Shown: positions 1 to 64,000 of the stretch, one piece after another | Numbering within the stretch: position 1 is the stretch's first letter | How the letters are laid out: every line of letters begins with the position of its first letter | Assembly (NCBI RefSeq): GCF_013283195.1 | Contig: NZ_JABEKT010000001.1 | Location: forward strand, 372,001 to 436,000 | Length of the DNA stretch: 64,000 nucleotides | Direction of reading: 5' to 3' | Origin: Ensifer adhaerens | Lineage (GTDB): Bacteria > Pseudomonadota > Alphaproteobacteria > Rhizobiales > Rhizobiaceae | Program-made: the position numbers and the translations under genes | The notes under the pieces: generated by a model | Databases searched by the model: none | What the model was told of the DNA's origin: nothing | Seen by the model: the letters and a program-made list of their open reading frames with translations, nothing else

Positions 1-390
1 TACATAGAGCGCAAGGGCGCGCTCGACACCGCAGACGCGATTGCAGCTGCCGACCTGCTCCACGATGAAACAGCGAACCGCTGGCGCGACTGGTTTGCCA
101 AAACCGGCCAGGCCATGACCGGCCCGCCGCGCGGCCCCGTCTTTCAAGACTTCAACCTGCTGGCAACAGCCGTGATTGCCGGCCACGGCGTTGCGCTCTG
201 TCCTGTCGAGGTCTTCCGCCGCGAGATCGACGGGGGTGATCTCATCGTCCTCTCGACGGTCGCGACGCTTGAAGACGAAAGCTATTTTCTCATCACCAGA
301 AACGCGCGCGGAAAAGCGGTCGCCGCGTTCAGCGCGTGGTTCAGTTCCGTCGTTGCGCGATCGACCGCACCCGACAGCAACATGCGCTGA
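1..390 (+). CDS. LysR-family transcriptional regulator, C-terminal part (cut by window edge)
   Basis: The frame is open from base 1 to a TGA at 388-390, giving 129 residues. They read as the second half of a LysR effector-binding domain: a QDFNLLATAVIAGHGVALCP stretch and then a FREIDGGDLIVL stretch. Regulators of the GcvA-like group carry this 'A-x-x-G-x-G-V-A-L' pattern. The DNA-binding half lies outside the window, so the target cannot be named. The gene converges on prpE, whose stop is 15 bases away, so it is not in the prpE operon, although it could still regulate a neighbour. Family call fairly sure; ligand unknown. Confidence 0.75.
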   Translation, partial: YIERKGALDTADAIAAADLLHDETANRWRDWFAKTGQAMTGPPRGPVFQDFNLLATAVIAGHGVALCPVEVFRREIDGGDLIVLSTVATLEDESYFLITRNARGKAVAAFSAWFSSVVARSTAPDSNMR

Positions 391-405
391 CGTTGCGAGA
401 CGCAA

Positions 406-2313
406 TCAGATACCGATGCCCTTGGCATGAAGCACGGCGGCGATCTCGTCGAGAATCGCTGGGTCGTCGATCGTCGCCGGCATCTTCCATGGCTGGCGAT
501 CGGCTATCTTCTGGATCGTCGCACGCAGGATCTTTCCGGATCGGGTCTTCGGCAGCCGCTTGACGCACATCGCCGTGCGGAACGCAGCGACCGGGCCGAT
601 GCGGTCCCGCACGAGGCTGATGACCTCCCGCTCGATCTCGGACGTTTCCCGTGAAACATTCGAGTTGATGACGAGAAATCCGGCCGGGATCTGCCCCTTC
701 AGTTCGTCGGCGATGCCGATGACCGCACACTCCGCGACATCCGGGTGGCTGGCGCACACTTCCTCCATGGCGCCCGTCGATAGCCTGTGGCCGGCAACAT
801 TGATGATGTCGTCGGTACGCGCCATGATGAACACATAGCCGTCATCGTCGAGATAACCGGCATCGGCCGTCTTGTAGTAGCCGGGAAATTCGTCGAGATA
901 GGCGGCGCGAAAGCGATGGTCGGCGTTCCACAGGGTCGGCAGGCATCCCGGAGGCAGGGGCAGCTTGACCACGACATTGCCCAATATTCCCGCGTCGACC
1001 GGGTGGCCGGCATCGTCGAGAATCTGGACATCGTAGCCGGGTAATGGAACGGCAGGAGAGCCATACTTTACCGGTAGAAGCCCGAGCCCGAGCGGATTGC
1101 CCGCGACCGGCCATCCCGTTTCCGTCTGCCACCAATGGTCGATGACCGGCACGCCCAGAGCCCTCTCGGCCCAGCGGATCGTATCGGGATCGGCGCGCTC
1201 GCCAGCAAGGAACAAAGCACGAAAGCCCGAGATATCATATTTCGACACCAACGCGGCGTCGGGATCTTCCTTGCGAATGGCACGCAACGCCGTCGGCGCC
1301 GTGAACATCACGGCCACGCCATGCTCCGCTATGATACGCCAGTATGTGCCCGGATCCGGCGTGCCGACGGGCTTGCCCTCGAACAGGATCGAGGTGTTGC
1401 CGTTGAGAAGCGGGCCATAGACGATGAACGAATGCCCGACGACCCAGCCGATGTCGGACGCGGCCCAGAACACCTCGCCGGGCTGAACGCCGAAAAAGTT
1501 CTGCATCGACCATTTCAATGCGACCATGTGGCCGCCATTGTCGCGCACCACACCCTTCGGCTGGCCGGTGGTGCCGGACGTATAGAGCACATAAAGCGGG
1601 TCGTTGGACGCAACCGGCGTGCAGCCAACTTCATCGCCAGCGTCCTTTGCCGCTGACAGGGCCGCGGCATAGTCGACATCGCGCACCGGCGTCATCTCCG
1701 CCTTGAGCATGTCACGCTGGTAGATCAGGCAATGCGCCGGCTTGTGCTCAGCGATTGTCACCGCCGCATCCAGCAGCGGTTTATAGGCAACCGTCCGGCC
1801 GGGCTCGATGCCGCAGCTCGCGGAAACGACGAGCTTGGCCCGGCAGTCATCGATGCGCACGGCAAGTTCATTGGCGGCAAAGCCGCCAAACACCACCGAG
1901 TGCACGGCGCCGATGCGCGCGGCAGCAAGCATCGCCACCGCTGCCTGCGGGATCATCGGCATGTAGATGATGATGCGGTCGCCCTTGTCGACGCCGAGCT
2001 TGCGGTAGACGGCGGCCAGCGCCTTGACGTCGTCAAGCAGCGCTCCATAGGAGATGCGCTCGATGCTGGACGTAACCGGGCTGTCGTAGATAAAGGCGAT
2101 CTGCTCGCCACGGCCCGCTTCGACATGTCGGTCGAGACAGTTGTAGCAGCTGTTGGTCAACCCACCGGGAAACCAGTGGCCATAGATGCCCCGTTCGGAG
2201 TCGAAGACCCGCTCCGGCTTCTCGAACCAGTCGATCGCCTCAGCCGCCTCTGACCAGAACCCCTCCGGATCCGTCTTCCACGCGCCGTACACTTCGGAAT
2301 AGCGGCTCGCCAT
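406..2313 (-). CDS. prpE: Propionate--CoA ligase (acyl-CoA synthetase, PrpE type)
   Basis: A 635-residue AMP-forming acyl-CoA synthetase that activates propionate, or acetate, to its CoA thioester in the cytoplasm. The N-terminal ACAS segment (YGAWKTDPEGFW) is followed by the P-loop-like YTSGTTGQPKGVV around residue 240, a TETGWP adenylate motif and the C-terminal subdomain with RTDDIINVAGHRLSTG. The reactive lysine is in LPKTRSGKILR near the end; lysine acetylation commonly controls this family. I start at the ATG at 2313 because GGGAGGAG lies just upstream; the frame extends 17 codons further to 2364 without a better site. The coding sequence contains a one-mismatch parS (644-657) that encodes Val-Ser-Arg-Glu-Thr. 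PrpE over AcsA is inferred from length and the REGIYGHWFPGG-type N-terminus. Confidence 0.85.
   Translation of the reverse strand: MASRYSEVYGAWKTDPEGFWSEAAEAIDWFEKPERVFDSERGIYGHWFPGGLTNSCYNCLDRHVEAGRGEQIAFIYDSPVTSSIERISYGALLDDVKALAAVYRKLGVDKGDRIIIYMPMIPQAAVAMLAAARIGAVHSVVFGGFAANELAVRIDDCRAKLVVSASCGIEPGRTVAYKPLLDAAVTIAEHKPAHCLIYQRDMLKAEMTPVRDVDYAAALSAAKDAGDEVGCTPVASNDPLYVLYTSGTTGQPKGVVRDNGGHMVALKWSMQNFFGVQPGEVFWAASDIGWVVGHSFIVYGPLLNGNTSILFEGKPVGTPDPGTYWRIIAEHGVAVMFTAPTALRAIRKEDPDAALVSKYDISGFRALFLAGERADPDTIRWAERALGVPVIDHWWQTETGWPVAGNPLGLGLLPVKYGSPAVPLPGYDVQILDDAGHPVDAGILGNVVVKLPLPPGCLPTLWNADHRFRAAYLDEFPGYYKTADAGYLDDDGYVFIMARTDDIINVAGHRLSTGAMEEVCASHPDVAECAVIGIADELKGQIPAGFLVINSNVSRETSEIEREVISLVRDRIGPVAAFRTAMCVKRLPKTRSGKILRATIQKIADRQPWKMPATIDDPAILDEIAAVLHAKGIGI
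644..657. other. Degenerate parS site inside prpE
   Basis: GTTTCCCGTGAAAC matches the palindrome GTTTCACGTGAAAC at 13 of 14 bases. It lies in the 3' part of prpE, where it encodes VSRET. It could be a weak ParB site or a chance match, and is the outermost copy on this side of the origin. Confidence 0.4.
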
Positions 2314-2425
2314 ATCCGTTCTCCTCCCAATGCATGCCAGGCAATGCCCGGCCTCCTCATGCACAAGGATAGGCTAATGAGAACGAAGGTGAACCCCGAC
2401 GAAAGCGTAATGCGACGTTTTGGTA

Positions 2426-3103
2426 TCAGCGCGAGCCGAAGATCGCCGAGCCAACGCGCACGCTGGTGGCGCCGAACTGCACCGCCGTCTCGAAATCGCC
2501 GGACATGCCCATCGAAAGCCGGTCGAGTTTGCACTCGCGGCCAAGCTTCGCCAGCAGCGCAAAATGCGGGCCGGGATTCTCCTCGACCGGCGGAATGCAC
2601 ATCAGCCCTTCGATCGCCATATCGAGTTCCTCGCGGCAGAAGGTCACGAACGCAACGGTGTCCTTCGGCGCAATACCCGCCTTCTGCGGTTCCAGCCCGG
2701 TGTTGACCTGGACGTAGAGACGAAGTGTCCTTTCCTGACGCTTCATTTCCGCCGATATCGCCCGGGCGATCTTCTCGCGGTCGACAGTCTCGATGACGTC
2801 AAAAAGGGCAACGGCTTCGGCCGCCTTATTGGACTGCAACGGCCCGATCAGATGCAGCACCAGATCCGGCGTCTCGCCCTTCAGCAACGGCCACTTGCCC
2901 TGGGCTTCCTGCACGCGGTTCTCGCCGAACACGCGCTGGCCGGCCTCGATCACCGGACGGATCGCATCCGCGTCGAATGTCTTGGAGACGGCAACGAGGC
3001 TGACGGCATGCTTCGGGCGCTTTGCCGCCTTCTCCGCCGCGTGAATCCGGCTCACGACATCCTGCAACCGCTCTTGAACTTCCATGGACCTGTTCTCCGA
3101 CAT
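2426..3103 (-). CDS. yggS: YggS-family PLP-binding homeostasis protein
   Basis: A 225-residue alanine-racemase-fold, single-domain protein of the YggS/PROSC family, which binds pyridoxal phosphate and buffers the free vitamer pool. The PLP lysine is in LVAVSKTFDADAI, followed by the family signature FGENRVQEAQGKW; LHLIGPLQSNK and GMSGDFETAVQFGATSVRVGSAIFG give the remaining barrel strands and the phosphate site. The length matches the family. Start 3103 has an AAAGG upstream; an in-frame ATG at 3085 (MEVQERLQ) also has a good GGAG-like site, so the N-terminus may be six residues shorter. It is divergent from leuS, with about 207 bases between. Confidence 0.88.
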   Translation of the reverse strand: MSENRSMEVQERLQDVVSRIHAAEKAAKRPKHAVSLVAVSKTFDADAIRPVIEAGQRVFGENRVQEAQGKWPLLKGETPDLVLHLIGPLQSNKAAEAVALFDVIETVDREKIARAISAEMKRQERTLRLYVQVNTGLEPQKAGIAPKDTVAFVTFCREELDMAIEGLMCIPPVEENPGPHFALLAKLGRECKLDRLSMGMSGDFETAVQFGATSVRVGSAIFGSR

Positions 3104-3310
3104 GACGACCTTTCGGACGATGACTTAGCGGATTAGGCAAACTTGCGCGCCTTGCCAAGGCCATCGCCGCGCGCGCCGGCTCAAATCCGCCAAAGTGTCG
3201 CGCCAAACCCTTCGAAAACTTGACCATCAAGCGGTTTCATGATGAAGGTCACCCCAACTATCATGAGGGCGCTTCCTTGCCCCGCAGAACTTCCGGAACA
3301 CCTAAAAGAC
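3104..3310. promoter_or_regulatory. Divergent yggS/leuS intergenic region
   Basis: These 207 bases separate two divergently read genes and must carry both promoters. An in-frame ATG at 3239 could extend leuS, but the residues it would add look unlike LeuRS. I see no clear T-box or other riboswitch. Confidence 0.4.
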
Positions 3311-5941
3311 ATGTCTACCGAACGATATAATCCGCGTGATGCCGAGCCGCGTTGGCAGCAGGAATGGGAAAACGGCCAGGTCTTCCAGACCGAGAACGAC
3401 GACCCGCGCGAAAAATATTACGTGCTCGAGATGTTCCCCTATCCGTCCGGGCGCATCCACATGGGTCATGTGCGCAACTACACGATGGGCGACGTCGTCG
3501 CTCGCTACAAGCGCGCCCGCGGCTTCAACGTGCTTCACCCCATGGGCTGGGATGCCTTCGGCATGCCGGCGGAAAACGCCGCCATGGAGCGCGGCGTGCA
3601 TCCGGCGACCTGGACCTATCAGAACATCGCCTCGATGAAGGCGCAGCTGAAGGTCATGGGGCTGTCGCTCGACTGGAACCGCGAATTTGCGACCTGCGAC
3701 CCTGAATACTACCAGCGTCAGCAGCACCTGTTCGTCGATTTCCTCGAGAAGGGCCTGGTCTACCGCAAGCAGTCCAAGGTCAACTGGGACCCGGTCGACA
3801 ACACTGTTCTGGCCAACGAGCAGGTCATCGATGGCCGCGGCTGGCGTTCGGGCGCGCTCGTCGAACAGCGCGAACTGACGCAATGGTTCTTCCGCATCAC
3901 CGACTTCAGCCAGGAGCTGCTGGACGCGCTGGATACGCTCGATCAGTGGCCGGAAAAAGTGCGGCTGATGCAGAAGAACTGGATCGGCCGCTCGGAAGGC
4001 CTGTCCATTCGCTGGCAGATCGTCGAAGGCACCGCCGACGCCGATACGACCGAGCTGACCGTTTACACCACCCGTCCGGACACGCTGTTCGGTGCGTCTT
4101 TCCTCGCGATCTCCGCTGATCACCCGCTCGCCAGGCAAGCTGCGGCAAAGGATCCGGCAATCGAGGCCTTCTGCGAGGAATGCCGCCGCGCCGGCACGTC
4201 GCTGGCAGCGCTCGAGACCGCTGAAAAGAAGGGCATGGACACCGGCATCCGCGCCAGGCACCCGCTCGACGAAAGCTGGGAGCTGCCGGTTTACGTCGCC
4301 AATTTCGTGCTGATGGACTATGGCACGGGCGCGATCTTCGGTTGCCCATCGGGCGACCAGCGCGACCTCGATTTTGCCCGCAAGTATGGCCTTCCGGTCG
4401 TTCCGGTGGTCATGCCGCGCGACGGCGACGCTGCGAGCTTTGCGATCGGCGACGAGGCCTATATCGGCGACGGCGTCATGATCAATTCGCGCGACCTCGA
4501 TGGCCTGTCGACGGAAGACGCCTTCGAAAAAGTGGCGTCGAAGCTGGAGAAGGAACAACTGGCCGGTGCGCCGCGTGCCGAACGCAAGGTCAATTTCCGC
4601 CTGCGCGACTGGGGCATTTCCCGTCAGCGCTATTGGGGCTGCCCGATCCCGGTGATCCATTGCGATGACTGCGGCGTCGTTCCCGTTCCCAAGGCCGACC
4701 TGCCCGTCATCCTGCCACCGGATGTTACCTTCGACAAGCCGGGCAACCCGCTTGATCGCCATCCGACCTGGCGGCACGTGGCCTGCCCGCATTGCGGCAA
4801 GGATGCTCGCCGTGAAACCGACACGATGGACACCTTCGTGGATTCGTCCTGGTATTTCACACGCTTCACAGCGCCCTGGGAGGACAACCCGACCGATCCG
4901 AAGGCGGCCAACCACTGGCTGCCCGTCGACCAGTATATCGGCGGCATCGAGCACGCGATCCTGCATCTGCTCTATTCGCGCTTCTTTACCCGCGCGATGA
5001 AGGCGACCGGTCACGTTGCGCTCGACGAGCCGTTCAAGGGGCTGTTCACCCAAGGCATGGTGGTGCACGAGACCTACAGCCGCGGCGAAGGCGCCCAGCG
5101 CGAATGGATCACGCCGGCGGAAATCCGCATCGACGAGGTCGATGGACAACGCCGCGCCGTTCTGCTTGAGACCGGCGAGGACATCACCATCGGCTCGATC
5201 GAGAAGATGTCGAAGTCGAAGAAGAACGTCGTCGACCCGGACGACATCATCGCCTCCTACGGCGCCGATACGGCACGCTTCTTCGTCCTGTCCGATTCGC
5301 CTCCCGACCGTGACGTCATCTGGTCCGAGGCCGGGGTCGAAGGCGCCCACCGCTTCGTTCAGCGCGTCTGGCGCCTGATCGGCGAGGCGGCAGAGACGCT
5401 TCGCACGGTCGAGGCAGCCCCCGCACACGACGGCGCCGGCCTGGCGGTCTCGCAAGCGGCCCACAGGACGCTGCGCGCTGTCGAAGCCGACTACGACAAG
5501 CTGGCCTTCAACAAGGCCGTGGCGCGTATCTATGAGCTCGTCAACGTGCTTGCAGCCCCGCTGACGCAGGTTGCCACCGGCAAGGCCGATGCGGCACTGA
5601 CGGCGGCCGCCAAGGATGCAACATCGATCCTGATCAGCCTGATCGCACCGATGATGCCGCACTTGGCCGAGGAATGCTGGCAGGCGATCGGCGGCAAGGG
5701 CCTGATCGCTGAAAGCGGCTGGCCGAAGTTCGATGCCGCGCTCGTCGTCGAGAATGAAGTCACGCTTCCGGTTCAGGTCAACGGCAAGAAGCGCGCGGAT
5801 TTGACAATCGCGCGCGATGCAGATCAGACTGCAATCGAAAATGCAGTTCTCGCTCTCGATGCCGTCAAGACCATACTCAACGGCAGCAGCCCCAAGAAAA
5901 TCATCGTCGTGCCTCAGAGGATCGTCAATGTCGTTGTCTGA
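3311..5941 (+). CDS. leuS: Leucine--tRNA ligase
   Basis: A class Ia aminoacyl-tRNA synthetase of 876 residues that charges tRNA-Leu. It opens with [19 protein letters not shown], then the HIGH-type motif [15 protein letters not shown] near residue 45. The CP1 editing domain has [20 protein letters not shown], and the second catalytic signature [12 protein letters not shown] lies near 635. An anticodon-binding helical domain and the small C-terminal [10 protein letters not shown] domain follow. Length is typical of alphaproteobacterial LeuRS. An upstream in-frame ATG at 3239 is not used because homologues begin at MS-ERYN. The 3' end overlaps lptE by 14 bases, which suggests coupled expression of leuS-lptE-holA, the order also seen in many Gram-negatives. 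Confidence 0.97.
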
Positions 5942-6452
5942 TAGAGCTGGCTCCCGCATGCGGTCGATCCCGATGCTGGCTGGTGTTCTTATGTTGACCG
6001 CGCTCGCCGGCTGCCAGGTCAGGCCGCTTTATTCCGATGCAGTCGGCACACCCGCCGCGCTTGCGTCGATCGAAATCTCCGACGCCGACGAACGCGTCGA
6101 ACAGGAAGTGCGCAACGCCCTGATCTTCCTCGTCGCCGGCGGCCAGGGAGAACCAGTCAATCCGCAGTATCATCTGGCGTTGACGGTTGCGAGCCGCACC
6201 ATGGGCGTACTCTACGATCAGGCGCGGGATCGGGCAGGGGCTGGCCGTATCGTCGTCAAGGCCGACTACAACCTCTCCAAGATCGGAACCGGCGAGACCA
6301 TCAAGTCGGGCAATCGCACCGCTGTCGCACTTGTCGACTTCCCGGTGCAGGAGTTCGCCAAGGTTCGCGCCGTGCGCGACGGCGAAAACCGCGCTGCAAA
6401 GGAACTGGCAGAGCTGATCCGGGCTGACATCGCCGCGGCCCTCAGCCGCTAG
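5928..6452 (+). CDS. lptE: LPS-assembly lipoprotein LptE
   Basis: A 174-residue outer-membrane lipoprotein, the plug and partner of LptD in placing lipopolysaccharide on the cell surface. It has a basic N-terminus, a hydrophobic stretch [14 protein letters not shown] ending in a lipobox (LAGC), and a QVRPLYSD start of the mature part typical of LptE. The ATG at 5928 has AGAGG upstream and overlaps the end of leuS by 14 bases; the frame runs further upstream inside leuS but without a signal sequence. holA follows 12 bases later. The family is poorly conserved, so the call rests on lipobox, size and the leuS-lptE-holA order. Confidence 0.87.
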
Positions 6453-6464
6453 GCCGGTGGCGGA

Positions 6465-7499
6465 ATGAGCGAAGTCAAATCGCACGAGTTCGACTCTTTC
6501 CTTCAGAAGTCAGCGGGCCTCTATCGCCTCTTTGTCCTCTACGGGCCAGACCGTGGTCTGGTCTCGGAGCGGGCAGGGGCGATCGCGTCGCTCAGTGGCG
6601 TGCCGCTCGACGACCCTTTTTCCATCACCAAGCTCGACGCCAGCGATCTGCAGCAGAGCCCCGGCCGGCTTCTCGACGAGGTCAACTCGATCGGCCTTTT
6701 CGGCGGTGAAAAGCTGGTCTGGGTGCGCGGAGCCGCCAACGAGAAGGCGCTCGTCGATGCGTTACAGATCCTCGCCGGCGAACCTCCGACCGGTAGCTAC
6801 GTCCTTGTCGAAGCGGGTGATCTCAAGAAGGGATCGGCGCTGCGCAAGGTGGCCGAGACGGCGCGGTCCGTTGCAATCATCGCCTGCTACAGCGACGATG
6901 CCCGCAGTCTGCAGGCACTGATCGACAAGGAACTCGGCGAGGAAAAGCTTGGCATAACACCGGCTGCACGGGAAAGACTGATGGAGGCGCTGGGCGGCGA
7001 CCGACTGGCCTCGCGCAACGAAGTGCGCAAGCTGGCGCTCTATTGCCGCGGCAAGGCGACCGTCGATGAATCGGATGTCACCGACATCGTCGGCGATGCC
7101 AGCGCTATCTCCGTTGATGATGCGGTCGATGCCGTGTTGAAAGGTGATCTTGACGGTCTTCTGCATGCAATGCAGAAGATAACCACGTCGAAGACACCGG
7201 CTTTCCTTGTTTTGCAAGGGTGCTTACGGCAGTTTCAGCAGCTCGATCTGATGCGCGCCGAGATGGATTCATCGCGCCAGCAGCCCGGTCAGGTGATCGC
7301 CACCATGGGTCGCCATCTACACTTTCGCCGCAAACCCATCATCGAGGCAGCGCTTCGGCATTGGTCGGCGCCGGCGATCCGCCGTGAGCTGACACGGCTG
7401 CAGAATACGATTTTTCAGAGCCGCACCCGCCAGAGCCTCGAGGAGAGCATGGTGCTGCAGAACCTGATGGCGATCACCGTGCAGTCAGCCAGACGCTGA
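6465..7499 (+). CDS. holA: DNA polymerase III subunit delta
   Basis: A 344-residue clamp-loader subunit that opens the beta sliding clamp. It shows the HolA pattern: an N-terminal LYRLFVLYGPDRGLVSERA AAA+-like fold without a functional P-loop, LFGGEKLVWVRGA in place of a nucleotide site, a middle GGDRLASRNEVRKLALYCRG helix region, and a C-terminal collar domain ending RQSLEESMVLQNLMAI. It follows lptE by 12 bases and ends the leuS-lptE-holA unit. Size is normal. Confidence 0.93.
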   Translation: MSEVKSHEFDSFLQKSAGLYRLFVLYGPDRGLVSERAGAIASLSGVPLDDPFSITKLDASDLQQSPGRLLDEVNSIGLFGGEKLVWVRGAANEKALVDALQILAGEPPTGSYVLVEAGDLKKGSALRKVAETARSVAIIACYSDDARSLQALIDKELGEEKLGITPAARERLMEALGGDRLASRNEVRKLALYCRGKATVDESDVTDIVGDASAISVDDAVDAVLKGDLDGLLHAMQKITTSKTPAFLVLQGCLRQFQQLDLMRAEMDSSRQQPGQVIATMGRHLHFRRKPIIEAALRHWSAPAIRRELTRLQNTIFQSRTRQSLEESMVLQNLMAITVQSARR

Positions 7500-8089
7500 A
7501 CAGTCGCTGTCGCGGCTCAGGTGGCTCAAGAGGTCGGCACCATCCATGAGAAGCCTCGGCTTTCTCAAGGTTCCCCTTACCAACTCAGTTGTTTGTCAGC
7601 GTATCAGCATCGCTATCTGGCATCTATGATGGGGATGATCCCTTCAGGACCTCGATGCGTTGCAGCGTCTGCAGGCCGACCATCGCACTGGTCCCTTCAA
7701 ACCAGCAAGCAATGCGAGGCTGGAGCAACAGGATTCAGATGATGGCCGGCCCAAGAGCTATTGCCGCAAGAACCGCCTGCCCCGGCGATATCCGGGGGGT
7801 ATCCACTTCGGGACCGCGTTGCCGCCTTCAGGTGCAACAGGGCACGAAAACCGCAGGCAATTGCTGGTCCCGCTCAAGGAATAGCAGGCCCAATCCCTTG
7901 GGGCGAAGGGTTATTGACCCGACCGAAGTCAGGTCCCCCATCCCCGGCTTACGTCACGATGCCGAAATGAGGGAGACCGGAACGAGCCTCCAGGCAACAC
8001 GCCTTTTCAAGGGTTGCCATCGCACTCGGCCCGCATTCACGAGCCTAAATCAGGCCATGCCGAACATGGCGAAAGCCGACGCCGTGCGT
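7500..8089. other. 590-bp gap between convergent holA and parB, no recognised gene
   Basis: No frame here has the composition or motifs of a protein I know; short frames exist but none starts with a good ribosome site. A weak hairpin at 7548-7566 (GAGAAGCC/GGCTTTCTC) just after holA may help end transcription, though it lacks a T-run. Several small inverted repeats lie at about 7780-7960, for example CCCCGG/CCGGGG near 7781-7797 and GGGT/ACCC near 7910, so a structured RNA is possible. I could not match it to 6S, tmRNA, SRP or RNase P RNA. Confidence 0.35.
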
Positions 8090-8977
8090 TCAGCGACGCT
8101 CGAGCAGACGGCAGATCTCTTCCAGTTGATCCAGTGTCTTGTAGGAAATCCGGAGGTGGCCGCCGGAAGCCTTGTGGCTGACGGTTACGTCAAGCCCCAA
8201 GCTATCGGACAATGTCCGCTCCAGAGCCAGCGTATCGGCGTCCTTCTCGTCCCGTCGCGCGGCCTTGGCGTAATTGGGGTCGTTCTGGGCGCGAATATCG
8301 TTCTGCGCCAAGCGTTCGGCGTCGCGAACCGAAAGACCCTTTGCAACGATGTTTCGGGCAAGCGTCGCCGGATCCGACGTCGGGATGAGCGCGCGCGCGT
8401 GGCCGGCCGAAAGGCTTCCTTCGGACAACATGTCCCGCACGGGCTCGGGCAGCTTGAGAAGCCGCAGGCTGTTGGCGACATGACTACGGCTCTTGCCGAT
8501 GATCTCGCCGAGGTCGTTCTGCGTGTAGCCGTGCTCCGCGATCAGCTGTTCGTAGCCCAGAGCCTCGTCGAGTGGGTTGAGGTCTGAGCGCTGCACGTTC
8601 TCGACGATGGCAATCTCGAGCGCCGTCCTGTCGTCAACATCCCGGATGATAACCGGAATTTCGGTAAAACCAGCCAGCTGCGCTGCGCGCCAACGGCGTT
8701 CGCCGGCAATGATCTCGTAGCGGTCCGTGCCAATCGTGCGGGCAACGACCGGCTGAACGATGCCGTGCTGTCGGATAGAGCTGGCGAGGTCCTGCAACTC
8801 ACCCTCATCGAACTGCCGGCGAGGGTTTCTCGGATTTCGCGACACGAACTCGATCGGCACCCGTCGATCGGGATTGACCGGGGCAGGGGAAGCGCCCGCC
8901 TGGATCGGTTGATCCATCTCGCCGATCAATGCAGCCAGTCCGCGACCAAGCCTTCTCTTCGAGCTATCGTCGTTCAT
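8090..8977 (-). CDS. parB: Chromosome-partitioning protein ParB
   Basis: A 295-residue ParB/Spo0J CTPase clamp that loads at parS and spreads along DNA near the origin. It begins RRLGRGLAALIGEM, a short motif that in this family contacts ParA. The nuclease-like N-terminal domain has GERRWRAAQLAGFTEIPVII, the CTP-binding box, around residues 100-120. The helix-turn-helix is YTQNDLGEIIGKSRSHVANS, and a C-terminal dimer domain ends LDQLEEICRLLERR. Start 8977 has GGGTGAT upstream; the frame extends upstream to 9088 inside parA without a better site. It is downstream of parA with a 35-base gap and is served by the parS copies listed here. Confidence 0.96.
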   Translation of the reverse strand: MNDDSSKRRLGRGLAALIGEMDQPIQAGASPAPVNPDRRVPIEFVSRNPRNPRRQFDEGELQDLASSIRQHGIVQPVVARTIGTDRYEIIAGERRWRAAQLAGFTEIPVIIRDVDDRTALEIAIVENVQRSDLNPLDEALGYEQLIAEHGYTQNDLGEIIGKSRSHVANSLRLLKLPEPVRDMLSEGSLSAGHARALIPTSDPATLARNIVAKGLSVRDAERLAQNDIRAQNDPNYAKAARRDEKDADTLALERTLSDSLGLDVTVSHKASGGHLRISYKTLDQLEEICRLLERR

Positions 8978-9012
8978 AGTATCACCCGATTTTAATTCCG
9001 GTACCGAAATAA

Positions 9013-9807
9013 TTATGCGGCCTTGCGCTGCCGCTCGCGCTGGATCACTTCCGATGCCAACTGAAGATAAGCTTGGCTGCCTGCGCATTTCAGATCGTAA
9101 AGGATGGCCGGCTTGCCATAGGATGGCGCCTCGGAGACACGAACATTCCGCGGAATGAGCGTATGGTAGACCTTGTCCCCCAGGTGCGTACGAACATCAC
9201 TCACCACCTGCTGAGCCAAATTGTTGCGCGAGTCGAACATCGTCAGCACGATACCCTGGATATCGAGGCTGGGATTAACGGTTCTGCGCACCTGGTCGAC
9301 CGTCTCCAGCAGCTGGCTCAGGCCTTCCAATGCGAAGAACTCACACTGCAACGGCACCAGCACGGAGTGCGCGGCCGCCATGGCGTTCATCGTCAAAAGG
9401 TTGAAAGACGGGGGGCAGTCAACGAGAACGTAAGAGTACTCCAGCGCCTCCGGGCTGGCCAAGGCCTTGCGCAGACGAAAGGCGCGGTCGGCTTCCTTTG
9501 AGATTTCCATCTCGACGCCGAGCAGATCCATCGTCGAGGGGACGATGGCGAGGTTCGGCACAGCGGTCTGCTGAACGATCTCGGCGATCGAATGCGATCC
9601 GACCATCAGTTCGTAGGACGACAGATGGCGGTCACGGCGCTGAATGCCAAGACCCGTGCTCGCATTGCCCTGCGGGTCCAAGTCAACGATCAGAACCTTC
9701 TCGCCAATGGCCGCCAGTGCGGTTGCCAGATTGATCGCAGTCGTCGTCTTGCCGACGCCACCCTTCTGGTTTGCTATCGTGATGATCCGGTTTTTTGCGC
9801 CAAACAT
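9013..9807 (-). CDS. parA: Chromosome-partitioning ATPase ParA
   Basis: A 264-residue ParA/Soj ATPase that forms a DNA-bound gradient pulling ParB-parS complexes. It has the deviant Walker A ANQKGGVGKTTTAIN near residue 15, LIVDLDPQGNASTGLG, and a Walker B-like VLVDCPPSFNLLTMNAM. I choose the ATG at 9807; a TTG at 9822 directly follows the rsmG stop and would add five residues, but GCGAGCGGA sits well for the ATG. rsmG, parA and parB form one minus-strand unit with very short spacings. Confidence 0.96.
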   Translation of the reverse strand: MFGAKNRIITIANQKGGVGKTTTAINLATALAAIGEKVLIVDLDPQGNASTGLGIQRRDRHLSSYELMVGSHSIAEIVQQTAVPNLAIVPSTMDLLGVEMEISKEADRAFRLRKALASPEALEYSYVLVDCPPSFNLLTMNAMAAAHSVLVPLQCEFFALEGLSQLLETVDQVRRTVNPSLDIQGIVLTMFDSRNNLAQQVVSDVRTHLGDKVYHTLIPRNVRVSEAPSYGKPAILYDLKCAGSQAYLQLASEVIQRERQRKAA

Positions 9808-9822
9808 GTTTCCGCTCGCCAA

Positions 9823-10464
9823 TCACTGAGTTCTTCGCGAAAGATTTGCGATCTCGAGCACGACAGAATCTGGCTCGACAATGCTTGGATGTTTTACCAG
9901 ATCAAAGTCGTAGCGGCCAACGGCTTTGTCGATCTCCCGCTGGTAATCCCGCCCTTTATGGAAGTAAGCGACTGTTTTGCCGCTCTCGGCCATCATCCAG
10001 GGTGACGAATAGTCAAGCAACAGGCTGAGGTCGGCCAGCGCACGTGCCGAAATCGCGTCACATTTTGGAGCAACGGAGCTCGCGTCTTCGATTCGAATCG
10101 GATGAACGGAACCCCGTGCACCCGTTTCCATCAGCGCGACGCGCAAGAACGCAGCTTTCTTGTTGTTGCTCTCGATCAGATGCACCCAGCCGTCGGAGAA
10201 TTCGGAAAGATAGATGGCCGTAATGACACCGGGAAATCCGCCACCACTGCCAAGATCGACCCAGGTCTTCGGACTGGGCGACAGTTGCACCAACTGAAGG
10301 CTATCGACGATATGGCGACGCCAGAGATCTTCGAGGGTGGAAGGGGCAATGAGATTGATGGACTTCGCCCATTTCTGGAACAGCGCAGCGAAGTGCTCTA
10401 GTCGTTCATTCGTTTCACGTGAAACACGCAGTCCGTTCAAGCCAGCGAAAGGACTCGTTTTCAT
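9823..10464 (-). CDS. rsmG: 16S rRNA (guanine-N7) methyltransferase RsmG
   Basis: A 213-residue SAM-dependent methyltransferase (formerly GidB) that modifies G527 of 16S rRNA. The SAM site is [14 protein letters not shown] around residue 70; [21 protein letters not shown] is the family signature just before it. The ATG at 10464 overlaps the mnmG stop (ATGA), so an upstream start at 10518 is unlikely. Residues near 14-20 (RVSRETNE) are written by a full GTTTCACGTGAAAC parS, so this coding sequence also serves as a centromere element. Confidence 0.95.
10412..10425. other. parS site (perfect 14-bp palindrome) inside rsmG
   Basis: GTTTCACGTGAAAC, all 14 core bases, with C before and A after (15 of 16 to TGTTTCACGTGAAACA). 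It lies in the 5' part of rsmG, about 1.4 kb upstream of the parB start. This is the ParB nucleation sequence of alphaproteobacterial chromosomes. Confidence 0.9.
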
Positions 10465-12344
10465 TGCGCACTTACCTTCTCGTCTCGCACCGCAGAGCGG
10501 TTTACCCGTTTCAACCAAGCCAGTATCAACGACGCCGCGGCCGGGGTCATCCCGTCGACCTTGAGCGCTTGCGCCAGATTTCGCGGCGCCTGCGTCGTCA
10601 ACTTCTGCTTCAGTTCATTCGATAGACCAGCGAGGGCCGCAAAGTCAAAATCAGCAGGAATGACCATCGTCTCCTCGCGGCGGATACCGGCAATATCCGA
10701 GGCCTGGCGATCCATGTAGACGGCGTAGGCCGCGTCGATCTCGAGCGGCTCTACCACCGCACGCGGAATATCTTGCAGCTCGGGCCATAGAGATAGCAAG
10801 GCATCGATTGTCTGGTCGGGGTAGGAGAGGATCTCAAATGCGGTTCGCCGTTGGCCATCCTGGTTCAGCTTGAGGCCATGGCGGTTGCCTTCGGCGGGCG
10901 TGACGGACAATTGCTTGAGCAATGCCCGTCCGCTGTCGAACTGCGCTTTCCATTCGGCAAAGCGCTCCTTCCGTGCCTCAGAGACACAACCAATCTCGAT
11001 TGCCTTCGGCGTCAGACGCATGTCGGCATTGTCCGCCCGCAGAGACAGACGGTACTCGGCTCGCGACGTGAACATGCGGTAGGGCTCGGTAATCCCCCGA
11101 GAGGTCAGGTCATCAACCATCACGCCGATGTAGGAATCGGTGCGGCTGAAGATGACAGCCTCGCGTCCCATCGCCGCTTTCGCTGCACTCAAGCCGGCGA
11201 CCAGGCCTTGAGCGCCAGCCTCCTCATAACCGGTAGTGCCATTGATCTGGCCAGCGAGGAACAGACCCGGCATCTTGCGCACAGCCAGCGTCGCATCCAG
11301 TTCGCGCGGATCAACATGATCATACTCGATTGCATAACCCGGTTGCAGGATCGACACTGCTTCAAGACCAGGGATTGTTCGGATGAACGCGTCCTGGACA
11401 TCTGCCGGCAGGGAGGTTGATATGCCGTTTGGGTAGACCGTGTCGTCATCCAAGCCTTCCGGCTCGAGGAAGATCTGATGGCCGTCCCGCTCACCAAAGC
11501 GAACGATCTTGTCTTCGATCGAAGGACAATAGCGCGGACCAACCCCTTCGATTTGCCCGGAGTACATCGCCGACTTGCCGATATTGTCGGCGATGATCTT
11601 GTGCGTCGCATCAGTCGTGCGCGTTACGCCACAATCGATCTGCCGGTTGGTGATCCGATCGGTCATGAACGAGAAGGGCACAGGATCCTCGTCTGGCCCC
11701 TGACGGCCGACGCGGTCCCAATCAATCGTCTTGCCGTCCAAGCGTGCTGGGGTCCCGGTCTTCAATCGTCCCAGGCGAAGACCATAACGCGCCAGGGTGG
11801 CGGAGAGACCAAGTGATGGCTCTTCACCGACACGGCCAGCCGGTATCTTTTGATCGCCAATATGGATCAGCCCTTTCAGAAAGGTACCTGTCGTCAGCAC
11901 CACACCAGTGGCCCCGAAGGAACGACCATCCTTCATGACAACCCCGGTTATCTTTCCGTCCTGCTCTATGAGATCGAAGGCGTCGCCTTCGATCACGCTG
12001 AGGTTCTCAGTGGCGGCAATCTCGCGCTGCATCGCTTCGCGATAGAGCTTGCGGTCGGCCTGGGTGCGTGGGCCACGAACAGCCGGTCCCTTGCGACGAT
12101 TGAGCAGGCGGAACTGGATGCCGGCAGCATCGGCGATCCGTCCCATGAGACCGTCAAGGGCATCGATCTCGCGCACGAGATGCCCCTTGCCGAGCCCGCC
12201 GATCGCGGGGTTGCAGGACATCACGCCGATCGTTGACGCCTTGTGTGTGATCAGAGCGGTACGTGCTCCAAGACGCGCGGAAGCGGCTGCAGCCTCGCAG
12301 CCTGCGTGACCACCACCTATGACGATGACGTCAAAATGGACCAT
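10461..12344 (-). CDS. mnmG: tRNA uridine-5-carboxymethylaminomethyl modification enzyme MnmG
   Basis: A 627-residue FAD protein (GidA) that works with MnmE to build cmnm5U at the wobble base of some tRNAs. It starts [18 protein letters not shown], a dinucleotide-binding fold; family signatures are [19 protein letters not shown]-like (here [13 protein letters not shown]) near residue 45, [11 protein letters not shown] near 270 and [20 protein letters not shown] near 370. The C-terminal helical domain ends in a tRNA-binding part. It lies between rsmG (4-base overlap) and mnmE, the usual mnmE-mnmG-rsmG-parA-parB order. Confidence 0.97.
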
Positions 12345-12383
12345 TGTTGCTATCTCCGATCAAACGCATTCCGGGTTCGAATC

Positions 12384-12397
12384 GTTTCACGTGAAAC
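12384..12397. other. parS site (perfect 14-bp palindrome) between mnmE and mnmG
   Basis: GTTTCACGTGAAAC in the 95-base gap upstream of mnmG; its 16-base context (C before, A after) is the same as that of the rsmG copy. Being intergenic, it is not constrained by a protein, so it is a strong candidate for a main ParB loading site. Confidence 0.9.
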
Positions 12398-12439
12398 ACG
12401 TCTCATGACTCGCTAGCGTTGCATTGTTTTAGTCAAGCG

Positions 12440-13765
12440 TCATTTACCGATACAGAATTCGGAAAATATCACATCCAACAGGTTTTCGACATCCACCCGC
12501 CCGGTAATGCGGCCGATCGCATCACCAGCGACGCGAAGCAGCTCCGCACGTATATCCAATCCGTGCTGGTCGAGTGTCAGGCTGTCCGATAGCGCGATAC
12601 TGGCCTGGCGCAGGGCATCCACGTGCCTGCGCCGCGAGGGGATGGAAAGCGCCGTAACACCAGATAAATCAGGGAGATAGCTGGCAATCACACGCAAGAG
12701 CTGGTCCATCCCCGCCCCGGTCCTGGTCGAAATCGCGACATCGGCACCAACAAAGCCATCGCCGTCTTCTCTGTCGGACTTCGTTGCAACCTTCAATACC
12801 GGAATCTTGGCGAGATCGAGTTCCTGCAGGGTATCAAAGCCCGTTTTCGTTTCCGACAGGAGAAGAACCAGATCGGCGCGCGAGATCACGTCACGGGCAC
12901 GACGAATGCCCTCGCGCTCGACCGTCTCGTCAGTCTCGCGCAGGCCGGCCGTGTCGAACAACTTGACGGAGAATCCGGCTAAGGAAAGATCGACCGAAAG
13001 CACGTCACGCGTGGTGCCGGCAATTTCGGTGACGATCGCGATATCACGTTTCGCCAGTGCATTAAGCAAACTGGATTTGCCGGCATTGGGTTCGCCGGCA
13101 ATGACGATCTTCAGGCCGTCGCGAATGATCTCTCCAACCGGAGCCTGGGCGATATGAGCGTCGATTTCATCGCGCAGCCGTTCCATGTCGCTCCAGATCC
13201 GCTCACTGACCGAGCCTGGGACATCTTCCTCGTCAGCAAAATCGAGCTCCGCTTCGATCATCGCCCGCGCATGGATCAGGCGCTTCGCCCAGCTATCATA
13301 GACCTCCGACTGACCCCCTTCGGAATGCTCGAGCGCCAGACGGCGCTGCATCTCCGTCTCAGCAACAATGAGGTCCGACAGACCCTCGATCTCGACAAGA
13401 TCCATCTTGCCGTTCTGGAAAGCACGCCGTGAAAACTCTCCAGCCTCCGCGTGACGCAAGCCATCGAAGCCGGACAATTCGTGCAACAGCATTTGAACGA
13501 CGGCACGGCTACCATGGACCTGCAGTTCAGCGCAGTCCTCGCCGGTAAAGGAGGCCGGGCCTCTGAAATAGACAACGAGGCCGCTGTCGATCGTCAAACC
13601 GTTGCGGGAACGAATCGGTTTCAATGAAGCAACGCGCGGTTCCGGAACGGCGCCGCACAGCGACCCGACGACGTCGATCGTCCTCGGTCCACTGATGCGG
13701 ATGACCGCCACGCCTGCCGGCAACGCCCCGCTGGAAAGCGCGTAAATCGTATCCACGGATGGCAT
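12440..13765 (-). CDS. mnmE: tRNA modification GTPase MnmE
   Basis: A 441-residue GTPase that pairs with MnmG. The N-terminal formyl-tetrahydrofolate-binding domain begins [22 protein letters not shown]. The G domain sits inside the helical domain: G1 [15 protein letters not shown], the G2 region GTTRDV, G3 DTAGLRE and G4 TKSD. The last residues FCIGK give the conserved C-x-G-K cysteine. Start 13765 is chosen because homologues begin at this point; the frame runs upstream to 13897 without similarity. Confidence 0.96.
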
Positions 13766-13975
13766 TGTTATCACCTGGGCCCGAATGAGACTGATCGCTC
13801 TGCGCACGCCCGGCTCTGGAATTGAGTTCAGGCGCGTTTTTCTGACCCCTCTTTGTCGGTTGCGGGATGAGACGCGACAATCGGCGTTTCCCGGCAAGCG
13901 CAGAGGTTAAGAGCGGTTGGGAGCTTATGCCGAATAGTCAGGGAAAGATCAAGTCTGAGGCTGCTCGGCGATTGT

Positions 13976-13989
13976 GTTTCACGTGAATC
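13976..13989. other. Degenerate parS site upstream of mnmE
   Basis: GTTTCACGTGAATC, 13 of 14 core bases; with T before and A after it matches TGTTTCACGTGAAACA at 15 of 16. Intergenic, 3.6 kb from the presumed origin. Confidence 0.65.
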
Positions 13990-14113
13990 ACCAAACACGA
14001 CGAATGCTCATCTCAGGGAGAGCAGCTCGAAATTCGTTGCGACCACGAATCGAAAAGCAGTCGTCAAGAACTTCAGTCAGAGAATCCGGCTAATGAAATA
14101 ACGGATAGAAATG

Positions 14114-14142
14114 AAAAGACCGGGCATTCATCTTGCCCGGTC
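14114..14142 (-). terminator. Intrinsic terminator of rho
   Basis: GACCGGGCA (14118-14126) pairs with TGCCCGGTC (14134-14142) around a 7-base loop. On the minus strand the stem is followed by TTTT, so it ends transcription coming from rho, whose stop is at 14171. Confidence 0.8.
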
Positions 14143-14170
14143 TCAATCTTGGTAAGGTGGCCTGACCGTA

Positions 14171-15436
14171 TCAGGTGTTCATCGAGTCGAAGAAGTCGCC
14201 GTTGTTCTTCGTCTGCTTCAGCTTGTCGATAAGGAACTCGATGGCGTCTGTCGTGCCCATCGGAGCCAGAATCCGGCGAAGAACAAAGATCTTCTGCAGA
14301 TCCTGGCGCGGAACCAGCAGGTCTTCCTTACGCGTTCCGGACTTGAGGATGTCCATCGCCGGGAAGATGCGCTTGTCGGCGACCTTGCGGTCGAGCACGA
14401 TTTCCGAGTTGCCGGTACCCTTGAACTCTTCGAAGATGACTTCGTCCATGCGGCTGCCGGTGTCGATCAGCGCGGTCGCGATAATCGTCAGCGATCCGCC
14501 TTCTTCGATGTTGCGCGCAGCACCGAAGAAACGCTTCGGGCGCTGCAGGGCGTTGGCATCGACACCACCGGTCAAAACCTTGCCCGATGACGGAACAACG
14601 GTGTTGTAGGCGCGACCGAGGCGGGTGATGCTGTCGAGCAGGATGACGACGTCACGGCCATGTTCGACCAGCCGCTTCGCCTTTTCGATCACCATTTCGG
14701 CAACCTGAACGTGGCGCGTCGCCGGCTCGTCGAAGGTGGAGGAGACAACTTCGCCCTTAACCGAGCGCTGCATGTCGGTCACTTCTTCCGGACGCTCGTC
14801 GATCAAAAGAACGATCAGATAACATTCCGGATGGTTGGCGGTGATCGAGTGGGCGATGTTCTGCAGAAGAACCGTCTTACCGGTGCGCGGCGGAGCGACG
14901 ATCAGACCGCGCTGGCCCTTGCCGAGCGGGGCGACCAGGTCGATCACCCGGGCAGACAGATCCTTCGAGGTCGGGATCTCGAGTTCCATCTTGAAACGCT
15001 CGTTCGGATAGAGCGGCGTCAGGTTGTCGAAGTGAACCTTGTGACGGATCTTTTCCGGATCGTCGAAATTGATGGTGTTGACCTTGAGCAGCGCGAAGTA
15101 GCGTTCGCCTTCCTTCGGTCCGCGGATCGGTCCCTCGACCGTGTCGCCGGTCTTCAGCGAGAAGCGGCGGATCTGGGAGGGCGAGATGTAGATATCATCA
15201 GGGCCGGGAAGATAGTTGGCATTGGCAGAACGCAGAAAGCCGAAACCGTCCTGCAGAACCTCGACGACGCCTTCACCGATGATTTCGATATCCTGGGCCG
15301 CGAGCATCTTGAGGATGGCGAACATCAGCTCCTGCTTGCGCATGGTGCTGGCGTTTTCCACCTCGAGCTCTTCGGCGAAGGCCAGAAGATCAGTCGGCGT
15401 CTTGTTCTTAAGTTCTTGTAGCTTCATTTCAGCCAT
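14171..15436 (-). CDS. rho: Transcription termination factor Rho
   Basis: A 421-residue hexameric RNA-dependent ATPase. It has the N-terminal Rho domain ([19 protein letters not shown]), an RNA-binding cold-shock-like domain with [28 protein letters not shown] split over residues 65-95, Walker [16 protein letters not shown] near 180 and Walker [17 protein letters not shown] near 260. Length is standard, with no inserted disordered segment. Start 15436 gives [11 protein letters not shown] as in relatives. Confidence 0.97.
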
Positions 15437-15555
15437 GAAGGATCCATGTTTCGTACGGGAATGGGAAGACGGCGTGTTTTCTGAAGGGAGCTGCGGCAGG
15501 GGGGCAGGCTCTGGTCTTTGTCACAAGCCATGAAGAGGAGATGGCAGAAAATAGC

Positions 15556-15569
15556 GATTCACGTGAAAC
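15556..15569. other. Degenerate parS site upstream of rho
   Basis: GATTCACGTGAAAC, 13 of 14 core bases, in the gap between hemJ and rho. Flanking bases fit less well than at the other copies. Confidence 0.55.
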
Positions 15570-15626
15570 GCCGCAAGGGGTTGTCGAAAATTAGCGAGAA
15601 CTCTTACAATTAGCAATCGATAAAAT

Positions 15627-16166
15627 TCAAAACGGCTTCACCACGACCATGATAACGATCAGAATCATCAGCAGCGTCGGGGCCTCGTTCATCAAGCGCC
15701 AGTAGCGTGCAGTGCGGCGGTTCTCATCCCGCTGGAAGGCCCGTACCGCCCGACTGAAGCGCACATGCACCACAGTCAGCATCACCACGAACAGGAGTTT
15801 GGCGTGAAGCCAGCCGCCCTGAAAACCATAGACGCTCCAGGCGAGGTAAAGCCCGAGCACCCAGGAAATCATCATCGCCGGGTTCATGATGACCTTCAGC
15901 AGACGCTGCTCCATCATCTTGAAGGTCTCGGACTGTTCGGAGCCTGGCGCTGCATCGGTGTGGTAGATGAACAGCCTCGGCATGTAGAGCAGCGCTGCCA
16001 TCCACGACATCACTGCAATCACATGCAGCGCCTTGATCCAGAGGTAGAGGCTCTCCGGCTGCCAGACGAAAAGCCCGACGAGCAGCGCGGCAAAACCGCC
16101 AAGCGCAATCATCGCCCTCAGCCGCGCCCTGTTTCCGGGAGCACTATCCGTCTGGCGTTCGCTCAT
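15627..16166 (-). CDS. hemJ: Protoporphyrinogen oxidase HemJ
   Basis: A 179-residue membrane protein of the HemJ (formerly UPF0093) family, which oxidises protoporphyrinogen IX to protoporphyrin IX. Four or five hydrophobic helices are visible, starting ALGGFAALLVGLFVW. The haem-ligand histidine is in WIKALHVIAVMSWMAALLYMPRLFIYH, given here as WIKALHVIAVMSWM then YMPRLFIYH, and a later conserved patch is KLLFVVMLTVVH. The ATG at 16166 shares one base with the hemE stop (TGATG), and hemE feeds the same pathway, so the two are surely cotranscribed. Confidence 0.93.
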   Translation of the reverse strand: MSERQTDSAPGNRARLRAMIALGGFAALLVGLFVWQPESLYLWIKALHVIAVMSWMAALLYMPRLFIYHTDAAPGSEQSETFKMMEQRLLKVIMNPAMMISWVLGLYLAWSVYGFQGGWLHAKLLFVVMLTVVHVRFSRAVRAFQRDENRRTARYWRLMNEAPTLLMILIVIMVVVKPF

Positions 16167-17197
16167 CAAACTTTCCCGCGAACCCGCGACACCAGCGCCG
16201 AGACGTTTTCCGGATCAGCCTGCGGCGTAATCCCGTGTCCAAGGTTGAAAATCAGCGGCCCATTGCCGAGCGCATCGAGAATACGGTCGATACCCTGATC
16301 GAGCGCAACGCCACCGGAAACGACCCGCATTGGATCGAGATTGCCCTGCACCGGTCCGTCCTTCTGCAAATCGACAGCGAAGGACAAGGGAACGGTCCAA
16401 TCGAGCCCGATGGCATCGGCGCCCGTTTTCTGGCGATACTGCTTCAGGAGGAGCCCTGCGCCCTTGGCAAAGGCGATTATCTTCGCCTGCGGGCGTCGCG
16501 CTCTGACCGACGCAATCATTCGGGCAACGGGCCTGACCGCAAAACGCTCGAATTCCTCCTCACCGAGAACGCCGGCCCAGGAATCGAAAATCTGCACCGC
16601 GTCGGCGCCAGCATCGATCTGCTCGACCAGATAATCGGCGGACACATCGGCGAGGAACGCCAAAAGCCGTTCGAATGCTTCCGGGTTCCGATAGGCGAAC
16701 AGCCGGGCGGGGGCCTGATCCGGCGTTCCATGGCCAGCGATCATGTATGTCGCGACCGTCCAGGGGGCACCACAAAAACCGAGCAGCGTTGTTTCCCTGG
16801 GGAGTTCGGCACGCAACCGCGACACCGTTTCAAACACCGGTTTCAGGTGATTGGAGATACCGTCAGCCTTCAGAGCCTTGATGCCGCCGACATCAATCGG
16901 ATCCATTCTTGGTCCATGACCTTCCTCGAAGCGAACGTTGCGCTTCAGGGCATCCGGGATCACGAGAATATCGGAAAAGAGAATGGCTGCATCAAAGGCA
17001 TAACGTCTGATCGGCTGCAGCGTCACTTCGACGGCCAGTTCCGGCGTGTAACAGAGATCGAGGAAGCTTCCGGCAACGGCGCGCGTTGCCCGATATTCCG
17101 GAAGGTAACGACCGGCCTGGCGCATGAGCCAGATGGGAGGAGGACTGATTGTCTTCCCGTCCAAAACCTCCAGAACTTTCCTTCGTGTCTCGGCCAC
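16166..17197 (-). CDS. hemE: Uroporphyrinogen decarboxylase
   Basis: A 343-residue enzyme that removes four acetate carboxyls from uroporphyrinogen III. The signature [17 protein letters not shown] lies near residue 20, with the catalytic aspartate region [15 protein letters not shown] near 70 and [14 protein letters not shown] further on. I prefer the GTG at 17197 ([16 protein letters not shown]), with GGGAGAG upstream and the usual length; an ATG at 17224 would add nine residues unlike homologues. The gene borders the origin region, as in Caulobacter and many alphaproteobacteria. Confidence 0.95.
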
Positions 17198-17603
17198 GGA
17201 TGGTCTCTCCCAATATATAAACAAAGGTATTTAGACTCTTTCTATTTCTTAGAGTCGGTGGGTATCAAGGATTAAAAGATGACCACACGTCATCCACGAC
17301 GGCCCGATCGGATCAAGGCGGGCGGGAGCCAGCATCGCAGCTGCGGCCGCATTTCGTGGATAAGTGCAAAAAGCCGATGGGAATCAGGCGATTGCCGCGT
17401 TCGAAAAAGCGCGCACAGCTGTGGACAACGAATGGAAACACGTGACACTTTGTCATTGCCATGAGTCTTGTCCACAAGCTCCGCGAAGCTTTCTTCCGCG
17501 CTGGACCAATTGTGAATAAGTCAGAGGTTTTCCCGTCGCCCGAGCCGACGGCGCGTCATCGGCGGTTTTTATCCCGGTTTATCAACAGCACTCGGAGAAT
17601 AGC
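17198..17603. other. oriC: Probable chromosomal replication origin (oriC)
   Basis: The gap between hemE and ppsR is the classical alphaproteobacterial origin locus. Within it five 9-mers differ by one base from the DnaA box TTATCCACA (either strand): 17355-17363, 17420-17428, 17468-17476, 17511-17519 and 17579-17587. An AT-rich stretch lies at about 17205-17280, with a 6-base inverted repeat GACTCT/AGAGTC (17234-17256). Four GANTC sites (17234, 17252, 17381, 17463) are the target of the cell-cycle methylase CcrM. Gene direction flips here: mostly minus to the left, mostly plus to the right. No box is a perfect consensus, and cumulative GC skew was not computed. Confidence 0.8.
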
Positions 17604-18425
17604 GTGGAGAACAAGAAAAACTACTTCCACCTGCATCTGATCTCCGATTCGACAGGGGAGACGCTGATCGCCGCTGGGCGCGCGGCAGCCGCACAATTCC
17701 AGGCGTCGCATGCGCTCGAACACGTCTATCCGCTCATCAGAAATCGCCGGCAGCTGCTGCAGGTTCTCGACGCCATCGATGGCGCGCCCGGCATCGTGCT
17801 CTATACAATCGTCGATCGCGAGCTGGCCGGCATCATCGACCAACGCTGCCGTGAGATGGGGGTGCCATGCGTCTCCGTGCTCGATCCGATCATCGAACTG
17901 TTCCAGTCCTATCTCGGCTCGCCGTCGCGACGCCGTTCCGGCGCGCAGCACGTGATGGACGCCGATTACTTCGCGCGGATCGACGCGTTGAACTTCACCA
18001 TGGATCATGACGACGGTCAGCTGCCGGCCGACTTTGATGACGCCGATGTGGTTTTGATCGGCATCAGCCGAACATCGAAGACGCCGACATCGATCTATCT
18101 GGCCAACCGCGGCATCAAGACGGCCAACATTCCGATCGTCCCAGGCGTGCCGCTTCCCGATCGACTGATGGCGGCCACCAAGCCGCTGGTCGTCGGCCTG
18201 ATCGCGACCGCCGATCGCATTTCGCAGGTTCGCCAACACAGGGTGCTGGGCACCACGCAGGGCTTTCACGGCGATCAGTATACGGATCGGGCGGCGATCG
18301 CCGAGGAGTTGAAATATGCCCGCGCGCTCTGCGCGCGCAACAATTGGCCGCTCATCGACGTGACCCGACGCTCGATCGAGGAAACCGCCGCGGCAATTGT
18401 TGCCCTGCGTCCGCGGCTGCGATAG
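17604..18425 (+). CDS. ppsR: Pyruvate, phosphate dikinase / PEP synthase regulatory protein (DUF299)
   Basis: A 273-residue bifunctional kinase/pyrophosphorylase that switches PEP synthase or pyruvate phosphate dikinase on and off by reversible threonine phosphorylation. The N-terminus [13 protein letters not shown] is a family hallmark, and the P-loop-like region is [20 protein letters not shown], followed by [10 protein letters not shown]. It starts at a GTG (17604) with CGGAGAA upstream. It is the first gene on the right arm of the origin, and its overlap zone with maf is short. The substrate is probably PpdK, which rhizobia use, but the gene is not in the window. Confidence 0.9.
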
Positions 18426-18453
18426 AGCGAATCCGAACAATTCGGGAACTTCG

Positions 18454-19056
18454 ATGATGACACCTTCACTCGTCCTGGCTTCAGCAAGCCCGTTCCGTCG
18501 CGCGCTTCTGGAAAATGCCGGGTTGGTGTTTGCCGCACGCGCTGCCGAGATTGACGAGCGCGCGCTTGAAAAGCCGCTCGAGGAAGAAGGCGCTGCGCCT
18601 GAAGAGGTGGCGATGACGCTCGCCGAAGCCAAGGCAAGAGATGTCGCCGGGCATTTCCCCGGAGCATTGGTGATCGGCTCCGACCAGACCATGTCTCTGG
18701 GCCAAAGGGTCTACCATAAGCCGAAGGACATGGCGGAAGCCGGACAACATCTCCTGTCGCTTTCGGGCAAGACCCATCGTCTGAACAGTGCGGTCGTCCT
18801 CATGCGCGACGACGCGGTTCTCTGGCGCCACGTCTCGTCAGCACAGATGTCCGTGCGCGCGCTGACGCCGGAATTCGTCGATCGCCATCTGCAGCGTGTC
18901 GGCAGCAAGGCCTTGTCCAGCGTCGGCGCCTATCAATTGGAGGGCGAAGGCATCCAGTTGTTCGACAGGATCGACGGCGACTACTTCACCATCCTCGGTC
19001 TTCCGATGCTGCCGCTGCTCGCAAAACTCCGGGAATTGGGAACGATCGATGCGTGA
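18454..19056 (+). CDS. maf: Maf-like nucleotide pyrophosphatase
   Basis: A 200-residue Maf/YceF-type dNTP or NTP pyrophosphatase that clears non-canonical nucleotides. The signature [18 protein letters not shown] is at the start, [10 protein letters not shown] follows, and [18 protein letters not shown] carries the catalytic glutamine/aspartate region. The [21 protein letters not shown] segment near the end is typical. Start 18454 (or 18457, adjacent ATGs) fits; it ends 8 bases inside aroE. Confidence 0.9.
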
Positions 19057-19909
19057 TTCACGTGAAACATTTGTTAACCACGCCTTCGTCACCGGCTACC
19101 CGATCAAGCATTCGAGGTCGCCGCTGATCCATGGTTATTGGCTGAAACAGCTCGGGATAGAGGGCAGCTATCGCGCACATGAAGTGAAGCCGGAAGATTT
19201 TTCCACCTTCATCGCGGAGTTGAAACATGGCACGTCGGGCTTTTGCGGCGGCAACGTCACCATTCCGCACAAGGAGGTTGCCCGTCGTCTGGCAGACCGC
19301 CCCGATGATCTCTGTCTGGAACTCGGCGCTGCCAACACGCTGTGGATCGAAGCCGGAGAAGTTCACGCGACCAATACCGATGGCCGCGGGTTCGTCGCCA
19401 ATCTCGACGAGCGCGCTGATGGTTGGGACCAGTGTTCGACCGCTGTGGTGCTTGGCGCCGGCGGCGCCAGCCGCGCCGTCATCCAGGCCGTGCGCGACCG
19501 GGGCGTCAAGACGATCAATGTCGTCAACCGTACGGTGGCAAGGGCGAAAGAGCTGTCCGACCGTTTTGGATCGACCGTGCACGCCCATCCGATAGAGGCA
19601 TTGGGCGAAGTGATGAGGGGCGCCGGCCTCTTCATCAACGCAACATCGCTCGGCATGGACGGACAGGAAGCGCCGCAGATCGATTTCACCGTCCTGGCGA
19701 GCGGCGCGGTGGTCACCGATATCGTCTATGTCCCGTTGAAGACGCCTTTGCTTCGTCAGGCCGAGCAACAGGGCTTTGCCATCGTCGATGGGCTTGGCAT
19801 GTTGCTGCACCAGGCAGTGCCCGGGTTCGAACTCTGGTTCGGCCGCCGGCCTTTCGTCGATGCCAACCTTCGGCAACTCGTCATTGATGACATGGGGTCG
19901 CACGCATGA
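19049..19909 (+). CDS. aroE: Shikimate dehydrogenase
   Basis: A 286-residue NADP-dependent enzyme that reduces 3-dehydroshikimate on the way to aromatic amino acids. It shows [19 protein letters not shown] (substrate serines), [15 protein letters not shown] with the catalytic lysine, NTDGRGF, and the nucleotide fold [16 protein letters not shown]. The ATG at 19049 overlaps maf by 8 bases. Codons 3-7 (DSRETF) are written by a one-mismatch parS. coaE follows with an ATGA overlap. Confidence 0.95.
19055..19068. other. Degenerate parS site at the maf/aroE junction
   Basis: GATTCACGTGAAAC, 13 of 14 core bases; 15 of 16 in the TGTTTCACGTGAAACA frame. It is the copy on the right arm of the origin, about 1.5 kb from it, and spans the last bases of maf and the first codons of aroE. 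Confidence 0.6.
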
Positions 19910-20505
19910 TGATCGTTGGCCTGACCGGATCGATCGCCATGGGCAAGTCGACGACGGCGCAGATGTTTCGCGAGTTCGGGGTGCCGGTCAACGATGCCGA
20001 TGAAGTGGTGCATGCGCTTTATCGCGATGAGGCCGTTGCTCCTGTCGAGGCAGCTTTTCCGGGAACAGTGAAGGATGGGGCGATCGATAGGGCCGAGCTG
20101 TCGCGTCAGCTCCTGGCAACACCGGAAAGGCTGCGCGAGCTCGAAAGCATCGTGCACCCACTTGTTCGTCAGAAGGAACGCGAGTTCCTTGACAGGAATG
20201 CCGCCGATAACGTCCCCTTTGTCGTGCTCGATATTCCCCTGTTGTTTGAGACGGGGGCCGAGGCGCGTGTCGATCGGGTGGTCGTCGTCAGCTGCGCACC
20301 CGACCTTCAAAGGGAGCGGGCGATGAAACGTCCAGGGATGACCGAAGAGAAATTTGCCATGATCCTGGCGCGTCAGGTGCCGGACAGCCAGAAGCGCGAA
20401 CGCGCCGACTACATCGTCGATACCAGCCATAGCTTCGACAACACACGCCAACAGGTGAGGGCAGTCGTCGACGATCTCACCAAAAATGGAGCGCTCGATG
20501 CGTGA
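19906..20505 (+). CDS. coaE: Dephospho-CoA kinase
   Basis: A 199-residue P-loop kinase that adds the 3' phosphate in the last step of coenzyme A synthesis. The P-loop region reads [13 protein letters not shown]; the family core [15 protein letters not shown] and [20 protein letters not shown] follow. It starts at 19906, overlapping the aroE stop (ATGA); an adjacent ATG at 19909 is also possible. It overlaps dnaQ at its 3' end by 8 bases. Confidence 0.95.
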
Positions 20506-21205
20506 GATCATCTTCGATACGGAAACGACCGGCCTCGACAACCGCGAGGACAGGGTGATCGAAATCGGCGGCGTCGAGCTGGAAAACCAGTTTCCGACCG
20601 GCCGCACGCTGCACATCTTCATCAATCCCGGCAATCGCAAGGTTCATCCGGATGCGCTTGCCATTCACGGCATCACCGACGAGTTCCTGAAGGACAAGCC
20701 GCCTTTTGCCGATGTCGCCCAAGAGATCATCGACTTCTTCGGCGATGCCCGGTGGGTGGCGCACAATGCGACCTTCGACATGGGCTTCATCAATGCCGAA
20801 TTCGGCCGCATCGGGCTTCCCGCCATTGCCGGGGAACGGGTGACGGATACGCTGGCTCTTGCCCGCCGCAAGCATCCGATGGGTCCGAACTCGCTCGATG
20901 CGCTCTGCCGGCGTTACGGCATCGACAATTCCCATCGCGCCAAGCACGGCGCGCTTCTCGACTCCGAGCTTCTTGCCGAAGTCTATATCGAGATGCTCGG
21001 CGGTCGTCAGGCGGCGCTCGGATTGGTGTCGAGCAACAAGGGTGCGGGGCAAACCGTCGAACACGATGATGCACCGATTGCCGTCGCGCAGCGACCACGG
21101 CCATTGCCAAACCGTTTGTCTGAGGCGGATGAGGCGGCGCATGCCGCGCTGGTCGCCAAGATGGGAGCGAAGGCGATCTGGGCGAAATACGATCCGCTGA
21201 AATGA
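20498..21205 (+). CDS. dnaQ: DNA polymerase III subunit epsilon (3'-5' proofreading exonuclease)
   Basis: A 235-residue DEDDh exonuclease. Exo I is [11 protein letters not shown] at the start; Exo II is [16 protein letters not shown]; Exo III is [18 protein letters not shown], with His and Asp in place. A C-terminal segment of about 60 residues would bind the polymerase alpha subunit. I take the ATG at 20498 ([12 protein letters not shown]) over 20486. It closes the ppsR-maf-aroE-coaE-dnaQ run and is followed by a bidirectional terminator. Confidence 0.95.
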
Positions 21206-21232
21206 AAAAAGCCCGGTCAAACCGGGCTTTTT
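21205..21232. terminator. Bidirectional terminator between dnaQ and secB
   Basis: GCCCGGT (21211-21217) pairs with ACCGGGC (21221-21227). It is flanked by AAAAAA on the left and TTTTT on the right, so it works for both convergent genes. Confidence 0.9.
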
Positions 21233-21259
21233 CCTAAATACGATCCAGACTGAGCGAAA

Positions 21260-21763
21260 TCAGTTGGCGGTCTCGTTGGCGTTTGCCACCTGCGAGCGGA
21301 CCTTTTCTTCGGCCATGCGCTGGGCGAACATCTGAGCGAAATCGATCGGATCGATCATCAGCGGCGGGAAGCCGCCGTTGCGGGTCGCGTCGGAAACGAT
21401 CTGGCGCGCGAACGGGAACAGCAGACGCGGGCACTCGATGAAGAGCAGCGGCAGCATGTGTTCCTGCGGGAAGCCGGCAACACGGAAAACGCCGCCGTAG
21501 GAGAGCTCGACGTTGAACAGAACGCGCTCGCCATCCTTGGCTTCCGCGTTCAGCGAGAGCACGACGTCGAAATCGTTCTCGGCAAGCGGGTTGGCGTTGA
21601 CGTTGACGTTGATGTTGATCGACGGTGCATTGTCGCGGGCCTGCAGCGAACGCGGTGCGCCCGGGTTCTCGAAAGAGAGATCCTTGACATACTGGGCGAG
21701 GATGTTGAGCGACGGGCTCTGCTGCGCGCTGCCGTTGCCGTTGGATGCGGTATCAGTCGTCAT
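21260..21763 (-). CDS. secB: Protein-export chaperone SecB
   Basis: A 167-residue tetrameric chaperone that holds precursor proteins unfolded and hands them to SecA. Conserved blocks are [32 protein letters not shown] and [29 protein letters not shown], with [17 protein letters not shown] near the end. Start 21763 (MTTDTASNG) has AGGAAA upstream; a longer frame to 21835 looks non-coding. A short low-complexity N-terminus is normal for alphaproteobacterial SecB. Confidence 0.96.
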
Positions 21764-21844
21764 AAGGGTTTCCTCGACTTCAAATTCGGTGAGGCCATCT
21801 AGCATTTCGCCATAGGGCTTACAACCCTGCGCCACAGGCCTTTG

Positions 21845-22378
21845 CTATTGCCGCCGACGCTCTTCGGGCGGGTTTACGTCGTCATCTTCCGTGCGCGAGA
21901 ACTCGCCTTCGCCAAGGTCGATGACGCGTGGTTGGTTGCGCTCCTGCGGCGCATGGCTCGGCCCGTGCCAGGACTGGCTGGAAGCGGCGGTCACGACAGT
22001 CATTCTTGACCGGAGATAGCTGGCGATCGCCTGCCGGACAGGTGGCACGAACAGAAGCAGCCCGAAGATATCGCTGATGAAGCCGGGCACCATGAGCAAA
22101 AGTGCTGCGACGAACATCAAGGCGCCGCCGAGGACCTCGCGTCCGGGATCGCTGCCGGTGCGCGTCGCTTCCTGGACCCGCCTGATCACGGCAAAACCCT
22201 GAACGCGAAGCAGAACGACCCCGGCGATCGCACTCAAGAGGACGAGCAAAAGGGTCATGGCGAGGCCGATCTCGCGGCCGACGATGACGAAGCCGGCAAT
22301 CTCGGCAAGCGGCAGTCCAAGAATGACCAGGGGAATTAACATTGAGCGCATTATCGGTGCCTGAAAGGGTCTTCGCAT
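21845..22378 (-). CDS. fxsA: FxsA-family inner-membrane protein
   Basis: A 177-residue protein with an FxsA domain: helices LIPLVILGLPLAEIAGFVIV and MTLLLVLLSAIAGVVLLRVQG, then a third near GGALMFVAALLLMVPGFISD with the conserved GFxSD-type motif. E. coli FxsA is linked to phage exclusion, but its cellular role is unclear. The C-terminal third is polar and variable. Start 22378 has GGAGGTGA very close upstream; an internal ATG (MRSMLIP) is possible. Divergent from the Tim44-like gene. Confidence 0.85.
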   Translation of the reverse strand: MRRPFQAPIMRSMLIPLVILGLPLAEIAGFVIVGREIGLAMTLLLVLLSAIAGVVLLRVQGFAVIRRVQEATRTGSDPGREVLGGALMFVAALLLMVPGFISDIFGLLLFVPPVRQAIASYLRSRMTVVTAASSQSWHGPSHAPQERNQPRVIDLGEGEFSRTEDDDVNPPEERRRQ

Positions 22379-22481
22379 CGTCACCTCCGATCTAAGGGTG
22401 CGACAACGCGGTTTGAATGATCTATCCTTGCGGACTATATGGAATAGCTACGAGAAATTCTAACAGCGGTTTCAGGTGGAA
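22379..22481. promoter_or_regulatory. Divergent fxsA / Tim44-like promoter region
   Basis: About 100 bases separate two genes read outward. It holds the strong fxsA ribosome site GGAGGTGA next to 22379. I do not see a clear operator. Confidence 0.4.
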
Positions 22482-23186
22482 ATGGGCTCTTTCGACTTCA
22501 TCACGTTTTTTTTCTTGATCGCCGCAGTGGTCATTTTCCTGCAGTTGCGCAGCGTGCTCGGTCGCCGGACCGGCAACGAACGACCACCGTTTGATCCCTA
22601 TTCGCCGCGCGATATGAGCCAGGGACCTGAAAAGGCCGACAATGGCAAAGTCGTCCAACTGCCGCGTCGCGACAATGTCGAGGATGATTCGGCGCGCTAC
22701 GCTGCGATCGACGCCTTCGCCAAAGCGGGAACGCCGCTCAACGATCAGCTCCGTTCGCTGACCGACGCCGACAATGGCTTCGATCCGAAGGAGTTCGTCA
22801 ACGGCGCGAAGATGGCCTATGAGATGATCGTCATGGCTTTTGCCGACGGCGACCGCAAGACGCTCAAGAACCTTCTGTCGCGCGAGGTCTATGAAGGCTT
22901 CGACGCTGCGATTGCCGAGCGCGAGCGCAAGGGCGAAGTGGTGAAGTCCACCTTCGTCGGCATCGAGAAGGCCGACATCGTCCACGCCGAAGTCAAGGAC
23001 AGCGAAGAAAACATCACGATCCGGATCGTCAGCCAGCTGATCTCGGCGACCTACGACAAGCAAGGCGCCATCATCGATGGCGACGCGGAGTCGGTGGCCG
23101 AAGTCAACGATCTCTGGACCTTCTCGCGCGACATTCGCTCGCGTGATCCGAACTGGAAGCTGATCGCGACCGAATCCGAAAACTGA
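22482..23186 (+). CDS. Tim44/TimA-like putative membrane adaptor protein
   Basis: A 234-residue protein with one N-terminal membrane helix (FDFITFFFLIAAVVIFLQL), a polar proline-rich linker and a C-terminal Tim44-like domain beginning near ARYAAIDAFAKAG and containing FDPKEFVNGAKMAYEMIVMAFA. Related alphaproteobacterial proteins are anchored in the inner membrane; a clear enzymatic role is not known. I choose the ATG at 22482 (GSFDFIT); a GTG six bases earlier overlaps the likely ribosome site AGGTGGA. It precedes mltA by 16 bases, so the two may be linked to the envelope. Confidence 0.85.
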   Translation: MGSFDFITFFFLIAAVVIFLQLRSVLGRRTGNERPPFDPYSPRDMSQGPEKADNGKVVQLPRRDNVEDDSARYAAIDAFAKAGTPLNDQLRSLTDADNGFDPKEFVNGAKMAYEMIVMAFADGDRKTLKNLLSREVYEGFDAAIAERERKGEVVKSTFVGIEKADIVHAEVKDSEENITIRIVSQLISATYDKQGAIIDGDAESVAEVNDLWTFSRDIRSRDPNWKLIATESEN

Positions 23187-23202
23187 TCGGCAAGGTGCGA
23201 CC

Positions 23203-24309
23203 ATGACGCTTCGACTTGAGCCTGTCACCTTCTCCGATCTACCGGGGTGGCAGGACGACGATCCGACCGCGGTGATTGAAGCGCTGCGCCGCTGTCATCA
23301 CCATGTCTCGACGGCAAAGCCCTATCGCACGGGATCACTTGGCATCTCCGTCGATGACCTGATGCCGGCATTTTCGGCTGCAAGCGTGAACGTCGCCGAT
23401 GCGGCTGCGGCGCGCGCATTTTTCGAACAGCAGTTCGTCGCCTTCAGGATCCGGCCGGAAACCGGCAAGACCGGTTTCGTGACCGCGTTCTACGAGCCCG
23501 AGATCGAGGTGCAGGCGACAGCGGACGACACATTCCGATATCCGATCTACCGCCGTCCAATTGATCTCGTCGATATCGATGATACCAACCGGCCCGTGGA
23601 CATGGATCCCTATTTCGCCTTCGGCCGCCTGCATGACGGCCTGGTCGGCGAGTATCCCGATCGCCCTGCGATCGAGCAGGGCTTTCTGGCGGGGCGCGGC
23701 CTGGAGATCGCCTATGCCAGATCCAAGGTCGATGTGTTCTTCGTCCACGTCCAGGGTGCCGCGCGGCTCGTCTATCCCGACGGTTCGCGCCGGCGCATCA
23801 CCTATGCCGCCAAGACCGGCCACTATTTTTCTCCGATCGGCAAGCTGCTGATCGATCGCGGCGAAATCGATGCCGCTACCGTTTCGATGATGAGCATCCG
23901 GGGTTGGCTGGCCGCCAATCCGGATCAGGTCGACGAGGTGCTTTGGCACAATCGCTCCTTCATCTTCTTCCGCGAGGCTGATGTGCATGACGAGCGGCTC
24001 GGGCCGGTCGCCGCCGCCAAGGTGTCGCTGGAACCGGGACGGTCGCTTGCCGTCGATCGGCTGATCCATACCTTCGGTGTACCGTTCTTCATCTCCAGTG
24101 ACAGCCTGACGCGTCTTGATGCCGGACAGTCGTTTAGACATCTGATGCTGGCGCTCGACACAGGATCGGCGATCGTCGGCCCGGCTCGCGGCGACATCTT
24201 CACCGGATCGGGCGACATGGCAGGCGAGCTTGCGGGTGCCGTTCGCAATGACGCGGACTTTTACATCTTCATCCCCCGTGCGGCTGCGGCAAGATACGGC
24301 AATGGCTAG
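23203..24309 (+). CDS. mltA: Membrane-bound lytic murein transglycosylase A family protein
   Basis: A 368-residue MltA-domain protein expected to cleave peptidoglycan glycan strands with 1,6-anhydro end formation. The MltA barrel has FVTAFYEPEIEVQ and VFFVHVQGAARLVYPDGS; the C-terminal 3D domain holds LDTGSAIVGPARGDIFTGSG with the three aspartates that form the active site. No signal peptide or lipobox is visible: the chain starts MTLRLEPVTFSDLPGW, and no in-frame upstream start exists, which is odd for a periplasmic enzyme. It overlaps the Smr gene by 8 bases. Confidence 0.87.
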   Translation: MTLRLEPVTFSDLPGWQDDDPTAVIEALRRCHHHVSTAKPYRTGSLGISVDDLMPAFSAASVNVADAAAARAFFEQQFVAFRIRPETGKTGFVTAFYEPEIEVQATADDTFRYPIYRRPIDLVDIDDTNRPVDMDPYFAFGRLHDGLVGEYPDRPAIEQGFLAGRGLEIAYARSKVDVFFVHVQGAARLVYPDGSRRRITYAAKTGHYFSPIGKLLIDRGEIDAATVSMMSIRGWLAANPDQVDEVLWHNRSFIFFREADVHDERLGPVAAAKVSLEPGRSLAVDRLIHTFGVPFFISSDSLTRLDAGQSFRHLMLALDTGSAIVGPARGDIFTGSGDMAGELAGAVRNDADFYIFIPRAAAARYGNG

Positions 24310-24868
24310 GGGCAAGAAGCTTTCAGCCGAAGAGCGGATTCTGTGGGGAAAGGTCGCGCGCACGACCAGGCCCATGCCCGGCCGCCTCGACGATCTCCGC
24401 GAGTTTCTCGGCGAGGACGTTCCAGCCGCGCCCAAGGATGAGCCGCAAAAGACGCAAGCGGCGTCGCCGGCCGGTGGGGCCGATGAACAGCAGGGAATCG
24501 CGCTCGCCAACACCTCGAACGGCCGGCACCACTATCCGCTTGAAAAACCCGTCAAGCGCAAGCTGTCGAAGGGGCATCTGGCTCTCGAAGCGCGGATCGA
24601 TCTGCACGGCATGATCCAGAGCCAAGCCCATGGCTTCCTACTGCATTTTCTTCTCAGAGCCCATGAGCGTGGGCTGCGCCATGTTCTCGTTATCACCGGC
24701 AAGGGAACGTCGATTGGCAGCGATGGCGCCTTGAAACGTGCCGTTCCGCTCTGGTTCTCGCTGCCGGAGTTCCGGCCATTGATCTCGAGTTACGAACCGG
24801 CTGCGCGCAATCACGGCGGCGATGGCGCGCTCTATGTCCGCCTGGCACGCAAGGGGAGCCCGACGTGA
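24302..24868 (+). CDS. Smr/MutS2-type domain protein
   Basis: A 188-residue protein. The first 80 residues are charged and probably disordered (KKLSAEERILWGKVA). The C-terminal Smr domain has ARIDLHGMIQSQAHGFLLHFL, with the LDxHGx-type start, and VLVITGKGT, then GALYVRLAR at the end. Smr domains can nick DNA or RNA. Start 24302 overlaps the mltA stop by 8 bases, and the 3' end overlaps the XRE gene (GTGA). The Smr-XRE-gyrB run is known in Rhizobiales, but what it means is unknown. Confidence 0.87.
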   Translation: MARGKKLSAEERILWGKVARTTRPMPGRLDDLREFLGEDVPAAPKDEPQKTQAASPAGGADEQQGIALANTSNGRHHYPLEKPVKRKLSKGHLALEARIDLHGMIQSQAHGFLLHFLLRAHERGLRHVLVITGKGTSIGSDGALKRAVPLWFSLPEFRPLISSYEPAARNHGGDGALYVRLARKGSPT

Positions 24869-25242
24869 CCCCCTTCGGCGCGGCGGTGCGCGATCTGCGG
24901 CGCAAGAAGGGTGTATCGCAAAAGCAGATGGCTGCGGCGATCGGCGTGTCGGCCGCCTATCTCTCGGCGCTCGAGCATGGAAAACGCGGCGCTCCGAGCT
25001 TCGATTTCCTGCAGCGCGTGGCCGGTTACTTCAACGTCATCTGGGACGAGGCCGAGGAATTGTTCCAGATCGCCCATGTCTCCGCACCGAAAGTGGTGCT
25101 GGATACCTCGGGGCTGGCACCGGAACATACCGCCTTTGCCAACCGGTTGAGCGGGCAAATCCGCGATTTGTCCGTCGACACGATACGCGCCCTGGAAGAT
25201 GTTTTGGAAAAAGCCACATTTCCTGCTAATGACAGGGGATGA
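24865..25242 (+). CDS. Small XRE-type transcriptional regulator
   Basis: A 125-residue protein with a Cro/C1 helix-turn-helix at residues 5-60: FGAAVRDLRRKKGVSQKQMA then IGVSAAYLSALEHGKRGAPS. No effector domain is visible; the C-terminal 50 residues look helical and may dimerise. It starts at a GTG overlapping the Smr stop. It lies 135 bases upstream of gyrB, so it could act on gyrB or its own operon, but nothing proves this. Confidence 0.85.
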   Translation: MTPFGAAVRDLRRKKGVSQKQMAAAIGVSAAYLSALEHGKRGAPSFDFLQRVAGYFNVIWDEAEELFQIAHVSAPKVVLDTSGLAPEHTAFANRLSGQIRDLSVDTIRALEDVLEKATFPANDRG

Positions 25243-27813
<2,571 letters not shown>

Positions 27814-27840
27814 TCGAAAGACTGTCGCAATCGCTTCGCA

Positions 27841-27874
27841 GATCCCGGTGCCGCAAGGCACCGGGATCTTTTTT
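27841..27874 (+). terminator. Intrinsic terminator of gyrB
   Basis: A perfect 12-base stem, GATCCCGGTGCC with GGCACCGGGATC, around a GCAA tetraloop of the stable GNRA class, followed by TTTTTT. Confidence 0.95.
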
Positions 27875-27876
27875 GT

Positions 27877-28473
27877 TTATTCCGCCTTGAAGCGGCCTTC
27901 GAAGGCGAGTTCTGCAAGCGGCTTGCGCTGGCTCGGCTTTTCCCGTTCGCGCAGATCGTCCGGCAGCGTCGAGGGGTCGGCCAGCCGGCCGATTGCCACC
28001 GCGGCCTCGACCCGATGGTGCTCGGGGACGCCGAGGGTGATCATTGCCTTGTCGCGATCGATGCCGGCCATCGCGTGCGCGTGCCAGCCGGAAACCGTTG
28101 TCTGCAGCGCAAGGCTGAACCATGCAGCACCGGTGTCGAAGGCATGGGTGTAGGCGGCCCGCATTTCGCCGGAGGCCGCCTGCGTATGGGTCTTGGAGAT
28201 GACGATCACCAACGCGGCGGCATGCTTGGCCCAGCGCTGGTTGCTCTCGTTCAAGATATCCAGCAGACGCGCGAAATGCTCTGTGCCGCGGCGGGCATAG
28301 ACGAACCGCCAGGGCTGGTTATTGCTCGCAGACGGTGCCCACCGGGCGGCTTCGAGCAGTAGGAGCAAGTCTTCCTCGCTGATTTCCTCCTGGGTGAACG
28401 CACGCGGCGACCAGCGCTTCAGGAACATCGTGTCGATCGGGTGGTCGGCGGTTCTGTGGTTGCTTTCCGTCAT
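27877..28473 (-). CDS. Nitroreductase family FMN protein
   Basis: A 198-residue flavin oxidoreductase of the nitroreductase fold. Seen: FLKRWSPRAFTQEEISEEDL with the N-terminal FMN phosphate contact, EAARWAPSASNNQPWRFVYA with the classic S-x-x-N-x-Q-P-W-R motif near residue 50, and a C-terminal flavin-binding stretch AAVAIGRLADPSTLPDDLRERE. The physiological substrate cannot be told. Start 28473 has AGAGG at a good distance; an in-frame ATG two codons earlier (28479) also exists. It is divergent from gabD. Confidence 0.87.
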   Translation of the reverse strand: MTESNHRTADHPIDTMFLKRWSPRAFTQEEISEEDLLLLLEAARWAPSASNNQPWRFVYARRGTEHFARLLDILNESNQRWAKHAAALVIVISKTHTQAASGEMRAAYTHAFDTGAAWFSLALQTTVSGWHAHAMAGIDRDKAMITLGVPEHHRVEAAVAIGRLADPSTLPDDLREREKPSQRKPLAELAFEGRFKAE

Positions 28474-28745
28474 GAACATACCTCTTTTATCGTGTCGGAA
28501 TCCCGTGGGAGGAGCGCTGCCATCGACGACGCCCGCTGCGCAAGGCGAGGCCGTTGGCGAGATTCGCGGCCGACGCTACATGGGATCAGGCGCCGATGAA
28601 ACCGGCTTTGCGCCCGCACCGTTGATCGTTTTTCCGGCGCGATCCGCTCGATAACGGAATCTGCAGAAACGGTGTTTCGGGTGATTGTCGAGTTTGATAA
28701 AAAAGTTGTATAAGTTCTGTAGATTTTTCGGAGAGAGGACGTGCG
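28474..28745. promoter_or_regulatory. Divergent nitroreductase/gabD region
   Basis: 272 bases with a local AT-rich part near 28690-28730. It includes GATAAAA (28696-28702), a half-site shared with the sugar-acid cluster promoters further right, and a GAGAGAGGA ribosome site before the gabD ATG. Confidence 0.4.
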
Positions 28746-28793
28746 ATGACTTTTAAGGACCCGTCACTGTTTCGCCAGGCTGCCCTGATTGGC

Positions 28794-28903
28794 GGCGAAT
28801 GGATTGAAGCGGATGCCGCCAATGCGATCGAAGTGACCAACCCGGCGAGGCGAATGGATTGAAGCGGATGCCGCCAATGCGATCGAAGTGACCAACCCGG
28901 CGA
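28794..28903 (+). repeat. Exact 55-bp tandem duplication, 5' part of gabD
   Basis: 28794-28848 and 28849-28903 are identical base for base; the bases on either side differ, so the repeat is exactly 55 long. The extra unit shifts the frame by one base. Confidence 0.98.
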
Positions 28904-29773
28904 CGGGCGAACTCATCGGACGCGTGCCGAAGCTTGGCGGCAAGGAGACGAAGGCGGCGATCGAAGCGGCGCGTCTGGCGCAGAAGGGCTGGGCTGCTCG
29001 CACTGCCAAGGACCGCGCCGGCGTGCTTCGCCGCTGGTTTGAGCTGATGATCGAGAACAAGGACGATCTCGGCCGCATCCTCACGCTCGAACAGGGCAAG
29101 CCGCTCGCCGAGGCGACCGGCGAAATCGTCTATGGCGCAAGCTTTGTCGAGTGGTTCGCCGAAGAAGGGCGCCGCATCTATGGCGACCTGATCCCCGGCC
29201 ACCAGCCGGACAAGCGCATCATGGTGATGAAGCAGCCGATCGGCGTCGTCGCCGCGATCACGCCCTGGAACTTCCCCAATGCGATGATCACCCGCAAGGC
29301 GGGTCCTGCCTTTGCAGCCGGCTGCGCCATGGTGCTGAAGCCAGCGGCACAGACGCCGTTCTCGGCCATCGCGATCGCCATTCTCGCCGAACGTGCCGGC
29401 CTGCCGAAGGGTCTCTTCAGCGTCGTCACCGGCTCGGCTCGCGAGATCGGCGCGGAGATGACCGCCAACCCGGTGGTGCGCAAGCTGACCTTTACCGGCT
29501 CGACGGAAGTCGGCGCCGAGCTCTATCGCCAGAGCGCCGGCACGATCAAGAAGCTCGGGCTGGAGCTCGGCGGCAATGCACCGTTCATCGTCTTCGATGA
29601 TGCCGATCTCGATGCGGCCGTGGAAGGCGCCCTGATCGCCAAGTTCCGCAACAACGGCCAGACCTGCGTCTGCGCCAACCGCATTTATGTGCAGGACAAG
29701 GTCTATGACGCCTTCTCCGACAAGCTGGCGGCGGCCGTTGCCAAGCTGTCGATCGGCAATGGTCTCGACCAGG

Positions 29774-29883
29774 GCGTGATCCTCGGCCCGCTGATCGACC
29801 AGGCGGCACTGGAGAAGGTCGAGGAACAGCGTGATCCTCGGCCCGCTGATCGACCAGGCGGCACTGGAGAAGGTCGAGGAACA
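29774..29883 (+). repeat. Exact 55-bp tandem duplication, 3' part of gabD
   Basis: 29774-29828 and 29829-29883 are identical, again exactly 55 bases with differing flanks. Same length as the 5' pair but unrelated in sequence. Confidence 0.98.
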
Positions 29884-30341
29884 CGTTGCCGATGCCACCG
29901 CCAAGGGCGCGCGGGTGATCCAGGGCGGCAAGCGCCATGCCCTCGGTGGTACCTTCTATGAGGCGACGGTGCTGGCCGACGTTACCCAGGCGATGGCGGT
30001 CGCTCGCGAAGAGACTTTCGGCCCCGTGGCGCCGCTGTTCCGCTTCACCGACGAGGCCGACGTAATTGAAAAGGCCAACGACACGGAATTCGGCCTGGCC
30101 TCCTATTTCTATGCGAAGGATCTGGCGCGGGTGTTCCGCGTGGCCGAGGCGCTGGAATACGGCATGGTCGGGGTCAACACCGGGTTGATTTCGACCGCGG
30201 AAGCACCGTTCGGCGGCGTCAAGCTCTCCGGCCTCGGCCGCGAGGGCTCCAGATACGGCATCGAGGAATTCACCGAGATCAAATATGTCTGCCTCGGCGG
30301 TATCGCCTGACGCATTTGCAGCGTGAAACAATCAGATCGCG

Positions 30342-30373
30342 AAACCGGCTGGAAAGTTCTGGCCGGTTTTTTT
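30342..30373 (+). terminator. Intrinsic terminator behind gabD
   Basis: AAACCGGC (30342-30349) pairs with GCCGGTTT (30362-30369) and is followed by a T-run to 30373. It separates gabD from the aldolase gene. Confidence 0.8.
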
Positions 30374-30419
30374 GTTTGCCGCTAGAGAAGTTGCAGTCGT
30401 GAAAAGAGGAGATGACGCG

Positions 30420-31226
30420 ATGCCGGCACCGAGCAACCCCTTCAAGGCAGCCCTTCGCGAACAGCGCTTTCAGCTCGGGCTCTGGGTCGCGCTGGCAAGC
30501 CCCTATGCGGCTGAGGTCATCTCCGGCAGCGGCTACGACTGGCTGTTGATCGACGGCGAGCACGCGCCCAACGATCTGCCGCTGCTCTCGGCGCAGTTCC
30601 GGGCCGTTGTTGCATCCGCCAGCCACCCGATCGTCCGTCTTCCGGTGGGCGATACCGCGATGATCAAGCAGATCCTCGATGTCGGCGTGCAGACGCTGCT
30701 CATTCCGATGGTCGAAAGCGTCGAGCAGGCGAAAGATCTGGTTCGCGCGACGCGTTATCCGCCGCATGGCATTCGCGGTGTCGGCGCGGCACTGGCGCGT
30801 GCGTCCGAGTTCGGCCGGATAACCGACTATCTCCATACCGCAAACGACCAGATCTGCCTTCTGCTGCAGATCGAGAGCCGCGCGGGTCTTGCGGCGATCG
30901 ACGAGATTGCCGCCCTTGAAGGCGTTGATGGCCTGTTCATCGGCCCATCGGATCTGGCCGCCGACATGGGCTATCTCGGCAGCCCGGGGCACCCGGAAGT
31001 GCGCGCGGCGATCATCGATGCCTTTGCGCGCATCGAAAAGGCTGGAAAGGCACGGGGTATCATGACGCTCGATCTCGCACAGGCCCGCGATTACCGCGAT
31101 CTCGGCGCCGATTTCATGGCGATCGGGACCGACGTGACCTCGCTGGTTCGGGCGACCCAGGCGCTGCGACAGGAGTTTACCGGCGAAGAAAGCCCGAAGG
31201 CCAACAAGATGGAATCCGGCTACTGA
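30420..31226 (+). CDS. HpcH/HpaI-family class II aldolase (2-keto-3-deoxy sugar-acid type)
   Basis: A 268-residue pyruvate-dependent, metal-using aldolase. Seen: FQLGLWVALASPYAAEVIS, YDWLLIDGEHAPNDL with the catalytic His and Asp region, RLPVGDTAMIKQILDVGVQTLLIPMV (residues ~75-100, given in part), LLLQIESRAGLAAIDEIAAL with the metal-binding glutamate, and DGLFIGPSDLAADMGYLG with the second ligand aspartate. Relatives cleave 2-keto-3-deoxy-rhamnonate, 5-keto-4-deoxyglucarate or 4-hydroxy-2-oxoheptanedioate. In this cluster 2-keto-3-deoxygluconate is the most likely substrate, giving pyruvate and glyceraldehyde, but this is inference. ATG at 30420 has GAGGAGATG upstream. It is convergent with uxaB and overlaps it by 7 bases. 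Confidence 0.85.
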   Translation: MPAPSNPFKAALREQRFQLGLWVALASPYAAEVISGSGYDWLLIDGEHAPNDLPLLSAQFRAVVASASHPIVRLPVGDTAMIKQILDVGVQTLLIPMVESVEQAKDLVRATRYPPHGIRGVGAALARASEFGRITDYLHTANDQICLLLQIESRAGLAAIDEIAALEGVDGLFIGPSDLAADMGYLGSPGHPEVRAAIIDAFARIEKAGKARGIMTLDLAQARDYRDLGADFMAIGTDVTSLVRATQALRQEFTGEESPKANKMESGY

Positions 31227-32311
31227 TCGCAGATCGTGGTTAGCATCGGCATGGAAACGCCCGGGCTCCATTGGCGGAGTCCGGCAATCCTCCTCACGAT
31301 CTTTTCAGAGTGATGGTTAGCGATATCGGTGAGCCGATGATCGAGGAACGGGTTTCGGAAGCGGTCGAGCGTGGTTTCGACATAGGCGCTGGCCTGTTGC
31401 CCAAGGCCCTTGGCGGCAAAGGCAGGAACCACTTCCCGGTCGTAGATATCTTCGAGCCGCCTGGCGATATCGGCATGGCCAAGGATCTGCCGGACCGTTT
31501 CGCCGGGATCGCGCCGCCCCCTGATCCATATATCCGCAAGCACCGTGTGGCCGAGGTTGAGGATATGCAGCTTGAGCTTTTCATAGGGTGTCAGGTCGTC
31601 GACCAACAGCACGCATGCGTGCGCGCAAGGCGCCTTCAGCCCGGGCTGTTTCTCGATCGCCCATAAGGCGTAAGGCTCGGCCACGGCGCCGGCCGGCTCG
31701 ATCGGTTCGGAGACGATGCGGTCGACAAGCGTATTGGCCCAGATGACCTCGTTCGCCAGCCAGTCCGAGAGACGAGTGTCGTCAAGCCGCTCAAGCGCGA
31801 GCTCCAGCACGATCGCTTTCAGCACGTCGCCGTTGCGCGACACCAGTTCGCAGGGAAGGACAGTGAGCGGCTGGCCGCCGGCGTCGAAACGCGCTTTCAG
31901 AAGCAGCAGCAGTTTACCGGGAAAAGACCTCGGCACGGGCGCCGACAGGTCGTCGCCTGATGTGTCGTATCCAGTATCGCCGGTGTTGGAGATCAGAAAC
32001 TCGGCCTCTGCCGCCACGACATCACAAACTGCATCCCAGTTGCCGTCGGTCGACAGCGCGCGGGTGACGCTCGTGACCCGCTCGACCTTGTCGACCGGTT
32101 CGCCGTCGACAAGCCCACGGATCACTACAGGATATCCGCCAGGCTGCGTCAATGCCGCAAGACGTCCTGCTCGCTCGGCTGAACCTGTGGTCTGGACGAC
32201 CGTGATGTGTCCGGGTGCCGCCTGCCGATGGAGCGCTTCGCTGATGAAGAGATCGGCATGGGCCTGGAGAAAACGGCTCGTCCCAAACTGCACAAACGGT
32301 GTCTTCATCAT
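31220..32311 (-). CDS. uxaB: Tagaturonate reductase-like oxidoreductase (UxaB, mannitol dehydrogenase family)
   Basis: A 363-residue NAD-dependent polyol/sugar-acid dehydrogenase. The nucleotide-binding part reads VQFGTSRFLQAHADLF; later VIRGLVDGE, FLISNTGDTGYD, LPCELVSRNGD and NTLVDRIVSEP align in order with E. coli UxaB as I remember it; the catalytic helix block is DDLTPYEKLKLHILNLGHT, with the lysine and asparagine expected for the family. It is shorter than E. coli UxaB (about 480), lacking the last part. It would reduce D-tagaturonate to D-altronate. ATG-ATG at 32311/32308. It lies 17 bases behind gntR, so they form a unit. Confidence 0.8.
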   Translation of the reverse strand: MMKTPFVQFGTSRFLQAHADLFISEALHRQAAPGHITVVQTTGSAERAGRLAALTQPGGYPVVIRGLVDGEPVDKVERVTSVTRALSTDGNWDAVCDVVAAEAEFLISNTGDTGYDTSGDDLSAPVPRSFPGKLLLLLKARFDAGGQPLTVLPCELVSRNGDVLKAIVLELALERLDDTRLSDWLANEVIWANTLVDRIVSEPIEPAGAVAEPYALWAIEKQPGLKAPCAHACVLLVDDLTPYEKLKLHILNLGHTVLADIWIRGRRDPGETVRQILGHADIARRLEDIYDREVVPAFAAKGLGQQASAYVETTLDRFRNPFLDHRLTDIANHHSEKIVRRIAGLRQWSPGVSMPMLTTICDQ

Positions 32312-32328
32312 GGCGTTCCGGTAGCTGG

Positions 32329-33207
32329 CTATGGAATGGATTGCAGCAGCGTCTCGCGCGCCGAGCGCAGATGACGCCTGCAGGCTTCCTCGGCGCGTTT
32401 GGCATCGTGCGACCGCAGCGCTTCGATATAGGCAAGATGTTCTTCCAGCGCCCGCGCGTTTCGCTGCCGCGCGTTGGTCTTGTTCCATTGGTAGTGGTAG
32501 TGGAACACGATCGAGATGATGTCGTAGAAATCGACGATGAAACGATTGCTCGACGATTTGTGCACGAGCAGATGGAAGCGCTCGTCGAGCTCGGAGAATT
32601 CCTTGTAGCGGTTGTCGATGTCCGCGAGGATCTCGTGGTGCAGCGCTTCGATCCTGCTCAACTCCTGCCAGGCCGAATGGCTGTCCGGCAGCGCCACGAA
32701 GCTTGCAGCCGAGCGAAGCTCGAACATCTCGCGGACCTCGGTCAGTTCCAGCGCAAATTCGCGGGTAAAGCCCTTGAGGATCCAGTGGCTGTTCGGCCGC
32801 TTCTCGATCAGCCCGAACCGGCTGAAGCGGATCAGGAATTCCCGCACGCTGGTGGTGCCGGTGCCGATCTCGCGCGCCAGTTCCAGCTCGTTGATCTGCA
32901 TGCCCGGCTCGGCGCCACCGGCCAGAATCCGGCGCATGAAGCTGCGCTCGATGATTTCCGCGAGTGAATCCGTTTCTTCCGTCGGGAAGTAATCGTCCGG
33001 CCGCGGTTGGCGCAGCACGATCTTCTTGCGCTTGTCCCAGGTGATCAGCTTCGCCTCCTCGAAGCGGCCGAGAATGGCCCGCACCGTCGTCCGGCTGACG
33101 CCGAGCACCTGTCCCAGCTCCGGTTCGGAAGGCAGGGAGGATGTTTCCGCCAGCACTTTCAGGCAGCGGTTATAGGCATCCTTGAAGACGGTGTTCTGCT
33201 TTGCCAT
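32329..33207 (-). CDS. GntR-family regulator with two winged-helix domains and an FCD-like C-terminus
   Basis: A 292-residue protein, longer than the 220-250 usual for FadR-type GntR regulators. The extra length is a second N-terminal winged helix. Wing 1, residues about 5-65: SLPSEPELGQVLGVSRTTVR then AILGRFEEAKLI. Wing 2, residues about 80-140: AEPGMQINELELAREIGTGT then TSVREFLIRFSRFGLIEKR. The C-terminal part (about 145-290) is a helical ligand domain with spaced histidines (ERFHLLVHKSSSNRF, RRHLRSARE) as in metal-binding FCD domains. It is divergent from uxaA and upstream of uxaB, so it is the natural regulator of the cluster, probably answering a sugar acid. Confidence 0.85.
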   Translation of the reverse strand: MAKQNTVFKDAYNRCLKVLAETSSLPSEPELGQVLGVSRTTVRAILGRFEEAKLITWDKRKKIVLRQPRPDDYFPTEETDSLAEIIERSFMRRILAGGAEPGMQINELELAREIGTGTTSVREFLIRFSRFGLIEKRPNSHWILKGFTREFALELTEVREMFELRSAASFVALPDSHSAWQELSRIEALHHEILADIDNRYKEFSELDERFHLLVHKSSSNRFIVDFYDIISIVFHYHYQWNKTNARQRNARALEEHLAYIEALRSHDAKRAEEACRRHLRSARETLLQSIP

Positions 33208-33484
33208 TGCCAGGGTCCGGGCGGTTGAGGTTTCGCGGGCGACGGAGCGCTGATGCGATCAGCCTTCGTCGGCCGCCGATCTAGCCTGCCGCAGCGCACT
33301 TGTCTTCGTCTCTCGCACGAAAATCATGACGTTTCTCCCCTGTGGTCGCTGTGCTCGCGGGCGCACGTCGTACCGCTGCACTTGTCTCGCCGCATAATAC
33401 CCATTGACGGCAATCTGTCTATTGTGGATAAAAGACAAATAGGCCTTTCTCGAAATCGCAGCAATTTTCACGGAGAACATCAGG
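33208..33484. promoter_or_regulatory. Divergent gntR/uxaA promoter region
   Basis: 277 bases. TGTCT (33416-33420) and AGACA (33433-33437) form an inverted repeat around an AT-rich centre containing GATAAAAGA (33427-33435). The same 9-mer occurs upstream of the binding-protein gene (36209-36217), which makes it a candidate GntR operator element. TGTGGATAA (33423-33431) also reads as a DnaA box, but stands alone. Confidence 0.5.
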
Positions 33485-34990
33485 GTGTCAGTGCCGTCTT
33501 CAATCCTTCTGGCGCCCGAGGACAATGTGGTCGTGGCAACGCTTACGATCGCGCCCGGCGAAGCTCTGCCGGGCGGCGTCCGCACGGCGACGAAGATCGA
33601 TCCGGGCCACAAGGTTGCGATCCGGCCAATCCATGCGGGCGATCCCGTGGTCAAATATGCCCAGGCGATCGGGCGCGCGACCAGCGACATAAAAGCCGGC
33701 GAGCATGTGCATTCCCACAACCTCTCCTTCGATCAGGATCGGCTGGCGATCAGCCCGCAAGGCGCGCCGGAAGAGGCGAGCGCTGCCGACAGGGCGCGCA
33801 CTTTCATGGGCTATCGACGCGGCGACGGACGGGCGGCGACGCGCAACTATATCGGCATCATTGCCAGCGTGAACTGTTCCACCACGGTCTGTCGGGCGAT
33901 CGCCGAGGAGGCCAACAGGCGCATCTTGCCGAAATACGAAGGCATCGACGGCTTCGTCCCCATCGTCCATGACCAGGGCTGCGGCATGTCTTCGACCGGC
34001 GACGGCATGATGAACCTGCACAGGACGTTGGCGGGCTACGCAAGGCATGTGAATTTCGGTGGCGTGCTGATGGTCGGGCTTGGCTGCGAGGTCAATCAGT
34101 TGACGCTCTACGGGCAAAGCGGGGCAGGGCATGAAAAGCGCCATTTCAATATCCAGGAGGCTGGCGGCTCGCGGCGTTCGGTCGAGCGGGCGCTCGGCAT
34201 GCTCGACGAAATTGCCGAGGAAGTCGGCCGGCAGCGTCGTGTTGCCATTCCGGTGAGCGAGATCATCGTCGGTCTGCAATGCGGCGGCTCTGACGGCCTG
34301 TCCGGCATCACCGCCAACCCGGCTCTGGGGGCGGCGGTGGATATCCTGGCGGCCGCCGGCGGCACCGCGATCCTGTCCGAGACCTCGGAAATCTACGGTG
34401 CCGAACATCTGCTGCGCAGCCGGGCCGCCAACGACGCGGTTGCCGCCAAGCTCGATGGTCTGATCGCCTGGTGGGAAAACTATGTGGCGCTGCACGGCGC
34501 CTCGCTCGACAACAATCCTTCGCCGGGCAACAAGCGCGGTGGTCTGACGACCATTTTGGAGAAGTCGCTGGGGGCTGTGGCCAAGGGCGGCCGTTCGCCG
34601 CTCAATGCGGTCTACGGCTATGCCGAGCGCGTCACCGAACACGGCCTCGTCTTCATGGATACACCCGGCTACGACCCGGTATCGGCGACCGGCCAGGTTG
34701 CCGGCGGCGCCAATGTGATTGCCTTTACCACTGGCCGCGGCAGCTGTTTCGGCTGCAGGCCGGCACCGTCGATCAAGCTGACCAGCAACACCGCGCTGTT
34801 TCAGGCGATGGAAGAAGACATGGACATCGATTGTGGCGTGATCGCCTCCGGGGAGGCGACGATCGCCGGTCTCGGCCGCGAGATCTTTGATCTGATCATC
34901 GATACCGCTTCAGGAAAGAAGACCAAGAGCGAACTCTTCGGTTACGGCGACAACGAATTCGTGCCCTGGCATCTCGGGGCGACACTCTGA
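33485..34990 (+). CDS. uxaA: Altronate dehydratase (UxaA family)
   Basis: A 501-residue iron-dependent sugar-acid dehydratase turning D-altronate into 2-keto-3-deoxy-D-gluconate. Both family parts are present: an N-terminal SAF domain (residues about 10-85, ending GEHVHSHNLSF) and the C-terminal catalytic part. Conserved blocks: FVPIVHDQGCGMSSTGDGM, VGLGCEVNQLTLYG, GLQCGGSDGLSGITANPALG, NNPSPGNKRGGLTTILEKSLG and TTGRGSCFGCRPAPSIKLTSN; several cysteines could hold the metal centre. It starts at a GTG (33485) with CGGAGAAC upstream. It leads the plus-strand operon uxaA-AKR-ABC-ADH. Confidence 0.88.
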   Translation: MSVPSSILLAPEDNVVVATLTIAPGEALPGGVRTATKIDPGHKVAIRPIHAGDPVVKYAQAIGRATSDIKAGEHVHSHNLSFDQDRLAISPQGAPEEASAADRARTFMGYRRGDGRAATRNYIGIIASVNCSTTVCRAIAEEANRRILPKYEGIDGFVPIVHDQGCGMSSTGDGMMNLHRTLAGYARHVNFGGVLMVGLGCEVNQLTLYGQSGAGHEKRHFNIQEAGGSRRSVERALGMLDEIAEEVGRQRRVAIPVSEIIVGLQCGGSDGLSGITANPALGAAVDILAAAGGTAILSETSEIYGAEHLLRSRAANDAVAAKLDGLIAWWENYVALHGASLDNNPSPGNKRGGLTTILEKSLGAVAKGGRSPLNAVYGYAERVTEHGLVFMDTPGYDPVSATGQVAGGANVIAFTTGRGSCFGCRPAPSIKLTSNTALFQAMEEDMDIDCGVIASGEATIAGLGREIFDLIIDTASGKKTKSELFGYGDNEFVPWHLGATL

Positions 34991-35030
34991 CGATGTGATT
35001 TCGCGCATCCTTGGGGGAGGAGACAAGGGA

Positions 35031-36050
35031 ATGCAGACGAGAAAGATCGGTCGCACCGACCTGTCGGTGACCGAATACAGTTTTGGCGCCGCCGGCCTTG
35101 GCGGGCTCTACAGGGAGTGCACGCGAGACGCGGCAATGGCAACGCTGGATGCCGCCTGGTCCGCCGGCTTGCGCTACTTCGACGTTGCGCCGTACTACGG
35201 GCTCGGTCTTGCCGAACGGCGGGTCGGCGATTTCCTGCGCGACAAGCCGCGTGACGAGTTTGTGCTATCCACCAAAGTTGGCCGGCTGTTGCATCCGGTG
35301 CCGGAAGGTGATGTGCCCGACTATTCCTACGTCAAGCCGCTGAACTTCGACGTAGCGTACGACTACAGCTACGATGCCATCATGCGTTCGGTCGAATTCA
35401 GCTATGCGCGCCTCGGTCTCAATCGCATCGATATCCTCTATGTGCACGATATCGGCGTCTACACCCATGGCGCCGCCCGCAACGCCGTCTACCTGAAGCA
35501 ATTGCTGGATTCGGGCCTGAAGGCGCTGGAGGAACTGAAGGCGGGCGGCGTCATCGCCGCCTACGGTCTGGGGGTCAACGAGGTCCCGGTTTGCCTCGAC
35601 GTGATGCGGCACGCCGATATCGACTGCATCCTGCTTGCGGGCCGCTACACGCTGCTCGACCGGTCCGCCGTCGTCGAGCTTCTGCCGCTCTGCGAAAAGA
35701 AGAAGACGTCGCTTATCGTCGGCGGCGTGTTCAACTCAGGCATCCTTGCGACCGGTCCCGTCGATGGCGCGCATTTCGACTATATGCCGGCCAACAGCGA
35801 GGTCCTTGAGAAGGTCGGCGCGATGGAGCGGATCGCCCGGGAGCGGGGTGTACCGCTTGCCGCTGCCGCCATGCAGTTCCCGCTCGACAATCCGGTGGTT
35901 GCCTCGGTCCTGCTCGGGACAGCGAAACCGGAGAGCTTGCGGCGCAACATGGATGCGCTGAGGCACAGACTGTCTACGGACGATTTTTCGGCCTTTGAGC
36001 CCTACACGCTTGTGGCGCCGGAGCTTGGATTGGAGGCTGTCCGGGCCTGA
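35031..36050 (+). CDS. Aldo/keto reductase, L-galactose / L-fucose (D-threo-aldose) 1-dehydrogenase type
   Basis: A 339-residue AKR-fold enzyme. The AKR tetrad can be placed: Asp in YFDVAPYYGLGLAERRVGDF, Tyr in the same segment, Lys in LSTKVGRLL, His in IDILYVHDIG. Bacterial D-threo-aldose dehydrogenases and plant L-galactose dehydrogenase share this YSFGAAGLGGLY-type start and the VPDYSYVKPLNFDVAYDYSY loop (long and aromatic). It would oxidise L-galactose or L-fucose at C1 to the lactone. ATG at 35031 follows GGGGGAGGAG. It sits 40 bases behind uxaA. No lactonase gene is in the window; hydrolysis may be spontaneous or encoded elsewhere. Confidence 0.83.
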   Translation: MQTRKIGRTDLSVTEYSFGAAGLGGLYRECTRDAAMATLDAAWSAGLRYFDVAPYYGLGLAERRVGDFLRDKPRDEFVLSTKVGRLLHPVPEGDVPDYSYVKPLNFDVAYDYSYDAIMRSVEFSYARLGLNRIDILYVHDIGVYTHGAARNAVYLKQLLDSGLKALEELKAGGVIAAYGLGVNEVPVCLDVMRHADIDCILLAGRYTLLDRSAVVELLPLCEKKKTSLIVGGVFNSGILATGPVDGAHFDYMPANSEVLEKVGAMERIARERGVPLAAAAMQFPLDNPVVASVLLGTAKPESLRRNMDALRHRLSTDDFSAFEPYTLVAPELGLEAVRA

Positions 36051-36201
36051 CGCTTCGGGAGCCGGATCAGCGATCTTCGCGGATAGGGTTCCCGGACGCC
36101 GCATATCGAAACGCAACGCCGGAGGAGGCAGCACAGTCACGCAAATCGCAGCAACGACTGCTTGCAAAGCGGACAGTGTTGTATTAGCGTTTCGATATGT
36201 T

Positions 36202-36247
36202 TTTTATCGATAAAAGATCGATCTGCAAGCACCTGGCAGATCGATCT
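36202..36247 (+). promoter_or_regulatory. Palindromic operator and 12-bp inverted repeat upstream of the ABC transporter
   Basis: TTTTATCGATAAAA (36202-36215) is a perfect 14-base palindrome and contains the GATAAAA half-site. Directly after it AGATCGATCTGC (36215-36226) and GCAGATCGATCT (36236-36247) are perfect 12-base arms with a 9-base spacer. The region is 40-85 bases before the binding-protein ATG, so it may hold a regulator site and a leader hairpin. Confidence 0.6.
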
Positions 36248-36286
36248 CCATAAGATGGAACGAGGTGCACTGAGAGGAGAAACCCA

Positions 36287-37276
36287 ATGAGCATAACCAA
36301 GCACATTCTTTCCCGTCGTGCCTTCACCGCTCTCGCCGGAGCCGCGATGATCGCCACCATGGCGCCGGCCGCGTCCTTCGCGCAGGATGTCACCATTCCG
36401 ATCATCGTCAAGGACACCACGTCGTTCTACTGGCAGATCGTGCTGGCTGGTGCGCGTGCAGCCGGCAAGGATCTCGGCGTCAACGTTCCCGAACTCGGCG
36501 CACAGTCCGAATCCGATATCAACGGTCAGATCAGCATTCTCGAAAACGCCGTTGCCGGTTCCCCGGCTGCCGTCGTGATCTCGCCGACGGAATTCAAGGC
36601 TCTGGGCAAACCGATCGACGAGGCCGCTAAAGCGGTTCCGATCATCGGCATCGACTCCGGCGCCGATTCCAAGGCCTTCTCCTCGTTCCTGACGACCGAC
36701 AACGTTCAGGGTGGCAGGATCGCTGCTGATGGTCTGGCTGCAGCGATCAAGGAAATGTCGGGCAAGGAAGAGGGCGATATCGCCATTATCACCAGCCTGC
36801 CGGGCGTCGGTTCGCTCGACCAGCGCCGCGAAGGCTTCCTCGACCAGATCAAGACGAAATATCCGGGCTTCAAGGTCGTCGCCGACAAATATGCCGATGG
36901 TCAGGCAACCACAGGCCTCAACATGATGACCGACCTGATCACCGCCAACCCGAACCTTGTCGGCGTCTTTGCCTCCAACCTGATCATGGCGCAGGGCGTT
37001 GGTCAGGCGATCGCCGAAAACAAGCTCGGCGACAAGATCAAGGTTATCGGCTTCGACAGCGACGAGAAGACCGTCGGCTTCCTGAAGGAAGGCGTTTTGG
37101 CTGGCCTCGTCGTCCAGGATCCCTATCGCATGGGCTATGATGGCGTGAAGACGGCGCTTGCGGTCTCGAAGAAGGAGAAGGTCGAGGCCAATGTCGATAC
37201 CGGCGCCAATCTGGTGACCAAGGCGAACATGGCTGAGCCGAAGATCGACGCTCTGCTCAACCCGAAGGTCAATTGA
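36287..37276 (+). CDS. Sugar ABC transporter, periplasmic binding protein (ribose/galactose type)
   Basis: A 329-residue exported solute-binding protein of the peripla_BP_4/RbsB kind. Signal peptide: basic SITKHILSRRAF, hydrophobic AGAAMIATMAPAA, cleavage after SFA near residue 32. The mature part has DTTSFYWQIVLAGARAAGKD, VVISPTEFKALGKPIDEA, IGIDSGADSKAF and GGRIAADGL. GAGAGGAG before the ATG. It precedes an ATPase and a permease, making a full importer. The substrate is likely the cluster's sugar (L-galactose or L-fucose), by context only. Confidence 0.92.
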   Translation: MSITKHILSRRAFTALAGAAMIATMAPAASFAQDVTIPIIVKDTTSFYWQIVLAGARAAGKDLGVNVPELGAQSESDINGQISILENAVAGSPAAVVISPTEFKALGKPIDEAAKAVPIIGIDSGADSKAFSSFLTTDNVQGGRIAADGLAAAIKEMSGKEEGDIAIITSLPGVGSLDQRREGFLDQIKTKYPGFKVVADKYADGQATTGLNMMTDLITANPNLVGVFASNLIMAQGVGQAIAENKLGDKIKVIGFDSDEKTVGFLKEGVLAGLVVQDPYRMGYDGVKTALAVSKKEKVEANVDTGANLVTKANMAEPKIDALLNPKVN

Positions 37277-37388
37277 CGGCAATCGGCGGCAAGCGCGCGA
37301 GCGTCGCCTGCCGCCGAGAATACGGGTGCCAGCGGTCGGATACGAGGACCGGCCGCTGGCAGTCCGCACGATGGGGAGGAGTGCTGAG

Positions 37389-38942
37389 ATGCCAGGTCTC
37401 GACGAGGTCAGCGATATCAAGAGCGACGGTCTGAGGACGGCTGCCCGCCACCCGGTGCCGAAGGGCGAACCGATCCTGGAAATGCGAGCGCTGCAGAAGA
37501 AGTACGGCGCTGTCGAAGCATTGAAACCCGCCTCAATCACATTCCTGTCCGGAGAAGTTCATGCAATCGTCGGCGAAAATGGCGCCGGCAAGTCGACACT
37601 GATCAAGCTTCTGACCGGCGTGATCCGCCGCACCTCGGGCGAAATCTACTGGTGTGGCAAGCCGGTTCAGCTCGACAACCCGCAGGAGGCGATCGCGCGC
37701 GGCATCAACGCCGTGCATCAGGAGGTCGTGCTTTGCCCGCACTTGAGCGTGGCCGCCAACATGTTCCTCGGCGACGAGATCAACAGCGCCGGCCTGATGC
37801 GCAAGCGTGCCATGACCGAGGCGGCCCAGAGCGTGCTTGATGATCTTGGCTTCAACCTGCCGGCAGCCGCAACGCTCGGCAGCCTGACGATCGGCCAGCA
37901 ACAGCTGGTCGCGACCGCCCGCGCCGCCATGCGCGGCACCCAGTTTTTGATCTTCGACGAGCCGACCGCCTATCTGACCCGCCAGGAATCCGCCCAGCTC
38001 TTCCGGCTCATTCGCCGGCTACAGGGCGAGGGGGTGACGATCGTCTATATCAGCCACCGCATGGAGGAGGTGTTCGAACTCGCCGATCGTGTGTCGGTGC
38101 TGCGCGACGGCACCCATGTCGGCACGCGAAAGATCGGCGAGACCAACGACGCCGAGTTGATCACCCTGATGATCAACCGCACGATCGAGCAGATCTATCA
38201 CAAGGAACATTTTCAAGCCGGCGAAACGATCCTTGAAACCCGGGGCTTGAGCGGCCCCGGCTTCGAGGATGTGTCGCTCACCGTTCGTGCCGGCGAGATC
38301 GTCGGCCTCTATGGCCTGATCGGTGCCGGACGCAGCGAGTTTGCCCTTGGCCTCTACGGTCGCCATGCGGCGACTGCAGGCGAGGTCTACTGGCAGGGAC
38401 GCAAGGTCAATATCGCCAATGAACGCAAGGCGATGGACCTCGGCATCGCGCTGGCGCCCGAAAGCCGGCGCGACCAGGGCCTTTGCCTCAACCTGCCGAT
38501 CGGCCTCAATATCAATCTGCCGATCTTCAGTCGGTTGACTCGCGGTCTGACGATCAACCGTCTGAAAGAAATCGAGAATGCCGACAGGCAGATCCGCGAT
38601 CTGAAGATCAAGACGCCGTCACGCCGTGTTCTGGCGTCGGCGATGTCCGGCGGCAATCAGCAGAAGATCGTCATCGGCAAGTGGCTGAGCCACGGCGCCA
38701 AGCTGTTCATCTTCGACGAACCGACGGTCGGCGTCGATGTCGGCACCAAGGCGGAAATCTACCGGCTGTTCGCCCGACTTCTGGAGAACGGCGCAGGGAT
38801 CATCCTGATCTCCTCCTATCTGCCGGAGGTCTACGAACTCTCCGATCGCCTGCACGTGTTTCGGCGTGGGCGGCTGGTCGCCAGCCACGATTACCGCGCC
38901 GCAAGCCACGAGGAAGTGCTGACGCAGGCGATCGGCGTCTGA
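37389..38942 (+). CDS. Sugar ABC transporter, duplicated ATPase (RbsA/MglA type)
   Basis: A 517-residue protein with two nucleotide-binding domains. Domain 1: Walker A VGENGAGKSTLIKLLTG at residues about 61-77, the signature position TIGQQQLVATARAAM, Walker B FLIFDEPTAYL. Domain 2: degenerate Walker A GLIGAGRSEFALGLYGR, signature SGGNQQKIVIGKWL, Walker B LFIFDEPTVGVDVG. This is the asymmetric layout of ribose-type systems. The ATG at 37389 follows GGGGAGGAG; the frame opens earlier (37326), but those residues are not family-like. Confidence 0.94.
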   Translation: MPGLDEVSDIKSDGLRTAARHPVPKGEPILEMRALQKKYGAVEALKPASITFLSGEVHAIVGENGAGKSTLIKLLTGVIRRTSGEIYWCGKPVQLDNPQEAIARGINAVHQEVVLCPHLSVAANMFLGDEINSAGLMRKRAMTEAAQSVLDDLGFNLPAAATLGSLTIGQQQLVATARAAMRGTQFLIFDEPTAYLTRQESAQLFRLIRRLQGEGVTIVYISHRMEEVFELADRVSVLRDGTHVGTRKIGETNDAELITLMINRTIEQIYHKEHFQAGETILETRGLSGPGFEDVSLTVRAGEIVGLYGLIGAGRSEFALGLYGRHAATAGEVYWQGRKVNIANERKAMDLGIALAPESRRDQGLCLNLPIGLNINLPIFSRLTRGLTINRLKEIENADRQIRDLKIKTPSRRVLASAMSGGNQQKIVIGKWLSHGAKLFIFDEPTVGVDVGTKAEIYRLFARLLENGAGIILISSYLPEVYELSDRLHVFRRGRLVASHDYRAASHEEVLTQAIGV

Positions 38943-38982
38943 TCGCGACAATGAAAATCAAGGGCAAGCAGGGAGAACGACG

Positions 38983-39960
38983 ATGAGTGCTGAAACGGTC
39001 GAAAGCGGAACGGGTCCGGCGCCGCGGAAAGGCGTGAGCATTCTGTTCGGCCTGACGCTTCTCGGGCTCCTGCTTTTCCTCTGGCTGCTCCTGGGCCTTG
39101 CCACCAACAGTTTCTGGACGCCGAACAACATCAGCAACCTCTTGCGCCAGGGTGCGATGACGGCGATCCTCGCCGTCGGCCAGACCTTCGTTATCATCAC
39201 TGCCGGCATCGATCTGTCCGTCGGTGCCGTTGTCGGCTTCACCAGCGTCATCGTCGCCTGGCTGCTTGCCGCCGGCGTGCCGCTCTGGATCGCCATCATC
39301 CTGACGCTCGCCTTCGGCGTCTTGATCGGCGCTTTCCATGCCTTCGGCATCGTTCGCATGGGGCTGCCGCCGTTCATCATCACGCTCGCAACGCTGACGT
39401 CGCTGCGCGGCATCGGGCTCTTGATCACCAACGGCTCGACGATCTCGATTACCAACGAGGCCTTCACCAATTTTTCCCGCGCCGATTTTCTCGGCGTGCC
39501 AAGCCTGTTCTGGATGGTGATCGTGGTGGCGATCCCGGCCTATGTCTTCCTGCACCTGAGCCGCTTCGGCCGCTACCTCTTTGCCGTCGGCTCCAACAGC
39601 GAGGCGGCGCGGCTTTCCGGTGTCAACGTGCATCGCACCATCTATCTCGCCTACATTCTGTCTTCGACCTGCGCCGCCTTCGTCGGCCTGCTCCTCGCCT
39701 CTCGCATCGGCATCGGCAACGCCACCCAGGCCGAAGGCTGGGAACTGCAGGCGATTGCCTCCTCGGTCATCGGCGGCACCAGTCTCTTCGGCGCGGTCGG
39801 CTCGGTGCATGGCCCGCTGCTCGGCGCCTTCATCCTCGCCACGATCAACAACGGTGCCAACCTGCTCAACGTCAATTCGTTCTGGCAGCGCATCATCACC
39901 GGCGTGCTGATCATCGTGATCGTCTATTTTGACCAGCTCAGGCGGCGCGGCGCCCGTTAG
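38983..39960 (+). CDS. Sugar ABC transporter, permease (RbsC type)
   Basis: A 325-residue membrane protein with about 8-10 hydrophobic helices, starting ILFGLTLLGLLLFLWLLLG. Family signatures: AVGQTFVIITAGIDLSVGAV near residue 70, then the EAARLSGVNVHRTIYLAYIL coupling loop and GGTSLFGAVGSVHGPLLGAF near 265. A single permease gene suggests a homodimer. It is 40 bases behind the ATPase and 33 before the dehydrogenase. Confidence 0.94.
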   Translation: MSAETVESGTGPAPRKGVSILFGLTLLGLLLFLWLLLGLATNSFWTPNNISNLLRQGAMTAILAVGQTFVIITAGIDLSVGAVVGFTSVIVAWLLAAGVPLWIAIILTLAFGVLIGAFHAFGIVRMGLPPFIITLATLTSLRGIGLLITNGSTISITNEAFTNFSRADFLGVPSLFWMVIVVAIPAYVFLHLSRFGRYLFAVGSNSEAARLSGVNVHRTIYLAYILSSTCAAFVGLLLASRIGIGNATQAEGWELQAIASSVIGGTSLFGAVGSVHGPLLGAFILATINNGANLLNVNSFWQRIITGVLIIVIVYFDQLRRRGAR

Positions 39961-39993
39961 GCGCCCGGCTCCCAACAACATACGGAAAATGCC

Positions 39994-41016
39994 ATGAAAG
40001 CCGTCCTCTGCCCGCAACCCGGTCGCCTGGAGATCGTTGACCGTGCGCCGGTGCCGACCCCACCCGCGGGTTGGGTCAGCGTCGCCGTCAGCCATGTTGG
40101 TATCTGCGGCACCGACTATCACATCTTCGCCGGCAAGCACCCGTTCCTGGAATATCCGCGCGTCATGGGCCACGAGATCTCCGCCACCGTGCTTGCTAAC
40201 GGACCGGGAACGGTGATCGCGCCAGGCACGCCTGTCGTGGTCAATCCCTATCTCTCCTGCGGCCTGTGTGTCGCCTGCCGCCGTGGAAAGCCGAACTGCT
40301 GCACGGCGATCAAGGTGCTCGGTGTCCACACGGACGGCGCCTTCTGCGAGGAAATCCTCGTGCCCGAAGGCAATCTTTATCCGGCCATCGACCTCACGCC
40401 GGAAGCGGCCGCGACGGTGGAGTTTCTCGCCATCGGCGCCCACGCCGTGCGCCGGGCTGCCGCACCGGCCGGTGTGCGCGCCCTGGTCATCGGTGCCGGG
40501 CCGATCGGGCTTGGAACGGCCATTTTCTCGCGCATCGCCGGCCACGTCGTCACGCTGATGGATACCAGCACTGAAAGGTTGGCTTTCGCGACCGACCGGC
40601 TCGGTTTCGGCGGCGGCCTCGTCGCCGACGAAGCAGCCGGCCGCCGCATCGCCGAAGCCACGGATGGCGACGGATACGACGTCGTCTTCGATGCCACCGG
40701 CCACGCCGGCTCGATGGAAGCTGCCTTCGGCCATGTGGCGCATGGGGGAACGCTGGTGTTCGTCAGCGTCGTCAAGGACGAGATCCGCTTCTCCGATCCG
40801 GAATTTCACAAGCGGGAGATGACGCTGATCGGCAGCCGCAACGCCACACGCGAGGATTTCGACCATGTGGTCAATGCGATCAGGCAAGGGCTGGTGCCGG
40901 TGGAGGCGCTGATTACCCATCGAACGACGATGGACGCGGTGGTTGAGGATTTGCCGCGCTGGGCAAACGAGAAATCCGGCCTGGTCAAGGCGATTGTCCG
41001 GATCGCGGCGGCGTGA
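39994..41016 (+). CDS. Zinc-dependent alcohol dehydrogenase, L-galactonate 5-dehydrogenase-like (LgoD/YjjN type)
   Basis: A 340-residue medium-chain dehydrogenase. Catalytic zinc ligands: VGICGTDYHIF and VMGHE. Structural zinc cysteines: CGLCVACRRGKPNCC. Nucleotide fold: ALVIGAGPIGLGTAIFSRIAG. From memory it shares with E. coli LgoD the runs GVHxDGxF, AHAVRRAA and FSDPEFHKREMTLIGSRNAT in the same order. LgoD oxidises L-galactonate to D-tagaturonate, the substrate of UxaB, so the gene joins the AKR and uxaBA steps. A related L-gulonate or sorbitol-type substrate cannot be excluded. Confidence 0.83.
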   Translation: MKAVLCPQPGRLEIVDRAPVPTPPAGWVSVAVSHVGICGTDYHIFAGKHPFLEYPRVMGHEISATVLANGPGTVIAPGTPVVVNPYLSCGLCVACRRGKPNCCTAIKVLGVHTDGAFCEEILVPEGNLYPAIDLTPEAAATVEFLAIGAHAVRRAAAPAGVRALVIGAGPIGLGTAIFSRIAGHVVTLMDTSTERLAFATDRLGFGGGLVADEAAGRRIAEATDGDGYDVVFDATGHAGSMEAAFGHVAHGGTLVFVSVVKDEIRFSDPEFHKREMTLIGSRNATREDFDHVVNAIRQGLVPVEALITHRTTMDAVVEDLPRWANEKSGLVKAIVRIAAA

Positions 41017-41350
41017 CGCCCCGGTCCTGCTGCAATGCGGAAGATCGGATTGAGGCCTGGCGGCCGTGGGGCGCTTCAGAAAAAAGCGTCTGCCCGTGCC
41101 CAAAAACGCGAATTTCTGAAGAAAACGGACGGTTTCGGCCAGCTCCGGGCAAGTCCGTTTGTTAAATATCAGCAATCCGGGCGCATTCTCGCAGAAGTCG
41201 CTTGTATCGAGGTGAAACGGGTATACTTGTTGCAGTGCACAAGAAACATGGTAGTCTTGCAAGGATTGCGGACACCAAGACAAACAATCGCAAGCTTGCG
41301 TCCGACTGGGAGCGGCGTTGTCGTTGATTGAACCAAGGGGTACGCTTCCT
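41017..41350. other. Gap between the dehydrogenase and phaZ
   Basis: 334 bases without a convincing gene. AAACGGAC (41123-41130) and GTCCGTTT (41153-41160) form an inverted repeat just before TTAAATAT, perhaps the end of the sugar operon. The phaZ promoter must lie in the right half; AAGGGG stands ahead of the phaZ ATG. Confidence 0.4.
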
Positions 41351-42625
41351 ATGTTCTACCAGCTCTACGAATTGAACCATGCCATGATGGCGCCGTGGCG
41401 GACGGCGGCGGATGCCATGCGGCTTGCTTTCAGCAATCCGATGAACCCGATCTCGCACACCTATTTCGGCCGTGCGACAGCCGCTGGCCTCGAGGTCTTC
41501 GAACGAACGACGCGCCGCTACGGCAAGCCGGAATTCGGCCTTCCCGAAACGCTGATCGACGGACAGCCTGTCGGCGTTCACGAGCGCATCGTCTGGCGCG
41601 AGCCGTTCTGCAACCTGATCCATTTCGAACGGGCGCTGCCCAAGGGCAGGGCTGCCGATCCGAAAGTGCTGATCGTTGCGCCGATGTCGGGCCACTATGC
41701 GACACTGCTGCGCGGAACCGTCGAAGCCCTGCTGCCGCATTCCGATATCTACATCACCGACTGGATCGACGCGCGCATGGTGCCCTTGAGCGAGGGCAAT
41801 TTCGATCTCGATGATTACATCGACTACGTCATACAGATGCTGCACTTCCTTGGGCCTGACACGCACGTGATCGGGGTCTGTCAGCCGGCGGTCCCGGTGC
41901 TCGCAGCGGTCGCAGTGATGGAGGCGGCTGGCGATCCGCTGTCACCGGCCTCGATGACGCTGATGGGCGGGCCGATCGATACGCGCATCAACCCGACGGC
42001 CGTCAACAAGCTGGCCGAAGAGCGGCCGATCGAGTGGTTCCGCGACAATGTCGTCATGCCGGTGCCGTGGCCGCAGCCGGGCTTCATGCGCATGGTCTAT
42101 CCCGGCTTCCTGCAGCTCTCGGGCTTCATGTCGATGAACCTCGACCGTCACCTGATCGCCCACAAGGAGTTCTTTGCCCATCTGGTGAAGAACGATGGCG
42201 ATGCCGCCGAGAAACACCGCGATTTCTACGACGAATACCTTGCCGTAATGGATCTGACGGCTGAGTTCTACCTGCAGACCGTTCAGGTCGTCTTCATGCA
42301 GCATGCGCTGCCGAAGGGCGAGATGATGCATCGGGGCCGGCGCGTCGATACCACGGCGATCAAGAAGGTCGCGCTCTTGACGGTCGAAGGCGAGAACGAC
42401 GATATTTCGGGTCTCGGCCAGACCAAGGCGGCGCAGACGATCTGCACCAACATCCCCGAGCATATGCGCATGCACTATATGCAGCCTGATGTCGGGCACT
42501 ACGGTGTGTTCAACGGCTCGCGTTTCCGTCGTGAGATCGCACCGCGCATCGTCGCCTTCCAGCGCGAGCATGCCCGGCATACCAACCCGGTAAAGCAGGT
42601 GATCAAGGGCGGAAAAACCGCCTGA
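41351..42625 (+). CDS. phaZ: Intracellular polyhydroxyalkanoate depolymerase
   Basis: A 424-residue alpha/beta-hydrolase that degrades stored polyhydroxybutyrate granules. The nucleophile elbow reads HVIGVCQPAVPVLAA with Cys177 in place of serine, the mark of the intracellular PhaZ group. Acid and His regions follow: LTVEGENDDISGLGQT and MQPDVGHYGVFNGSRFRREI. The start MFYQLYELNHAMMAPWR is that of rhizobial PhaZ; I use the ATG at 41351 with AAGGGG upstream. It fits an organism that makes PHB. Confidence 0.93.
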   Translation: MFYQLYELNHAMMAPWRTAADAMRLAFSNPMNPISHTYFGRATAAGLEVFERTTRRYGKPEFGLPETLIDGQPVGVHERIVWREPFCNLIHFERALPKGRAADPKVLIVAPMSGHYATLLRGTVEALLPHSDIYITDWIDARMVPLSEGNFDLDDYIDYVIQMLHFLGPDTHVIGVCQPAVPVLAAVAVMEAAGDPLSPASMTLMGGPIDTRINPTAVNKLAEERPIEWFRDNVVMPVPWPQPGFMRMVYPGFLQLSGFMSMNLDRHLIAHKEFFAHLVKNDGDAAEKHRDFYDEYLAVMDLTAEFYLQTVQVVFMQHALPKGEMMHRGRRVDTTAIKKVALLTVEGENDDISGLGQTKAAQTICTNIPEHMRMHYMQPDVGHYGVFNGSRFRREIAPRIVAFQREHARHTNPVKQVIKGGKTA

Positions 42626-42772
42626 TTTGTGAAAATCAGGGCTTTTGACCGCGTAGTGTCAAGGGCTTGTCCGATTCCGGGGAAGGGCGTCTTGTAGTCG
42701 ATAGCGCGCCTTCCCACATCGTTTTCACCGGGCCGCAATGGGTGGTCCGGTTGATTGCGAGGAATCCTGAAG

Positions 42773-43201
42773 ATGAACCAATCTGCATTGATCCGTCCGG
42801 ATTGGACGCCTGCGACCATTGCATTGATGGTGCTCGGTTTCGTGGTTTTCTGGCCGCTCGGCTTGGCCATGCTCGCCTACATCCTCTTCGGCGAGAAACT
42901 GAAAACGTTCAAGAAAGACGCCAACAGTACGGTCGACGGCATGTGCTCCGCCTTCAAGCGTGGCAATCGCGCCAACTGGTCACAGCCGCATCGCACCGGC
43001 AACGTTGCCTTTGATGACTGGCGTGAAGCCGAACTTGCCCGCCTCGACGAAGAACGCCGTAAGCTCGATGAAATGCGCGAAGAATTCGATTCCTACGTGC
43101 GCGAGCTTCGCCGCGCCAAGGACCAGGACGAGTTCGACCGCTTCATGCGCGACCGCCGCAACGGTGGCTCCGGTCCTGTTGCCCCGTTTGAGGCAAACTG
43201 A
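42773..43201 (+). CDS. DUF2852-family membrane protein
   Basis: A 142-residue protein of a family common in Rhizobiales and without known role. One or two helices lie near the N-terminus (ATIALMVLGFVVFWPLGLAM then LAYILFGEKL), followed by a long charged helical part with AELARLDEERRKLDEMREEF that may form a coiled coil, ending near FMRDRRNGG. Start 42773 has GAGGAAT upstream. It is alone between phaZ and a metallopeptidase gene. Confidence 0.85.
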   Translation: MNQSALIRPDWTPATIALMVLGFVVFWPLGLAMLAYILFGEKLKTFKKDANSTVDGMCSAFKRGNRANWSQPHRTGNVAFDDWREAELARLDEERRKLDEMREEFDSYVRELRRAKDQDEFDRFMRDRRNGGSGPVAPFEAN

Positions 43202-43207
43202 GTGATG

Positions 43208-43246
43208 AAAAAGACATCCGGTGTTTCACATGAAACGCCGGATGTC
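43208..43246. terminator. Long hairpin behind the DUF2852 gene, overlapping a parS-like core
   Basis: GACATCCGG (43213-43221) pairs with CCGGATGTC (43238-43246), and GTTTC pairs with GAAAC inside it. The plus strand has no T-run, but on the minus strand the stem is followed by TTTTTC. The inner GTTTCACATGAAAC (43223-43236) is a parS core with one mismatch. Confidence 0.6.
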
Positions 43247-43396
43247 GCGATCGGCATAAGGCGCCACCTGTCGCTTCAAACGCGCAAATGGTGCCGTCTC
43301 ATGTCGATCACAAACACCGACAATTCCCTGGATCGCGGCGCGCTTTAGGGAATTATGCATTAGCCGGAAAGGCCGCGAATCGGATAGAAAGCCGTC

Positions 43397-44152
43397 ATGT
43401 TCCCTTCTTTTACGCGGCGGCGCACCCCTCCAGCTCCTGTCGACACGACCCGAGAAATCGAAGTCGCGGGCAAGATGCTTCCGCTGACCATAAGGCAGAA
43501 TTCACGCGCCACCCGCATGACGCTGCGCATCGAGCCCGGTGGCCGCGCGCTGAAGTTGACGATCCCACAGGGGCTTGCCGATCGGGAAGTGAACGCCTTC
43601 CTCACTCGCCATCAGGGCTGGCTGATGACCAAGCTGGCGCGGTTCTCCGGCGAAAGCCAGCTGGAAGAGGGTGGTTCGATCCTGATCCGCGGCATCGCCC
43701 ATCGGATCGAAAGAACAGGAAAAATCAGAGGGTTGACTGAAGCAGTGATCGACGGTGACGAGGCGATACTGCACGTCAGCGGCGGCGAGGAACATCTGCG
43801 CCGCCGCATCGTCGATTTTCTGAAGAAGGAAGCGCGGCACGATCTTGACCGCCTGGTCGCGGTCTATGCCGGGCGGATCGGCCGGCGGCCCAAATCGCTG
43901 AGCCTGAAGGATACGCGCAGCCGCTGGGGATCCTGTTCGGCCGATGGGGCCTTGAGCTTCTCGTGGCGGATCGTCATGGCGCCGCCGAAGGTCATCGCCT
44001 ATCTCGCCGCGCACGAAGTGGCGCATCTTCAGGAAATGAACCACGGGCCCGATTTCTGGGCGCTTTGCGAGAAGCTTTGCCCCGACACAAACGATGCTAA
44101 GCGCTGGCTGAGGCGCAACGGCACGATGCTGCACGCCATCGATTTCGATTAG
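43397..44152 (+). CDS. YgjP/M48-like zinc metallopeptidase
   Basis: A 251-residue protein of the YgjP (DUF45, SprT-like) family. The zinc motif is YLAAHEVAHLQEMNHGPDFW, giving HExxH and a third histidine. Upstream sit RSRWGSCSADGALSFSWR and IVMAPPKVI, standard in this family. N-terminal residues 20-110 are beta-rich (LPLTIRQNSRATRMTLRIEP). Some YgjP proteins have been tied to nucleotide hydrolysis, so the real activity is open. No signal peptide, so it acts in the cytoplasm. Confidence 0.87.
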   Translation: MFPSFTRRRTPPAPVDTTREIEVAGKMLPLTIRQNSRATRMTLRIEPGGRALKLTIPQGLADREVNAFLTRHQGWLMTKLARFSGESQLEEGGSILIRGIAHRIERTGKIRGLTEAVIDGDEAILHVSGGEEHLRRRIVDFLKKEARHDLDRLVAVYAGRIGRRPKSLSLKDTRSRWGSCSADGALSFSWRIVMAPPKVIAYLAAHEVAHLQEMNHGPDFWALCEKLCPDTNDAKRWLRRNGTMLHAIDFD

Positions 44153-44165
44153 GCAATTGTCGGGT

Positions 44166-44366
44166 TTAACCGCGACTGCGGCCGGCAAGCGCTGCTTGGA
44201 TCTTCTCGTCCGTCTTGTATTGGCTGAGCGCGTAGACGGACCAGATCGCTGCCGGTACCCAGCCGATCAGGGTCAACTGCAGGACAAGGCAGATGATGCC
44301 GGCAAAGGGACGGCCGATGGTGAAGAACTGAAGCCAGGGCAGAATGAGGGCAAGCAGCAGACGCAT
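44166..44366 (-). CDS. Small Pmp3-like (UPF0057-type) membrane peptide
   Basis: A 66-residue peptide, almost all hydrophobic: MRLLLALILPWLQFFTIGRP then FAGIICLVLQLTLIGWVPAA and IWSVYALSQYKTDEKI. Two helices and the G-W-x-P-A-x-I-W-x-V-Y pattern fit the YqaE/Pmp3 group, often linked to membrane potential or salt stress. GGAGAG precedes the ATG at 44366; the longer frame to 44486 looks spurious. It is convergent with the metallopeptidase gene. Confidence 0.8.
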   Translation of the reverse strand: MRLLLALILPWLQFFTIGRPFAGIICLVLQLTLIGWVPAAIWSVYALSQYKTDEKIQAALAGRSRG

Positions 44367-44497
44367 TCGTCTCTCCGTTGTGATAGAATGCATATGGTGA
44401 GCGCAGGCCGAGACCGCAATGCCGCACCCTCTGGACGACGGTGCGTGGGGTGGTTTTTGGCTCGACTCCAGCGACATTTCATGCAAGGTCGCTTCTC

Positions 44498-45172
44498 ATG
44501 AAAACCGAAGTGAAGATATGCGGCCTGAAGACCGCGGAAGCGGTGGATCGCGCGGTTGCGCTCGGCGCATCGCACACGGGCTTCATCTTTTTTGCCAAGA
44601 GCCCGCGCAACCTCGAACCCGATGACGCCGGCCGTCTGGCGGACAGGATCCGCGGCAAGGCCAAGATCGTCGCTGTCACCGTCGATGCCGACAATGACGA
44701 TCTCGACGAGATCGTCGCAGCGCTCAATCCCGACATTTTGCAACTTCATGGCAGCGAAACGCCCGACCGGGTGCTCACCGTCAAGGCGGTCTATGGCCTG
44801 CCGGTGATGAAGGCCTTGTCGATCCGCGACGCCGACGATCTGAAAAAGGTCGAGCCCTATATCGGCATCGCCGATCGGTTTCTCTTTGATGCAAAGCCTC
44901 CGGCAGGATCGGAATTGCCCGGCGGCAACGGTGTTTCCTTCGACTGGACGCTGCTCGATGCGCTTGACGGCAGCGTCGATTACATGCTTTCCGGTGGTTT
45001 GAACGTGAACAACATCGGTGAAGCCCTGGCGCAGACGCGCGCCCGTGCCATCGATACCTCCTCCGGCGTCGAGAGCGCGCCGGGCGTCAAGGATCTGAAG
45101 CTCATGGAATCGTTTTTCGATGCCGTTCGCCACGCGGAGGCGATTACGGCACGGTCAGGGAGCAAGACGTGA
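44498..45172 (+). CDS. trpF: Phosphoribosylanthranilate isomerase
   Basis: A 224-residue TIM-barrel enzyme of tryptophan synthesis. Seen: [16 protein letters not shown] with the catalytic cysteine, [39 protein letters not shown] with the catalytic aspartate, and a C-terminal phosphate site [15 protein letters not shown] and [14 protein letters not shown]. It overlaps trpB by four bases (GTGA). Confidence 0.96.
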
Positions 45173-46389
45173 ACGAGGCGCCAAAACTGAATTCCTTCCG
45201 GGCGGGACCTGACGAAGACGGCCGTTTCGGCATCTTCGGTGGCCGCTTCGTTGCGGAAACCCTGATGCCCCTGATCCTCGACCTGCAGGCCGAGTGGGAC
45301 AAGGCCAAGAACGATCCGGCCTTCAAGGCCGAACTCGACAATCTCGGCGCCCACTACATCGGTCGTCCGAGCCCGCTTTACTTCGCCGAGCGGCTGACGG
45401 AAGAACTTGGCGGCGCCAAGATCTACTTCAAGCGCGAGGAGCTGAACCATACCGGTTCGCACAAGATCAACAATTGCATCGGCCAGATCCTGCTGGCCAA
45501 GCGCATGGGCAAGACACGCATCATCGCCGAAACCGGTGCCGGCCAGCACGGCGTGGCGTCTGCGACCGTCGCCGCCCGCTTCGGCCTGCCTTGCGTCGTC
45601 TACATGGGCGCGACCGACGTCGAGCGCCAGGCGCCGAACGTCTTCCGCATGAAGCTTCTCGGCGCCGAGGTGAAGCCGGTCACAGCTGGCAACGGTACGC
45701 TCAAGGATGCCATGAACGAAGCGCTGCGTGACTGGGTCACCAATGTCGACAACACCTATTATCTGATCGGCACAGCTGCCGGTCCGCATCCCTATCCGGA
45801 GATGGTCCGCGACTTTCAAGCCGTCATCGGCCAGGAGGCGAAGGCGCAGATGCTTGAAGCCGAAGGCCGGCTTCCTGATCTCGTCATTGCTGCCGTCGGC
45901 GGCGGTTCCAACGCGATCGGTATCTTCCATTCGTTTCTTGACGATGAAGGCGTGAAGATCGTCGGCGTCGAGGCTGGGGGCAAGGGGCTCGATGGCGACG
46001 AGCATTGCGCGTCGATCACCGCCGGCTCGCCGGGCGTACTGCACGGCAACCGTACCTACCTGCTGCAGGACGGCGACGGCCAGATCAAGGAAGGCCATTC
46101 GATTTCGGCAGGCCTCGATTATCCCGGCATCGGTCCGGAACACTCCTGGCTCAACGATGTCGGTCGCGTCGAATATGTGCCAATCATGGACCACGAGGCA
46201 TTGGAAGCCTTCCAGATGCTGACCCGTCTTGAAGGCATCATCCCGGCACTGGAGCCGTCGCACGCGCTCGCCGAGGTCATCAAGCGCGCGCCGACGATGG
46301 GCAAGGACGAGATCATCCTGATGAATCTCTCCGGTCGCGGCGACAAGGACATTTTCACCGTCGGCAAGATTCTGGGTATGGGGCTGTAA
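45169..46389 (+). CDS. trpB: Tryptophan synthase beta chain
   Basis: A 406-residue PLP enzyme joining indole and serine. PLP lysine: [20 protein letters not shown]. Phosphate loop: [15 protein letters not shown]. Ammonium/indole channel residues sit in [20 protein letters not shown]. It starts at a GTG (45169) overlapping trpF, and trpA follows within a few bases, so the two subunits are made together. Confidence 0.98.
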
Positions 46390-46394
46390 CGATC

Positions 46395-47234
46395 ATGACC
46401 GCACGCATGGACAGAAAGTTCGCCGATGTGGCGTCGGAAGGACGTCCGGTCCTCGTCACCTATTTCATGGGCGGCGACCCCGATTTCGAAACCTCCGTCT
46501 CCATCATGAAGGCGCTGCCGAAGGCCGGTGCCGATGTCATCGAACTCGGCATGCCGTTCTCGGACCCGATGGCCGACGGACCAGCTATCCAGCTGGCCGG
46601 CCAGCGTTCGCTGAAGGCCGGCCAGACGCTGGCAAAGACGATCGAGATCGCCCGCCGTTTCCGCGAGGAAGACCAGCGCACGCCGATCGTGCTGATGGGC
46701 TACTACAATCCGATCTACATCTACGGTGTCGATCGATTCCTGACGGACGCCCTGGACGCTGGTATCGATGGGTTGATCGTCGTCGATCTCCCACCGGAAA
46801 TGGATGACGAGCTCTGCATCCCGGCGCTTGAGAAGGGCATCAATTTCATTCGCCTGGCGACGCCGACGACGGATGACCGCCGTCTGCCGAAGGTGCTCGA
46901 AAATACCTCGGGCTTCGTGTACTACGTATCGATGAACGGCATCACCGGTTCGGCACTGCCCGACCCGTCATTGATCGCCGGCGCCGTCGAGCGTATCAAA
47001 ACCCATACGAAACTGCCTGTTTGCGTCGGTTTCGGCGTCAAGACGGCGGAACATGCAAGAGCCATCGGTGCATCTGCCGATGGCGTCGTCGTCGGTACGG
47101 CGATCGTCAATCAGATCGCGTCGAGCCTGACCGAAGAGGGTAAGGCAACGGACGCGACGGTACCGGGTGTCGAAGCGCTTGTAAGGGGCCTGTCGGCAGG
47201 CGTGCGATCCGCACGGCTCGCAGCAGCCGAATAA
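46395..47234 (+). CDS. trpA: Tryptophan synthase alpha chain
   Basis: A 279-residue TIM barrel that splits indole-3-glycerol phosphate. Catalytic Glu and Asp are in [21 protein letters not shown]; loop 6 is [12 protein letters not shown]-like, preceded by [10 protein letters not shown]; phosphate site [15 protein letters not shown]. Three codons separate the trpB stop from its ATG. accD follows after about 50 bases. Confidence 0.97.
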
Positions 47235-47285
47235 TTGCCTATATTAGCGCGCACAACCCGAAGAAAATCTTCAGGAGACTATTAA

Positions 47286-48203
47286 GTGAACTGGATCACA
47301 AACTACGTTCGGCCGAAAATCAATTCGATGCTGGGCCGCAGGGAAGTGGCGGAGAATCTCTGGATCAAGTGCCCGGAAACCGGCGAGATGGTGTATCACC
47401 GCGATCTCGAGGAAAACAAATGGGTCATCCCGCAATCCGGCTTCCACATGAAGATGCCGGCCAAGGCACGGTTGAAGGATCTGTTCGACGGTGGCATCTA
47501 CGAGACCCTGCCGCAGCCCAAGGTGGCGCAGGATCCGCTGAAGTTCCGCGATTCCAAGAAATACGCCGACCGCCTTCGCGACAGCCGCGCCAAGACTGAA
47601 CTGGAAGACACGATCGTCGCCGGTCTCGGCCGCGTCCAGGGCGTCAAGCTTGTCGGCGTGGTACATGAGTTCAACTTCATCGGCGGTTCGCTCGGCATGG
47701 CCGCAGGCGAAGCGATCGTGAAGGCCTTCGAAAAGGCGATCGCGGAGAAGTGCCCGCTGGTCATCTTCCCGGCCTCCGGTGGTGCCCGCATGCAGGAAGG
47801 CATCCTGTCGCTGATGCAGTTGCCGCGCACGACCGTGGCCGTCAACATGCTCAAGGAAGCCGGTCTTCCCTATATCGTCGTGTTGACCAACCCGACCACC
47901 GGCGGTGTTACAGCCTCCTACGCCATGCTCGGGGATATTCAAATCGCCGAGCCCGGCGCCGAAATCGGCTTTGCCGGCAAGCGCGTGATCGAGCAGACGC
48001 TGCGCGAGAAGCTGCCCGAAGGCTTCCAGACGGCGGAATACCTGTTGGAACACGGCATGATCGACATGGTTGTCAAGCGTCACGACATCCCGTCGACGCT
48101 GGCACGCGTGCTGAAGATCCTGATGAAGAAGCCGGCCGATACGGTAAAGCTCAACGGCGGCGGTGCAGACCCAGTGGCCTTGCCAGTAGCGGCAAGCGCA
48201 TAG
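47286..48203 (+). CDS. accD: Acetyl-CoA carboxylase carboxyltransferase subunit beta
   Basis: A 305-residue half of the carboxyltransferase making malonyl-CoA for fatty acids. The crotonase-type core has [40 protein letters not shown] and [18 protein letters not shown]. The N-terminal zinc ribbon has lost its ligands: [20 protein letters not shown] then [14 protein letters not shown] carry a single cysteine where E. coli has two CxxC pairs. It starts at a GTG (47286) with CAGGAG upstream. folC follows. Confidence 0.96.
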
Positions 48204-48230
48204 CATACGATTCTATCGGGGCAGGGCGAG

Positions 48231-49574
48231 ATGACAGCGGTGGAAGCCAGCGAAGCAGGCTACGAGATCGAAAAACTCCTTGCCTTGCATCCGAAAGGCT
48301 TCGACCTGTCGTTGGACAGGATAACCCGGCTTCTGGCCGCGCTCGGCAATCCGCAGGACCGCCTGCCGCCGATCATTCACGTGGCGGGCACCAACGGCAA
48401 GGGTTCCGTCACCGCCTTCTCGCGGGCGTTGCTCGAGGCCGCGGGCTTGAGCGTCCACGTCCATACCTCTCCGCATCTGGTCAATTGGCACGAGCGTTAC
48501 CGGCTCGGTGTCAAGGGCGGCAAGGGCAAGCTCGTCAGCGATCCGGTTCTGGCCGATGCGGTTCGACGCGTGGCGGAAGCCAATGGCGGCGAGAAGATCA
48601 CCGTCTTTGAAATCCTGACTGCCGTCACCTTCGTGCTTTTTGCCGAACATCCGGCCGACGTCGCGATCATCGAGGTCGGTCTCGGTGGCCGCTTCGACGC
48701 GACCAATGTCATAACCAATCCGGCCGTCTCGGTGATCATGCCGATCTCGCTCGATCACCAGGCCTATCTCGGCGATCGGGTCGAGCTGATCGCGGCGGAA
48801 AAAGCCGGCATCATGAAGCGTGGCTGCCCTGTCGTCATCGGCCAGCAGGAAGAAGAAGGCGTTCGCGACGTCCTGACCTCGACCGCCGAGCGCCTCGGCT
48901 GCCCGATGTCCGTCTACGGTCAGGATTTCCTGGCGCATGAGGAATTCGGCCGCCTTGTCTATCAGGACGAGCGTGGTCTGTCCGACCTGCCGCTGCCGAA
49001 GCTGCCGGGTCGGCATCAATATGCCAATGCGGCTGCAGCCATTCGTGCCGTGCGAGCGGCCGGTTTCGATGTGCCGGATGCGGCGATCGAGCGGGGCGTT
49101 GCCGGGGTCGAGTGGCCGGGGCGCCTTCAGCGCCTGGGCGGCGGTAAGCTTGGCCATTACGGCCCGCAGGATGCGGAGATTTGGGTCGATGGCGGCCACA
49201 ATCCCGGTGCCGGGCAGGTGATCGCCGAAGCGATGGCGAATTTCGAGGAGCGCGAATCCCGGCCGCTATTCCTGATCATCGGTATGATCAACACCAAGGA
49301 TCCGCTCGGCTATTTCCGAGCCTTCGTCGATCTTGCCGAGCAGGTCTTTACCGTGCCGATCCGGGCTTCCGATGCCGGGCTCGACCCGGTGGCGTTGGCG
49401 CAGGATGCCGCCTCTGTCGGCTTCGAGGCGTCCGCCGTTTCATCGGTGGCCGAGGCGCTGACGATCATTGCCAATCTTGTCGACGAAGACCCTGTGCCGC
49501 CACGCATCCTGATCGGCGGTTCGCTCTATCTCGTCGGCGACGTGCTTGCCGACAACGGCACGCCACCGAAGTGA
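48231..49574 (+). CDS. folC: Folylpolyglutamate / dihydrofolate synthase
   Basis: A 447-residue Mur-ligase-fold enzyme that makes dihydrofolate and adds glutamates. P-loop: IIHVAGTNGKGSVTAFSRAL. Others: VHTSPHLVNWHERYRL, VEVGLGGRFDATNV-type (here IEVGLGGRFDATN), ISLDHQAYLGD and WVDGGHNPGAG. Next to accD, a pairing seen widely in bacteria, and after trpFBA. Start at 48231 with GGGCAGGG upstream. Confidence 0.95.
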   Translation: MTAVEASEAGYEIEKLLALHPKGFDLSLDRITRLLAALGNPQDRLPPIIHVAGTNGKGSVTAFSRALLEAAGLSVHVHTSPHLVNWHERYRLGVKGGKGKLVSDPVLADAVRRVAEANGGEKITVFEILTAVTFVLFAEHPADVAIIEVGLGGRFDATNVITNPAVSVIMPISLDHQAYLGDRVELIAAEKAGIMKRGCPVVIGQQEEEGVRDVLTSTAERLGCPMSVYGQDFLAHEEFGRLVYQDERGLSDLPLPKLPGRHQYANAAAAIRAVRAAGFDVPDAAIERGVAGVEWPGRLQRLGGGKLGHYGPQDAEIWVDGGHNPGAGQVIAEAMANFEERESRPLFLIIGMINTKDPLGYFRAFVDLAEQVFTVPIRASDAGLDPVALAQDAASVGFEASAVSSVAEALTIIANLVDEDPVPPRILIGGSLYLVGDVLADNGTPPK

Positions 49575-49640
49575 TAGGCTGCTGCGACAAGGATCGCAGC
49601 GATCTTTGCAGGACCATCCGCGCGCAACATTCAAGGCAAG

Positions 49641-49665
49641 AAAAAAGCCCGGCAAGCCGGGCTTT
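49641..49665. terminator. Bidirectional terminator between folC and trxA
   Basis: GCCCGGC (49647-49653) pairs with GCCGGGC (49656-49662); AAAAAA on the left gives a strong U-run for minus-strand trxA, while the plus side has only TTT. Confidence 0.85.
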
Positions 49666-49688
49666 GAAGTCGGTTCGAGAAGGTGGCC

Positions 49689-50012
49689 TTAAGCGGCCGC
49701 AGTCGAAATCCAGGACGTCAGGGCCGTCTTCGGCGCAGCACCAACCTTGATGTCGGCAACTTCACCAGCCTTGAACATGGCAAGCGTCGGGATCGAGCGC
49801 ACGCCGTACTGCGCGGCCAGTTCCGGGTTCTCGTCGATGTTCAGCTTCACGACCTTGACCTTGCCGGCGAGCTCGTTGGAGATTTCCTCGAGGCTCGGCG
49901 CGATCATCTTGCACGGGCCGCACCATTCAGCCCAGAAATCGACAACCACCGGCTCGGCGGCGTTCAGCACTTCCTGCTGAAAATTGGATGTATCGACTTT
50001 TACAGTAGCCAT
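49689..50012 (-). CDS. trxA: Thioredoxin
   Basis: A 107-residue thioredoxin: [19 protein letters not shown] has the C-G-P-C active site around residue 32, followed by [20 protein letters not shown] and [12 protein letters not shown] with the cis-proline. It is the last gene of the minus-strand run divL/tsaE-amgK/murU/addBA and stands 86 bases behind addA. Confidence 0.97.
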
Positions 50013-50098
50013 CGGCTGCTCCTTGCGTTCGAAATGTCGGTGTCCAGATGTTGTGTCTCATGTGAGACTGTCCCACTGGATTTTCAATATCGGGTATC

Positions 50099-53000
50099 TC
50101 ACTTTGTCGCGAGGTCTTCAAGGCTCCTGTCCAGTCGTGCATCCTCAAGCACGTGGATGATCGGTCCTTCCGTGAAAATCAGAGCACATTGGAAGCGGTG
50201 CGCCGGATAAAGCGGCCTGAGCAACTCGCGATAGATCGCCAGCTGGGTAATGTAGGCAACGGGGACGTCCTTGGGTGTCGCCGGCACGGTGCGATTGGTC
50301 TTGAAGTCGGCGATCGTCACGACGCCATCCGCCACCGACAGCCGGTCGATCCGGCCGGAGACGGCAAATTCCTGATTTCGGAGCTTCAATGTGCCCATGA
50401 CCGAGACTTCCGCCCGGCTGGCATCGGAAAAGAGCGATTGCAGCTCGCCATGATCGAGCACCTGCAGCACGGCATCGCGCAGGCGTGCGCGCTGGGTTTC
50501 GGGCCAGCGCGGCACCGAACGGGCGAGATAGCGATCAGCCGCCGTCGGGCGCTCGGAAGCGGCGATCGACGGCAGGACCTGCAGCAGCCGATGCAGGATG
50601 GCGCCGCGCAGCATCGAGATATCGGCTGGCGCCTTCTGCGAAAACAGCGCCGAACCGACGATCATGTCACCTTCGTCTTCGTCCACCGCAATGCCGACGC
50701 CCGATGGGCTGAGCGGCCGCGGCAATCTGCGTGGCGGCGGCAGCGGCGTGGAAAGAGCGATCGGCAATCCGGTTTTCGCGGGTGTTACGAGATCGGAGGC
50801 TTCGTCGCCCGTCGCAACTTCGCGCGGTACATGTGCTTCGCGCCAAGAGTGCCCCGCCCATTCCTCGTCACCCGCCTTGAACAGGACAGGGGTGCTGCGA
50901 CCGTTGTCGTCCACAGACAAGCTCGCCTGCACCATGGCGTGCCAGGTGTCGGTGCTGGCCCGTTGCCCACGATAGCCACACACGACCAGCCGGTCGGCAG
51001 CCCGGGTCATGCCCACATAAAGCAGACGGCGGTATTCTTCCTCGGCCAGCGTCTTCAGCCTGTCGCTGTCGGCGGCGACAAGCGAATTCGATGCAGAGCC
51101 CGGAGCACGCCAGACGGGCAGGGGATAGCTCGAGCCATCCGAAAGCGGCATCTCCAGGAAACGAAGATCGGGCACGTGCTGCGAGTTGAACGGCTTGCCG
51201 CCGCCGTCGACCAGAAATACCACCGGCGCTTCCAACCCCTTGGCGGCGTGCACGGTCATGATGCGGACCTCGTCACGCTCCTTGTCCTGCTCGCGCTTGA
51301 CGGTCGGCGCCTCGATCTCGAGCGTCGAGATGAAGGCCTGCAGTCCAGGCAGGCCGCTTCTTTCGTGTTCGAGCGCAAAGGTCAGGAACTCGTCGAGAAT
51401 GTCGCTCACCTCGCTGCCAAGCCGGGCGAGAAACGCCGCGCGGCCACCATGGACGCCAAGCACGTGCGCAAAAAAGTCATGCGGAGCGAGCTGCTGGGAG
51501 AGGACGGCATAACGAAGAAGTGCCTTGACGGTTGCTTCGTACAGCGAGCCTTCTCCGCCACCGAATTCCTGCAACCTCTGCCAGAGGCTAACACCTTCGT
51601 CGCGTCGGGCCGCGAGCTCGAACAACGTGTCTTCGTCGAGGTTGAAGAGTGGGCTCTTCAGCAGTGCCGCCAGTGACAGGTCGTCTTCCGGCAGCAGCAT
51701 GAAGCGCCCGAGCGCCAACAGGTCCTGGATGGCGATATGGCTGGTCAGGACCAGTCGGTCGGCGCCGGCGACGGGAATGTCGCTGCGGCGCTTCAGGGCG
51801 CGGGTCAGCGCATTGACGAAGGCGTCGCGCTTGCGCACGAGCACGATGACATCGCCCGGGCGCATGAAGCGGCGCACGCCCTTCTCGATGATCGTCTCGC
51901 GGCCGATCCAGTTGTCGAGCACGGCGGCTATGCGTCGGGCAAGAATGTTGACCGGTGCCGTTTCCGGGGTGGCGTCGAAGGGGGCCGTCCATTCGTCGTC
52001 GGTTTCTGTCGGTTCGGCGGCGATTACGTCCCAGATATCGACGGCACCGGGATGGCCGATGCGATTGGAGGCATGCACCACCGCCTCGTTTTGAGCACTG
52101 AGCCCACGCGCATGCACCGGGTTGGCAAAGACGGTGTCGACGGCGGAAAGCACGTCGACGGTAGAGCGGAAGGAGAGCTGCAGCCGGATCGGGCTGAAGG
52201 CCTTGCCGCCGTCGCGCACGCGCCGCTCCGTCTCGATGCTTTCACGGGAGAAGCGCTCGGGCCGCGCGCCCTGGAAGGAGTAGATCGACTGTTTCTCGTC
52301 GCCGACGGCAAACATGGTGCGGTCGGTTCCGCGGGCGCTGTCGCCGGAGAAGAAATCCGCCGCCAGCGCCTGGATGATCGTCCATTGTGTCGGGCTGGTA
52401 TCCTGGGCCTCGTCGACGAGAATGTGATCGATGCCCTGGTCGAGCTTGTAGTGAACCCAGGCGCTGACGTCGCCGCGCGCAAACAGGCTGGCGGTGCGGT
52501 TGATCAGGTCCTCGAAATCGAGCTGGCTGCGAGTACGCTTGAGCGCTTCATAATCGCTGCTGAGCCGATCGGCGAGGGTCAGCGCCGACAGCGTCGCTTC
52601 GTACATCTGGACGATGCTCAGCCGGTCGGCGCAGGCGACGACGTGATCGCGGGCCGCTTCGACCAGCTGGAGCAGATCGGGAGCGGCCCCAAGCATCGCC
52701 TTGTTCACGAAGGCGGAATCGGCGCGCGGCTTGCCGGTACCGGTGAAGAACAGCTCCTGCAGCCCTTCGTAACGCGCCATGGGATCGGCAAGCTTGGCAG
52801 TCGCCCGCAGTCCCTCGGCAAAATCGAGCACCTTGGCGCCGCCGGCGCTGACGGCAAGCGAGAGATAGCGTTCCAGCGCCGGACCGTTGAGGCCTGCAAG
52901 CGGCCAGACGCCTTGAAGGACGCGCTCGACGCTATCCTCGGGCTCAAGCTTGAGGGCCGCGCGCAGTTGCACGGCGATGCCGCCATGGGCATCGGCATGG

Positions 53001-53668
53001 TCGAGAAAAGCCTGTATCGCCGTGCGGTTGGAAACGATCGCGCCCAGCAGCTTTTCAAGCCCGGTGTCGTCGGCAAGTTCGAGCACGGTGGCAAAGGCCT
53101 CGGCGAGTGCCGCATCGTCCTCGGCGGCGGTCGCGGTCAGCAAGGCACGGCGTGCATCCGCGAGCAGCACCGCCGCCGCGCGGTCGTCGAGCACCGAGAA
53201 GTGTCCGGCAACGTTGGCTTCCAGCGGAAACTGGTGCAGTAGCGCTTCGCAGAAGGCATGGATGGTCTGGATCTTCAGGCCACCAGGCGTTTCGAGCGCG
53301 CGCGCAAACAGCCGCCGTGCCTCCTGGAGCTTCAGTCGCGAAGGTAGTTCGCCTTCGATGGCCTCGATCCGCCTTTCCAGTGCCTCGTCGTCGAGCGTGA
53401 CCCATTCGGCAAGGCGTTCGAAGACGCGGTTGGACATTTCGGAGGCGGCAGCCTTGGTGTAGGTCAGGCAGAGAATGGCAGACGGCCTGCAGCCGGCAAG
53501 CAGAAGGCGGATGACGCGCTGCGTCAGTACATGGGTCTTGCCCGATCCGGCGTTGGCCGAAACCCAGGCCGAGCGCGCGGGGTCGGAGGCGAGCGACTGC
53601 CGGCGCGAGGTCCAGTCGAGCCAGGCTTCGGGCGTCCTTTCGTCGGGGCCGGCGCTTTCATCCCTCAT
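50099..53668 (-). CDS. addA: Double-strand break repair helicase AddA
   Basis: A 1189-residue UvrD-type helicase-nuclease which, with AddB, resects broken ends for RecA, replacing RecBCD. Walker A VSANAGSGKTHVLTQRVIRL near residue 32; LVDEAQDTSPTQWTIIQAL; helicase motifs FSFRSTVDVLSAVDTVF-like (LSFRSTVDVL) and VHAAKGLEAPVVFLVDGGG; C-terminal nuclease VVTIADFKTNRTVPATP. Start 53668 has GAGG at 8 bases; an ATG at 53677 is too close to that site. It overlaps addB by 11 bases. Confidence 0.95.
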   Translation of the reverse strand: MRDESAGPDERTPEAWLDWTSRRQSLASDPARSAWVSANAGSGKTHVLTQRVIRLLLAGCRPSAILCLTYTKAAASEMSNRVFERLAEWVTLDDEALERRIEAIEGELPSRLKLQEARRLFARALETPGGLKIQTIHAFCEALLHQFPLEANVAGHFSVLDDRAAAVLLADARRALLTATAAEDDAALAEAFATVLELADDTGLEKLLGAIVSNRTAIQAFLDHADAHGGIAVQLRAALKLEPEDSVERVLQGVWPLAGLNGPALERYLSLAVSAGGAKVLDFAEGLRATAKLADPMARYEGLQELFFTGTGKPRADSAFVNKAMLGAAPDLLQLVEAARDHVVACADRLSIVQMYEATLSALTLADRLSSDYEALKRTRSQLDFEDLINRTASLFARGDVSAWVHYKLDQGIDHILVDEAQDTSPTQWTIIQALAADFFSGDSARGTDRTMFAVGDEKQSIYSFQGARPERFSRESIETERRVRDGGKAFSPIRLQLSFRSTVDVLSAVDTVFANPVHARGLSAQNEAVVHASNRIGHPGAVDIWDVIAAEPTETDDEWTAPFDATPETAPVNILARRIAAVLDNWIGRETIIEKGVRRFMRPGDVIVLVRKRDAFVNALTRALKRRSDIPVAGADRLVLTSHIAIQDLLALGRFMLLPEDDLSLAALLKSPLFNLDEDTLFELAARRDEGVSLWQRLQEFGGGEGSLYEATVKALLRYAVLSQQLAPHDFFAHVLGVHGGRAAFLARLGSEVSDILDEFLTFALEHERSGLPGLQAFISTLEIEAPTVKREQDKERDEVRIMTVHAAKGLEAPVVFLVDGGGKPFNSQHVPDLRFLEMPLSDGSSYPLPVWRAPGSASNSLVAADSDRLKTLAEEEYRRLLYVGMTRAADRLVVCGYRGQRASTDTWHAMVQASLSVDDNGRSTPVLFKAGDEEWAGHSWREAHVPREVATGDEASDLVTPAKTGLPIALSTPLPPPRRLPRPLSPSGVGIAVDEDEGDMIVGSALFSQKAPADISMLRGAILHRLLQVLPSIAASERPTAADRYLARSVPRWPETQRARLRDAVLQVLDHGELQSLFSDASRAEVSVMGTLKLRNQEFAVSGRIDRLSVADGVVTIADFKTNRTVPATPKDVPVAYITQLAIYRELLRPLYPAHRFQCALIFTEGPIIHVLEDARLDRSLEDLATK

Positions 53669-56600
53669 CGCTGTCATCCTCGCTGTCGGCGGTCGACCAT
53701 TCGGCAACACGCGCCAGATGGTCGTACTCGCCGCCGTAGTCGCGCTCCTTCTGGACAATGAGGCGGGAGGCAAAGCCGTGTCTGCCCGACATCAGGGCGG
53801 TCAGCAGCTTCCTGAGCTCGATCAGGGCTTCGTCGGCCAGCTGATCGGCCGTTTTCGTTTCCTTCGCCCGGCTGTTCTCGTTGTTGACCGCTTCCACCTT
53901 GAAGCGGGAGCCTGGTTTCAGCCTGACATAGAGCAGTGATTGCGGGTGGCCGGGACCCATTCCCTTGAACGCACCGGCTTTCAGCGCCGCTGCTTCGAGC
54001 GCCAGCTGCGGATCGAGCAAGACCCGCGCTTCCTTGATCGAAGGGCTGGAGCCGGTCTTGTAGTCGATGATCTCAAAGGTGCCGTCCGTCAGCGCATCCA
54101 GCCGGTCGGCAATGCCGGTCAGGCGAATGTCGCCCACACCGACGTCCATCGATGCGGCAACTTCGGTCAGCGGTTTGCGGATAAACCGCGCACGCTCCCG
54201 CTCCCAGGCGAGGAACGCCTTGCCGACGGCGGCAAAACGTGGCCGCCAGATGGTGTCGATATGGGCGGGCAGGCGCTCTTCGTCGAAGGCTTCGTTGAGC
54301 AGGCGGACCATCGCCTCGTCGGCTGCCGGGGACTGGATGTCGAAACCGCCACGCACGAAACGGTCGACGATGCGGTGGTAGAGCGTGCCGCGCTCGGACG
54401 CACCCGGATCGCGGTTGAACGGGTCGAGCGGATGCAGCCGCAGGATCCGGCGTGCATAGATCGAATAGGGGTCGCGACGGAGCCGGGAGACTTCGCTGAA
54501 TGAATATTTGCGCGGCTGCAGCTCGACCGGCGGCTTGGGTGCCGGGCGTTCGGCCAACGCCTGGCGGCCGCCCTTGTCGAGCATGCGCGCCCACAGCAGA
54601 TAGTCGCTGCCGTTGGATCGCAGGTTCTCCGCCAGCCGTTTGCCGCCTAGCGCCAGGAGCCGCTGCAGCCACCGTGATGCGACGGTGGGCGCAGATCCCT
54701 GCCGCATTGAGCGGGAGAAGATCAGCTTGCGCGTGCCGCACGCCATCTGGAAGTCGTGCGCAAGCTGGCCGACGCGACGTTCGGGCGGCTCGAGGCCGAT
54801 CCCGGTTTTCATGGTGCGGGAGAGGAAGGGATCATTGGCCGTCTGCCCCGGCCAATTGCCTTCGTTCAGGCCGCCGAGCACCACCAGATCCATGCTCTGC
54901 AAGCGCGATTCCAGCGCGCCGAAGATGAAGACGCGGGGGTGGCGCATCGAGCGTGGCTTGACCGCCTCGCTGGCGGCGAGCGCCTCCATGATGTCGCACC
55001 ATTGCGGTCCGTCGGCATCCATCTGCCCTTCGGTCTCGATGATGCCGCGCAAGAGCGTCGCCAAGGCTTCGCCTGCCTCGCCGGACCAGAGACCGCTGAG
55101 GTCGGCACGTTCATCGCCGCAGACGGCCTCCAGCGCCTGGCCAGTCCGTGTTGCCCATTCGGCAAAGGTGAATGTTTCCGAGAACGGGCGACGCCCGTCG
55201 CTGCGCCGGACCAGCGCACCGGCAAGCGGGTCTGTTGCCGCCTTTACCCGCGCGGCAAGATCCTTGGCCGCAAGAATGTCGTCTTCGGTGATGCCGATCC
55301 GCCACTCCGGAGGGTGGCGGTCGACGTTGTGATCGGCGACTGCCTGGTCGAGCAGCGGTTCCAGCAGCGAGATATCGGCGATCTCAGTGCCGCTGCGCAG
55401 CGCCATTCGCTCCAGCACGTCGGCGCTGCGGCGCAGCTCCGCCTTCGAGAGACCGAAGCGCGCCAGCGGATGTTTGAACAGCGCCACCAGTGGCACCGGA
55501 TCGCCGGGCCGAAGGCTTGCCTCCAGTAGAAGCCGCATCAGCGTACCGGCTGATGTCGAGGCGAGCGGTGTGCCGGCCGAATCGTCGGCTTCGATATCGA
55601 AACGCGCCAGTTCCGCACCGACGCGGCGCGCCAAATTGCGGTCCGGGGTGATCAGCGCCGCCTGGCTATCGTCGCTGCCCTCAAGCGCCAGCCGGAGCGC
55701 AATGGCAATCGCGGTCGCCTCCTCGCGCTCGTTGGCGGTCTCGATCAGCGCAACGTCGCCAAAGGCCCGCTGCAGCGTTTCCGGCTCGAGCCCGTTGCGG
55801 GTCTCGGTCCAGCCGTTGGTCGCCTTGGCCGGCAACAGCGCATGCGACAGGATCTCGCTGCGATCGGTCAGTCCCGCGTCGGCCTGGTCAAGGGTTGGCA
55901 CATCGCGGCGCTCGACCTGCATGCGTTGCAGCAGACGGTGGAAGCCGTATTGCGGGTGGCTGCGGCTTGCCGGGTCGGGCCGGCCGGCGGCGACGGTATC
56001 GCCAATGATCATGCCCCATTCCGCATCAGTCATCGTCTGGTCGAGCCCCGGCAAAACGATGGTGCCGTTGGGCAGCTTCTGGACGGCGGCGATCAGCGCG
56101 GCCGTCGCCGGGATCGAGCCGGTCGAACCGGCGATGACAATCGGCCCCTGAAGCGCGCCTGAGGCGATGCGCTGGGTCTCTGCCTGCAGGATGGCGTTGC
56201 GATGCCGGGCCGGCGAGGATTGCTTGAGTTCCTCCAGCCGCTCCGGCCAGTAGACCCGGGCGATCTTCAGGAATTCGAGCGTCAACTGCCACCAGAGTGC
56301 ATGCTCGCCAGCGTCGAGACCGTCGAGCGCTTCCCAGTCGAGTTCTTCCGTCTCCATCGCATCGACGAGTTCGGCCAGATTGCGTGCCAGCCAGATGGCG
56401 TCCGCGGGGCTTGCCGGCGCGATCAGCGGGCTTTCCGCATGAATGTCGAGCACCACCTTCGGCAGGCGGTTACGCCAGGCGAGGATGAGGCGGCCAAGTT
56501 CGATGAGCCGCGCGGTGCCGGGAAGGGGCGGTGCCAGATCGAGGATCGCCGGCACTTCGGCATCGAAGAAGCCGCTGTCGTCGTCGGTCTCGCCGAGTGC

Positions 56601-56843
56601 CCGGATCGTCGGCAGGATCGCCGAACGGCCGCCGAGCAGGTCGACGAATTCGGAGCGCAGCACGCGGGCGGAGCGGCGGGTCGGAACGAAAATAGTCACG
56701 CCGGCAAGCGGCAACGGGTCGGCGGGGTCGTAGCTAAAATCCGGTGTCAGCGTGCCATCGCAGAGCTTGCGCGCGAGTGTCTTCAGGAAGGGCAGGCCCG
56801 GCGGGATCGTGAAGACATTTGGCTCGCGATAGGACACGCTCAT
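53658..56843 (-). CDS. addB: Double-strand break repair protein AddB
   Basis: A 1061-residue partner of AddA. The N-terminal helicase-like part starts NVFTIPPGLPFLKTLARKL and has TIFVPTRRSARVLRSEFVDL in the place of a Walker A; DLVVLGGLNEGNWPGQTANDPF marks the middle. The C-terminal nuclease has FEIIDYKTGSSPSIKEA with catalytic Asp and Lys. No clear iron-sulphur cysteine set is visible. ATG at 56843 overlaps the murU stop (ATGA). Confidence 0.94.
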   Translation of the reverse strand: MSVSYREPNVFTIPPGLPFLKTLARKLCDGTLTPDFSYDPADPLPLAGVTIFVPTRRSARVLRSEFVDLLGGRSAILPTIRALGETDDDSGFFDAEVPAILDLAPPLPGTARLIELGRLILAWRNRLPKVVLDIHAESPLIAPASPADAIWLARNLAELVDAMETEELDWEALDGLDAGEHALWWQLTLEFLKIARVYWPERLEELKQSSPARHRNAILQAETQRIASGALQGPIVIAGSTGSIPATAALIAAVQKLPNGTIVLPGLDQTMTDAEWGMIIGDTVAAGRPDPASRSHPQYGFHRLLQRMQVERRDVPTLDQADAGLTDRSEILSHALLPAKATNGWTETRNGLEPETLQRAFGDVALIETANEREEATAIAIALRLALEGSDDSQAALITPDRNLARRVGAELARFDIEADDSAGTPLASTSAGTLMRLLLEASLRPGDPVPLVALFKHPLARFGLSKAELRRSADVLERMALRSGTEIADISLLEPLLDQAVADHNVDRHPPEWRIGITEDDILAAKDLAARVKAATDPLAGALVRRSDGRRPFSETFTFAEWATRTGQALEAVCGDERADLSGLWSGEAGEALATLLRGIIETEGQMDADGPQWCDIMEALAASEAVKPRSMRHPRVFIFGALESRLQSMDLVVLGGLNEGNWPGQTANDPFLSRTMKTGIGLEPPERRVGQLAHDFQMACGTRKLIFSRSMRQGSAPTVASRWLQRLLALGGKRLAENLRSNGSDYLLWARMLDKGGRQALAERPAPKPPVELQPRKYSFSEVSRLRRDPYSIYARRILRLHPLDPFNRDPGASERGTLYHRIVDRFVRGGFDIQSPAADEAMVRLLNEAFDEERLPAHIDTIWRPRFAAVGKAFLAWERERARFIRKPLTEVAASMDVGVGDIRLTGIADRLDALTDGTFEIIDYKTGSSPSIKEARVLLDPQLALEAAALKAGAFKGMGPGHPQSLLYVRLKPGSRFKVEAVNNENSRAKETKTADQLADEALIELRKLLTALMSGRHGFASRLIVQKERDYGGEYDHLARVAEWSTADSEDDSDEG

Positions 56844-57571
56844 CCCCCCGGCTGGTAGCGGCGGATTGCGGCTTCAGCCTCTTCGATCGCCTCGGGCGTG
56901 CCGACCGTCATCCAGTGGCCGTCGAGCACAATGCCGTACAGTCGTCCTGACGCAATCGCCCGATCGAAATAGATATTCAGATTGAACGCATCATCAGGCG
57001 CATCGGCAAACAGTTTGGAATCGAGCGCGATCGCACCGGCATAGACGACGGGGCTGTCCATGCCCTCGGCATAGCGCACCAGGCTCCCATCGGCGACTAG
57101 CGAAAAATCCCGCTTGCCGTTGTGGCCGGTCGTATCTTCGTCGCGCACGCAAAGCAGCGCCATGTCCATGCGCTCGGGATCGAAAAAGTCGGCGAGCCGT
57201 TCGAGATTGCTGGGAGCGTCAGTGTCTTCGCCGATCCAGAATAGATCGGCGTTCATCACCAGGACAGGGCCGTCCGCCAGCAGCTTCAGGCCCTTGACCA
57301 GCCCGCCGCCCGAATTCATCAGCGCGTTACGCTCGTCGGAGATCACGATCTCGGGCGCCGCACGCTGCGCCAGGTGCGCTTCCATCTGGTCGGCGAAGTG
57401 GTGGACGTTGACGGCTGCCCGGGTGACGCCGGCGTTCACCAGCAGATCGAGAACGTAATCGATCATCGGCTTGCCGGCGATCTTCACCAGTGGCTTGGGG
57501 ATGGTATTGGTGATCGGGCGTAGGCGGGTACCGAGGCCCGCCGCGAGCACCATCGCATTGCTGATCGCCAT
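56840..57571 (-). CDS. murU: N-acetylmuramate alpha-1-phosphate uridylyltransferase (MurU-type nucleotidyltransferase)
   Basis: A 243-residue sugar-1-phosphate nucleotidyltransferase. Seen: AMVLAAGLGTRLRPITNTIP then KPLVKIAGKPMIDYVLD, VMNADLFWI with metal-binding Asp, and GHWMTVGTPEAIEEAE at the end. Its neighbour encodes an AmgK-type kinase, so the pair makes UDP-MurNAc from recycled MurNAc and bypasses the early Mur enzymes, a route described in Pseudomonas. Substrate set by context. Ten bases separate it from the fusion gene. Confidence 0.85.
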   Translation of the reverse strand: MAISNAMVLAAGLGTRLRPITNTIPKPLVKIAGKPMIDYVLDLLVNAGVTRAAVNVHHFADQMEAHLAQRAAPEIVISDERNALMNSGGGLVKGLKLLADGPVLVMNADLFWIGEDTDAPSNLERLADFFDPERMDMALLCVRDEDTTGHNGKRDFSLVADGSLVRYAEGMDSPVVYAGAIALDSKLFADAPDDAFNLNIYFDRAIASGRLYGIVLDGHWMTVGTPEAIEEAEAAIRRYQPGG

Positions 57572-57581
57572 TGCTTCTCTG

Positions 57582-59093
57582 TCAGTTCGCTGATTCGGGA
57601 CCGATTAATCCCGTCTTCATACACCAGTCGCGCAAGGGTTTCAGCGCTTCGTGCTGGAGGGCGACTTCAAGATAGGCGAAAGTGCGTGGCATGTGTTTCA
57701 TGTAGCCGGGCTTGCCGTCGCGCTGCATCAGCCGCACCCAGATGCCGACGAGCTTGCAGTTGCGCTGGGCCGACATCAGATGCCAGTCGCGCAGGAACAG
57801 GGGCTCGTCGAACGGGCCGGCGGCGCGGCGATCCGCGAAATAGGCGTCCATCATTCGGTTCGCCAGCGCGGGTTCGATCGTCACTCGCGCGTCCTGAACC
57901 AGCGATGCCACGTCATAGGCCGTCGGTCCGATCATCGCATCCTGGAAATCGATCACGCCGACACGTTGAAGTCCTTCGTGACCGGCGCGCCAGATGATGT
58001 TCGGCGAATGAAAGTCGCGCAGCAGCAGGTTCGTCTCGGCGGTCTCGATGAGGTCGATCAAATCGTCCCAGATCGCGGCGTATTCCTGCTTTTCCTGTTC
58101 CGTTGCCGGCGCGCCACGCTTCCAGGGCAGGTACCAGTCGATGAGCAGCCGCGTCTCGATCTTCATCGCGGTGCGGTCGAAATCCGGGATATGGTGCTCG
58201 ATACCGCCGGCAAGCGCGATGTCGCGCTTGGTCGGTGCCATGTGGAGCTGGGCAAGCAAGCGCACGCTTTCGACATAGCGTGTCTCGATCGGTCTACCGT
58301 CGTCGTCGAGCACGCCGTCGGAACCGAGGTCCTCGATCAGCAGCATTCCCTGGTCCAGATCGCGCGCGTAGATCGTCGGCGCTGCGAAGCCGCGTTCTCG
58401 GAGCAGCTCGTCGATGGCAACGAATGGCGTCACGTCCTCGGCGATATGCGCGAGCTGCTGGTAGTATTTGCCATCCTGAAGGATAGGGCCAGGCTTGTGT
58501 CGCGCGGCATCCATCAGGATTTTCGCCGGAAGGCCATCCCGGCCGTCGACGCGTTCGTACGCCCTGACTGAGGCATCGCCGCTCAGATGGCGCCGTCGTG
58601 CGTCTGCAAAGCCGTTCTGCGCGAGGAAGTCGCGGATTGCGAGCGTGCGGGCGATCCGCTGGAGGGCGCTCTCTGGTCCGGAGATGCTGACGCTCCGCCC
58701 GGCCGCTTCATGGGTGATCGACAGGACGATCCTGCTCGTTGGCAATGCTCCGTCGGCTCGCTCGGGCCATTCGACAAGGCAGATACCTAGAGACAGGGCT
58801 TCGTCGAAACCGAGTTCGTCGAGTTCGCTGGCGTCGGCAAGGCGATAGAGATCGAAATGCGCCACGGGAATGCGAAGGTCATAGCTCTGCACCAGCGTAA
58901 AGGTCGGACTTGGGACTTCGAGGCCGTCGTCATCGGCAACGGCACGCAGAAAGGCGCGCGCCAGGGTCGATTTTCCGGCCCCGAGATCGCCAGACAGCGC
59001 GAGACAGTCGCCCGTCTTCAGCGCCAGCGCCAGGTCTTCGCCGAGCTGGATCGTGGCTGCCTCGTCCGCCAGGAAGCGCGTGATCGGCTGCAT
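57582..59093 (-). CDS. TsaE - AmgK fusion: tRNA t6A ATPase joined to anomeric MurNAc/GlcNAc kinase
   Basis: A 503-residue two-domain protein. Residues 1-160 are TsaE, which drives t6A synthesis: Walker A LSGDLGAGKSTLARAFLRAV near 35, then EVPSPTFTLVQSYD and HFDLYRLADASELDELGFDE. Residues 165-500 have an aminoglycoside-phosphotransferase fold: LRDFHSPNIIWR carries the catalytic Asp and GVIDFQDAMIGPTAYDVASL the metal Asp. In Rhizobiales the kinase part is taken as AmgK, making MurNAc-1-phosphate for the adjacent MurU. Start 59093 (MQPITRFLADE) shares one base with the divL stop (TAATG). The linking of tRNA modification and wall recycling in one chain is unusual. Confidence 0.88.
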   Translation of the reverse strand: MQPITRFLADEAATIQLGEDLALALKTGDCLALSGDLGAGKSTLARAFLRAVADDDGLEVPSPTFTLVQSYDLRIPVAHFDLYRLADASELDELGFDEALSLGICLVEWPERADGALPTSRIVLSITHEAAGRSVSISGPESALQRIARTLAIRDFLAQNGFADARRRHLSGDASVRAYERVDGRDGLPAKILMDAARHKPGPILQDGKYYQQLAHIAEDVTPFVAIDELLRERGFAAPTIYARDLDQGMLLIEDLGSDGVLDDDGRPIETRYVESVRLLAQLHMAPTKRDIALAGGIEHHIPDFDRTAMKIETRLLIDWYLPWKRGAPATEQEKQEYAAIWDDLIDLIETAETNLLLRDFHSPNIIWRAGHEGLQRVGVIDFQDAMIGPTAYDVASLVQDARVTIEPALANRMMDAYFADRRAAGPFDEPLFLRDWHLMSAQRNCKLVGIWVRLMQRDGKPGYMKHMPRTFAYLEVALQHEALKPLRDWCMKTGLIGPESAN

Positions 59094-61573
59094 TATTCCG
59101 CCGCGACGATTTTCGGGATCTCTGCCGAAGGAATGCGGCAACTGACCTCAGTGCCTTCGCCCTCGCGACTGCGGATCGATACGGTGCCGTGATGAAGGCT
59201 GACGAAGCTCTCGACGATCGAGAGGCCAAGGCCGGCGCCACCGCGCTGGCCGTGGCTTTCGAAGCGGTTGAACACTGTGTCGAGCACGTCCTGTGGAATG
59301 CCGGGACCGCTGTCGGAAACCGAGAAGACGAAGTCTCCGCCTTCCCGCCGGCAGGCAAGCTCGATGACGCTGCCGTCAGGCGCAAAATTTGCGGCATTGG
59401 TCAAAAGCTTGATGAAAATCTGCTTCAGCCGCTGCTGGTCGGCGACCATGCGGCCAAGGTTGTCGGGGGCCGCGACCCGTAGCGTGACACCGCCCTCGAC
59501 CAGCCGGTCGGCCATTTGGTGGGCGATGTCGTCGAGGAAGTCGGTGAGATTGATCTCCGACATGTCGAGCTCGACGATGCCGGCATCGACGGTCGCAAGA
59601 TCGAGAATGTCGTTGACGATGGTCAGAAGCAGCGACGAGGACGTGGCGATATGGTCGACATACTCCGCCTGGCGATCGTTGAGGTCGCCAAAGGCCGGCG
59701 TCTTCAGGAGATCGGCAAAGCCGATGATGTTGGTCAGCGGCGAGCGCAGTTCATAGGACACGTGGTGGACGAAGTCGTTCTTCAGCGCATCCGCCTTGCG
59801 CAGGGCATCGTTCTTTTCGGTCAGGGCGCGCTCGACGCGGACACTGTCGGTGATGTTGACGAAGGTCAGCATCGTCTGTGCGTTCGGCAGCGGAATGACG
59901 GCGAAGTCGAGGATCAACCCCGTCCGCAGTTCCAGAATGCCGCGGCTCGACGGCCGCTCGTCGTCGAAGCTGGTGATGATGTGGGAGAACCGCTTCCAGC
60001 CATCCGGCTGGTCGTAGGACATCAGGCAGGCCTGCTCGATCGCACGGATATGGGTGCCCGGCTTCGCCTCGGTCTCATTGATGCCCCAGATGGCTCGGAA
60101 GGCGGGGTTGGAAAGCCGGATGCGGCCATCGGGACCGAACACGGCCACGCCTTCGGCCAGATGGTCGATGGTTTCGCCCTGGACCTGGACCAGCGTGTTG
60201 TAGCGGGTTTCCAGATCGACCTTTTCGGTCAGGTTCTCGAACACCCAGGTGACGCCGCCTTGCGGCCGCGCCGTTGCGAAGACCCGCAAGGTCTGGCCGT
60301 TCGGCAGGTGCCAGAGGTCGGATTGCGTATCGAGCGCCTGATAGACGGAGAGCGCGTTCGCCTTCCACTGTTTCCAGTTGAGCTGTTCGGGCAGCTGGCC
60401 GCCGGAGCGCAAGCGATCAAGCACTTCACCATTGTCCGGTTTGCGCTCGAGGAAGCCCATATCCAGGTTCCAGAGGCGCTGGAAAGCCTGATTGTAGAAT
60501 TGCAGCCGTTGATTGCCGTCGAAGATGGCGACCGGCGTCGCGAGATGGTCGAGCGTCTCGGCATGGCTCTTGAGCGTACGGTCGAGTTCTTCGCGAACGG
60601 CCTCGACGCCGGAGACGTCGATGGCAATTCCTGTGGTTCCGGCCGGGCTGCGGGCATCGACGACATCGAAAAATGTACGATTGCCCCTGACGACGGTGGA
60701 AAGCTTGTCGCGGAAGGGCGCATCGAAGGTCGAGACGGCGCGGATTTTTTCGCGGGCTATCGTTGCCAGCAGTTCACGGCCCTCGGCAATCGCGGCAGCG
60801 ACGTTTGGTGCCTCCACCGCATCGGCATAGGCCTCGTTGACCCAGCTCAGCGCTCCATCCGTGCCGCGCTGCCAGACCGGCAGGTCGATCGCGTCAAGCA
60901 GCGTGCGGAAGGACATCAGCGAGTTGTTGAGGCGGTCGCGCTCGAGCTTCAGCTCGGCGAGTTCCGCCCGCATGTTGTTGAGTGCGATGAAGCGCACGAA
61001 AGCGCGTCCGCCGGAAACGCGGCCCTGTGCCTCCAGCACCTCGTTGCGCTGCGTTTCGAGCACCAGATCGAAGCTGCGCGCCTGGGTGCGCAGGGCGTCG
61101 ATCGCCTTTTCGAGTTCGCTGGCGGAATTTCCCTTGATCCAGCGGCCGAATGCCAGGAATTCGCGATCGTCTGACGGCGCCCCGGTCTCCGCCGGCAGCT
61201 GGCCGAGCATTTCCGCCCGCTCCGCAAGCCCGTCCCAGATGACGATGCGGCGGTTCTTGTCGGCAATGAGTGCCTGGAAGCGCGAAAGGCGCTGATTGGC
61301 GTCCGAAAGGTCGGACCTGAGCTCGCGGTTCTCGGCCTCGATGTTGCCGCGCTGGCGGATCAACCAGATCGCGGAGATCATTGCCGCGGAGATGACGCCG
61401 ATCAGCACGGAAAAGGTGATGACTTCCGACGAGCCGAAGATGTTCGCCTTCTGCGCCGAGACCTGGGCGACCGCATCCGTTGCGGCGAAGAGCGCCGTGC
61501 AGGCCATCAGGCGGCGAAGGAGCACCGGGCCTTTGCGGCGACCGCCCGATGAGGTTTCGTGTGCTGTTGTCAT
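59093..61573 (-). CDS. divL: DivL-type PAS sensor pseudokinase (cell-cycle regulator)
   Basis: An 826-residue membrane-bound histidine-kinase homologue. N-terminus: a signal-like hydrophobic run (RRLMACTALFAATDAVAQ) and one helix at about 51-71 (VITFSVLIGVISAAMISAIW). Coiled-coil follows (about 75-215), then three PAS-like domains (about 225-330, 340-450, 465-575). The dimerisation helix reads FVHHVSYELRSPLTNIIGFA, so the normal phospho-histidine is Tyr607 (codon 59753-59755), the hallmark of Caulobacter DivL, which steers CckA and CtrA. The ATPase part has KLLTNAANFAPDG (N box), VSDSGPGIPQDV and RGGAGLGLSIVESFV. Agrobacterium has its DivL at the same place next to ahcY, to my memory. The start could be further upstream (61717), without support. 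Confidence 0.85.
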   Translation of the reverse strand: MTTAHETSSGGRRKGPVLLRRLMACTALFAATDAVAQVSAQKANIFGSSEVITFSVLIGVISAAMISAIWLIRQRGNIEAENRELRSDLSDANQRLSRFQALIADKNRRIVIWDGLAERAEMLGQLPAETGAPSDDREFLAFGRWIKGNSASELEKAIDALRTQARSFDLVLETQRNEVLEAQGRVSGGRAFVRFIALNNMRAELAELKLERDRLNNSLMSFRTLLDAIDLPVWQRGTDGALSWVNEAYADAVEAPNVAAAIAEGRELLATIAREKIRAVSTFDAPFRDKLSTVVRGNRTFFDVVDARSPAGTTGIAIDVSGVEAVREELDRTLKSHAETLDHLATPVAIFDGNQRLQFYNQAFQRLWNLDMGFLERKPDNGEVLDRLRSGGQLPEQLNWKQWKANALSVYQALDTQSDLWHLPNGQTLRVFATARPQGGVTWVFENLTEKVDLETRYNTLVQVQGETIDHLAEGVAVFGPDGRIRLSNPAFRAIWGINETEAKPGTHIRAIEQACLMSYDQPDGWKRFSHIITSFDDERPSSRGILELRTGLILDFAVIPLPNAQTMLTFVNITDSVRVERALTEKNDALRKADALKNDFVHHVSYELRSPLTNIIGFADLLKTPAFGDLNDRQAEYVDHIATSSSLLLTIVNDILDLATVDAGIVELDMSEINLTDFLDDIAHQMADRLVEGGVTLRVAAPDNLGRMVADQQRLKQIFIKLLTNAANFAPDGSVIELACRREGGDFVFSVSDSGPGIPQDVLDTVFNRFESHGQRGGAGLGLSIVESFVSLHHGTVSIRSREGEGTEVSCRIPSAEIPKIVAAE

Positions 61574-61876
61574 GGCGCTGCCGTCCCCGTCTGTCCGAAG
61601 GGTGCTGCCGGCTCTGTCGTGCCATGCGCAGTTCCGGCGATACCCTGAAGGGTTCGCGTCAGTTCTGGTTGCATCCCCGGTCTGTCTCCGTCTGTTTGCC
61701 GCTTGCCGACAAGACATCCCACTCGCAATGCCCGAAGGTCCGCACCGGCATCACGAATCAATGGGTTAGAGCATACTTCGTTGACGAATCGCCGGGAAGG
61801 GAGCCGCCCAAAAAAGAGGCCGCGCTCTCTTGTCAAGAACGCGGCCACAACATGTTGTGGATTGCCCGGGTAACGA
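61574..61876. promoter_or_regulatory. divL upstream region and end of ahcY
   Basis: 303 bases between ahcY and divL, with no gene. It holds the ahcY terminator (61810-61846), a perfect palindrome CCACAACATGTTGTGG (61845-61860) and the presumed divL promoter nearer 61600-61780. Confidence 0.45.
61810..61846 (-). terminator. Intrinsic terminator of ahcY
   Basis: GGCCGCG (61818-61824) pairs with CGCGGCC (61840-61846), with further pairing TCTTG/CAAGA inside. On the minus strand it runs into TCTTTTTT. ahcY stops at 61877. Confidence 0.85.
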
Positions 61877-63277
61877 TTAGTACCGGTAGTGTTCAGCCTT
61901 GAACGGACCCTGCTGGCCGACGCCGATATAGTCGGCCTGTTCCTTCGACAGTTCGGAGAGCTTCGCGCCGAGCTTGTTCAGGTGCAGGCGAGCGACCTTC
62001 TCGTCGAGCGCCTTCGGCAGAACGTAGACTTCGTTCTTGTAGTTCTCGCCCTTGGTGAAGAGCTCGATCTGGGCCAGCGTCTGGTTGGTGAACGAGGCGG
62101 ACATCACGAAGGACGGGTGACCGGTGGCGTTGCCGAGGTTGAGCAGGCGACCTTCCGACAGCAGGATCATGCGGTTGCCCTTCGGGAACTCGATCATGTC
62201 GACCTGCGGCTTGATGTTCGTCCACTTCAGGTTCCGCAGCGCGGAGACCTGAATTTCGTTGTCGAAGTGGCCGATATTGCCGACGATCGCCATGTCCTTC
62301 ATCTCGCGCATGTGGTCCATGCGGATGACGTCCTTGTTGCCGGTCGTGGTGATGAAGATGTCGGCAGACGAAACGACGTCTTCGAGCTGGACGACTTCGA
62401 AACCGTCCATGGCGGCCTGAAGCGCGCAGATCGGGTCGACTTCGGTCACCTTGACGCGAGCGCCGGCGCCCGAGAGCGAGGCTGCCGAGCCCTTGCCGAC
62501 GTCGCCGTAACCGCAGACGACGGCAACCTTGCCGGCCATCATCACGTCGGTGCCGCGGCGGATGCCGTCAACCAGCGATTCCTTGCAGCCGTACTTGTTG
62601 TCGAACTTCGACTTGGTGACGCTGTCGTTGACGTTGATCGCCGGGAACGGCAGCAGGCCCTTGGCCTGGAGCTGGTACAGGCGGTTGACGCCGGTCGTCG
62701 TTTCCTCGGTCACGCCCTTGATGGCGTCGCGCTGCTTGGTGAACCAGCCCGGCGAAGCGGCAAGGCGCTTCTTGATCTGCGCGACCAGGATCTCTTCTTC
62801 TTCCGAACCCGGGTTGGAGAGAACGTCTTCGCCGGCTTCGGCGCGGGCGCCGAGCAGGATGTACATGGTGGCGTCGCCACCGTCGTCCAGGATCATGTTG
62901 GAGACGCCGCCGTCGGCCCACTGGAAGATCTTGTCGGTGTAGGTCCAGTATTCCTCAAGCGTTTCGCCCTTGACGGCGAACACCGGGATACCGCTGGCAG
63001 CGATCGCTGCGGCTGCGTGGTCCTGGGTCGAGAAGATGTTGCACGAAGCCCAACGGATGTCGGCGCCGAGAGCGGCGAGCGTCTCGATCAGCACGGCGGT
63101 CTGGATGGTCATGTGCAGCGAACCGGTGATCCGGGCGCCCTTCAGCGGCTTGGATGCGCCAAACTCTTCGCGGCAGGCCATCAGGCCCGGCATTTCAGTT
63201 TCGGCGATCGTAATTTCCTTGCGTCCGAAATCGGCAAGACCGATGTCGGCGACGATGTAATCCTGAGTGGTGGTCAT
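61877..63277 (-). CDS. ahcY: Adenosylhomocysteinase
   Basis: A 466-residue NAD-dependent hydrolase that splits S-adenosylhomocysteine to adenosine and homocysteine, and so keeps methylation going. Seen: [20 protein letters not shown] then [46 protein letters not shown] with the substrate Lys and Asp, and the NAD fold [20 protein letters not shown]. The extra 30-40 residue insert beginning near 150 is normal for bacterial/plant-type enzymes; the chain ends KAEHYRY as it should. A 10-2-10 palindrome 134 bases upstream may control it. Confidence 0.97.
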
Positions 63278-63410
63278 GAAATTCTCCAGGCTGATCTCTT
63301 CAAGCCGCTCTGGCCCTCTGGCGATCCGGCGGCACGACTATGCCTCCCGCGCATATCATCGCGGTGAGAGTGCGTCCGATCTATCAGGAATTCTGGGGCA
63401 GAGCAACCTC

Positions 63411-63432
63411 GATATAAAGAAGTCTTTATATC
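63411..63432. promoter_or_regulatory. Perfect AT-rich palindrome upstream of ahcY
   Basis: GATATAAAGA and TCTTTATATC are exact reverse complements separated by AG; the right arm is followed by a further TTTATATT. Such ATATAAAG palindromes fit an ArsR-type SahR regulator that senses S-adenosylhomocysteine, but the assignment is inference. Position: 134-155 bases before the ahcY start. Confidence 0.65.
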
Positions 63433-63445
63433 TTTATATTGTCGG

Positions 63446-63739
63446 TTACATTTCTTCGCCGAACTTGTCGCGGACCAATGCGTCGAGCGCATTGAGGGCC
63501 TCTTCGGCCTGTGCGCCGCTGGCCGTGACGCAGACGCTGGAGCCGGTGCTGGCGGCCAGCATCATCAGGCCCATGATCGAGGTGCCCCCGACCGTGCTTC
63601 CGTCCTTCGACACCGTGATTTCGGCATCATAGGCCTCGACGGTCTGCACGAACTTGGCCGAGGCGCGCGCATGCAGTCCGCGCTTGTTGACGATAAGAAG
63701 TTCGCGCGTCAGCGACATGTCGGGACGGTGATCCATCAT
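63446..63739 (-). CDS. HPr-type phosphocarrier protein
   Basis: A 97-residue HPr (or 90 if the ATG at 63718, MSLTRELL, is used, nearer the usual length). The active histidine is in NKRGLHARASAKFVQTVEAY. The regulatory Ser, target of HprK in rhizobia, is in GGTSIMGLMMLAAS. No sugar-specific EIIBC is near, so this belongs to the regulatory (nitrogen-related) PTS. The first ATG (63739) overlaps the EIIA stop (ATGA). Confidence 0.93.
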   Translation of the reverse strand: MMDHRPDMSLTRELLIVNKRGLHARASAKFVQTVEAYDAEITVSKDGSTVGGTSIMGLMMLAASTGSSVCVTASGAQAEEALNALDALVRDKFGEEM

Positions 63740-64000
63740 TTTCCGCTCAGGACACGGCTGGCGACGTTGATGTATTTGCGTCCCGCTTCGGAGGCTTCCG
63801 CGAGCGCCTTGTCCATGTCGCTTTCGCCACGCACGCCGGCGAGCTTGATCAGCATCGGCAGGTTGACGCCGGCGATGACTTCAACGGTGCCGCTGCGCAT
63901 CACCGAGATGGCGAGATTGGACGGCGTGCCACCGAACATGTCGGTGAGAATGATCACGCCGTGGCCCTCGTCGACGTTGGTCACGGCGTCGAGGATATCC
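63736..64000 (-). CDS. PTS system EIIA, mannose type, C-terminal part (cut by window edge)
   Basis: About 87 C-terminal residues of a ManX-like EIIA domain that runs beyond base 64000. Seen: GVIILTDMFGGTPSNLAISV, typical of the mannose-family IIA fold, then EVIAGVNLPMLIKLAGVRGE. It would take phosphate from the HPr encoded right behind it. The active His lies outside the window. Alphaproteobacteria often have hprK upstream of this gene. Confidence 0.9.
   Translation of the reverse strand, partial: DILDAVTNVDEGHGVIILTDMFGGTPSNLAISVMRSGTVEVIAGVNLPMLIKLAGVRGESDMDKALAEASEAGRKYINVASRVLSGK

Follow-up and report, generated by a model that had tools for sequence, protein, structure and literature searches.

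Gene content and operator-like sites

The window, a 64,000-nucleotide stretch of Ensifer adhaerens DNA, comes from a soil-dwelling relative of the nodule-forming rhizobia and carries a sugar gene set under a single regulator. All genes named in the first-pass annotation lie where it had placed them, between positions 30420 and 41016: an HpaI-type aldolase, a UxaB-like reductase, a UxaA-like dehydratase, an aldo/keto reductase (AKR), the genes of a CUT2 ABC transporter, and a zinc dehydrogenase (ZnDH). That list holds for these genes, but it omitted an FCD-type GntR regulator, and it did not register the short form of the UxaB-like protein or the split in the gabD gene beside the aldolase. The regulator gene (32329..33207, minus strand; Pfam GntR and FCD domains) is divergent from uxaA.

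The core set comprises the 46 fetched loci that encode an AKR at ≥60% together with the binding protein at ≥70% (47 loci counting the window). GntR is found at ≥60% in 46/46 of these loci, and is counted as part of the cluster; ZnDH is found in 40/46 and UxaA in 37/46, an association beyond chance, with the qualifications that the loci are non-independent (L131 and L116 apparently represent one organism, and L128 is nearly identical to the window), that contig ends were scored as gene absence, and that gene contexts were assigned with a crude ORF finder and by tblastn cut-offs.

Two putative GntR operators were identified. Operator 1, TGTCTATTGTGGATAAAAGACA, precedes uxaA (33416..33437, plus strand) and overlaps a promoter-like TTGACG-17-GATAAA arrangement, which was recognized by eye (a promoter scan made no such call). 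Operator 2 (36198..36219, plus strand; 29.6 bits) precedes the binding-protein gene. The site was noticed by reading intergenic regions; gapped-palindrome counting did not single it out. An operator-1-type site is present in all 47 loci, window included, a circular count given that the matrix was trained on that site; operator-2-type sites, which were outside the training set, are present in 33/47. At 18 bits, the 47 loci have operator-like sites in these two places only, ahead of uxaA and ahead of the binding-protein gene; 20 copies of the window generated by a Markov model gave 0 matches.

Probable imported sugar and the proposed L-galactonate branch

The transporter consists of a binding protein (36287..37276), an ATPase (37326..38942), and a permease (38983..39960), all on the plus strand, the latter two assigned by domain and family models. 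The binding protein is 86% identical to 4rxt (Arad_9553); its predicted structure is poor (mean pLDDT 63.8) and was used solely to name 4rxt. A literature search on 4RXT, Arad_9553, and SMb21103-type tags returned nothing useful. K42, R180, N231, and Q277 of the binding protein, as well as its end positions Q33 and N329, are the positions published for SMc02774 of Sinorhizobium meliloti, which binds L-fucose at 3.6 nM (PMC3454389). In S. meliloti, the tags run from phaZ (SMc02770) through the ABC genes (SMc02772-4) to a gene annotated as L-fucose dehydrogenase (SMc02775), the latter at the place corresponding to the AKR (PMC12542648; PMC3454389). From locus-tag order and these six residue positions, the binding protein is the predicted ortholog of SMc02774 and a probable L-fucose binder. 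Because this counterpart is published as a nanomolar L-fucose binder, we shift the import reading to L-fucose, away from the L-galactose proposed at first pass; the main text of PMC3454389 contains the latter term once, within “6-deoxy-L-galactose.”

The AKR (34995..36050, plus strand; likely start 35031) is predicted by homology to be an aldose 1-dehydrogenase for L-fucose-configured sugars. Its closest solved-structure relatives carry the name L-galactose dehydrogenase, in keeping with the type suggested for it earlier. Some sister clusters add an L-fucose-mutarotase-type gene (25/46) or a fuconolactonase-type gene (4/46), for each of which the one member scored fell below its model cut-off. 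The AKR lacks an adjoining UxaA in 9/20 genomes examined, which weighs against the reading favored below. The AKR/transporter module is joined with or without UxaA and UxaB, varying by genus.

The ZnDH (39994..41016, plus strand) is 39.9% identical to E. coli LgoD (336 aa), which favors the earlier assignment as an LgoD-like L-galactonate 5-dehydrogenase, although its top model, PRK10083, scores 181 bits against a cut-off of 376. The UxaB-like protein (31220..32308, minus strand; 362 aa) would reduce D-tagaturonate to D-altronate. It covers positions 19–370 of the 482-position tagaturonate reductase model PRK03643 and scores 205 bits, against a curated cut-off of 359, so that it is a short relative rather than a member of that family; identity to E. 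coli UxaB is 29%. Short UxaB matches (E ≤1e-40) occur in 21/297 genomes of the order, own genome included, and an LgoD-like gene lies within one 20-kb stretch of the short UxaB in 15/20 UxaB loci of the order.

The UxaA/GarD-family dehydratase (33485..34990, plus strand) has SAF and GD_AH domains, with all three Pfam domains present, and shows 36% identity with UxaA of E. coli and 37% with GarD; its C-terminal domain family has a single match genome-wide. In the UxaA tree, UxaB-type and SDR-type contexts are not separated, and E. coli UxaA and GarD are on long branches. By homology, its substrate may be D-altronate, or directly L-galactonate, L-fuconate, or D-arabinonate.

There are 0 matches to UxaC across the genome (99.95% complete), in agreement with the first-pass annotation, and use of D-galacturonate via UxaC is thereby ruled out for this genome. 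Among 10 genomes checked whose cluster includes UxaA, four have UxaB in the cluster and no UxaC, one has both, none has neither, and the five without UxaB in the cluster all have UxaC elsewhere (Fisher two-sided 0.048, kinship ignored). The other 10 of the 20 genomes were excluded from this table: nine in which the AKR has no adjoining UxaA (G368, G351, G299, G307, G348, G386, G357, G384, and G358), plus G379. G351 encodes AKR and ZnDH but has only a partial UxaB match (118 bits, positions 164–478), and thus its ZnDH may do another job. Because of the LgoD likeness, the co-occurrence with UxaB, and the absence of UxaC, the chain already proposed at first pass, L-galactonate to tagaturonate to altronate to KDG, is the best reading of the middle of the pathway.

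The first-pass annotation had also proposed searching the genome for kdgK, kdgA, and a lactonase. A KdgK-like gene (C1:3424206; 38% to E. coli KdgK) and an Eda family gene (C16:344689; 235.8 bits) are present, so that by homology the KDG kinase and KDPG aldolase of a Luteolibacter LG18-type pathway are encoded outside the cluster; a fuconolactonase-type enzyme is encoded in a separate locus (L282, L308). KDG-kinase-type genes adjoin the ZnDH–UxaB clusters L037, L040, and L044 (272–284 bits, cut-off 400). The separate locus also encodes a rhaM-type mutarotase, an SDR, a member of the diketo-deoxy-acid hydrolase family, and an enolase-superfamily dehydratase, which may be FucD-like; family models place this dehydratase only to superfamily (best 126 bits, cut-off 500). 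Within the cluster itself, there is no enolase-type fuconate dehydratase, SDR, or hydrolase.

With moderate confidence, we favor a cluster under GntR control that imports and oxidizes L-fucose-configured aldoses and has its own L-galactonate branch. What was observed is the gene content, the operator-like sites, the co-occurrence of the genes, the absence of UxaC, and the KdgK- and Eda-type genes; all substrates and reactions are inferred from these. The ABC transporter would import L-fucose, and perhaps also L-galactose or D-arabinose, which have an equal ring configuration; the AKR would oxidize the sugar to a lactone that opens spontaneously or via a lactonase. Fuconate would probably be completed by the separate locus, using the lactonase, enolase-family dehydratase, SDR, and FAH hydrolase. 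L-galactonate would be oxidized at C5 to D-tagaturonate by the LgoD-like enzyme, and converted to D-altronate by the short UxaB and then to KDG by UxaA, with KdgK and Eda completing KDG breakdown.

It is unlikely that the cluster serves L-fucose only, with UxaA as L-fuconate dehydratase, the keto-deoxy-fuconate being cleaved to pyruvate and lactaldehyde or oxidized, and the LgoD- and UxaB-like proteins as accessories. Fucose binding by SMc02774 (PMC3454389) is consistent with such a pathway, as are UxaA relatives (50–53% identity) whose neighbors in L165, L201, and L204 include AKR, lactonase, and SDR, and a UxaA-family enzyme reported in PMC6336799 to be weakly active on L-fuconate (5.6%) and L-galactonate (2.4%). 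However, an ordinary L-fucose pathway is weakened by the existence of a separate locus that appears able to complete fuconate, and it leaves the ZnDH of 40/46 clusters and the UxaB/UxaC pattern unexplained.

The neighboring aldolase and less probable pathways

The aldolase (30420..31226, plus strand) passes TIGR02311 (4-hydroxy-2-oxoheptanedioate aldolase; 375.5 bits, cut-off 368.8), but is not in a homoprotocatechuate cluster, unlike the second copy in the genome (L249). It belongs to a gyrB-linked clade of 15 rows (support 99/99). Upstream, two perfect 55-bp tandem duplications (28794–28903 and 29774–29883) break the gabD-like aldehyde dehydrogenase gene (28747..30310, plus strand) into two frames. 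They are the sole arrays that Tandem Repeats Finder detects in the window, and the split is probably an assembly artefact. A homoprotocatechuate pairing of aldolase and gabD is at odds with the separate gyrB-linked clade, yet a decarboxylase like those of homoprotocatechuate clusters adjoins in L114 and L130.

The first-pass annotation had proposed a dedicated L-galactose pathway in which this aldolase cleaves KDG in place of KdgK/KdgA, with gabD alongside. We consider this improbable. The pathway is complete by gene names, the aldolase adjoins the cluster in each of the 13 phaZ-type loci in the set of 46, and structure-list relatives of the aldolase are named as keto-deoxy-sugar aldolases (YfaU, deoxy-galactarate aldolase). 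Against it, a terminator-like hairpin (30341..30370, plus strand; 13 pairs and a T run) separates gabD from the aldolase, albeit such hits are no commoner in the region than in shuffles; no operator at 18 bits lies upstream of the aldolase in 15/15 loci; and no copy of the aldolase was found in the stretches retrieved for 33/46 sister clusters and for 20/20 UxaB loci. In G386, the aldolase keeps its place between gyrB and phaZ with the AKR cluster elsewhere (L118, L117), and in the tree the aldolase clade sits in one larger group with homoprotocatechuate HpaI copies. The KdgK- and Eda-type genes in the genome likewise speak against a distinct HpaI ending. Thus, the aldolase and gabD probably belong to the gyrB–phaZ locus, outside the regulon, and a neighboring aldolase should not be added to a pathway on adjacency alone.

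A D-arabinose pathway, in which the AKR would be followed by UxaA as D-arabinonate dehydratase, is still harder to credit. D-arabinonate has no secondary C5 hydroxyl, which would leave ZnDH and UxaB idle, and there is no keto-deoxy-pentonate dehydratase among the cluster genes. For it stand 4rxt, the ligand of which is presumably D-arabinose; AKR and UxaA relatives in Paraburkholderia and Herbaspirillum, which are described as catalyzing these steps (PMC6336799); and the inclusion of D-arabinose, as well as L-fucose, in a list of Ensifer substrates (PMC10538136). We regard as very improbable a C5 epimerization of L-fucose (LgoD-like oxidation, UxaB reduction to 6-deoxy-D-altronate, UxaA, then HpaI-type cleavage to pyruvate and D-lactaldehyde, as the 6-deoxy product has no 6-OH to phosphorylate), which would account for both UxaB and the aldolase, but of which we found no description in the literature examined.

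Comparison with known systems

The favored reading, an L-fucose importer with an L-galactonate branch, has close counterparts. Luteolibacter LG18 lguABCDEF, for which use of L-galactose and L-glucose was demonstrated by enzymes and gene disruption, likewise clusters an AKR, an LgoD-type dehydrogenase, tagaturonate reductase, and altronate dehydratase; it differs in belonging to Verrucomicrobiota, in having a KDPG aldolase inside the cluster and another regulator type, in a gene list that includes no transporter, and in a requirement of lguG for L-glucose (PMC12632266). SMc02770–SMc02775 of S. meliloti share phaZ, the CUT2 ABC genes, and an AKR-type L-fucose dehydrogenase in equal tag order (PMC3454389; PMC12542648), whereas UxaB is missing from the Sinorhizobium-type clusters examined (L129, L130), and a lactonase-type gene is present there, unlike in the window. 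L-fucose/L-fuconate/L-galactonate loci of Halomonas and Chromohalobacter, which are genome predictions, compared here by gene content, bring fuc genes together with lgoD, uxaA, and uxaB or uxaF, but have a TRAP transporter for acids and a fuconate branch within the locus (PMC5507952). The reaction order from L-galactonate to KDPG is that of E. coli LgoD–UxaB–UxaA–KdgK–Eda, where lgoD, uxaB, uxaA, and kdgK are scattered, the acid symporter gene lgoT adjoins lgoD, and UxaB is long (483 aa vs. 362 aa). Comparable logic is therefore already published for Luteolibacter (L-galactose; PMC12632266) and Halomonas (L-fuconate/L-galactonate; PMC5507952), and the individual parts are known; the combination alone looks new, offering for rhizobia a testable L-galactonate branch on an L-fucose importer that is already known, together with a candidate operator and regulon.

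Gene content, sister clusters and regulation

Between 30420 and 41016, the window encodes an HpaI-type aldolase on the plus strand, then, on the minus strand, a short form of UxaB-like reductase and a GntR regulator of the FCD type. The remaining genes are again on the plus strand: UxaA, an aldo/keto reductase (AKR), the CUT2 transporter (three genes) and the LgoD-like zinc dehydrogenase. All genes named in the first-pass annotation from the aldolase to the zinc dehydrogenase are present in this interval. phaZ lies at 41318 (703 bits). The host genome comprises 7.07 Mb in 20 contigs. The adjacent gabD is split by two perfect 55-bp tandem duplications (28794-28903 and 29774-29883), both inside the gene and the only arrays listed in the 64-kb window. 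Because these are exact, equal in length, and placed one at each end of a single stretch, they are probably unmerged 55-base assembler overlaps.

Among the matches listed, the AKR has its closest named relatives in an isolate labelled 'Rhizobiales bacterium' (93%), in an Ensifer sp. (85%) and in Sinorhizobium kostiense (83%), which suggests that the genome is that of an Ensifer-like species. The AKR alignment was scanned against genome contigs, and the best 80 of more than 80 loci were taken. A sister set of 46 loci (matches listed plus fetched relatives; AKR at least 60%, binding protein at least 70%) encodes GntR in 46/46, the zinc dehydrogenase in 40, UxaA in 37, a FucU-type mutarotase in 25, the aldolase in 13, UxaB in 10, a lactonase in 4 and an SDR in 2, with contexts ending at contig ends scored as absence. 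The FucU of L116 (124 bits against the L-fucose mutarotase model; cut-off 141) and the lactonase of L109 (203 bits against the L-fucono-1,5-lactonase model; cut-off 400) are relatives rather than model members.

A palindrome-like 22-mer is common to 48 GntR-divergent intergenic regions (40-900 bp; GntR at least 60%, beside UxaA, AKR or UxaB). A matrix built from its 15 distinct versions recovers, at 18 bits, the GntR-divergent site in 47/47 loci, which is circular since training used these sites, and a second predicted site before the binding-protein gene, outside the training set, in 33/47. No other place in the 47 locus sequences reached 18 bits, nor did any in 20 Markov copies of the window. 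Upstream of the aldolase (15 loci), the best score was 14.3 (L129), the others were at most 8.9, and none reached 18 bits.

The L-galactonate branch and the aldolase

Short UxaB occurs at E 1e-40 or better in 21/297 genomes of the order, the window's own included. For all of the 22 matches but our own and that of G278, surrounding stretches of 17.6-20 kb were taken; these 20 neighborhoods contain an LgoD-like gene (15/20), GntR (11), the binding protein (7), UxaA (4), AKR (2), a lactonase-type gene (2) and a FucU-type gene (1); the aldolase was found in none of the 20. KDG-kinase-type genes adjoin three UxaB loci, L037 (272 bits), L040 (284) and L044 (284; cut-off 400). In L043 and L047, the genes for short UxaB and the LgoD-like enzyme have GH95 genes as neighbors, joined in L043 by a fucosidase-like (GHL6) gene; these might serve to free L-fucose or L-galactose from polysaccharides of plants. 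UxaB is present in the same-genus locus L108, and the S. kostiense cluster (L129) is without it; in one published comparison, uxaB was among clusters common to all the Ensifer, but not Sinorhizobium, genomes compared (PMC10538136).

The window's genome has a single UxaA-family match. The absence of UxaC, first noted for the cluster, extends to the whole genome, and the suggested search for kdgK/kdgA returned a KdgK-like and an Eda-family gene. Ten of 20 family genomes, those with UxaA in the cluster, were examined for UxaB and UxaC: in-cluster UxaB without UxaC occurs in four (our own, G365, G396 and G376), both in G395 only, UxaC without in-cluster UxaB in five (G340, G023, G392, G069 and G324), and neither in 0/10. 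In this small sample of related genomes, the pattern fits a requirement for tagaturonate reductase; G351, with AKR and zinc dehydrogenase but no UxaB-family match beyond a partial one (118 bits), counts against it. G386 carries a separate GntR-UxaB-LgoD-UxaA module (L251, contig C8) with a different ABC transporter and operator-like sites of 26.0 and 21.1 bits.

The window's aldolase passes the HpaI model. Together with other gyrB-linked copies it forms one clade (support 99/99), nested in a larger group that also contains homoprotocatechuate copies; this genome's second HpaI copy is part of a cluster that, judged by eye, is of the homoprotocatechuate type (L249). In G386, the aldolase still stands between gyrB and phaZ while the AKR cluster is elsewhere. 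Since the aldolase is present in 13/13 phaZ-type loci with the cluster, it may have a role. In L114 and L130, gyrB and gabD have between them a PLP decarboxylase resembling the one in the homoprotocatechuate-type cluster.

A probable fucose locus and a further acid-sugar cluster elsewhere in the genome

A separate locus of the same genome (L282, L308) encodes a COG3618-type lactonase (108 bits against the fuconolactonase model; cut-off 400), a rhaM-family mutarotase, an FAH-family enzyme (423 bits against 2,4-didehydro-3-deoxy-L-rhamnonate hydrolase; cut-off 500) and an SDR with 72% identity to that of L115; its IclR-like regulator and CUT1-like transporter were read by eye. An enolase-family enzyme is present as well, and so is a second one of the enolase superfamily (91% identity to its G365 counterpart), which is a putative fuconate dehydratase. 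We infer that this locus acts on fucose; its content would make a fuconate branch dispensable within the window cluster. By its genes, L248 (C14:416001-436000) is a further acid-sugar cluster of this genome: paralogs of the CUT2 binding protein (63%) and of the ATPase (71%) are accompanied by an SDR, an SMP-30-type lactonase, a gene of FucU type and one of the four-carbon-acid-sugar-kinase type (SBD_N/NBD_C).

Import and comparison with known systems

The phmmer search returned one very close solved relative of the binding protein, 4rxt, which Foldseek identifies as Arad_9553 from Agrobacterium radiobacter (86% identity); its ligand is presumably D-arabinose. In published work, one UxaA-family enzyme accepts four acids of shared C2-C4 configuration (D-arabinonate, D-altronate, L-fuconate and L-galactonate), and one AKR is active on D-arabinose, L-fucose and L-galactose (PMC6336799); combined fuconate/galactonate loci have been predicted (PMC5507952), and LG18 is a known system for comparison (PMC12632266). 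Among the papers listed by a literature search, with subscription journals largely outside its reach, none was seen to describe this rhizobial combination.

SMc02774, a CUT2 binding protein of S. meliloti (core Q33-N329), is reported to bind L-fucose (3.6 nM) and L-rhamnose (1.6 uM), and comparison with ribose binders gave Lys10, Arg148, Asn199 and Gln245 (core numbering) as its ligand residues (PMC3454389). The window's binding protein has Q33, N329, K42, R180, N231 and Q277, so that all positions agree at offset zero; shifts of 1 to 3 give no such match. Conservation of the four ligand residues extends to more distant binding proteins (alignment A2), so they are by themselves no proof of fucose. 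In S. meliloti, phaZ is SMc02770, the fucose ABC ATPase SMc02773 and L-fucose dehydrogenase SMc02775 (PMC12542648). With SMc02774 likened by order and residue positions rather than by its sequence, the gene order of SMc02770-SMc02775 agrees with that of the window, phaZ included.
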